The notes beneath the pieces were generated by a model that searched no databases, was not told the DNA's origin, and worked only from the letters and a program-made list of their open reading frames with translations. From Aeropyrum sp. (GTDB lineage Archaea > Thermoproteota > Thermoprotei_A > Sulfolobales > Acidilobaceae), in NCBI GenBank assembly GCA_015523465.1, contig WAKF01000017.1, positions 1 through 35,237 on the forward strand: a stretch of 35,237 nt of DNA, written 5' to 3'. Shown here one piece after another: positions 1-35,237 of this stretch (the first letter of the stretch is position 1; every line of letters starts with the position of its first letter). Made by a program: the position numbers and the translations under genes.

Positions 1-762
1 GAAGAAGTTATCGTCCCTCTTAGAAGGTCTATAATAACAGCGTTCAAGCTTGAAAAGGCCAATTTAAACGAGGTTCGAGGATTTTCCTTTAAAGGGCCAC
101 CTATTATGATCCTTTCTCCCCTCTGGATGATGTCGTGGGGGATACATGAGATCCTTGAAGGGATAATATTTCTTAGACACCCTGACATAGGGGCTGTTGG
201 CAAGCCTAGAGAGATAAGAGGGTCCATGTATCTTAGCGAAAGAGCTGAAAATCTAGGCGAGGTCTTATTGACTCTTCAAGCTAAGAGTGGCTCGCTCCCC
301 GATCCTATAGTCTATGCACTTAAGAAGGGGTTTCCGGGGTTGACTGTCAGGCTAGAAATAGGGCTTGGAAGAGTAGCGCTTGTGGCGGAGGAGATGGGTG
401 TGAGGCTAAATCCCCCTAACATGCCTGACGGCCTCATAAAGCTATTGGCTATCGCTACTGCCGCGAGCCTGGAGCCTAGTGTGCTGCTCATTGACGAGCT
501 TGAGAACAGTATGCACGCTGAGCTGCTAGAGTTGGCTATTGATATGTTGAACAGGCTGGAGACTCCAGTCCTCATAGCGACCCACTCTCCCCTAGTAGTA
601 GACATGGTTGAGCCCGAAAGGGTGATAGTACTCTCCAAGGAGCCTGGAGGTCCTACGAGGGTTGAAAGGCTTAGTGAGAAGCGGGACTTACTTAGGAGGC
701 TGGAGGAGCTAGGTGTCTCGCTTGGAGATGCAGTCTTCCACAGCGTCACGAGAAGGGACTAG
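1..762 (+). CDS. OLD/AAA_21-type ATPase, C-terminal part (cut by window edge)
   Basis: The reading frame is open from the first base, so the N-terminus with its Walker A motif lies outside the window; the ATG at 106 is internal. What remains is the C-terminal half of an SMC/ABC-like AAA ATPase. It has an ABC-signature-like stretch (MPDGLIKLLAI), a Walker B segment (SVLLIDELENS) and an H-loop (IATHSP), the usual order in AAA_21/AAA_15 proteins. The next gene starts inside its last 50 bases and encodes a TOPRIM-like protein. An ATPase followed by an overlapping TOPRIM partner is the layout of split OLD nucleases and of PARIS-like (AriA/AriB) defence pairs. The family call is firm. The defence role is inferred, and the partner appears to be dead. 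Confidence 0.85.
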   Translation, partial: EEVIVPLRRSIITAFKLEKANLNEVRGFSFKGPPIMILSPLWMMSWGIHEILEGIIFLRHPDIGAVGKPREIRGSMYLSERAENLGEVLLTLQAKSGSLPDPIVYALKKGFPGLTVRLEIGLGRVALVAEEMGVRLNPPNMPDGLIKLLAIATAASLEPSVLLIDELENSMHAELLELAIDMLNRLETPVLIATHSPLVVDMVEPERVIVLSKEPGGPTRVERLSEKRDLLRRLEELGVSLGDAVFHSVTRRD

Positions 763-1285
763 CATTGCCCTTTTCGTCGAGGATACATATGGCGTCGACT
801 TTTACAGAGTCATCCTAGACAGGCTGAGGGACAACGGCTTGTTGCCTTCTCGTGTGAAAGTCAGGGTGGTTAGGCTGCCTTCAAGACGGTGTAATCCGGG
901 GCTTGAAAGCAAAATTGTGGCTAGGCTGGGCGGTCGCCACTATGACAAGGTAGTCATAGTTGTGGACTCCGACTTTAACCCTGAAGAGGCTAAGAGGAGC
1001 GTAGCTAGGCATTTAAGGAAGCTGTGTGGCATAGTGAAGTTAGTAGTCGTTGATCCAAGACATGAAGCTTGGCTATGACTAGGGCTCGGCGGCTCTCCAA
1101 GCCAGTGTAGGTCTAGACCTGAAGACTATATTTCGAGGCGTATTGGTAGGCTTTACGAAAAGAGGATGCTAGGGGAGCTAGCTAGGGAGATCGACGTGAA
1201 CAAACTGGCAGCAATAGATCCGGGCTTCGCTAGTCTAATACGCCTCCTAACCTGCAATCATGGAGTTTCGACGAGTGTTTGCTAG
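713..1285 (+). pseudogene. TOPRIM/DUF3226-DUF4276-like nuclease partner, interrupted by in-frame TGA
   Basis: The frame starts at GTG 713 (or ATG 728), overlapping the ATPase gene, and reaches TGA at 1076-1078 after 121 residues. The visible part looks like an OLD-type TOPRIM domain: a glutamate in FVED near the start, an Asp-x-Asp in IVVDSDF, then VVDPRHEAWL. Directly after the TGA the same frame continues for 68 codons (LGLGGSPSQCRSRPEDY onwards) to TAG 1283-1285, without any shift. HEAWL followed by a GLGG-like turn reads as one continuous domain, so a single nonsense change seems to have truncated it. A truncated but active product or a sequencing error are the alternatives. Selenocysteine is unlikely in a crenarchaeon. 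Confidence 0.65.
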
Positions 1286-1478
1286 ACCCCCTATTGAAGC
1301 GATAGCTGAAGCATGGACTGCTTGGCGCGGTTACCTGATCACCTTATTCCCTTGAAAGAGTTAGTGTCGATAGAGCATGTGTCTGAAGGGTTCTGAGGGA
1401 ACGTGGAGAGGGGTGTTGCCGCTAAGATTAAAGGGTTCTGTTAAAACGGTTTTATCTATAGTTTATTGCCAGTTGATA
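1286..1478. other. Intergenic stretch, nothing recognised
   Basis: This gap lies between the broken TOPRIM gene and the convergent surface-protein gene. Its right end (about 1440-1500) is A/T-rich with several TTTAT/TTTATAG tracts, which could act as termination or promoter signals. I see no credible coding sequence; the short forward ORF starting at 1377 has no SD and runs antisense into the neighbouring gene. Confidence 0.4.
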
Positions 1479-3539
1479 CTATTTATAGTTTGGGGGTACT
1501 ATTATGTAGAATGTCGTGTATGGCTTCCATCTCCACGCCGCCTTCTCCTTGAGGCTCACCTTTAGGACGTTGGGCTCCCCCTCCTTATATGCTTCCTCTG
1601 GGTACTCTACGACTAGGTATCCCTTGAGGGCCTTGTCCACGTATGCAGTCGTAGGGTTCTTCACTGTGTATTCTCCTTCGACTACGTGGATCGCCTTGAC
1701 CGAGGCTCCAGTTAAGTCCCTGTTATCCCTTGGTAAGTCTACGTCTACTGTGAATAGCCTGTTTGTGTAGGGCATTGTGAATGGCACTACTACCTTGTAT
1801 CCCGGGAGGGCAAAGAACCTTGAGTCCCCTGGGGGCTGGATGGCGTTGCATAGCTTCACCTTCACGTGGTGTATTAGCAGGGCTTTCTCGTCGTAGACTG
1901 GGATCAGGTCCTTCTCGGGGTCTGGGGCCTCACCCTTGGGGTAGATGTAGAGGCTCACGCTACTATAGTACCTGAGCTTGAAGTCCACCTTGACCTGGGC
2001 TAGCCCTTCTCCGAGGTCCTCTAGCGTGACCTTATGGACTATCGGCGGGTTACCCTCGCCCCTATGCGATATCGCCAGGATCTCTATCCCCTCGAGGACC
2101 TTGGGGTCTGTGTAGGCCATAGAGTAGACTATACTCCCTACGCTCCAGCCATCCTCGCTGCATACAGCAGTTACGGAGTCGCCGGGCATGTTTAGGGAGA
2201 AGCCCTTGCCAGAGGGTATTATGTGGCCTAGCACGTAGACTGTGGGCACACCCTCAACCATCGTAGCCGCCAACGGCGCTTTGTAGAAGTTCTCGGGTAG
2301 CAAGGCCTCAACACCGTACCCAGCCCCTTGTGCTGAAGCCTCCAGGACCTCTAGGGCTGGGAAGAAGTCGCCCCCCGCCACCACAGTTATAGGGGCTAGC
2401 GTGGCGGAGCTAATGGCTAGCGAGAGGGTGAAGCCCGACACGGCCCCCAGCACAGCGGTTAGAGGGAGTACTACTATGGCGAATAGCGCCGAGAGGAAGC
2501 CCAGGAAGAGCGATAGTAGGCCTCCACCATCTCTAGGAGGCTTCCTTAGCCCAGCGTCTAGCACCAGCAGGGAGGTCCTACCGTCCTCACCCTCACCCCT
2601 AACAACAATGATCAGTTGCCAGGGAATGTTACCGCTACTCACCTCCTCCGGGACCTCTATCCTCACCCTAGCCTCGAAGGGCGGGGTTCCAGAGGCGTTT
2701 ACTATAGACACCTTGGGCCTCGTTACGTAGGCGTGCTCAACAGCCGTGACTGCAAGCGTGACCCTAGAGCTGTAGCCGCCTATAGGCTCAACCCTAACAG
2801 GCAACTCAACAGTCTCGCCAGGCCTCAAGACTACGGGCCCCTCTACCAGGGGTCTGAGCACGAAGCCAGGGCTTGGTAGGACCTTTACTGTGAGTAGCGT
2901 GAAGGACGCAAGCCTCTCGTCATCGTCTAGGAAGGCTAGGAGTATAGGGTGGATGCCCGGAGGCGTCTCATCAGAGACGCTTATCCTGACTCTGACAACG
3001 TCGCCTTCAACCTCGAACCCTCCAACATCTACCCCCTTAACCTCGCGGATGCCATACACGCTGCTATACCTGCCTAGAGCTAGAACCCTATCAATAGACC
3101 CCTCATAGCCACCCCAACTATAGACCCTAAAGACAGCCTCACCTTCGCTCCCAGGCTTCATCACGAGCCCTACAGTCACAGGCGTCACGCTGAAGTAGGG
3201 CGGAGTGCCATCCTTGAATAGGCTTGCAAAGGCACTTGTAGCCTCGGTAGCTGTAGTCCCGGTGGCCTGATCTGCTGTTCCAGTGGCCTCGGTAGCTGGC
3301 GTTGTTTCACCGGCTACAGTGGTTACCGTAGCTGTAGGGGGCGTCTCATAGCCTTGTGGAGTAGTCGTGGTTGCCGGAGGGGTTTCAGGCGTTGCCGGGG
3401 GCGCAGGGCTCTCGGGAGCCCTTGATCCGCCGCTTTCTGAAGGAGACTGCAATAAACCGCCCATGAACGCACCTAGAACTAAGACCACAGCGATTATGAC
3501 GACAGCCTTAAAGATCCTCCCCAGAGCCCCCATACCCAA
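1479..3539 (-). CDS. Large membrane-anchored cell-surface protein with Thr/Pro-rich stalk
   Basis: This is a 686-residue protein of unknown function. Residues about 8-30 form a hydrophobic N-terminal anchor or signal segment (FKAVVIIAVVLVLGAFMGGL). A stalk of about 80 residues rich in Thr, Ala, Pro and Ser follows, a likely O-glycosylation region. Two beta-rich, Ig/NEW3-like segments come next (around residues 115-325), then a strongly hydrophobic stretch (about 340-395) that probably spans the membrane once or twice, and a beta-rich C-terminal domain ending IIVPPNYK. The start is uncertain: TTG 3539 sits 5 nt after GGAGG, while ATG 3533 sits 11 nt after it. A role in the cell envelope or adhesion is inference. 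It faces the broken ATPase/TOPRIM pair and has its own upstream region. Confidence 0.8.
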   Translation of the reverse strand: MGMGALGRIFKAVVIIAVVLVLGAFMGGLLQSPSESGGSRAPESPAPPATPETPPATTTTPQGYETPPTATVTTVAGETTPATEATGTADQATGTTATEATSAFASLFKDGTPPYFSVTPVTVGLVMKPGSEGEAVFRVYSWGGYEGSIDRVLALGRYSSVYGIREVKGVDVGGFEVEGDVVRVRISVSDETPPGIHPILLAFLDDDERLASFTLLTVKVLPSPGFVLRPLVEGPVVLRPGETVELPVRVEPIGGYSSRVTLAVTAVEHAYVTRPKVSIVNASGTPPFEARVRIEVPEEVSSGNIPWQLIIVVRGEGEDGRTSLLVLDAGLRKPPRDGGGLLSLFLGFLSALFAIVVLPLTAVLGAVSGFTLSLAISSATLAPITVVAGGDFFPALEVLEASAQGAGYGVEALLPENFYKAPLAATMVEGVPTVYVLGHIIPSGKGFSLNMPGDSVTAVCSEDGWSVGSIVYSMAYTDPKVLEGIEILAISHRGEGNPPIVHKVTLEDLGEGLAQVKVDFKLRYYSSVSLYIYPKGEAPDPEKDLIPVYDEKALLIHHVKVKLCNAIQPPGDSRFFALPGYKVVVPFTMPYTNRLFTVDVDLPRDNRDLTGASVKAIHVVEGEYTVKNPTTAYVDKALKGYLVVEYPEEAYKEGEPNVLKVSLKEKAAWRWKPYTTFYIIVPPNYK

Positions 3540-3543
3540 GATT

Positions 3544-3556
3544 GCCTCCGAGAGGC
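3544..3556 (-). promoter_or_regulatory. Hairpin covering the Shine-Dalgarno of the surface-protein gene
   Basis: The inverted repeat GCCTC-CGA-GAGGC (plus strand) lies directly before the start codon. On the transcript its right arm contains the only strong SD (GGAGG). Pairing would hide the ribosome site, a possible translational control. A second perfect hairpin (CCCTCG-CAT-CGAGGG, 3585-3599) and the palindrome GGCTATAGCC lie further upstream in the same leader. The stems are seen directly; the function is inferred. Confidence 0.35.
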
Positions 3557-3654
3557 AGAGAAGCCAGGGCTAAGCACCGAAGCACCCTCGCATCGAGGGG
3601 GCTTCAGGCTATAGCCCCGGGCCCCCTGCCTCCAGGACCCTCCTTAAGCCTCTG

Positions 3655-3666
3655 AATCTATTTAAG
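3655..3666 (-). promoter_or_regulatory. Probable TATA box for the surface-protein gene
   Basis: On the minus strand this reads CCCTTAAATAGA, a good crenarchaeal TATA match. A start about 25 nt downstream would give a leader of roughly 90-100 nt, long for this genome, which contains the hairpins described above. Confidence 0.4.
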
Positions 3667-3715
3667 GGTTTCTAGCTTGGGAGAGGCCTCCAGAATAGTG
3701 AGTGTAGTGTCTGCG

Positions 3716-3804
3716 TGGCGCCGGGGGCGGGATTCGAACCCGCGCGCCCCTTGCGGGGCAACGGGTCTCCAGCCCGTCCCCTTGGACCGCTCGGGCACCC
3801 CGGC
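3716..3804 (-). tRNA. tRNA-Ser (anticodon GGA)
   Basis: Minus-strand reading gives a full class II tRNA. The 7-bp acceptor is GCCGGGG/CCCCGGC. The anticodon stem ACGGG/CCCGT encloses the loop CTGGAGA with anticodon GGA, and a long variable arm typical of tRNA-Ser follows. The T arm is GCGGG-TTCGAAT-CCCGC, with discriminator G and an encoded CCA (3716-3718). No intron is visible. It lies just downstream of rps10, the usual final member of the crenarchaeal str cluster, so it is probably co-transcribed; an A/T element near 3833-3841 could alternatively be its own TATA box. Confidence 0.95.
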
Positions 3805-3869
3805 AACCTGCCAGGTATAAGAATGGGGTGGAGGGTTTATTGGGCTTCCGCCCTCCCCAGAGCGTTCCT

Positions 3870-4184
3870 TCACGACATCTGCTTGATCTCTATGTAGACG
3901 TTCTCCGGCACCCTAATCCTCATAAGCTGCCTGAGCACCCTCTCGTCGGCCTCCAGGTCTATAAGCCTCTTATGTATCCTAAGCTCCCAGTGATCCCAGT
4001 ACTTACTACCCTCCCCGTGCGGTAGCCTGAATATTGGCACTTCCAGACGCTTTGTAGGGAGCGGTACGGGCCCTCGCATCCTTACGCCCATCTTCTGAGC
4101 TATCCTCCTAATCTCGCTCACAACCTCCTCCAGACTCTTCACGTCAGTACTCCAAAGCCATATCCTTATGAAGGGCATCGCCAC
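3870..4184 (-). CDS. rps10: 30S ribosomal protein S10
   Basis: This 104-residue protein aligns by eye along its whole length with archaeal S10. It has an N-terminal IRIWLWS strand, the central GPVPLPTKR loop characteristic of S10, and the C-terminal [14 protein letters not shown] strand. It belongs to the 30S head. It starts at GTG 4184 or at ATG 4178 two codons later. It follows tef1a by 119 nt and has its own TATA-like element at 4217-4222 (TTATAA), so it may be transcribed both separately and from the upstream operon. Order tef1a-rps10-tRNA-Ser is as in Sulfolobus and Desulfurococcus. Confidence 0.96.
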
Positions 4185-4215
4185 CCCACCCCCAAGTGGA
4201 TGCGGGGCGTGAAGG

Positions 4216-4224
4216 GTTATAATG
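4216..4224 (-). promoter_or_regulatory. TATA-like element upstream of rps10
   Basis: On the minus strand the sequence is CATTATAAC, about 35 nt upstream of the S10 start, giving a predicted leader of about 10 nt. This is a motif match only. Confidence 0.4.
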
Positions 4225-4303
4225 CTGGCGCTCTCCAGGTAAAATACCGCTCGTGTAGTGATCGTAGGCCTGTTTAAAGGATTTGAAGAGAGGTGATGCC
4301 GAC

Positions 4304-5617
4304 CTACTTAGCCTTTATGTCCACCTTCGCTGGCTTAACCTCGGTGACTATCCCAATGCCCACAGTCCTGTTCATGTCTCTCATTGCGAAGCGGCCTAGC
4401 TGTGGGAAGTCCTTGAAGGTCTCTATCACCATAGGCTTTATAGGCTTGAACTTCACTATGGCGGCCTCACCCTGCTTAATGAACTGTGGGTTCTTCTCTA
4501 CTACCTGGCCCGTCCTGGGGTCTAGCTTAGCCACTATCTCTACGATCCTCGCGCTCACGCTGGCTGTGTGCACGTGTATCACGGGCGTGTAGCCTACGGC
4601 GATGGCGCTGGGATGCCATATTACGATCACTCTGGCTGTGAACTCCTCCGCAACGGTCGGGGGCTTGTCTAGGTGGCCTGCTACATCACCCCTCCTAATG
4701 TCGCTCCTACTCACACCCCTCACTGCGAAGCCTATGTTGTCGCCCGGCTCGGCCTTAGGTAGGTCCTGGTAGTGCATCTGTATGCTCCTAACCTCGCCCA
4801 CCACGCCCGGAGGCATGAATACTACCTTATCGCCCACCTTCAGCACTCCAGTCTCAACCCTGCCTACAGGCACGGTGCCGGCGCCGGGTATGCTGTAGAC
4901 GTTCTGTATGGGTATCCTGAGGGGCTTGTCCACAGGCTTCTCCGGGGGCTTGAGCATGTCTAGGGCCTCAACTAGCGTGGGCCCGTTGTACCAGGGCATG
5001 TTGGGGCTCCTCTCGATCAGGTTGTCTCCCTTCCACGCGCTGACTGGTATGAAGGGTATCTTCTCGGGGTCGTAGCCTAGGCCCTTCATGAACTTCTTGA
5101 GTATAGCGACTATCTGCTCGTACCTCTTCTTATCGTAGTTAACGTCGGGCGCGTCCATCTTGTTAACAGCCACTATTATCTGGTTAATGCCCATAGTCCT
5201 GGCAAGCAGCAGGTGCTCCCTAGTCTGCCCCTCAGGGCTCATGCCAGCCTCGAACTCGCCCTTCCTAGCGCTAACCACCAGTATCGCAGCGTCGGCCTGG
5301 CTAGCCCCGGTTATCATGTTCTTAACGAAGTCCCTGTGGCCCGGGGCGTCGATGATCGTGAACACGTACCTCTTAGTCTCGAACTTCACGAAGGTAAGGT
5401 CGATCGTGATACCCCTCTCACGCTCCTCCTTAAGCTTATCCAGGATCCAGGCGTACTTGAACGACTCCTTACCCCTAGCCTTAGCCTGCTCCTCCAGCTC
5501 CTTCATCTTCTTCTCCTCGATGTAGCCCAGCCTGTAGAGTATGTGGCCTACCAGCGTGCTCTTACCGTGGTCGACGTGGCCTATAACCACCAGGTTAAGG
5601 TGAGGCTTTTCAGGCAT
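4304..5617 (-). CDS. tef1a: Translation elongation factor EF-1alpha
   Basis: This 437-residue GTPase delivers aminoacyl-tRNA to the ribosome. The P-loop GHVDHGKST lies at residues 13-21, the switch II motif DAPGH at 90-94, and the specificity motif NKMD at 152-155. Domains II and III follow with the usual GxxxVGRVETG and IHVHTA segments, and the length is normal for archaeal EF-1alpha. It starts at ATG 5617 behind a G/T-rich leader. A TATA-like TTTAAG at 5665-5671 could provide its own promoter in the 141-nt gap to rps7. It is third in the downstream half of the str cluster. Confidence 0.98.
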
Positions 5618-5663
5618 CCACTCACACCCCCATTCTCAGCCACAAACCATTTCAGATACTAAC

Positions 5664-5673
5664 CCTTAAATCG
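5664..5673 (-). promoter_or_regulatory. TATA-like element upstream of tef1a
   Basis: The minus-strand sequence CGATTTAAGGG lies about 50 nt upstream of the EF-1alpha ATG. It would allow transcription independent of rps7. Motif match only. Confidence 0.35.
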
Positions 5674-5758
5674 TTTCCCGCAGGGGGAGCGTTGAGATTA
5701 AGGTGGGTTTATCATGGGAGCCGGGTGGATGGGGTAGTGTTTGAGGATTAGGAGGAGG

Positions 5759-6364
5759 CTACCTGGAGCTCAGGGCTATCCTCTCGATCTCCTCCTTCTG
5801 CCTCACAGCATAGCTCCTCGGGTCGCCCCTAGCAGCTAGTATCAGCTCCTCAGCAAGGCACTCCTCTATGGGCTTGGGGTTGTTGAAGGCACACTGCCTA
5901 GCCCCGTCAGCGATCAGCTTTAGTGCCACGTCAACCCGCCTCTGGGGAGACACGTCTACCGAGACCCTATAGGTTATGCCTCCATAAGTTATCCTGGTGG
6001 TGTCCTCCCTTGGAGCCGAGTTCTCTATAGCCCTAACTAGGACCTGTATCGGGTTCTCACCCGTCTCAAAGTATATGATGTCGAAGGCGGTCTTCACTAT
6101 ATTGTAGGCCAAGTGCTTTTTACCTCCATTCCTCCCAGGCCTCATGAGCTTGTTCATAAGCCTCTCAACTATGGGAACCTCAGCCTTACCAAACCTCCTC
6201 TTCTCATGCCTCCCCCCTGTGTGCGGCAGCCACACGGGCTTAAGGTTAATGTACTTCTTGAGGCTAGGATCCCTGATCTCCACGCCAACCCAGCTCCACT
6301 TCCCAAACAGCCTTATCTGGTCGGGCCTAACCTCAACCCCTTCAGGGAGTTCAACCCTACTCAT
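5759..6364 (-). CDS. rps7: 30S ribosomal protein S7
   Basis: This is a 201-residue archaeal/eukaryotic-type S7, which organises the head of the 30S subunit at the E site. Recognisable blocks are [11 protein letters not shown], the helix region [12 protein letters not shown], the [18 protein letters not shown] segment and the C-terminal [20 protein letters not shown]. It starts at ATG 6364. In most archaea S12 lies immediately upstream; here S12 is 11.4 kb away and the neighbour is a divergent DUF151 gene. An element at 6404-6411 can serve as a TATA box for S7 with a leader of about 17 nt, so the gene seems to have its own promoter. Confidence 0.97.
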
Positions 6365-6403
6365 ACCAATCCAGCCCAGAGCCTATGCAGGTACCAGGAA
6401 ACT

Positions 6404-6411
6404 CTTATACT
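6404..6411. promoter_or_regulatory. Shared TATA-like element between rps7 and the DUF151 gene
   Basis: The plus strand reads CTTATACT and the minus strand AGTATAAG; both fit a crenarchaeal TATA box. It sits 43 nt from the S7 start and 53 nt from the DUF151 start, with nothing comparable elsewhere in the 95-nt divergent gap. One element may therefore drive both genes. Confidence 0.45.
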
Positions 6412-6459
6412 TCTCGCCCGGGAAGGTAGAAGCTGAGGAGAGAGGAGAGGCGTAGAGGC

Positions 6460-6936
6460 TTGCCGCTACCCCCAGGTCACGGGCTGATAAAGGCTGTAGG
6501 GGTTAGTGCATACGCAAAGAGATTCGCCGACCCCAGGATCGGAGCCTACTACGAGGTGCCCGTGATAGAGCTGAAGCTAGAGAACGGCAGGCGCTTCCTT
6601 ATGAGTAACGTGCCTCCCGAGATTGTAGAGGCTATCCAGGTCCTAAACAACCAGCTTGATATACCCCGGAGACAGAGCATATACATTCTACTAATGCACA
6701 ATGAGGAGTTCAAGGACATACTCACGAGGAGCATAAAGGAGGTCATAATAGACGAGCTAGACGAAGCCAGGGGACTCTACACTGCAAGCCTAATACTCGA
6801 AGAAGACGGGTTCCACCTAACACTAAAAATGATACCTAGCCATGCAATATTCCTAGCACTCTTAGCGGGAAAACCAATCTATGTGAGGGAGGACCTAGTA
6901 GAAGAGGCCCCCTGGGACGAAGAGGAGGAGTTCTAG
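6460..6936 (+). CDS. Bifunctional-nuclease-domain (DUF151) protein
   Basis: This is a 158-residue protein of the DUF151/BFN family, known from plant and bacterial proteins with RNase/DNase activity and from many uncharacterised archaeal homologues. The signature is the C-terminal half: an ASLILEEDG strand followed by IPSHAIFLALLAGKPIYV, equivalent to the family's (R)PSDAIALALR-x-PIYV, and then an acidic tail (EEAPWDEEEEF). The family Asp of SDA is replaced by His here (SHA). The start is TTG 6460, nine bases after a GGAGAGG. It is divergent from rps7 and is the first gene of the block separating S7 from S12. Whether it belongs to the defence module or is an older neighbour is unclear. Confidence 0.8.
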   Translation: MPLPPGHGLIKAVGVSAYAKRFADPRIGAYYEVPVIELKLENGRRFLMSNVPPEIVEAIQVLNNQLDIPRRQSIYILLMHNEEFKDILTRSIKEVIIDELDEARGLYTASLILEEDGFHLTLKMIPSHAIFLALLAGKPIYVREDLVEEAPWDEEEEF

Positions 6937-7103
6937 AACTCGCCTTTAAGGCAATGCCCATAACCTCCCTCAGCCTAGATGGGAAGCTCATTAACATCCT
7001 TCAGGCTAATAGTGGATCTGGAGAGTCTCACATTAGTAGGGTCATTTAGTAGTACGAGAAATATTAGAAATGCGTTTGCTCTCCGGCATGACGGGCGGAG
7101 TAG
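6937..7103. other. Intergenic gap between convergent genes
   Basis: This stretch separates the DUF151 gene from the convergent DUF499 gene. I see no coding sequence, tRNA or clear target-site repeat. It marks the likely left border of the defence-type genes. Confidence 0.4.
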
Positions 7104-10100
7104 CTATTGAGTGGTAGTGCTCGGGCTAGAGAACGTCTCCCGAGGTTCTTTAGCCTCCTCGGGTTGGACCAGAGCTTCAAACTTCTTAATGGCGACGTCT
7201 TGTGACCTCTCAAGTCTAAGCCTGCCTGTGAACGCCTCTATTATGTCTGCCAGCGTTATGGCCTCACCGCCCTTATACTCTACAATCAGTTGGATGATCT
7301 CCTCGACCTCCCGCGCGCTAGAAGCTAGCAATTGAGCTAGCCCCGGCGCTATAGCCTTCATCCTCTCAACGTCCATAAACTTTAGGTCAACGAATCCTCT
7401 CAGAGAGCCGTGTCCGAGGTTTAAGGTTAGCCTAGCCTCAACCTTATATGAGAGGGACGCCCTCCTATACACCTCCTCCACAGTCAAGGCAAGAAGGTTT
7501 GTTAGGGGCCTCGCCTTCTCAGCTCTAAGCTTAACTGAGACTTCCACATAGGCGTCGACAACTCTAGCCCTTCGCGGGTCCCCTACTACTCCTTCTATGC
7601 GCTCCCGCAGCTTGGGTAGTTGCACCTCCTCGTCGAGTGTTACCTTAACCCTATCAGGCCTCCGAGGTGTCAGGGGAGTCGGCGCTGCGGCCTGTTGTAT
7701 ACTCTTCTCTAAGGAGTGTTCGCCCGCTCTCACCTCCTTGCATACCCACGATCTAGAGGCTTCGTCCCACTCGGGCTTAATGCAATCCTTAGGCGGTTTG
7801 GGCCTGCAGACAGCCTTTCCATCATCTTCCTTGACTATGTAGCAGTGGTTAGCAGCCTCCTTGGAGGCACAGGGGACGAAGAAATAATCTTCTACCCTCC
7901 TAACGCGCCCCATGCAAACTGCGTTCTCTCCCGATGCATCAACAGCGGCGAGAAGACCGTCCTCTACTAGTCTAGCTAAAGCCTCGGCTACGTACTCTCT
8001 AGCTCTCAAGACCATAGGCTTCCCAACGTCGCCAGTTAGACTCTCTAGGACGTCATCAAGGCTTACAGGCCTCCCAAGGTTTGAGTTCAACTCCTCCACG
8101 ACCCGCCTCACATAGGAGGGCGTGAGACCCTGGCGGGCAAGCTTGCCGGCAGCCTCTAAAGCCTCAGCCACAGCATGCCACAGCCTCCCCCTCCTAATAG
8201 TGCTGGGACTTAGGGTTTCCACCGCGAAGTCTACAAAACCCCCGCTAGTTGAGCCTGCAATGGGATAATACACGTTGACGTATAGGTGCTGCAGCTCCTC
8301 TTCAAGCCTCCTCTCAAGCTTCCTTCTCTCAGACGCTAGCTCTTCAAGATCTTCCCGTTGCACGCCGAAACGGTCACTCTCGTCCTCGACCTCGTCAATA
8401 GCCATTAGCAACGCCAGGTCCTGCAGAGCCCTCCTATAAGCCTCCATACTAGGAGCCAGGAATACGAGGGTGTTCCTGTGTCTTCTAAACTCGGAATCCC
8501 CTTTCTGGCTGTAAATGGTGAAGCGGGCCATAAGGCCTTTAAGCCTCTCCTTATCACCGCTCTTCACATCCTCGAACTCAGGGTCTAGGAGGACTAGTTT
8601 CAACCTAGGCGTGTCCTCCACCTCGCCAGGGTGACGAGGCCACACAACGCTCTTAACCTCTGGAGAGGAGGCTAGACGCTCTAGCCTCCCTTTCAACGCC
8701 TCCCTAACCACGCTCCTCCTAGCATTGAGTAGCTCCACAGCCCTTCTGTTGACTAACATGTATATGTTGGCCTTAGCCTTGACCATGTATGCGGTCTCCC
8801 CCGTGTCTAGGGTCTTCTTATGGAGGTGAGCCGTCTCTCTCGCAAGTAATTCTAAGACGGATGAAACTAGGTCAACTCCGATAGCTCTAAGAGGCGTAGC
8901 GGCTGCAGCCATAACCTCGCTCTCCTTCATATAACGGCCGGAGATGCTTCGAAGGAGAATCGCAGAGTATGCCATAGATGCGACTCTGCCTAACCCCTTC
9001 CTCACTCTCTCCTCATCAAGCTCCTTAACCACCTCTATATCGTATGATACCGACTCTAGCAGCTTCTTGAGAGGCTCGTTATCAACCTTAAGTAGATCCC
9101 TTATCTCAGACTTTGTAACGTCTACGTCTCCGAGGAGGATGAAGTCGCGGGTAGTCCCGGGCTCAGGACTCCTAGTTCTAAAGTGAAGAGTCCAAGCCGC
9201 TATCCTTAGTATATCCCTGGTACCCTGGAACCCCTTAGTCTGAGCCACGTTCTCGTAAAGCTCCCTCACAAGGAATGGGTGGAAAGGATAGCTCCTCCTC
9301 ATCTCATCCCGATAGTCTTCTTTAAGCACCTCGCCAGGATATCTCTCAGGCCTTGACAGATACTCCTTCATATACCTCTTCGCCGCCTCCTCTGCAGCAG
9401 TTGAATCAACAGCCTTTATGAGGGCACTCTTAAGAACCTCTGCCGCGTCCGAGGGCCCCACTATCGAGGTGGTTGCCGCCACCCTTTGCACGTCTGATAG
9501 GAGCGATTCTATAGCCGCAGACTCGGCTTCATATTGCTGCGGAGTAGCTATCACTACGAGCGTATGTCTAGTGTTAGAAGCTGCGACGGCTAGGTTATGA
9601 ATGAATACTCTTAGAGCGCCTGCCTCGCTCTCCCTATTCATAGAGGCTAGGTTGCGTAGGTATACTGCTAACTCGTCTATCAGCACGACAGGCCTAAATC
9701 CCCGAGCCTCTATAGCCGAGAAAATCCTGGAGAGCGCGTCGTGGCCCGGGACGGCGTCTCTATACTCCTCAACCTCCCTTACCAGCCCCTCATCTCCCGC
9801 GTCGGCCGCTAACTCCTTCAACATAAAGACCCAAGGATTGGGAGCCCCGTATCTCCTCCTCAACGAGATAGGGTCTAAGGCTGCTCCGTCAAAAACGCTG
9901 ACAGCAGCCCTTAAGTCTTGAGGTAGCCTTAGGCCCCTCTCCTCCAGGAACCTCCTAAGCTTTATGCTATCCAGCGACCTGTCAGGACTCCTAGCCAAGT
10001 GGTATATGGCTACGAGCGTGTGGGACTTCCCGCCTCCGAAACCCGTGTGCAACAGGTAGACAGCGTCCCCGCCGCCCTCCACAAGCCTCCTCACAGCCCC

Positions 10101-10319
10101 TGCCAGGACGTCAGAGAACCCGCCTGAGAAGTAGGTCCTATCGAAGAACTTGGCTGGGTCCTTATACCTCTCGTCTATACACTCCCAGCCCCCGCTAGGA
10201 CACCCCCTATGCACGGTCCACAGTTCTACGGTGAAGCTGTCGCTCCTAATCCTCCCCTCAACTATCTCTTCAAAGGGCTCCCAGCCCCCGGCCCAATACT
10301 TGCGCTTTTCTATGCCCAC
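7104..10319 (-). CDS. DUF499-family AAA ATPase of a candidate defence module
   Basis: This 1071-residue protein is of the COG1483/DUF499 type. It has Walker A GFGGGKS at residues 93-99, Walker B VVLIDE at 211-216, a sensor-like VVIATPQQ at 256-262, and an arginine-bearing KGFQGTRDILRI at 362-373 followed by helical regions. From about 800 to 860 there is a Cys-rich segment (C802, C817, C826, C838, C846, C860) that may bind metal. DUF499 ATPases commonly sit beside DUF1156 methylases, and are thought to resemble the BrxC/PglY ATPases of BREX; the biochemical role is unknown. The start is GTG 10319. The 65-nt gap to the upstream methylase contains its own TATA-like element, so it can be transcribed alone or with the methylase. 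Product acts in the cytoplasm; no membrane segment is visible. Confidence 0.85.
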   Translation of the reverse strand: MGIEKRKYWAGGWEPFEEIVEGRIRSDSFTVELWTVHRGCPSGGWECIDERYKDPAKFFDRTYFSGGFSDVLAGAVRRLVEGGGDAVYLLHTGFGGGKSHTLVAIYHLARSPDRSLDSIKLRRFLEERGLRLPQDLRAAVSVFDGAALDPISLRRRYGAPNPWVFMLKELAADAGDEGLVREVEEYRDAVPGHDALSRIFSAIEARGFRPVVLIDELAVYLRNLASMNRESEAGALRVFIHNLAVAASNTRHTLVVIATPQQYEAESAAIESLLSDVQRVAATTSIVGPSDAAEVLKSALIKAVDSTAAEEAAKRYMKEYLSRPERYPGEVLKEDYRDEMRRSYPFHPFLVRELYENVAQTKGFQGTRDILRIAAWTLHFRTRSPEPGTTRDFILLGDVDVTKSEIRDLLKVDNEPLKKLLESVSYDIEVVKELDEERVRKGLGRVASMAYSAILLRSISGRYMKESEVMAAAATPLRAIGVDLVSSVLELLARETAHLHKKTLDTGETAYMVKAKANIYMLVNRRAVELLNARRSVVREALKGRLERLASSPEVKSVVWPRHPGEVEDTPRLKLVLLDPEFEDVKSGDKERLKGLMARFTIYSQKGDSEFRRHRNTLVFLAPSMEAYRRALQDLALLMAIDEVEDESDRFGVQREDLEELASERRKLERRLEEELQHLYVNVYYPIAGSTSGGFVDFAVETLSPSTIRRGRLWHAVAEALEAAGKLARQGLTPSYVRRVVEELNSNLGRPVSLDDVLESLTGDVGKPMVLRAREYVAEALARLVEDGLLAAVDASGENAVCMGRVRRVEDYFFVPCASKEAANHCYIVKEDDGKAVCRPKPPKDCIKPEWDEASRSWVCKEVRAGEHSLEKSIQQAAAPTPLTPRRPDRVKVTLDEEVQLPKLRERIEGVVGDPRRARVVDAYVEVSVKLRAEKARPLTNLLALTVEEVYRRASLSYKVEARLTLNLGHGSLRGFVDLKFMDVERMKAIAPGLAQLLASSAREVEEIIQLIVEYKGGEAITLADIIEAFTGRLRLERSQDVAIKKFEALVQPEEAKEPRETFSSPSTTTQ

Positions 10320-10357
10320 TCCCGGCTACCCGGGTGTATATCTCAAGCTAAACCGTC

Positions 10358-10373
10358 ATATATTAATTAAGCA
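10358..10373 (-). promoter_or_regulatory. TATA-like element upstream of the DUF499 gene
   Basis: The minus strand reads GCTTAATTAATATATG in an otherwise GC-rich region, 39-54 nt before the GTG start. A short stem (CCCGG-CTAC-CCGGG, 10321-10334) lies between it and the start codon. Confidence 0.4.
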
Positions 10374-10384
10374 GGTTAGGCAGG

Positions 10385-13042
10385 CTAGAAGAACTCGTCT
10401 AGCTTCATAACCCTCCCGCCGCTTAAGCCGCCACCGCCGCCTTTCCGCCTCTGCAAGCATTGCTCAATGAGGACTGAGAGAGCCTCCTTCTCGAGACCCT
10501 CAGCATCGCCCTGGAGAGTGTCAACGTACCTACACACCCCCTCGTTAAGCGGATAGCCAGCGTCTTCCAACGTCTTAAGGAAAGCCTTGACGCCCCCGGC
10601 CTCGAACCTCTTTACAGCAAGCGCTAGAGCCTCCACTAGACTGGAGGGCGAGACTCCCACCTGGATCTCGTCAAGCCGTTTAATAGGGTACCTCTTAGCC
10701 CCTCCCAGCACCCTCGGCTTCCCAGCGAATCGCGCTAAGAAGGCATCATGGCTCACACCGAAAGCGTAGCCTAGCCTCCTAGCATCGTCGTACTCAAGCT
10801 CACCATAGATGATCCTAGCGACGAGGTACATGAGCGAGAGGGGGTCGGCCTTAGCCTTACCCAGCACCTTCTCGACAAACCTCTCAGCACCCACCTTGAC
10901 AGCATAGTCCACAACATCCCTCACAGTTATGGGAACACCATTAAGGCTCTCTAAAGGCCAACAGTCGCCCACAGCCTGGAAGGCAGCACCCACACCAGCC
11001 ATCAAAGCGTCCACCCAGCCTAGCCCCAACTCCACTACACTCGTAACCGCCCTCCCCACAGCCTCCTCCACCCTCCTCTTCATGCTGGCATCCCAAAAGC
11101 ACCCAGAGCCCCCGGCCCTGGGAAGCGCTGCTATGACTAGCATACTCCTAGCTGCAGCCTTACCAGCTATATGCCTACTCCTACGCTGCTCTGAAGCTAC
11201 ACTCCACACAGACACAGGCTTCCAACCAGCGTAGAGGAGCGCCTGGAAGAGAGCGTGAAGGCCCTCATTGCTGCGGTGAGCATAGAGTACTGCAAGCCTC
11301 AAAACCCCAGCGCCCCGCAGCGCCTCAAAGGCCTCGGAGAGCCTGGAAGAAAACCAGCCACCATTCCTCCCCCGCGCCCTGTTAACGACTATCTCGCCAT
11401 CCTTAGGCGTGAGCTCCCACATGAACGCCTCGGGATAGAGGTGGCCGATACTCCTCTTCATCCACACGTAGAAGAAGTCGCTTAGCTCAGCATATTGGAC
11501 GTTATCGTAGTAGGGAGGGTCTACCACTGCATACAGCCTCCCAGGTAGACCCTCGTAGAGCGTCGGGTCAACAGCGTCTCCAAGCCTAACCTCAACACTC
11601 CCTGGAGAGCCCTCCAGCAGCTCAACGATCCTCTCGAGAGCCTTCACAACCCCCGTAGAGCTGAAGAAAGCCCAGTATGTGAGGCTTCTCGCACCTATTA
11701 TATCGCCCTCGCCAAAGTCCTCTCCAAACACGTAAGCATGCATATAGAAAGTGTGGGCTATCGAGCCTCGACCATATGCATCCCATGTTGTTATAGCTGA
11801 GTTATAGTCGAGGAGCTTTCCGTGTCCCAGGGCTAAGTAGGTTGTAACCGCCTTGGCATAGTCGGGCTCATACCCCTTACTGATCATCTTCTCATACGCC
11901 TCCCTTATCAGGCTGACTATGGTAGCGTGGGTTAGGAGTTGGCGTGCGTTGAAGAGCTTATAGAACCGGTCTAAACCCCTACTAATGACCGTTCTCGTTG
12001 TATCCCCCTCCGGAACCCTCTCACTCGGTATTAGATCTTCCGCTACAAGCCTCTCCCACGACTCCCTAAGATCCGTTTCAGCCTTCCTATAAGCTTCAAT
12101 TATCTCTCTCGTCGGCTCCACATAGGAGCCATCCTCAAGTTTCACAGCCGCCATGACTGCCGGGTGATAGCCATAATTACCCTCTGACTCCCACGACTCC
12201 ATCGCCTTCTTGTACTGCCTCTTTAGCTCATCCGGCTTCATCACCCCCCTCGGACAGCTTAGCCTCTTACTCTTCACTGTCGCCATTCTCCCGGCCTCCT
12301 CGAGAGTTGGTACCCTAGTTATTCTCAACAGAGGCTCGCCCTCCTCGGCGAACCCTTCAAGCTTGAGAGCTACCCTTCCATCCCGGGAGAGCAGGGGGTT
12401 AGCGAGGCTTGGCATAAGGGTGCCATCCGGACACTTATACACTCGAACCCACACGTAGTTCGTTGGCCGGCCCTTAGGATGTGGCGGATAGTACCTTCCC
12501 AGCTTCTTCCCCACTTCTTCCAGCAGCCATTCAGCCCACTTCCTCACATCGCGCACTAAGTTTCTCCCGTATTTCAGGGGGTACTCTAACGTTGCCCTAA
12601 GTATCACATAGGCAACGGGATTGTACTCGGCCGCTACCACCCTCTTATAGCCTAGGCGGAGTGCCTCGAAGGAGAGACTACCCCCGCCCGCGAAAGGGTC
12701 TACTAGAGTAGCCTCACCTACCCTGCTGTGAGCTGCAATCCAGTTCCTCTCCGGGTTGTAGTTGTATGCTGGCCTGGAGAGTTTATTATGCAGTTTGATC
12801 GCCCATAGAAACTCATCAACCATGCTCTTATCCGGGTCTCCGTCAACGTCTATTGCTAGAGCGGCGACAATTGCTCTGGATGCTGCAAGGGGCCTCCTAG
12901 CCCACCAGAGATGTAGGTAGAAGAGTGGCGGAAACCTTGCCCCCCTCTCCTTCTGGGACTCGTTTCCAGCTCTATCAGCGGGAAAATAGTGCTTGAGGAG
13001 GGGCTCCAAACCTCGCACCCAGCCCCTCTCCTTCGCTCCCAC
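10385..13042 (-). CDS. DUF1156-type DNA methyltransferase
   Basis: This 885-residue protein is of the COG1743 type (predicted adenine-specific DNA methylase with Zn-ribbon). The N-terminal DUF1156 signature is YLHLWWARRPLAASRA (residues 42-57). The SAM-binding motif DPFAGGGS is at 115-122, and the catalytic motif DPPYYDNVQY at 508-517, separated by a large insert that may recognise the target. In the family the insert carries CPxCG knuckles; here they read KCPDG (C204) and SCPRG (C263), so one cysteine of each pair is missing. The start is GTG 13042. A TATA-like element at 13068-13075 predicts an almost leaderless transcript. It lies upstream of DUF499 on the same strand and diverges from the nuclease gene. 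It probably marks host DNA for the module. Confidence 0.87.
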   Translation of the reverse strand: MGAKERGWVRGLEPLLKHYFPADRAGNESQKERGARFPPLFYLHLWWARRPLAASRAIVAALAIDVDGDPDKSMVDEFLWAIKLHNKLSRPAYNYNPERNWIAAHSRVGEATLVDPFAGGGSLSFEALRLGYKRVVAAEYNPVAYVILRATLEYPLKYGRNLVRDVRKWAEWLLEEVGKKLGRYYPPHPKGRPTNYVWVRVYKCPDGTLMPSLANPLLSRDGRVALKLEGFAEEGEPLLRITRVPTLEEAGRMATVKSKRLSCPRGVMKPDELKRQYKKAMESWESEGNYGYHPAVMAAVKLEDGSYVEPTREIIEAYRKAETDLRESWERLVAEDLIPSERVPEGDTTRTVISRGLDRFYKLFNARQLLTHATIVSLIREAYEKMISKGYEPDYAKAVTTYLALGHGKLLDYNSAITTWDAYGRGSIAHTFYMHAYVFGEDFGEGDIIGARSLTYWAFFSSTGVVKALERIVELLEGSPGSVEVRLGDAVDPTLYEGLPGRLYAVVDPPYYDNVQYAELSDFFYVWMKRSIGHLYPEAFMWELTPKDGEIVVNRARGRNGGWFSSRLSEAFEALRGAGVLRLAVLYAHRSNEGLHALFQALLYAGWKPVSVWSVASEQRRSRHIAGKAAARSMLVIAALPRAGGSGCFWDASMKRRVEEAVGRAVTSVVELGLGWVDALMAGVGAAFQAVGDCWPLESLNGVPITVRDVVDYAVKVGAERFVEKVLGKAKADPLSLMYLVARIIYGELEYDDARRLGYAFGVSHDAFLARFAGKPRVLGGAKRYPIKRLDEIQVGVSPSSLVEALALAVKRFEAGGVKAFLKTLEDAGYPLNEGVCRYVDTLQGDAEGLEKEALSVLIEQCLQRRKGGGGGLSGGRVMKLDEFF

Positions 13043-13067
13043 CCCCTTAAGGAGAAGAAGGCCACTC

Positions 13068-13075
13068 TTTATTAA
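13068..13075. promoter_or_regulatory. Symmetrical TATA element between the two arms of the defence module
   Basis: TTTATTAA on the plus strand reads TTAATAAA on the minus strand. It is the only A/T-rich octamer suited as TATA box in the 68-nt divergent gap. Its centre is about 30 nt from the methylase GTG (near-leaderless) and about 40 nt from the nuclease TTG. One element may serve both directions and keep methylase and nuclease expression coupled. Confidence 0.5.
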
Positions 13076-13110
13076 CCCGTTGAAGATCCCAATTCAATGG
13101 GCGGTGGTGT

Positions 13111-15021
13111 TTGTTAATTGAGAGTTTCTTCGCCCGCGAGGCAGGTATGGTGGCGTGCGGGGAGATAGGTTCTAGGATGCTTTCGGAGACTGCTCACCTG
13201 GTTAGGGCTAGGAGCGTCGCTACAGGTGCTGCAGGCTGCGTGTTCCAGGCTAGGCTGGGAGAGACTATGGGCGTTAGGGGATTCTACCACTCAGTGCTGC
13301 CTGGGAAGGGAGAGGCCCTCCACCTCCTCCTAGCCTTATCGTTTCCTCGGGCCTTCAGGGAGTTTGTGGGGAGGGGGTTTGAGCGTGGCGAGTGGCTGAG
13401 GAAGATCGTAGTTGATGCACTTGAAGAGATGAGAGATTTAGGCTTTGAGAACGAGGAATTCAGGCATACCGACACTGAGAGCCTTTTAGACGACGCTGCC
13501 TCTATGCTTGACAGCGGTCTTGACTTCATTGAAAAAGCCTTTAAAGCCCTCCATGAGGGTGAGTGGGAGGAAGCTTTAAGTAGGTCCTTCGTACTTGTTG
13601 AGAACCACATGCTCAGCTACACCCTCCACATATGGGGCGTTCCCGACGTCATAGTAGAATATCCTGAGGGTGGTACTGCGGCCGTGATAGAATGGAAAAG
13701 CTACACTCCCAGCGACTCAAGGTCAGCCCCTGTTAGCGATGTAGACGAGGCACAAGCATACGTCTATGCTCTCCTCGAGGCTGAAAGGCTTTACGGCGAT
13801 CCTGACAGGGGAATTAATTTTGGAGAACTTAGGGAAATAATACTAGGCATGCCCCCGAAAGGAACTGGAGCCAAAGTGATACCGGGAGTTGTAAGGCTCA
13901 CTAAGACCTCCAAGGCTAATCCCGTGAAAGTCAGACACCCACTTCTCTGCATAGGCTTTAGTAAGAGAGAGAAGTGTAGCTATGACAGCCTAAGCGGGCT
14001 ATTAGCTAGGATAGTCATAGCTGCAGAGCATCTCGTCCTCACCTTGGCCGACGTGTCAGGCATGTTGAGGAGGCATGGTGTTCCAGAGTCTCTATGTAGC
14101 CTTCCGGGCTCAGGGAGGATTGTCTTTAGGAGAGTTCCTAGGGTGGAGGTTGATGGAAGGGAGGTTAGGCTGAGGTGGGGCAATCCCCTTAGAGATCCAC
14201 CCGCTAAGATATGCCAGGCATGCAGTCCGGAGGTAAAGGAGGTGTGTAAATACTACTTATCAAGGGGGGGTAGCATACTAGACTTGCAGCCTGGGCTTCT
14301 AGACAAGTCTGTGGAGGAGGGTTTGAAGGCTGTTAAGGACTCGATATGGAGGGAGTCGTGGCGAGCCAGGTTTAAGATATATGGTTTGAGAGAGAACGCC
14401 TTGAAACCCTACAGGACTTACAGAAGCCTGGCTCTGAAGTTTGGAGTAGATGGCAAGTGGATTAAGGGGCATATAGACACGAGAGTTCTCAACGACGGCA
14501 CTAGACTCGATTATTTCGATGAGGCTAGTATTGAGGATGGCGCCTTAGTGTTGAGAAGAGTTCCCACTAGGTGGGAGGTTGAAAATGGGGTCTTAGTGAC
14601 GCTGAGAGAAGGAAGGCCTGCAGCAGTATTCTTTAGGGAGAGCCACGTCAAGGATCCCCTGCTCAGGCTGAGCTTTCACGGAGCCGTGTCTAGTGTCTAC
14701 TATGACAGGTTCGAGGGCAATGTGGTTGTCGAGGTGCTCCCGTCTCATAAGCCCTCGCGCGTCTATCTTGAAGCGCTGCATGAGACCGTAGATCGTAGGC
14801 CTGAGATAGCTAAGGGAGTGGTAGCCCTCGAAGTTAACATAGACCTCACGCAGCTCGAGCTACTGGGCGTCACTGCGGCTGAAATAGGCACAGCCCGCAG
14901 GCTGAGGGAAGCCCTCGAGAAGAGGTTGAGGGGTGAAGAGGAGAGCCCGGAGGACCTACTCGCCTTCTACTTCGGCGGTGTCTCGATGAAGCCATTAGGT
15001 GGGGTGCGCAGGCATGGCTAG
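13111..15021 (+). CDS. PD-(D/E)XK (RecB/Cas4-like) nuclease with probable Fe-S cluster
   Basis: This 636-residue protein carries a RecB-family nuclease core at residues 160-222: E164 in VENHML, PD at 178-179, EWK at 194-196, and the QAYVYA helix from Q215. A cysteine triplet C368-x2-C371-x7-C379, together with an N-terminal cysteine such as C43, resembles the four-cysteine Fe-S arrangement that brackets the nuclease in Cas4, AddB and Dna2. The C-terminal 250 residues resemble nothing I recognise. The start is TTG 13111 behind a GGTGGTG; ATG 13147 with GAGG five to six bases upstream is a real alternative. The stop overlaps the helicase start, so the two products are probably made together and may act as one nuclease-helicase. 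It is the likely DNA-degrading effector of the module. Confidence 0.78.
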   Translation: MLIESFFAREAGMVACGEIGSRMLSETAHLVRARSVATGAAGCVFQARLGETMGVRGFYHSVLPGKGEALHLLLALSFPRAFREFVGRGFERGEWLRKIVVDALEEMRDLGFENEEFRHTDTESLLDDAASMLDSGLDFIEKAFKALHEGEWEEALSRSFVLVENHMLSYTLHIWGVPDVIVEYPEGGTAAVIEWKSYTPSDSRSAPVSDVDEAQAYVYALLEAERLYGDPDRGINFGELREIILGMPPKGTGAKVIPGVVRLTKTSKANPVKVRHPLLCIGFSKREKCSYDSLSGLLARIVIAAEHLVLTLADVSGMLRRHGVPESLCSLPGSGRIVFRRVPRVEVDGREVRLRWGNPLRDPPAKICQACSPEVKEVCKYYLSRGGSILDLQPGLLDKSVEEGLKAVKDSIWRESWRARFKIYGLRENALKPYRTYRSLALKFGVDGKWIKGHIDTRVLNDGTRLDYFDEASIEDGALVLRRVPTRWEVENGVLVTLREGRPAAVFFRESHVKDPLLRLSFHGAVSSVYYDRFEGNVVVEVLPSHKPSRVYLEALHETVDRRPEIAKGVVALEVNIDLTQLELLGVTAAEIGTARRLREALEKRLRGEEESPEDLLAFYFGGVSMKPLGGVRRHG

Positions 15022-16564
15022 GATCCAGTTGTGCGAGGCGCTTCAGAGGGTTGTAGGCCTATTATCTAATCGCGGGAGGCGCTTAGACCTTAACGAGAGC
15101 CAGAATAGGGCTTTGAACCTGATGAGGAGAGCCGTCGAAGGATCGGTAGAGGTGCCTCTCGGCGCTATTCAAGGTCCTCCGGGTACTGGTAAGACTAGCG
15201 TTGTGGAGGCCTTCGCTGAGAGGGTGTTATCACGATTCCTAGACGATATCGCTAGCAAGGAGATTGTTATTTATGTAGCGCCTACAAACCATCTGGCTGT
15301 CGAAGCCTTCACCAGGATATCCTATGCATTACTAGCCAAGGGCCTCTTTAGCGTGAGGGACATCCTGGATATGACTAGAGTCTATGGATATAAGATCTCG
15401 CCTGGAGACTGTAAAGGCCTAGAAAGGCTACATGGGATTACAGAGGATATGGTCCGGCAGGTTCTACAAGGCTATATCGAGCCTGGCACAGTGAAGCTGG
15501 TATTCACTACAGAGTTCCAGAGGGTTAGTGGGAGGTTCCGTGATAAGCCTGATAGGGTTCACCTGATTGTCGATGAGGCTAGCAAGTCGCCCTACTTCAG
15601 AGCCTTCTTGCCTATGGCCGACTATATAATGAGATACGAGGGATACCCGGGGTCGCTTGTAGCATTAGGCGACCCGGAGCAGGCTATAGCTGTGCCGGAA
15701 GAATTTAGGAGGGACGTCCCCCTCTTAATGAACAAGGTTATAAAGCTGCTCGACAAAGGCGGCCTTAAAGACTCGAACTACGTGTTCCTGGATACTACTT
15801 ATAGGCTTCCCAATCCTAGCGAAGAGCCGATAAGCAAGGGATTCTATGACGGAAAGTTGAGGGCATTCTACACTTCCTCCTATAAGCTGAGAGAGATGCG
15901 GTACGTATTTGAGGATGAGAGGAGGAAGGTCCTAGGGGAGCTAAACAAGCTTAAGTCTCTAGATAAGGAGACTCAGCTCGTTCACGAAGCGCTCTATAAC
16001 GCTGTGACATCGAGTTCGCCTATAGTAATTCTTGATACTGGGAAGTTCACGCCAATATCGAGGAGAGCTGTAATATCAACTTACGATGCTGTTAGGGCTA
16101 GAGTCTCAGCTAAGGCCTCCCTGATCCTCCAGCTCTACGGCGTTAGGGGAGGGTTCGACGTTATGGCTATCTCACCCTATAGCGACATGGCATCAAACAT
16201 TCAATATCTTCTCGCCTCAAAGTACGGCTCCCTCATCAAGACGCCACCTCTCTCCCTTACAGTACACTCAGTTATAGGAGGGGAGGCTGACGCCATAGTA
16301 GCGGTCCTGGGTAAGGAGTACCCGTCATCTCGAGGATTCAACCTGTTCCTCGATGATGGTGCATATCAGACTATATACTTCAACGAGCCCCAGGTCCTTA
16401 ACGTTCAACTCAGCAGGCATAGGAGGCTGATGGTAGTAGTTGGCCACTTAGACGGTCTTACCGAGCCACGTAGGCCACGTCAGTGGAAGAAGCTTTCCAC
16501 CACAGCCGAAGCTATGAACAAGCTTATAGACCAGGGTCTAGCCGTGCGAGTTAGGATCGGCTAG
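15014..16564 (+). CDS. UPF1/Dna2-like superfamily 1 helicase
   Basis: This is a 516-residue SF1 helicase counted from ATG 15014; the frame stays open to GTG 14999. The Q-motif is LNESQNRAL (26-34), Walker A GPPGTGKT (54-61), motif Ia VAPTNHLAVEAF, motif II VDEAS (186-190) and motif III GDPEQ (219-223). Near the C-terminus the joined motif NVQLSRHRRLMVVVG corresponds to the NVALTRARR motif VI of UPF1, Dna2 and AddA-like enzymes. The start lies in ATGGCTAG, where the TAG ends the nuclease gene, giving tight translational coupling. The helicase is compact, with no obvious accessory domain. Together with the upstream nuclease it reproduces the two activities of Dna2 or AddAB in separate chains. 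Confidence 0.87.
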   Translation: MARIQLCEALQRVVGLLSNRGRRLDLNESQNRALNLMRRAVEGSVEVPLGAIQGPPGTGKTSVVEAFAERVLSRFLDDIASKEIVIYVAPTNHLAVEAFTRISYALLAKGLFSVRDILDMTRVYGYKISPGDCKGLERLHGITEDMVRQVLQGYIEPGTVKLVFTTEFQRVSGRFRDKPDRVHLIVDEASKSPYFRAFLPMADYIMRYEGYPGSLVALGDPEQAIAVPEEFRRDVPLLMNKVIKLLDKGGLKDSNYVFLDTTYRLPNPSEEPISKGFYDGKLRAFYTSSYKLREMRYVFEDERRKVLGELNKLKSLDKETQLVHEALYNAVTSSSPIVILDTGKFTPISRRAVISTYDAVRARVSAKASLILQLYGVRGGFDVMAISPYSDMASNIQYLLASKYGSLIKTPPLSLTVHSVIGGEADAIVAVLGKEYPSSRGFNLFLDDGAYQTIYFNEPQVLNVQLSRHRRLMVVVGHLDGLTEPRRPRQWKKLSTTAEAMNKLIDQGLAVRVRIG

Positions 16565-16637
16565 AAAGGATAGACTCTTACCCCAGAAACACTCTCTCAA
16601 CCCCTCCCAAGCCACTATTCAGGGAACACTATAGAGG

Positions 16638-17768
16638 GTGCCGGGGGTGCCTGTCAATCCTTGGAGGGAGATACCGCCTCATAGCTCCCTTGGGGTCTAC
16701 ACAGAGCATGGACTCACCCCCACGCTTCTCTCCGACTTCCTTTCAGCAGCCTCCGAGGCGGGATGCACTATGGTCTATGACCCTTTCGTAGGCAGTGGCG
16801 TCGTGGTTACATACTTCCAGGAAAAGTGTATAGAGTCGGCTGGGGCCGACTCAAACCCCTGGAGCCTGCTATTGAGTAGAGCGAAAACCCTACCTCTCGA
16901 CTGGGGAGCTGTGAGGCTTTGGGCTGAGAGGGTAGAGGGGGAGGTAGGCGAGTTTGAACCCATAGTTCCATCTCCACGCTTAGCCAGGTACCATGACGCT
17001 AGGGTCCTAGAGGACCTGGGGAGGTTGAGGGCTCTAATAGAGGAGGCTCCGGGGGAGTGGAAGCCTCTTCTCCTAGCAGTGCTAGTGAGAGTTGCATATA
17101 GGTGGAGTAGGCTTAAGAGAAGCCCGGCTCCGCGATTCAAAGATGCATCGCAGGCATCTGGTAACGTCCGCCTAGACTTCTTTAGCCTCCTTAATAAGGC
17201 TATCAGCGAGTTAGAGGCTCGTCGTTTCTGCGCCTCTGTAGCCCTCTTCCAGGCTGATAGCTCTAGCTGGATACCCACTAGGCTATGCGGAGTTGTGACT
17301 AGCCCGCCCTTCGCCAATAATATCGATTACATTAGGCATACCATGCTCGAACTACTATGGTCTGGGTTGGCGAGGCATAGTGAGGACCTAGGCCGTCTTA
17401 GGAGTGCCCAGATACCGGCATGTGAGGCTGCAGCGAGGACCTGGAAAGAGTCGTCGCAGCACCAGTGGTTGAGGGATTTAGCCTCGAGGATAGGCGGGTC
17501 GAGAGCGCCCGGTTTCAAGAAGTTTATGCTCCAGTACTTCCACGCTATGGAAAGCCACTTCTCCCTAATCTCCGACTCGCTTGAATGGGAGGCTTGGTAT
17601 ACTATAGGGGATAGTGTGTTAGGAGGAGTATACATACCCACACACTCGATCCTAGCTAGGCTTGCCGAGAAAAGTGGGCTCAGGGCAAGCGTAAAGCTCT
17701 TAGGGCCCAGGATGAAGAGGGGAAGGACTCTTTATCTACTAAGGCTGGCGCCCCAAAGGAAAAGGTGA
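16638..17768 (+). CDS. Second DNA methyltransferase (N4-cytosine/N6-adenine type)
   Basis: This is a 376-residue SAM-dependent DNA methylase. Motif I YDPFVGSG is at residues 47-54, an acidic residue binding SAM probably in ADSNPWS (70-76), and catalytic motif IV TSPPFANNIDY at 221-231. Order I before IV and the TSPPF form suggest an amino-methylase, either N4-C or N6-A. It is unrelated to the DUF1156 enzyme in length and motif details, so a second specificity or strand is plausible. The start is GTG 16638, 73 nt after the helicase on the same strand, with no convincing promoter between. It converges on rps12 with a 20-nt gap, forming the right border of the insert. Confidence 0.85.
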   Translation: MPGVPVNPWREIPPHSSLGVYTEHGLTPTLLSDFLSAASEAGCTMVYDPFVGSGVVVTYFQEKCIESAGADSNPWSLLLSRAKTLPLDWGAVRLWAERVEGEVGEFEPIVPSPRLARYHDARVLEDLGRLRALIEEAPGEWKPLLLAVLVRVAYRWSRLKRSPAPRFKDASQASGNVRLDFFSLLNKAISELEARRFCASVALFQADSSSWIPTRLCGVVTSPPFANNIDYIRHTMLELLWSGLARHSEDLGRLRSAQIPACEAAARTWKESSQHQWLRDLASRIGGSRAPGFKKFMLQYFHAMESHFSLISDSLEWEAWYTIGDSVLGGVYIPTHSILARLAEKSGLRASVKLLGPRMKRGRTLYLLRLAPQRKR

Positions 17769-17788
17769 AAGAGAACCTCAACTCCCCC

Positions 17789-18232
17789 TTACCTTCTCGG
17801 CTTCTGCTTTTTACCTTCCCAGAGGGCTTTGAGCGAGACTCCATTGACCATCACGACCTTATACCTAACGCCGGGTATATCGCCCATAGACCTACCCCTG
17901 GGGCCCCCGATACCCTCTATAATCACCTCGTCGTGCTCGTCAATATAGAGTATACCTCCGTCCCTGGGCACGAAAGCCGTCACAACCTTCTTATTCTTGA
18001 CAAGCTGCACTCTAACGCACTTTCTGAGAGCACTGTTTGGCTGCCGAGCCTCAACACCCACCTTCTCCAAAACAATCCCGCGAGCCATCGGGGCGCCCTC
18101 CAGGGGGTCATACTTCTTCTTCAGCTCTAGCATCCTAACCCGGAACTCCCTCTGGCTCCACCTAAACTTCAGCCTCTTCCTCCTAAGCTTCCTGGCTGCG
18201 AAGAGGCCTGTGGGGGCTTTCTTGCCGGGCAC
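17789..18232 (-). CDS. rps12: 30S ribosomal protein S12
   Basis: This 147-residue archaeal S12 is the decoding-centre protein. Hallmarks are [21 protein letters not shown] and the following [23 protein letters not shown]. It starts at GTG 18232 and ends KQKPRR. It is the last gene of the upstream half of the RNA polymerase/str cluster and lies 58 nt after nusA. Its normal downstream partner rps7 is missing here; instead the end of a convergent DNA methylase gene lies 20 nt away. Confidence 0.97.
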
Positions 18233-18290
18233 CGCTCATACCCTCCCAGACCACCCTAACCTCCTCTAGAGGCCTTAAAGGCTCCCAGGC

Positions 18291-18734
18291 CTACCTTATA
18301 ACAACCCTTTCGACCCCGAATAGCCGTGATAGGACTAGCCTTGCCCGTTTAACGTTCCTGCCATTCCTACCTATAGCGACCCCCTTGTCAGCCTCCTCAA
18401 CGCTAAGCCGGACCATGACGCCGCCGCCTCTCTTAGATATCTGTATAGAGCGGATCCTCACGCCGGGGAACAGGTTCTTAACCATCTCCTTAAGGTCCTC
18501 CGAGTACTCTACAACCTCTATATCCTTACCTAGTATCTCCTTTAGGGCTCTAACCTTAGCGCCATTCCTCCCTATAGCCCTACCAGCCTCACCCCTGCCT
18601 ACAAGGAATATTAGCCTGTTAAACTCCTCGTCGACTAGGCATCGGTACACAGTAACCCCGGTGAGCTCCTGGAAGACGGAAATATATCTGAGCTCCTCTA
18701 GAGTTATCCTATCGTCTCTCTCCTCCCCCCTCAT
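18291..18734 (-). CDS. nusA: Archaeal NusA-like transcription factor (KH domains)
   Basis: This 147-residue protein corresponds to the KH-domain core of bacterial NusA, lacking the N-terminal RNAP-binding and S1 domains, as is usual in archaea. Two KH GxxG loops are visible: AIGRNGAKVRAL around residues 56-67 and AIGRNGRNVKRA around 120-131. ATG 18734 overlaps the L30e stop codon as ATGA, so translation is coupled. It is part of the rpo-L30e-NusA-S12 operon. Confidence 0.93.
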   Translation of the reverse strand: MRGEERDDRITLEELRYISVFQELTGVTVYRCLVDEEFNRLIFLVGRGEAGRAIGRNGAKVRALKEILGKDIEVVEYSEDLKEMVKNLFPGVRIRSIQISKRGGGVMVRLSVEEADKGVAIGRNGRNVKRARLVLSRLFGVERVVIR

Positions 18735-19054
18735 CTCCCAGACTCCTCCTCTGCAAGCCTCAATATGTTACTAGACCCCTCGTCCACAACGGCTATCATG
18801 GAGATCCTGAAGGGCTTCCCCGCCAGTAGCCCCAGCTCAACGCTGGTCCCTCTATATACGTAGACTGGTACTCCACCCAGCTTAGCATAGTAGAGAGCCT
18901 TCCTCTTATACTGTGGAGGCGCGTTCTCGGCCATTATCACCATCTTAGCCTTACCCAGCTTTAATGCCTTTATCGACTGTTTCGAGCCTATATAGTAGAC
19001 CCCGGTCTTTATGAGGTCCTTCAGAGCCCTCTCAAAGCTCACAGACACTCCCAT
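18731..19054 (-). CDS. rpl30e: 50S ribosomal protein L30e
   Basis: This is a member of the L30e/L7Ae fold family, about 107 residues from ATG 19054; the frame also allows TTG 19057, but the G-rich SD (GGGGGG) fits the ATG well. The family pattern is clear: GVYYIGSKQSIKALKLGKAKMVIMAENAPP followed by the VPVYVYRGTSVELG strand-turn. It overlaps nusA by 4 nt and starts 8 nt after the rpoA2 stop. This position between rpoA2 and nusA is conserved across Crenarchaeota. Confidence 0.95.
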   Translation of the reverse strand: MGVSVSFERALKDLIKTGVYYIGSKQSIKALKLGKAKMVIMAENAPPQYKRKALYYAKLGGVPVYVYRGTSVELGLLAGKPFRISMIAVVDEGSSNILRLAEEESGR

Positions 19055-19062
19055 CAACCCCC

Positions 19063-22997
<3,935 letters not shown>

Positions 22998-23080
22998 AAT
23001 CTTGCACCTCCCCTAGGGGAGTCCTAAAGGAGTCTTTCTGGAGAATAGAGGGGTTAAAAGCTATGCGTTCCAGTTAGCCG

Positions 23081-26000
23081 CTAGATCACTATCTTATCTA
23101 GGAGCCTCAGCTTCCTCGAAACCTTGATCTCCGGCTTAATCATCATGCTCGTTATCTCCTGGAGTAGTAGCTTGAAGGCGTAAGGCACCTTAACGGCCTT
23201 AATGTCTGCGTCCTCGCCGTGGATCGGGCACTCCGGCACTCCCTTCCTAGCGTTATACCATGCTATGTTACCGCACTCGTTACACACGTACATCACGTAG
23301 GCATCGCTGTTCTCTAGCATCCTATCCCTCAGCATCATGGCAGCCCCATGACCCACAAGACAGTCCCTCTCCATCTCGCCGAACCTAAGGCCTCCCTGCC
23401 TAGCCTTACCCTCGGTGGGCTGCCTAGTGAGCAGGTGCACCTTGCCCGTAGCCCTGGCGTGCATCTTATCAGCCACCATGTGGTAGAGCCTCTGGTAGTA
23501 GGTGATGCCGATGGTTATCATCCTCTCGATCATCCTCCCAGTCCTACCATCATACATTACTTCTAGGGCGTCGGGATGGTAACCCGACTTGACGAGCCTA
23601 ACCCTAAGGCCCTCTATAGGCTCCTTGAAGAACGGCGTAGCGTCAACATACCGCGCCTCCAGGGCGCCGAGCTTCCCAGCGATCTCCTCGAGGAGCTGCC
23701 CCACAGTCATCCTCGATGGTATTGCGTGGGGGTTTAGTATGACCTCGGGCTCTATACCCTCCTCCGTATAGGGCATATCGTATCTTGGGAGTATCATTCC
23801 TATGACACCCTTCTGGCCGTGACGACTAGCGAACTTATCGCCTATCTCAGGTATCCTCAAGTCTCTGACTCTAACCTTGACCATCCTATTCCTCTCCACA
23901 GTAGTGGTCATAATCACCATGTCTACTACTCCCTTCTCGCCGTGCCTCAGAGTGACACTCGTATCTTTATACCGCCTCTCAACTGCTGCAGCTCTAGTAT
24001 CGCTCAAGAACCTTGGCGGGCTCTTCTTAGCTATCAAGACGTCGCCCCCGACAACCTCGATCTCAGGCTCGACGATGCCATCGGGAGCAAGCTTCCTATA
24101 AGCATCCACACCCTTATAGTCTGTAACCTCCCCTGGAGCCGGTATCTTGATCTCGTCCCTCTCTCCGCCGGGATACTCGTTCTCCACGGTACTATAGACC
24201 CTGAAGAAGTATGCCCTCCCCAGGCCCATGTCAAGCGCACCCTTATTGAACACGAGTGCGTCCTCTATGTTGTAGCCTGTATAAGCCATTATGGCGACTA
24301 CCATGTTCTGGCCTGCGGGGAGCCTGTTGTAGCCTATAGCCTCTAACATCCTAGTTTGCACTATAGGCTTCTGGGGGTACTGGAGGAGGTAGCTGTGGCT
24401 ATCCATCCTAACCTTGAAGTTGAGGGCATAGACTCCTAGCGCCTGCTTAGCCATCGCAGCCTGGTAAGTGTTCCTTGGGCTCTGGTTATGCTCTAGGTAG
24501 GGTATCGTGGCCGCTGATACGCCTACGATGGCGGCAGGCCATATCTCCATGTGTGTATGCTCCCTCGTGATCTCCCAGGGTAGCTGGGCTATGTAGGCGT
24601 TAGCCTCCTCCTCGGGATCTAGGAACTCGATAACGCCCATCCTGACTAGGTCCCAGAAAGTTAGCTCGCCCCTTCTAAGCTTCTCCACGTGCTCCCTTGT
24701 AAGCTTGGGCCTACCGTTCTCCACAACTATCACGGGCCTCATAAGCCTGCCTGCGTCGGTGTTAATGTACACCTCGTCTATATCGCCCTCCTTCAGGTGG
24801 TAGACGCTAACCTCGTAAGGCCTCTCTACTGGGAGTTCGCCCCTCCTCCTCATCTCCCTCAAGGCCCTAGCTAGCTCCTCTCCATCCTTATGGTATCCTA
24901 TAGGCCTCCCGTTAAGGAATACCTTGCTACCCTTAAGCATTATCTCTGGGGGACTACCGCTCTTCACAGCCTCTCTTATCAAGCCCTCGTAATCTCCATA
25001 CTCGTCGAGGGGGACGACACCGAGCTTCTCGTATAGGAGCTTCTCGATCTCACCCTCATCAACACCCACAGAGATGTAAGCCATTAAGGCTAGATTCTTC
25101 ACGAGGCCGCAGTTAACCCCCTCGGGCGTCTCGAAGGGGCAAAGCCTACCCCAGTGGCTGCCGTGTAGGTCGCGGGCCTCGAAGTGTGCTTGGCCTCTGC
25201 TCAGCGGCGAGACAACCCTCCTAAGGTGGCTCCTCACGCTGATCCAGTTAGTCCTGTCTAGCTGCTGGCTGATCCCAGTCCTGTCTTGCCCCCAGTTGCC
25301 AGTCGCTATGGCGCTCCTCAGCCTGTCAGTTATAAGGTCGCTTCTGACTATGTAGCCTAGGCTCTGTATGGGCTTCCTCTCCGAAATATACTCCTCCAGC
25401 TTCTGGGCCACGTGGTTTACCAGCGCCTCCAGGGACTCCCTGAATAGCTCAGCTATCAGGTCGCCGGCGAGCCTCAGCCTCTTATTGCCTAGGAAGTCCT
25501 TGTCGTCGGGGGCCCTCATGCCCAGGTAGAGCTGTATGACCCTGTTAACCATCTCCGCAATGAAGTAAGCCTTCTTCCTCCTATCCTCCGGGCTCGTGCC
25601 CAGGTGGGGTAGGACCTGCGTGTCTAGGAACTCCTCAGCCCTCTTAATCCTAATATCCTCCGGCTGCCCAGGGGCTAGCCTGTTACCCAGGTACCTCAAG
25701 GCATCTTTCACGGTGGGGGCTAAGGCTGCCGCCTTCTCTATGCTAGGTAGCAGCTCCATCTGTATCTCAGGCCTAGGGGAGACTGCCATCATTATCTCAA
25801 TATCCTTCTCGAGGCCAAGGGCTCTCAGCAGGATTACAACTGGGACTCTATGCCTGAGCCTGCTGAGGCTAGCCTCTATAGTCCCGTCGCTCATCCTATC
25901 AACTATGATCTGCCTTCTAATGCCGAGTACCGTTGATACGACCTTAGCAGTATGGGTTATCTTGGCTGTGGCGGCTGTGGTAGCAGGTCCTGCTATAATC

Positions 26001-26599
26001 CTGTTTACTGCGAGGTCTTCCTGGGCCACTATGACCTTCTCGCTCCCGTTGATTATGAAGTACCCGCCCGGGTCTTCAGGGTCTTCTCCATACTGTATGA
26101 GCTCCTCCCGGCTAAGCTTGAATATAGGGTCTAGCACGCTCCTAATCATGACTGGGAAGTCTGCTATCTTAACCTTCTGCCTCTTCTCGGGGTTCCCATT
26201 CCTGTAAAGTATAGCCTCCACCAGTAGGGGGATACTATAGGTGATACCCCTGATCCTACACTCCATCGGAGTCACAGGCCTGTTAAACACCATCTGCTCC
26301 TTAGCCAACGGCTTCTCGCCGAACTCAACCTTAGTTATGACTAGCTTCACATCAGGCCTAAGCTCCTCCTCCAGCAGGGTCCTACGGGCCCTCCTCCTAG
26401 AGTACATTAGCCTAGCCTGGGGCCTGATCTCCCCCACGCTCATCACGATCTTCGCGATCTCCTTAGTCACCAACCTGTTATAGGAGTCCAAGTGCTGCCT
26501 CGCCAGGCCCGTCTCCTCTATGAAAGACCGGAACACGCTCCAAAGGTCGTCTATCGTGAGGTCTCCGGCAACCGGCCTTGATACACTTATACCCTCCAA
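23081..26599 (-). CDS. rpoB: DNA-directed RNA polymerase subunit B (unsplit)
   Basis: This 1172-residue protein carries both halves that are separate B'' and B' genes in many euryarchaea. Landmarks are the fork/lobe region, EHNQSPRNTYQAAMAKQALG, GYNIEDALVFNKGA, and the hybrid-binding block GDKFASRHGQKGVIG. The C-terminal zinc motif CNECGN...CPIHG is followed by the clamp helix YAFKLLLQEITSMMI. It starts at TTG 26599, only 13 nt after rpoH, so the two are co-transcribed. The unsplit form supports a crenarchaeal origin. Confidence 0.98.
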   Translation of the reverse strand: MEGISVSRPVAGDLTIDDLWSVFRSFIEETGLARQHLDSYNRLVTKEIAKIVMSVGEIRPQARLMYSRRRARRTLLEEELRPDVKLVITKVEFGEKPLAKEQMVFNRPVTPMECRIRGITYSIPLLVEAILYRNGNPEKRQKVKIADFPVMIRSVLDPIFKLSREELIQYGEDPEDPGGYFIINGSEKVIVAQEDLAVNRIIAGPATTAATAKITHTAKVVSTVLGIRRQIIVDRMSDGTIEASLSRLRHRVPVVILLRALGLEKDIEIMMAVSPRPEIQMELLPSIEKAAALAPTVKDALRYLGNRLAPGQPEDIRIKRAEEFLDTQVLPHLGTSPEDRRKKAYFIAEMVNRVIQLYLGMRAPDDKDFLGNKRLRLAGDLIAELFRESLEALVNHVAQKLEEYISERKPIQSLGYIVRSDLITDRLRSAIATGNWGQDRTGISQQLDRTNWISVRSHLRRVVSPLSRGQAHFEARDLHGSHWGRLCPFETPEGVNCGLVKNLALMAYISVGVDEGEIEKLLYEKLGVVPLDEYGDYEGLIREAVKSGSPPEIMLKGSKVFLNGRPIGYHKDGEELARALREMRRRGELPVERPYEVSVYHLKEGDIDEVYINTDAGRLMRPVIVVENGRPKLTREHVEKLRRGELTFWDLVRMGVIEFLDPEEEANAYIAQLPWEITREHTHMEIWPAAIVGVSAATIPYLEHNQSPRNTYQAAMAKQALGVYALNFKVRMDSHSYLLQYPQKPIVQTRMLEAIGYNRLPAGQNMVVAIMAYTGYNIEDALVFNKGALDMGLGRAYFFRVYSTVENEYPGGERDEIKIPAPGEVTDYKGVDAYRKLAPDGIVEPEIEVVGGDVLIAKKSPPRFLSDTRAAAVERRYKDTSVTLRHGEKGVVDMVIMTTTVERNRMVKVRVRDLRIPEIGDKFASRHGQKGVIGMILPRYDMPYTEEGIEPEVILNPHAIPSRMTVGQLLEEIAGKLGALEARYVDATPFFKEPIEGLRVRLVKSGYHPDALEVMYDGRTGRMIERMITIGITYYQRLYHMVADKMHARATGKVHLLTRQPTEGKARQGGLRFGEMERDCLVGHGAAMMLRDRMLENSDAYVMYVCNECGNIAWYNARKGVPECPIHGEDADIKAVKVPYAFKLLLQEITSMMIKPEIKVSRKLRLLDKIVI

Positions 26600-26612
26600 A
26601 ACCTACACCCCC

Positions 26613-26885
26613 CTACGCCTTCCCATATGCTGTAACAAACCTATAGTAGACAGCCCTGCCGCCGGTAGGAGACCTCCTAACGATCTCGATTATATCTCCA
26701 GGCTTAGCCCTCAAAGCCTTGGCGACGGGATCGTTAACACTTATCTTAGGTAGCTGCCAAGGCTTCACGCCTAGCCTCCTTAGAAGCTCTACGGCCTCCT
26801 CCATACTCAACACTCTATGCTCGGGCACATACTCGTGCTCCAGGATCTTGGCCCTACGAGTACGCGCCACAGGAACAACCCCCAC
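26613..26885 (-). CDS. rpoH: DNA-directed RNA polymerase subunit H
   Basis: This small subunit of 90 residues is homologous to the C-terminal domain of eukaryotic Rpb5. Family motifs are [49 protein letters not shown] and AVYYRFV. The frame opens at GTG 26885; the next GTG, five codons downstream, would give the more usual length of about 85 residues. A TATA-like element at 26904-26911 lies 19-26 nt upstream, which favours a leaderless mRNA starting at GTG 26885. It is the first gene of the polymerase operon. Confidence 0.95.
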
Positions 26886-26903
26886 TCTAGCCTATACGCA
26901 GCC

Positions 26904-26911
26904 CTAATAAA
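26904..26911 (-). promoter_or_regulatory. Probable TATA box of the RNA polymerase operon
   Basis: The minus strand reads TTTATTAG. It lies about 22 nt (centre to first base) from GTG 26885, so transcription would begin at or next to the start codon. This matches the leaderless habit of first genes in crenarchaeal operons. Confidence 0.5.
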
Positions 26912-26930
26912 CTACCTCTGAGGCCCGTAG

Positions 26931-26940
26931 CCTATTAAAG
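26931..26940 (+). promoter_or_regulatory. Probable TATA box of tRNA-Lys
   Basis: CCTATTAAAG lies 30-39 nt before the mature 5' end of the tRNA, leaving room for a short 5' leader removed by RNase P. Confidence 0.45.
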
Positions 26941-26969
26941 CCTCGGGGCCACATAGAATCATACCCGGC

Positions 26970-27080
26970 GGGCCCGTAGCTCAGCCCGGCAGAGCGGCGG
27001 GCTTTTAACCCGTTGAGGGGGCCCAGGCCTGGCCATAACCCCCGCGGAAGTCCCGGGTTCAAATCCCGGCGGGCCCGCCA
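26970..27080 (+). tRNA. tRNA-Lys (anticodon TTT) with a 34-nt non-canonical intron
   Basis: The acceptor stem is GGGCCCG/CGGGCCC with discriminator G and encoded CCA. The D arm is GCTC...GAGC and the anticodon stem GCGGG/CCCGT encloses the loop CTTTTAA. The T arm is CCGGG-TTCAAAT-CCCGG. Between the anticodon stem and T arm lie 34 surplus bases, 27016-27049. They fold into a bulge-helix-bulge: central helix CCGT (27010-27013) with GCGG (27044-27047), bulges TGA (27014-27016) and AAG (27048-27050), and inner helix GGGGG with CCCCC. Cutting after the second base of each bulge gives a normal 77-nt tRNA with variable loop TGGTC. The intron is thus at position 45/46 rather than the canonical 37/38. 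Confidence 0.95.
27016..27049 (+). other. tRNA-Lys intron at position 45/46
   Basis: These 34 bases must be removed by the tRNA splicing endonuclease to form the mature tRNA. They contain the inner G5/C5 helix and a nested CCAGGCCTGG palindrome. Boundaries follow the rule of cleavage between bases two and three of the 3-nt bulges and could shift by one base. Confidence 0.8.
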
Positions 27081-27177
27081 CTCAAGCCCCTCATAACCCC
27101 AGATTTCGCTAGCCGCCGGCTGCATGGCAGCGCTTCACCCTATCGAGGGTGGTGGGTCGGCGATGGCTCACCCTCAC

Positions 27178-27184
27178 TATTTAA
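27178..27184 (+). promoter_or_regulatory. TATA-like element upstream of the peptidase gene
   Basis: TATTTAA in a GC-rich setting, about 37 nt before GTG 27218, predicts a leader of about 12 nt. Confidence 0.4.
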
Positions 27185-27217
27185 CCGATATAGGATTGCC
27201 CCTCTACGTTTTAACCT

Positions 27218-28999
27218 GTGGTGAGGGGCTTGGCCGCGAGGTCCTACTCTAGGATAGTCGAGATTCTTGAAGACCTACTCTCCTTCGAGAGGTTCTCTGT
27301 GGGCGGGGTACTAAAGGGTGGTAGGCTTCTCGTCCCAGCGTTTAGAGAGAGGAGGATCAACCTCTATGCGTTCGACTATAAGGGCTCGAGGGGGCTTGTA
27401 AGGCTTAATAAAGGTAGGGTGACCTGGTACCTTGGGGCCCCCTATGGGTCTAGCCGCGTGGTTTTTGCGAGGGACGTGGCTAAGGGTAGGGAGCAGTCCA
27501 TCCTGTTAAAAGTTGATGTAGACAAGCCTGGAGTCGAGGAGCCTCTAGCCCCCAGCCTGAAGCCTATGAGGCTTCTCGGGGGCGCTGACGACGGGGAGAC
27601 CGTAGCATTTGGCGCCTCGACCGAGAGGGAGGTGGCGGTCTATGCTGTGAGGGGCGATGAGGCCTGGAAGGTTGCCGACGTGCCAGGACTACCTATAATC
27701 ACTGACGTCAAGGGTAGAAGGGCTGTAGGGGTGTATATGAGTAATGAGAAGCCCGGGATCATGCAGCTCCTCCTAGTAGACCTGGAGGAGGGGTCTATTA
27801 ACATTAAGGAAGCTAGGGACGGTAGCGTGACAAACGCGGTAATACATGGGGACAAGATTGTATACGCTGCGGAGAAGAGGGAGGGGGCCGAGATCAGAGC
27901 GCTAGACCTGGATACGCTGGAGGACGTGGAGTTAAGCCTCCCTCACAGAGACCTAGAGGAGTTTAAGCCTTCAGCATTCCACTTCATAGACTCCACGCCG
28001 GAAGGCAAGCTGGTAGTGGTGGCGCGGAGGAAGGGTAGGAGCGCCGTGTTCATTGACGGGCGCCGAGTCAACACTCCCAGGGGCACCGTACTCTCAGCGT
28101 ACCTAATCGAGGGGAAGCTAGTGTTCGACCATAACAGCCTCACCACACCCACTAGAGTGCTCGAAACCGACCTGGAGACTGGCGAGTATAAGGTGGTACT
28201 CTCGGGCAAGACGCCCGAATGGCTGGGTGAAGCTCTCAGGGAGAGCGTCTACGTGGAGGTTGAAAGCTTCGACGGCTCCAGGGTGCCAACTTTCGTACTT
28301 AAGAGCGGAGTCTCGGAGACTCCAGGACCTACGGTAGTGCTGGTGCATGGAGGGCCCTTCGCCGAGGACGCTGACGCCTGGGACCTCTTCGCAGCCTCCC
28401 TAGCGGCGATCGGCTTCCACGTAGTAATGCCAAACTATAGGGGTAGCACCGGCTATGGGGAGGAATGGAGGCTCAGGATCATAGGTGACCCGTGCGGCGG
28501 CGAGCTAGAGGACATAGTGGCGGCTGCCAGGTGGGCCCGCGAGTCCGGCCTAGCGAGCAGGGTATACATAATGGGCTACAGCTACGGGGGCTACATGACA
28601 ATGTGTGCCCTCACGAGGAAGCCGGGCCTCTTCAAGGCTGGTGTTGCAGGGGCTAGTGTGGTTGACTGGGAGGAGATGTATGAGCTGAGCGACGCAGTCT
28701 TCAGGAACTTCATAGAGCTGCTCTTCGGGGGGCGCAGGGAGCTGTGGAGGGAGAGGAGCCCCATAAACTACGTGGATAACCTGAAAGACCCACTATGCAT
28801 AATACACCCCCAGAACGATACACGAACCCCCCTAAAGCCCGTCTTGAAGTTCATGGAGAAGGCGCTGGAGAAAGGCAAGACCTTCGAAGCCCACATAGCA
28901 CCAGACATGGGCCACATAGTGACAACAATGGAAGAGGCATCCAAGATACTACTACCAGCACTACTCTTCCTAGCAAAAGCAGAAGCAAGCGAAACCTAA
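27218..28999 (+). CDS. Acylaminoacyl-peptidase-like serine peptidase (S9 family)
   Basis: This 593-residue protein joins an N-terminal beta-propeller (about residues 30-330) to a C-terminal alpha/beta-hydrolase domain. The nucleophile elbow is GYSYGG with Ser455. The other triad members are Asp534 (HPQNDTRTP) and His566 (DMGHIV). The oxyanion-side motif VVLVHGGPFAED and NYRGSTGYG are typical of prolyl-oligopeptidase and acylaminoacyl-peptidase enzymes. Length and layout match the well-studied archaeal Aeropyrum enzyme. It probably removes N-acylated residues or degrades oligopeptides in the cytoplasm, as no signal peptide is visible. GTG 27218 or the adjacent GTG 27221 is the start. The last 30 codons become A-rich. 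Confidence 0.92.
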   Translation: MVRGLAARSYSRIVEILEDLLSFERFSVGGVLKGGRLLVPAFRERRINLYAFDYKGSRGLVRLNKGRVTWYLGAPYGSSRVVFARDVAKGREQSILLKVDVDKPGVEEPLAPSLKPMRLLGGADDGETVAFGASTEREVAVYAVRGDEAWKVADVPGLPIITDVKGRRAVGVYMSNEKPGIMQLLLVDLEEGSINIKEARDGSVTNAVIHGDKIVYAAEKREGAEIRALDLDTLEDVELSLPHRDLEEFKPSAFHFIDSTPEGKLVVVARRKGRSAVFIDGRRVNTPRGTVLSAYLIEGKLVFDHNSLTTPTRVLETDLETGEYKVVLSGKTPEWLGEALRESVYVEVESFDGSRVPTFVLKSGVSETPGPTVVLVHGGPFAEDADAWDLFAASLAAIGFHVVMPNYRGSTGYGEEWRLRIIGDPCGGELEDIVAAARWARESGLASRVYIMGYSYGGYMTMCALTRKPGLFKAGVAGASVVDWEEMYELSDAVFRNFIELLFGGRRELWRERSPINYVDNLKDPLCIIHPQNDTRTPLKPVLKFMEKALEKGKTFEAHIAPDMGHIVTTMEEASKILLPALLFLAKAEASET

Positions 29000-29021
29000 T
29001 CATCTAAGCTTTCCACAGTCT

Positions 29022-29042
29022 CATCTATATTTTTCTAATTTA
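29022..29042 (+). terminator. T-rich termination region after the peptidase gene
   Basis: A tract of pyrimidine/T-rich DNA (TATATTTTTCTAATTT) follows the stop codon by about 25 nt, which suits archaeal U-tract termination. It also marks the left edge of an AT-rich island. Confidence 0.4.
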
Positions 29043-29095
29043 AGTTATCATTGATGCATGTAAATACTTGTATTGATTTTATAGGAGGGGAAAGA

Positions 29096-29106
29096 TGCTT
29101 ATAACT
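29096..29106 (+). promoter_or_regulatory. TATA-like element upstream of the 177-residue gene
   Basis: TGCTTATAACT lies about 30 nt before ATG 29133, so the transcript would start within about 10 nt of the start codon. The region is AT-rich, so chance matches are likely. Confidence 0.35.
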
Positions 29107-29132
29107 TTTAGATCTGATTTTAATTTATTAAC

Positions 29133-29666
29133 ATGATAAAATATGGGGTTAAGTTACATCGTAGTAAATATGCGAACTTTCACGCTTATAATAATGTGGG
29201 GGAATTACAAGTGGACGCATATATAATTGGCAAGGTAAAGTTTAGGAATGCCAAATTGGGCTATGTCAGAGTAGACGATGGCAGCGTAATTATATTGCGT
29301 GTAGCTATAATCGACGTTAGGTTACAAGATGTGATTTCCCCCTTTGGAGTAGAATTTGAAGTTAACGTTACAACTGGTATAACCGTTTATCCTTCCAGTA
29401 ACTCTCTCAACGAGGTAAAAAATAAGCCAACAATTGAACCTGGAAGAATCGTTAAGGAGGGCTGGGTTCAAGTCAATATAGTAGAAAAGGCTTCCGCGCA
29501 TGAAGAGATAGTATATAATGATAAAAAAGTGGGAACGTATCTTGTTAGAGTAGAGATTGAACCTATTATGGTATCAAAGAACTTATTATATAAGACCGTG
29601 CATGGAGTTCCTTGGTATATCGTAAGATGGGTACCTAAGGTGGCATGGAGTAAAATTCAAGAATAA
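29133..29666 (+). CDS. Hypothetical protein in AT-rich island
   Basis: I do not recognise this 177-residue protein. It begins MIKYGVKLHRSKYANFHAY and is predicted to be mostly beta-strand, with alternating hydrophobic residues (VIILRVAIIDVRLQDV, VEFEVNVTTGITVYP). There is no signal peptide or membrane segment and no cysteine cluster. Its base composition and use of AT-ending codons (ATA, TAT, AAA, TTA) differ clearly from the GC-rich genes around it, which suggests recent acquisition. ATG 29133 is preceded by a TATA-like element and no strong SD, fitting a leaderless start. The following gene begins 34 nt after its stop on the same strand. Confidence 0.65.
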   Translation: MIKYGVKLHRSKYANFHAYNNVGELQVDAYIIGKVKFRNAKLGYVRVDDGSVIILRVAIIDVRLQDVISPFGVEFEVNVTTGITVYPSSNSLNEVKNKPTIEPGRIVKEGWVQVNIVEKASAHEEIVYNDKKVGTYLVRVEIEPIMVSKNLLYKTVHGVPWYIVRWVPKVAWSKIQE

Positions 29667-29700
29667 CACTAAAATAAATTTAATGAGGGGTCGTAGGTAG

Positions 29701-30228
29701 ATGAGCACCTATACCGTTACCCCTCAAGCTGGCAATATTACGCTCCGCGAGAAAAACGATATAACTATCATATCTACAATCACAGTAAAAAGTATGATGA
29801 ACGAAGTGGATAGCAGACAAGAAAATAGAGTTTCGATACAAAGCATTTATGATACTTTGAAAGTTCTCGACGAAGAACATTTATTACGCTTGACTAAAGA
29901 TTATCTTAGCCTAGAAGATGAAAGTATATTAGCTTTAAAGAACCTCCGTGAAAAAGGGTTTATCGACCTGAAAAAGCTCGTAGCGCTACTTATATGGCTT
30001 GTAAGCGCCTCAGGCCACCATTACAAGGTAGTCGGCCTAGACATTGCTGTGGACCCTGAAACTAAAGAGCCACTGTTCATTAACATTTACGTGAGTAACT
30101 GCGGGTGGGATCAGTGGAAGCATCTTTCAAAAAGCGTTAAGAAGCGCCTCGTAAAAGAGGGTTTCACTGATGTGGCTGGGAAGGTGGCATTGGTGTGCAA
30201 AGAAGCGCTTCAGGCTCTGAGAGGCTGA
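29701..30228 (+). CDS. Hypothetical protein, possibly chimeric composition
   Basis: This is an unrecognised 175-residue protein. The first half (to about residue 75) is polar and helix-rich with AT-rich codons. The second half, from KKLVALLIWLVSASGHHYKVV, holds a hydrophobic segment and an alpha/beta-looking region (LDIAVDPETKEPLFINIYV) with higher GC, like the host genome. The change within one frame may mark a domain fusion or recombination joint. It is probably in one transcript with the preceding gene (34-nt gap, with GAGGGG upstream of ATG 29701). No function can be assigned. Confidence 0.6.
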   Translation: MSTYTVTPQAGNITLREKNDITIISTITVKSMMNEVDSRQENRVSIQSIYDTLKVLDEEHLLRLTKDYLSLEDESILALKNLREKGFIDLKKLVALLIWLVSASGHHYKVVGLDIAVDPETKEPLFINIYVSNCGWDQWKHLSKSVKKRLVKEGFTDVAGKVALVCKEALQALRG

Positions 30229-30260
30229 ATCCACGCATATTCCTAGACTATGTCAAACAG

Positions 30261-30270
30261 TTTATAAAAG
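30261..30270 (+). promoter_or_regulatory. TATA box placing a transcript start at ATG 30288
   Basis: TTTATAAAAG is a near-consensus archaeal TATA box. Its centre is about 23 nt from ATG 30288, so a leaderless transcript starting at that ATG is predicted. GGAGGGG follows it at 30270-30276. Confidence 0.5.
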
Positions 30271-30287
30271 GAGGGGAGCATAGTTAG

Positions 30288-30634
30288 ATGAAGTCTTTAT
30301 CAGACGCATTATCAGCGCACTCTTCTTTGCACTATTTAATTATTGGGGTCTTAAAAGTTATTTGAAGGGTAAACGTGGAGATGGTCCTAATAGCGATAGT
30401 TTTAGCCTATCCATGTTCTTCGAAGACTTGTTAGCTCGGGGGCTTGACTACGCAATATACCCTCTCTTCCTATACAGGGTTGGAGCAGATCATTATATAT
30501 TAAATCCGACACGGGTAGTGCTTCTTACCAAGCCTTGGAAAGGAAGGGAGGAGGACGTCGAGATAAACGTTAAAATATTAGATAGGATATTGGAATTGTC
30601 ATACGAAATTTTAGAGGAGCTAGAAAAATACTAG
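30288..30634 (+). pseudogene. Small membrane-protein gene with an apparent frameshift near its 5' end
   Basis: Only 90 codons from TTG 30362 to 30634 form an uninterrupted ORF, but the same frame runs further upstream to 30284 without a usable start. It encodes FIRRIISALFFALFNYWGLK, a basic-hydrophobic N-terminal membrane anchor. ATG 30288, positioned correctly behind a TATA box, is in another frame and stops after 25 codons. Adding one T to the TTT run at 30295-30297 would join them as MKSFIRRII..., giving a protein of about 115 residues. The remaining part is acidic and helical (NVKILDRILELSYEILEELEKY). This may be a true frameshift, a sequencing error, or use of TTG 30362 to make a soluble form. 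Family unknown. Confidence 0.5.
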
Positions 30635-30703
30635 TATGTTTAACAATATTATAGTAAACGTTACTACTGGCGGAGAGTTAAGACGGGAATTTCACCGGTT
30701 TAT

Positions 30704-31163
30704 TTACACGTCTTCCATAGCTATGCTCAAGAACTCGTATGGAGTGAATGCTGTTAAGCCCATGCTCCGTGCCTTCTCAACAAGCTTATAGTCCTCAGAA
30801 TAGTATTATGAGAGGCTCCCTATCAGCTAGCTCTAGGACAGCGGTATCTGCCAGGTCAAAGCCAACTGTTAGCTCGCCTAGCACGCTATGGAATTCTATC
30901 TTAAGCTCCTCTACCCTCATAAGGAAGTTCTTAACCTCTTCCAACTTGAGATTAAAGTCTCTCCCCTCTTCTTGAAGTCGCGGTATACGAACACAGGCCA
31001 TGCTGATGCGAGTGGCACGCCCATTCTTTCTAGTTGTCTTAAGAGGTCTCCCACGTATAGAACGTCTTTTTTCAGGACTAATCTGGAAGGTTATTATGGT
31101 GTATAGAGGCTTTGTGTCAACTAGCACCTTAAACTTTATCAAGACTCTTTTGCTTACATTCAA
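30704..31163 (-). pseudogene. Decayed PIN-domain (VapC-like) gene
   Basis: No single frame covers the domain, but three minus-strand frames together read as a PIN-like protein. The N-terminus KVLVDTKPLYTIITFQIS is followed in a second frame by KKDVLYVGDLLRQLERMG and PLASAWPVFVYRDFKKRGETL. Back in the first frame come LKLEEVKNFLMRVEELK and GFDLADTAVLELADREPLIIL, and in another frame SEDYKLVEKARSMGLTAFTP to TAA at 30704-30706. The conserved acids fit PIN nucleases: D in LVDT, D in DLADT and ED in SEDY. Frameshifts lie near 31075, 30955 and 30797. The intact 122-codon minus ORF here contains an Arg-rich middle that looks like out-of-frame reading. Confidence 0.6.
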
Positions 31164-31438
31164 TGTTGCAGGTCCTTCATCTCGATTAACTGGTCCCTCT
31201 CTAGGTCATAGACTATCTTTTTCCTTCACGTATTTTATACCCCTTTCTGCGGGTCTATGTCGGGAACCCATGCTATAATGTGTATTCACATTATCCTCAA
31301 ATCATAGTTGCGAGATTGCGAGAGGACTACAAGCTCCGAAAACATCTTCATAACCAGCCCTCCCTGCCTAAGAGCGTCCCGGATCTTCGAGAGGATCTCG
31401 TTCGAGCTGCCAGGCTTAGATGTCAATACCCTCCCCAT
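31160..31438 (-). pseudogene. Degenerate small gene upstream of the PIN pseudogene (antitoxin position)
   Basis: From ATG 31438 the minus strand reads MGRVLTSKPGSSNEILSKIR followed by DALRQGGLVMKMFSELVVLS and QSRNYDLRIM, then TGA. The same frame resumes with HIIAWVPDIDPQKGV, and frameshifted pieces such as VYDLERDQLIEMKDLQH follow to TGA 31160-31162. That stop overlaps the TTG start of the PIN gene by 3-4 bases, as in toxin-antitoxin operons. The family is not recognised, so calling it an antitoxin rests on position only. A TATA-like TTTTATATTAAAC lies upstream at 31466-31478. Confidence 0.4.
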
Positions 31439-31465
31439 CATTCATGATCGTCTGCAGGACCGTTT

Positions 31466-31478
31466 AATATAAAATTAA
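31466..31478 (-). promoter_or_regulatory. TATA-like element for the decayed two-gene unit
   Basis: On the minus strand the sequence is TTTTATATTAAAC, placing a transcript start close to ATG 31438. It suggests that the pair was once an independent operon. Confidence 0.35.
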
Positions 31479-31537
31479 ATTATAGTGTGGGAGGCGGGCT
31501 GGGGTTAGGGTATTACGTTTTAGAGGGTATAGGTTGA

Positions 31538-32317
31538 GTGTGGGGTGCCTGGGTGAGTGGGGGTAAGCTCTTCCCGCTGTTGCCAGGGAAGGGGCTTTAT
31601 ATAGTCGAGGGTACTCCATTCCTATACCACGCTAAGACCTCTACGCTGGTGGCGGCCGACCTACACTTAGGCTACGAGGAAGCCATGACCCGTCTTGGCG
31701 TCTTCCTTCCGAGGCTCCAGCTTAAGAAGGCCCTCGAGGCCTTCAGGGAGGCTTTGGAGGCTGTTAGGCCCTCTAAGGTGGTTATAGATGGTGATATCAA
31801 GCATGTCTATGAGAGGCTCCTCAAACAGGAAGTTAACGAGTCCCTCAGACTGGTCGACTCTCTCTCTTCGTGGGGTGTGAGGGAGGTCCTACTCGTTAAG
31901 GGTAACCATGATACTTTCATTAGTGGGCCTCTTAAAAAGAATGGTGTTGAGGTCGTCGAGACCTTGGACTTGGGTGGTGGAGTGCTTCTAGCTCATGGTC
32001 ATAAGATGGTTGAGGGCGGGTTCGAGGTCCTCGTCATAGGCCACGAGCACCCAGCACTCCAGGTCGACGTTGGAGGGGCTAGGGTGAAGTTCCCGGTCTT
32101 CCTTGTAGCACCTGTTGAGGAGGGCGAGGTAGTTGTAGTGCTCCCAGCCACAGGGGCCTATCAGACCGGCAACCCTGTGGGGCTTAGCAGGGAGAACTAT
32201 CTCTCTCCCATTATGAGGGAGAGGGTAGTCCTCGAGGAGGTTAAGCCCTATGTGAGCGACAGGTCTGTGGGGGTCTTCCCCCTCCCGCCTCTGAAGGAGA
32301 TAGTACCTCCGGTCTAG
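31538..32317 (+). CDS. Metallophosphoesterase of the COG1407 (ICC-like) type
   Basis: This 259-residue calcineurin-like phosphoesterase shows its metal-binding blocks in order: ADLHLG (residues about 44-49), DGDIKH, GNHD, then HGH and GHEHP. DGDIKH instead of the usual GDxxH spacing is the form found in COG1407 proteins. The N-terminal strand-loop GKGLYIVEGTPFLYH is also typical of that family. The substrate is unknown. GTG 31538 is the first start in a frame that fits the family N-terminus; a later GTG five codons on is possible. Composition returns to the host norm here, so the gene marks the right edge of the AT-rich island. Confidence 0.88.
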   Translation: MWGAWVSGGKLFPLLPGKGLYIVEGTPFLYHAKTSTLVAADLHLGYEEAMTRLGVFLPRLQLKKALEAFREALEAVRPSKVVIDGDIKHVYERLLKQEVNESLRLVDSLSSWGVREVLLVKGNHDTFISGPLKKNGVEVVETLDLGGGVLLAHGHKMVEGGFEVLVIGHEHPALQVDVGGARVKFPVFLVAPVEEGEVVVVLPATGAYQTGNPVGLSRENYLSPIMRERVVLEEVKPYVSDRSVGVFPLPPLKEIVPPV

Positions 32318-32421
32318 CCCTAGAGGGCCTCAGCGCTCAGCTCTGCTCGTCACACCGCGCCCCTCAAGGGGGCGGTCGGTAATCCCGGCCATATTCATCA
32401 CTAGCCCTCCCAGCATGGGCT

Positions 32422-33030
32422 TCACTCGTAAACCTCTAGTATAGCGTCTGCCTCTTTAAGCCTCTCCGCGACCCTGCGTATGGCTTGGTACACTTCCTCT
32501 TCCCTCTTAGCCCCGGTTATCACCATCTTCCCGCTACTGAAGATTAGCATCACCACCTTGGGCTCGTCCATCCTGTATATCAGCCCGGGGAACTGTTCCG
32601 GTTCGTATAGGCTGTTCTCGAATTGCATAGCAGCGGTCTCTAGGTCTATCGAGGCCTTTAGGTTCACCGAGGCCACTATATTTTGGATCTGTATCTGAGG
32701 CTTGCCCCTGATCTCGATGCCCTCCTCAACGAAGGTCTTGAGGAGCCTCTTCACAACGTTTATCAATTGTTGGACGCTCTTAGCCCCGGTTATCACCATC
32801 TTGCCCGACTTGAATATCAGGACTGTCACTTTAGGGTGCTCGAGCCTATAAACGAGGCCTGGGAACTGGTCCGGGTTGTAGTCTACATCCCTGATCTTAG
32901 TCTCGATCAGGTTCAAGTCTAGCTCGTTCTCGAGGGTGACGGTAGCCACTATGTTCTCGATCCTAACCTCGGGCTCGGGAAGGCCCAGGTCACTAAGGTC
33001 TACAGTCTTAACTTCTGCGCCCGGAGTCAC
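32422..33030 (-). CDS. tbp: TATA-box-binding protein
   Basis: This 202-residue general transcription factor recognises TATA boxes with TFB and RNA polymerase. The two symmetrical repeats are clear: [20 protein letters not shown] to MVITGAKS (about residues 24-85), and [20 protein letters not shown] to MVITGAKR (about 115-178). Each has the Phe-Pro-Gly-Leu stirrup motif ([18 protein letters not shown]). The start is GTG 33030 with an overlapping GAGGTG SD; the N-terminal extension of about 20 residues before repeat 1 is slightly long but not unusual. It is divergent from the next gene. Confidence 0.98.
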
Positions 33031-33090
33031 CTCAACAGCCCCTCCATAGCCCAGCGCAATCGTTCTAATTTTTAATACTATCCCAACCGC

Positions 33091-33100
33091 ATTTATAAAG
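33091..33100. promoter_or_regulatory. TATA element in the tbp divergent promoter region
   Basis: ATTTATAAAG, with its mirror CTTTATAAAT, lies 43 nt before ATG 33139 and about 65 nt before the tbp start. A second minus-strand A/T box (GTATTAAAAATT, 33066-33078) may be the real tbp promoter. TATATATG at 33115-33122 is a third candidate. TBP can be expected to bind here and could control its own gene. Confidence 0.4.
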
Positions 33101-33138
33101 TCTTTTAAGCGTCATATATATGCTTTGAGGCTAGGGGG

Positions 33139-33678
33139 ATGAAGAGGCGGGCAGCCAGGGAGGAGGGTGGTGACTGGCCTAGTCTCACACAGACTCCCCG
33201 CCTAGTAGAGGGTACAATAGTAATCATAGACCTAGACAGGTTCGGGGAGTACGTTAGGGAGAGGGGGCTAAGCGAGTACAACCCCAACGACGTAACAGGC
33301 CTCCTAAGCAGCCTAGTCGAGGACCTAGCCAGGAAGCGGGGTGGCGTGATCATCTACGGCCTAGACTGGAACAGGGGAACGGAGGAGGCAGTCATAGAGT
33401 TCCCGGGCGTGAGGGCTGAGGAGCTAAGAGAGGACCTGGAGAGGATAGCCAGGGAGATATGCAGTCAGGGAGCCTCCGCAACGATAGTCGCACTAACAGC
33501 CCACGCAGGCCCAGCTAGACCCCAGAGGAGGCGTGAAGCCTACCAATCCTCGACTCCAAGGAGAGCGGCAGCGAGGATCCTAAGGAAGCTCAAAGCCAAG
33601 GGAGGCGGATACCTCTACATAAACGGCGACACAAAGAGAATATGCCCCTCTCAGAGTACGGCTAGATGGAAGGGATAG
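33139..33678 (+). CDS. Conserved-looking archaeal protein, possible mini nucleotidyl-cyclase/palm fold
   Basis: This is a 179-residue protein. The core TIVIIDLDRFGEYVRERGLS, followed by a helix and then GGVIIYGLDWNRGTEEAVIEF, looks like the beta-alpha-alpha-beta start of a GGDEF/cyclase/GTP cyclohydrolase III type palm domain. There is an Asp pair (DLD) at the end of the first strand. The C-terminal third is basic (RPQRRREAYQ, RRAAARILRKLKAKG) and could bind nucleic acid. The fold assignment is tentative. The start is ATG 33139 behind GAGG/GGGGG. It is divergent from tbp, with a short promoter region between, and nothing follows it closely. Confidence 0.7.
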   Translation: MKRRAAREEGGDWPSLTQTPRLVEGTIVIIDLDRFGEYVRERGLSEYNPNDVTGLLSSLVEDLARKRGGVIIYGLDWNRGTEEAVIEFPGVRAEELREDLERIAREICSQGASATIVALTAHAGPARPQRRREAYQSSTPRRAAARILRKLKAKGGGYLYINGDTKRICPSQSTARWKG

Positions 33679-33851
33679 GCTGGATCCTATGCATAGTGCC
33701 GTGTTTCCTACAGAGCTGTAGTTAATTTAGATCTTAATGTTAGGATTAAGATTTATATATAAGTATTACGAGTAAGAAGTTAATGTAGTTTTCATAGAAT
33801 CTAGCTTTATGATTCCACTTCATTTTTATCGTAATTAATTGTTTAAGGGCA
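33679..33851. other. AT-rich intergenic region before the ATPase gene
   Basis: This stretch of A/T-rich sequence contains many TTAAT/ATTAAT motifs. I found no convincing ORF or RNA gene. It may contain upstream promoter or nucleoid-protein sites. Confidence 0.35.
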
Positions 33852-33860
33852 AGTTTATAG
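33852..33860 (+). promoter_or_regulatory. Probable TATA box of the archaeal ATPase gene
   Basis: AGTTTATAG lies about 42 nt before ATG 33898, giving a predicted transcript start near 33881, within the inverted repeat described next. Confidence 0.45.
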
Positions 33861-33863
33861 GTA

Positions 33864-33890
33864 CACCCCTGATACCTGGTATCAGGGGTG
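33864..33890 (+). promoter_or_regulatory. 13-bp perfect inverted repeat between TATA box and start codon
   Basis: CACCCCTGATACC and GGTATCAGGGGTG are exact inverted copies separated by one base. GATACCT occurs again directly after it (33890-33896). The element lies immediately after the TATA box, covers the predicted transcription start, and its right arm overlaps GGGGTGAT, the SD five bases before ATG 33898. It could be a dimeric repressor operator, or an RNA hairpin that hides the SD. The symmetry is exact; the function is inferred. Confidence 0.6.
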
Positions 33891-33897
33891 ATACCTA

Positions 33898-34983
33898 ATG
33901 CTCTTTGATCCCAGGCCTAAGACTAGACGGGAAGAACTCTATGATAGGGACTCCGAGCTCACGGCTCTCGAGGAATTCGTTGATAGAGGCTCGCCTCTAA
34001 TGGTCGTGTTCGGCATTAGACGAGTTGGAAAGACTTCTGTGGTTAAAGTGTTTCTCAGCGAGGCAAACATACCTTATATCTACATTGATGCGAGAGTCTT
34101 TGAGGAAGGAGGTTTCCGGAAGGAGCTGGTGTATAGAGTCCTTTCAGAGGAATTGAATAGATTAAGGGGGAGGTGGCATTCCATCCTAGAGTACCTTAAG
34201 GTGGTGGAAGGAGTAGAGGTGAGTGGCTTCTCAGTTAGATTTGACTTGAGAAGGCGGTTATCGCTAGTAGAGGTGTTTAAGAAGTTGGATGAATGGGCGG
34301 GAGATAGCGGTAGGAAGATCATAATTGCTGTAGATGAAGCCCAGCTTCTCAGGTATTTGAAGGGGGGTAAGGGTCGGATCGATTTTACCGCAGTAATATC
34401 ATACTGCTACGATAACCTGAGCCATATTAAGTTTGTCATTACTGGCTCGGAGGTGGGAGTGCTTAGGGATTTTCTCGGCTTTAACGATCCTAGCAGTTGG
34501 CTCTATGGGAGGATCAGGGACGAGTTAATTGTAGAAAGATTTGACAGAGAGAAGTCTATTGATTTCCTCGAGAAAGGCTTTAGTGAATGTGGCGTTAAGT
34601 CTCCAATAACCGTGATCGAGGAAATCGTAAATAAGGTTGACGGGATACCAGGGTGGCTAACATATTTTGGATACAGGTTCTGCAAGAACCCCGATCCAGG
34701 GGTTATTAGGGAAGCGTTTAACGAGGCTAAGGCGATGGCCTTGAGCGAGGTGAAAAAACTCCCCTCAAAATACTACATTTACGCGCTCAAGGCTATCGCA
34801 TTGGGCTATAATAGGTGGAAGAGCATCAAGCAGGCTATGGAAGTGTGGGTGGGTCATAGTTTATCGAATGCACAGGTATCTAGGACGTTGCAGATGCTAT
34901 CTAAACTGAGTTTTATTGAAAAGAGGGATGACGAGTACATTATACTCGACCCAGTGATTGCTGAGGCTGTAAAGGAGTTGTAG
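33898..34983 (+). CDS. Archaeal STAND-like ATPase (PF01637 type)
   Basis: This 361-residue P-loop ATPase belongs to the archaeal family that is expanded in hyperthermophiles. It begins FDPRPKTRREELYDRD, the family's N-terminal motif. Walker A GIRRVGKTS is at residues 39-47, Walker B IIIAVDEAQ at 141-149 and the sensor-like ITGSEVGVL at 181-189. A helical lid with GIPGWLTYFG follows, and a C-terminal winged-helix-like domain (SNAQVSRTLQMLSKLSFIEK) is a likely DNA-binding part. Such genes often lie in mobile or stress-related regions; their substrates are unknown. The start ATG 33898 follows GGTGAT by five bases. An AT-rich upstream region and a palindromic promoter suggest independent regulation. 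Confidence 0.9.
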   Translation: MLFDPRPKTRREELYDRDSELTALEEFVDRGSPLMVVFGIRRVGKTSVVKVFLSEANIPYIYIDARVFEEGGFRKELVYRVLSEELNRLRGRWHSILEYLKVVEGVEVSGFSVRFDLRRRLSLVEVFKKLDEWAGDSGRKIIIAVDEAQLLRYLKGGKGRIDFTAVISYCYDNLSHIKFVITGSEVGVLRDFLGFNDPSSWLYGRIRDELIVERFDREKSIDFLEKGFSECGVKSPITVIEEIVNKVDGIPGWLTYFGYRFCKNPDPGVIREAFNEAKAMALSEVKKLPSKYYIYALKAIALGYNRWKSIKQAMEVWVGHSLSNAQVSRTLQMLSKLSFIEKRDDEYIILDPVIAEAVKEL

Positions 34984-35011
34984 GAGTTTTAATTTTAACC
35001 TAATTCTAGTC

Positions 35012-35224
35012 TTAGTATAGCTCTCCAATGTATATGTTGTCTTTGTCCCTGACTATCCTAACCCGGACCTCGGCTCCGTATCCAAGCTCTCTCGGTAGGG
35101 GGCCTGGGTAGACCGCTACCACTCTCCTCCACCCCCGGTCCACCACAAGGACCTCCCCCCGGTGCCAGCCGGGGGAGGCTATGTAGCCCCTCACAAGGTC
35201 CCCCTGGCTGAAGGGCTTCTCCAC
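35012..35224 (-). CDS. Small basic beta-rich protein (TRAM/OB-like), possibly cut by window edge
   Basis: This is a 70-residue frame from GTG 35224. The sequence alternates strands and turns: GDLVRGYIASPGW, GEVLVVDRGWRRVVAVYPG and the C-terminal EVRVRIVRDKDNIYIGELY. The ending resembles the last strands of TRAM/OB-type RNA-binding domains. The frame remains open to the end of the window, so it could be the C-terminus of a longer protein. No SD can be judged. It converges on the ATPase gene. Confidence 0.55.
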   Translation of the reverse strand: MEKPFSQGDLVRGYIASPGWHRGEVLVVDRGWRRVVAVYPGPLPRELGYGAEVRVRIVRDKDNIYIGELY

Positions 35225-35237
35225 GCTGGGCCTAGGC

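Follow-up and report, generated by a model that had tools for sequence, protein, structure and literature searches.

A conserved pair of dyads in the promoter of an SSO1545/PAB2304-type AAA+ ATPase gene of Aeropyrum sp., a probable double operator for autoregulation

The window analysed here, that is, the whole stretch of 35,237 nucleotides of Aeropyrum sp. contig WAKF01000017.1 (assembly GCA_015523465.1), carries on its plus strand, at 33898-34983, a gene for a 361-residue AAA+ ATPase of the SSO1545/PAB2304 type (PF01637) with a C-terminal winged helix, a product that we propose to be an autorepressor. The protein scores 70 bits against the PF01637 ATPase_2 profile (cut-off 33.2) and is homologous over its full length to SSO1545 of Saccharolobus solfataricus (PDB 2FNA; phmmer E 2e-60) and PAB2304 of Pyrococcus abyssi (PDB 2QEN; E 2e-67), whose structures also rank first and second in a Foldseek search with its model. 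Its Walker A/B residues (G39, R42, G44, K45, S47 and D146-E147) are invariant in 37 homologues. The winged-helix domain (residues 291-349; 34768-34944, plus strand) has a pLDDT of 94.6 in the AF2 model and matches the MCM_C winged HTH, with helix 2 at residues 307-318, the recognition helix at 324-336 and the wing at 340-349. No Orc/Cdc6 profile is present among the Pfam hits of the ATPase, the likeness of fold being partial, defence-family profiles gave just short matches, mostly over the P-loop, and the 361-residue AF2 model lacks a repeat domain of the signal-sensing kind that is carried by STAND NTPases (MNS clade). The same window also contains RNA polymerase large-subunit genes (20307-26599, minus strand) and a gene for the TATA-binding protein (32422-33030, minus strand).

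Upstream of the ATPase gene we found, where the preliminary description had placed them, a TATA box (TTTATA, 33854-33859), a Shine-Dalgarno-like sequence (GGGGTGAT, 33885-33892) and the ATG at 33898, all on the plus strand. Given the TATA-to-start-site distance that is general knowledge for archaeal promoters, transcription on this strand is predicted to start 25-27 nt from the TATA centre, at about 33882-33884. The same region contains a perfect inverted repeat, CACCCCTGATACC-T-GGTATCAGGGGTG (33864-33890), whose arms are 100% complementary and separated by a loop of 1 nt. This is the sole perfect inverted repeat in the window with arms of at least 11 and a loop of at most 10 nucleotides, the expectation per window under a first-order Markov model being 0.13 for arms of at least 11 and 0.017 for arms of at least 13, and the 13-bp palindrome with one central base that had been reported is thus both real and beyond chance.

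The anatomy is best read, nevertheless, as two dyads of 17-18 bp located between the TATA box and the start codon. Dyad 1 (33860-33876) consists of GGTA-CACCCCTGATACC, that is, GGTACACCCCTGATACC, and dyad 2 (33878-33895) of GGTATCA-GGGG-TGATACC, that is, GGTATCAGGGGTGATACC, with no strand assigned to either; their centres, at 33867.5 and 33886.5, are 19.0 bp apart. Dyad 1 abuts the TATA box, is C-centred and therefore inverted relative to the G-centred dyad 2, and its outer left half is one base (T) short of GGTATCACCCCTGATACC. Dyad 2 encloses the predicted transcript start and the Shine-Dalgarno-like sequence, as which its G core doubles, and is followed by the ATG. It is because of these opposite cores that a 13-bp palindrome appears in this sequence: the right half of dyad 1, the left half of dyad 2 and both cores together give the long palindrome, which, if one bulged base is allowed, grows to TAGGTA...TACCTA (33858-33897). 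The preliminary description had combined the palindrome with a direct repeat; the third GATACCT that it mentioned does exist (33890-33896), but it closes dyad 2 as its right arm and is no independent extra, so that the proposed unit gives way to two dyads 19 bp apart. By itself, GATACCT is not enriched in the window (7 observed versus 6.1 expected).

This reading agrees with the upstream regions of homologous genes, which we gathered from 214 genomes of the order (99 of which had a match at 1e-30), from named genome contigs and from a regional collection. After removal of duplicates, 170 upstream regions remained, and 109 non-redundant members were used for finer comparisons. A region was considered to pass if it had two dyads, each with at least 4 of 6 pairs, spaced by 18-20 bp and with dyad 2 at 7-15 bp from the start codon. 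Two dyads passed at this fixed position in 130 of the 170 homologues, versus 10% of shuffles, and in 85 of these 130 the spacing was exactly 19 bp; the remaining homologues, about 40, have imperfect dyads below the threshold, most of them weaker versions of the dyad pair when inspected by eye. The position of the element relative to the start codon is fixed across homologues of several archaeal groups, the clade being spread over Thermoproteota, Thermococci, DHVE2 and others. The letters of the arms vary among homologues and yet keep the symmetry (GTATCA, ACTTCT, GTTCCG, CTACA, CTAACA, ACTTGG and ACTAGT). Dyad 2 is G-centred in 106 of the 109 non-redundant members, as expected if it doubles as the ribosome-binding site; for dyad 1, 13 of them have a C centre and 12 a balanced one. 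The conserved unit is the pair of dyads, and not the 13-bp palindrome as such. According to the position-specific composition of the same members (n=109), the TATA centre usually precedes that of dyad 1 by 10-13 bp and the start codon by about 38-43 bp; from this geometry, transcription would be expected to begin inside dyad 2.

We compared operator distances with protein distances among the 109 members, given the whole-protein distance, and observed that operator differences track residues 316-331 (the end of helix 2, the turn and the start of the recognition helix; 34843-34890, plus strand) far better than any other part of the protein. In windows of 11 residues the partial correlation is weak everywhere save in this segment (0.32 and 0.26), with a peak at residues 316-326 (partial r 0.32), a best value elsewhere of 0.17 and a maximum over 300 permutations of 0.15; the highest single columns are 323, 325, 318 and 329. 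The influence of the tree was reduced by the use of 54 independent pairs from a tree built on the ATPase domain only, compared in windows of 13 residues: of the 349 protein windows, the seven highest-ranking ones start at 317-325, and the window chosen a priori (319-331) has a partial r of 0.33 (p 0.015), the tree-independent pairs being few (54). Among distant pairs (ATPase-domain identity of 38-45%, distance 0.55-0.62), the mean operator distance is 0.18 for those with the same contact residues and 0.57 for those with different ones, the contact columns having been chosen on the same data, unlike the window scans. The correspondence can be read directly in the sequences: ISDSEIYNYL occurs with ACTTCT, IPKSTLSRII with GTTCCG, IYDSELARLL with CTACA, IYDAEL-RYL with CTAACA and TNAQVSRIL with GTATCA. 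Paralogues within one genome mostly differ in their operators, with no sign, in this comparison, that they avoid each other's (similar pairs 7.8% versus 7.1%).

The element is nearly unique in its genome. The exact sequence GTATCANNNNTGATAC occurs once, at this locus, and the core CCTGATACCNGGTATCAGG is single-copy even if up to two mismatches are allowed. A search for a wider regulon in the same genome returned 4 sites with one mismatch, versus 14 for the reversed-pattern control. In close relatives, matches to the G-core dyad are mostly those before the orthologue. The element is thus present before orthologues and is no genome-wide repeat, two of the points on which the preliminary description had let its proposal depend; copies before PF01637 ATPase genes in general, for which it had suggested looking, were not found, since among the ten PF01637 loci examined in this genome only one paralogue, of the SSO1545 type (L011), carries the element, with a different sequence. 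Of three extra sites examined in the ACTTCT group, two, in other genomes of the order, precede another gene of the family (L243) and a decayed copy (L244), and one is unrelated (L245); in L244 (G192:C2:1837500-1840000) one intact operator dyad precedes an ATPase gene copy that is apparently frame-broken. From this distribution of sites, the chief target would seem to be the gene's own promoter, and sites that are weaker or divergent may exist elsewhere.

No neighbour or partner gene was found to be conserved among the homologues. In a sibling species (G003) the 1.3-kb block of operator and gene (window 33679-35010) is missing, and the convergent genes that flank it in the window lie directly next to each other; no match was detectable in any of the five genomes sampled from the same genus. 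Gene and operator seem to travel, or to get lost, as a unit. No plasmid or phage carriers were found; there was one partial match to a viral contig. Around 4400-4450 of L235 (G210:C89) we also noticed another double operator, decayed in appearance (GTATCGCCAGTGATACCTGGTATTAGGGAGTGTT), that is followed by GCTCTTGTTC; the latter resembles the start of a broken gene of the family, and the site is possibly a relic of such a cassette.

Taken at the level of sequence, these observations make it very probable that 33860-33895 is a double operator for autoregulation, bound by the ATPase that is encoded at 33898-34983. The letters of the dyads change with the DNA-reading helix of the product of the same gene, and these ATPases therefore very probably switch off their own genes. 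The earlier suggestion of an operator of the homodimer type, read by the winged-helix ATPase itself, gains strong support, as far as sequence comparison can give it, from the homologous dyads and the covariation with the recognition helix. In the mechanism that we propose, the ATPase would bind the operator through its C-terminal winged helix, the simplest arrangement being one dimer per dyad of 17-18 bp. With two dimers 19 bp apart, the DNA would be occupied from immediately downstream of the TATA box to the ribosome-binding site, the transcript start included; RNA polymerase would then be unable to load and the gene would be held low. How tightly the protein binds would probably depend on the nucleotide state of the AAA+ domain or on another signal received there. 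More tentatively, since we would give it somewhat less than an even chance, the whole clade of archaeal AAA+ ATPases to which this protein belongs may consist of self-contained one-gene switches, each reading its own double operator with its own specificity and having its own promoter as main or only target; gene and operator would then move together, as a cassette of some 1.3 kb with no other gene, and the NTPase would time the opening of the lock.

The repeats could instead act in RNA and control translation, with the ribosome-binding site hidden in an mRNA hairpin (or in RNA hairpins bound by protein); the preliminary description, too, had considered an mRNA hairpin. In fact, the region 33855-33940 has a predicted fold of -34.1 kcal/mol (z -4.6), the G core of dyad 2 is Shine-Dalgarno-like, and mismatches in dyad 1 are more often G-U than A-C (28 versus 12). 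However, the TATA box abuts dyad 1 and the predicted start lies in dyad 2, so that the transcript would not include the left arm. Furthermore, dyad 1 is found G-centred, C-centred or balanced, as a dimer site in DNA, readable both ways, can be; G-T and A-C mismatches are equal in the arms of dyad 2 (15:15); arm sequences covary with a DNA-recognition helix; and Rfam has no match in 33650-34000. The orientation of dyad 1, the equal mismatches of dyad 2 and the predicted start argue against the hairpin, which we regard as quite improbable and do not retain as the best reading, even if the mismatches of dyad 1 lean towards it. A different host regulator could also control these ATPase genes through the dyads, since the covariation is statistical and another regulator of the same specificity could in principle coevolve with them; this seems quite improbable, given that no part of the downstream protein is tracked by the operator variation as well as its own helix is, that most paralogues of one genome have different operators, and that there is neither a conserved neighbour gene nor an excess of sites outside the promoters of the family.

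The dyads could also serve in activation, or in nucleation or partition by DNA remodelling of the Orc1/Cdc6 kind, rather than in repression. The nearest solved folds after SSO1545 and PAB2304 are archaeal Orc1/Cdc6 initiators, which likewise combine AAA+ and winged-helix domains and also bind dyads with a G-rich element. These next-best matches have about 16% identity and a TM of about 0.5, and they bind origins rather than promoters. Against such a role, the dyads described here span the predicted transcript start, with the TATA box on one side and the start codon on the other, which is the usual place of archaeal repressor sites, and they occur as one pair per gene and not in arrays. We consider such a role unlikely. 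As for the end of a mobile element or an unrelated genomic repeat, the absence of the 1.3-kb block of operator and gene from the sibling species would fit it, but the fixed position before the start codon and the uniqueness in the genome exclude this candidate, whose probability we take as negligible.

Autoregulation through promoter dyads, as we propose for this ATPase, is a known kind of control with an archaeal precedent. Stf76/ORF80 of Sulfolobus genetic elements resembles the proposed system in being an autoregulated archaeal winged-helix (wHTH) protein with two binding sites in the promoter of its own gene (PMC4027180); it differs in having 76 residues, no ATPase and sites tens of bp apart, whereas the dyads of the ATPase family abut at 19 bp. 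The AbiEi antitoxin is reported to be negatively autoregulated through inverted repeats in its own promoter (PMC7319586); the present case differs in that the gene has no partner and its product is a single AAA+ ATPase. The ATPase domain of the mycobacterial STAND regulator IniR was modelled on SSO1545 (PMC5760070), and IniR similarly joins an NTPase to a C-terminal DNA-binding domain, but it is a far longer protein with a sensor domain and works as the activator of another operon.

SSO1545 and PAB2304 are known as structures, and the literature searched held neither a target DNA nor a regulation for them. Likewise, no description of an operator or of the regulation of this ATPase family was found in the open-licence literature searched, outside which the 2009 SSO1545 structure paper falls, and the repeats may have been noticed earlier. 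What appears to be new is the assignment of a clade of AAA+ ATPases with solved, unexplained structures to autoregulation, together with a correspondence between helix and operator across the family. About 130 members thereby obtain a concrete predicted DNA target each, the residues expected to determine specificity are named (318, 323, 325 and 329 in this protein), and the natural helix-operator pairs can serve in deriving a recognition code of winged helices at high temperature. There is also the question of why a multi-domain ATPase would mainly regulate itself; such control suggests a function in sensing or defence, or a selfish one, that is kept tightly in check. As for SSO1545, the operator ACTTCTGGGGGTAGAAGT-T-ACTTCTGGGGGTAGAA precedes the GTG of a 99.7% identical copy (L183); the crystallised protein has, therefore, a predicted cognate operator, which makes the idea quickly testable by direct binding.

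Some homologues depart from the usual layout. In L132, L043 and L121 there are apparently three repeat units, instead of two, before the start codon. In others (L120, L122-L125, L129, L135, L138 and more) the conserved N-terminus begins at ATT/ATC, and the nearest usual in-frame start codon is apparently a GTG inside dyad 2, so that operator and coding start may overlap in homologues of this type.
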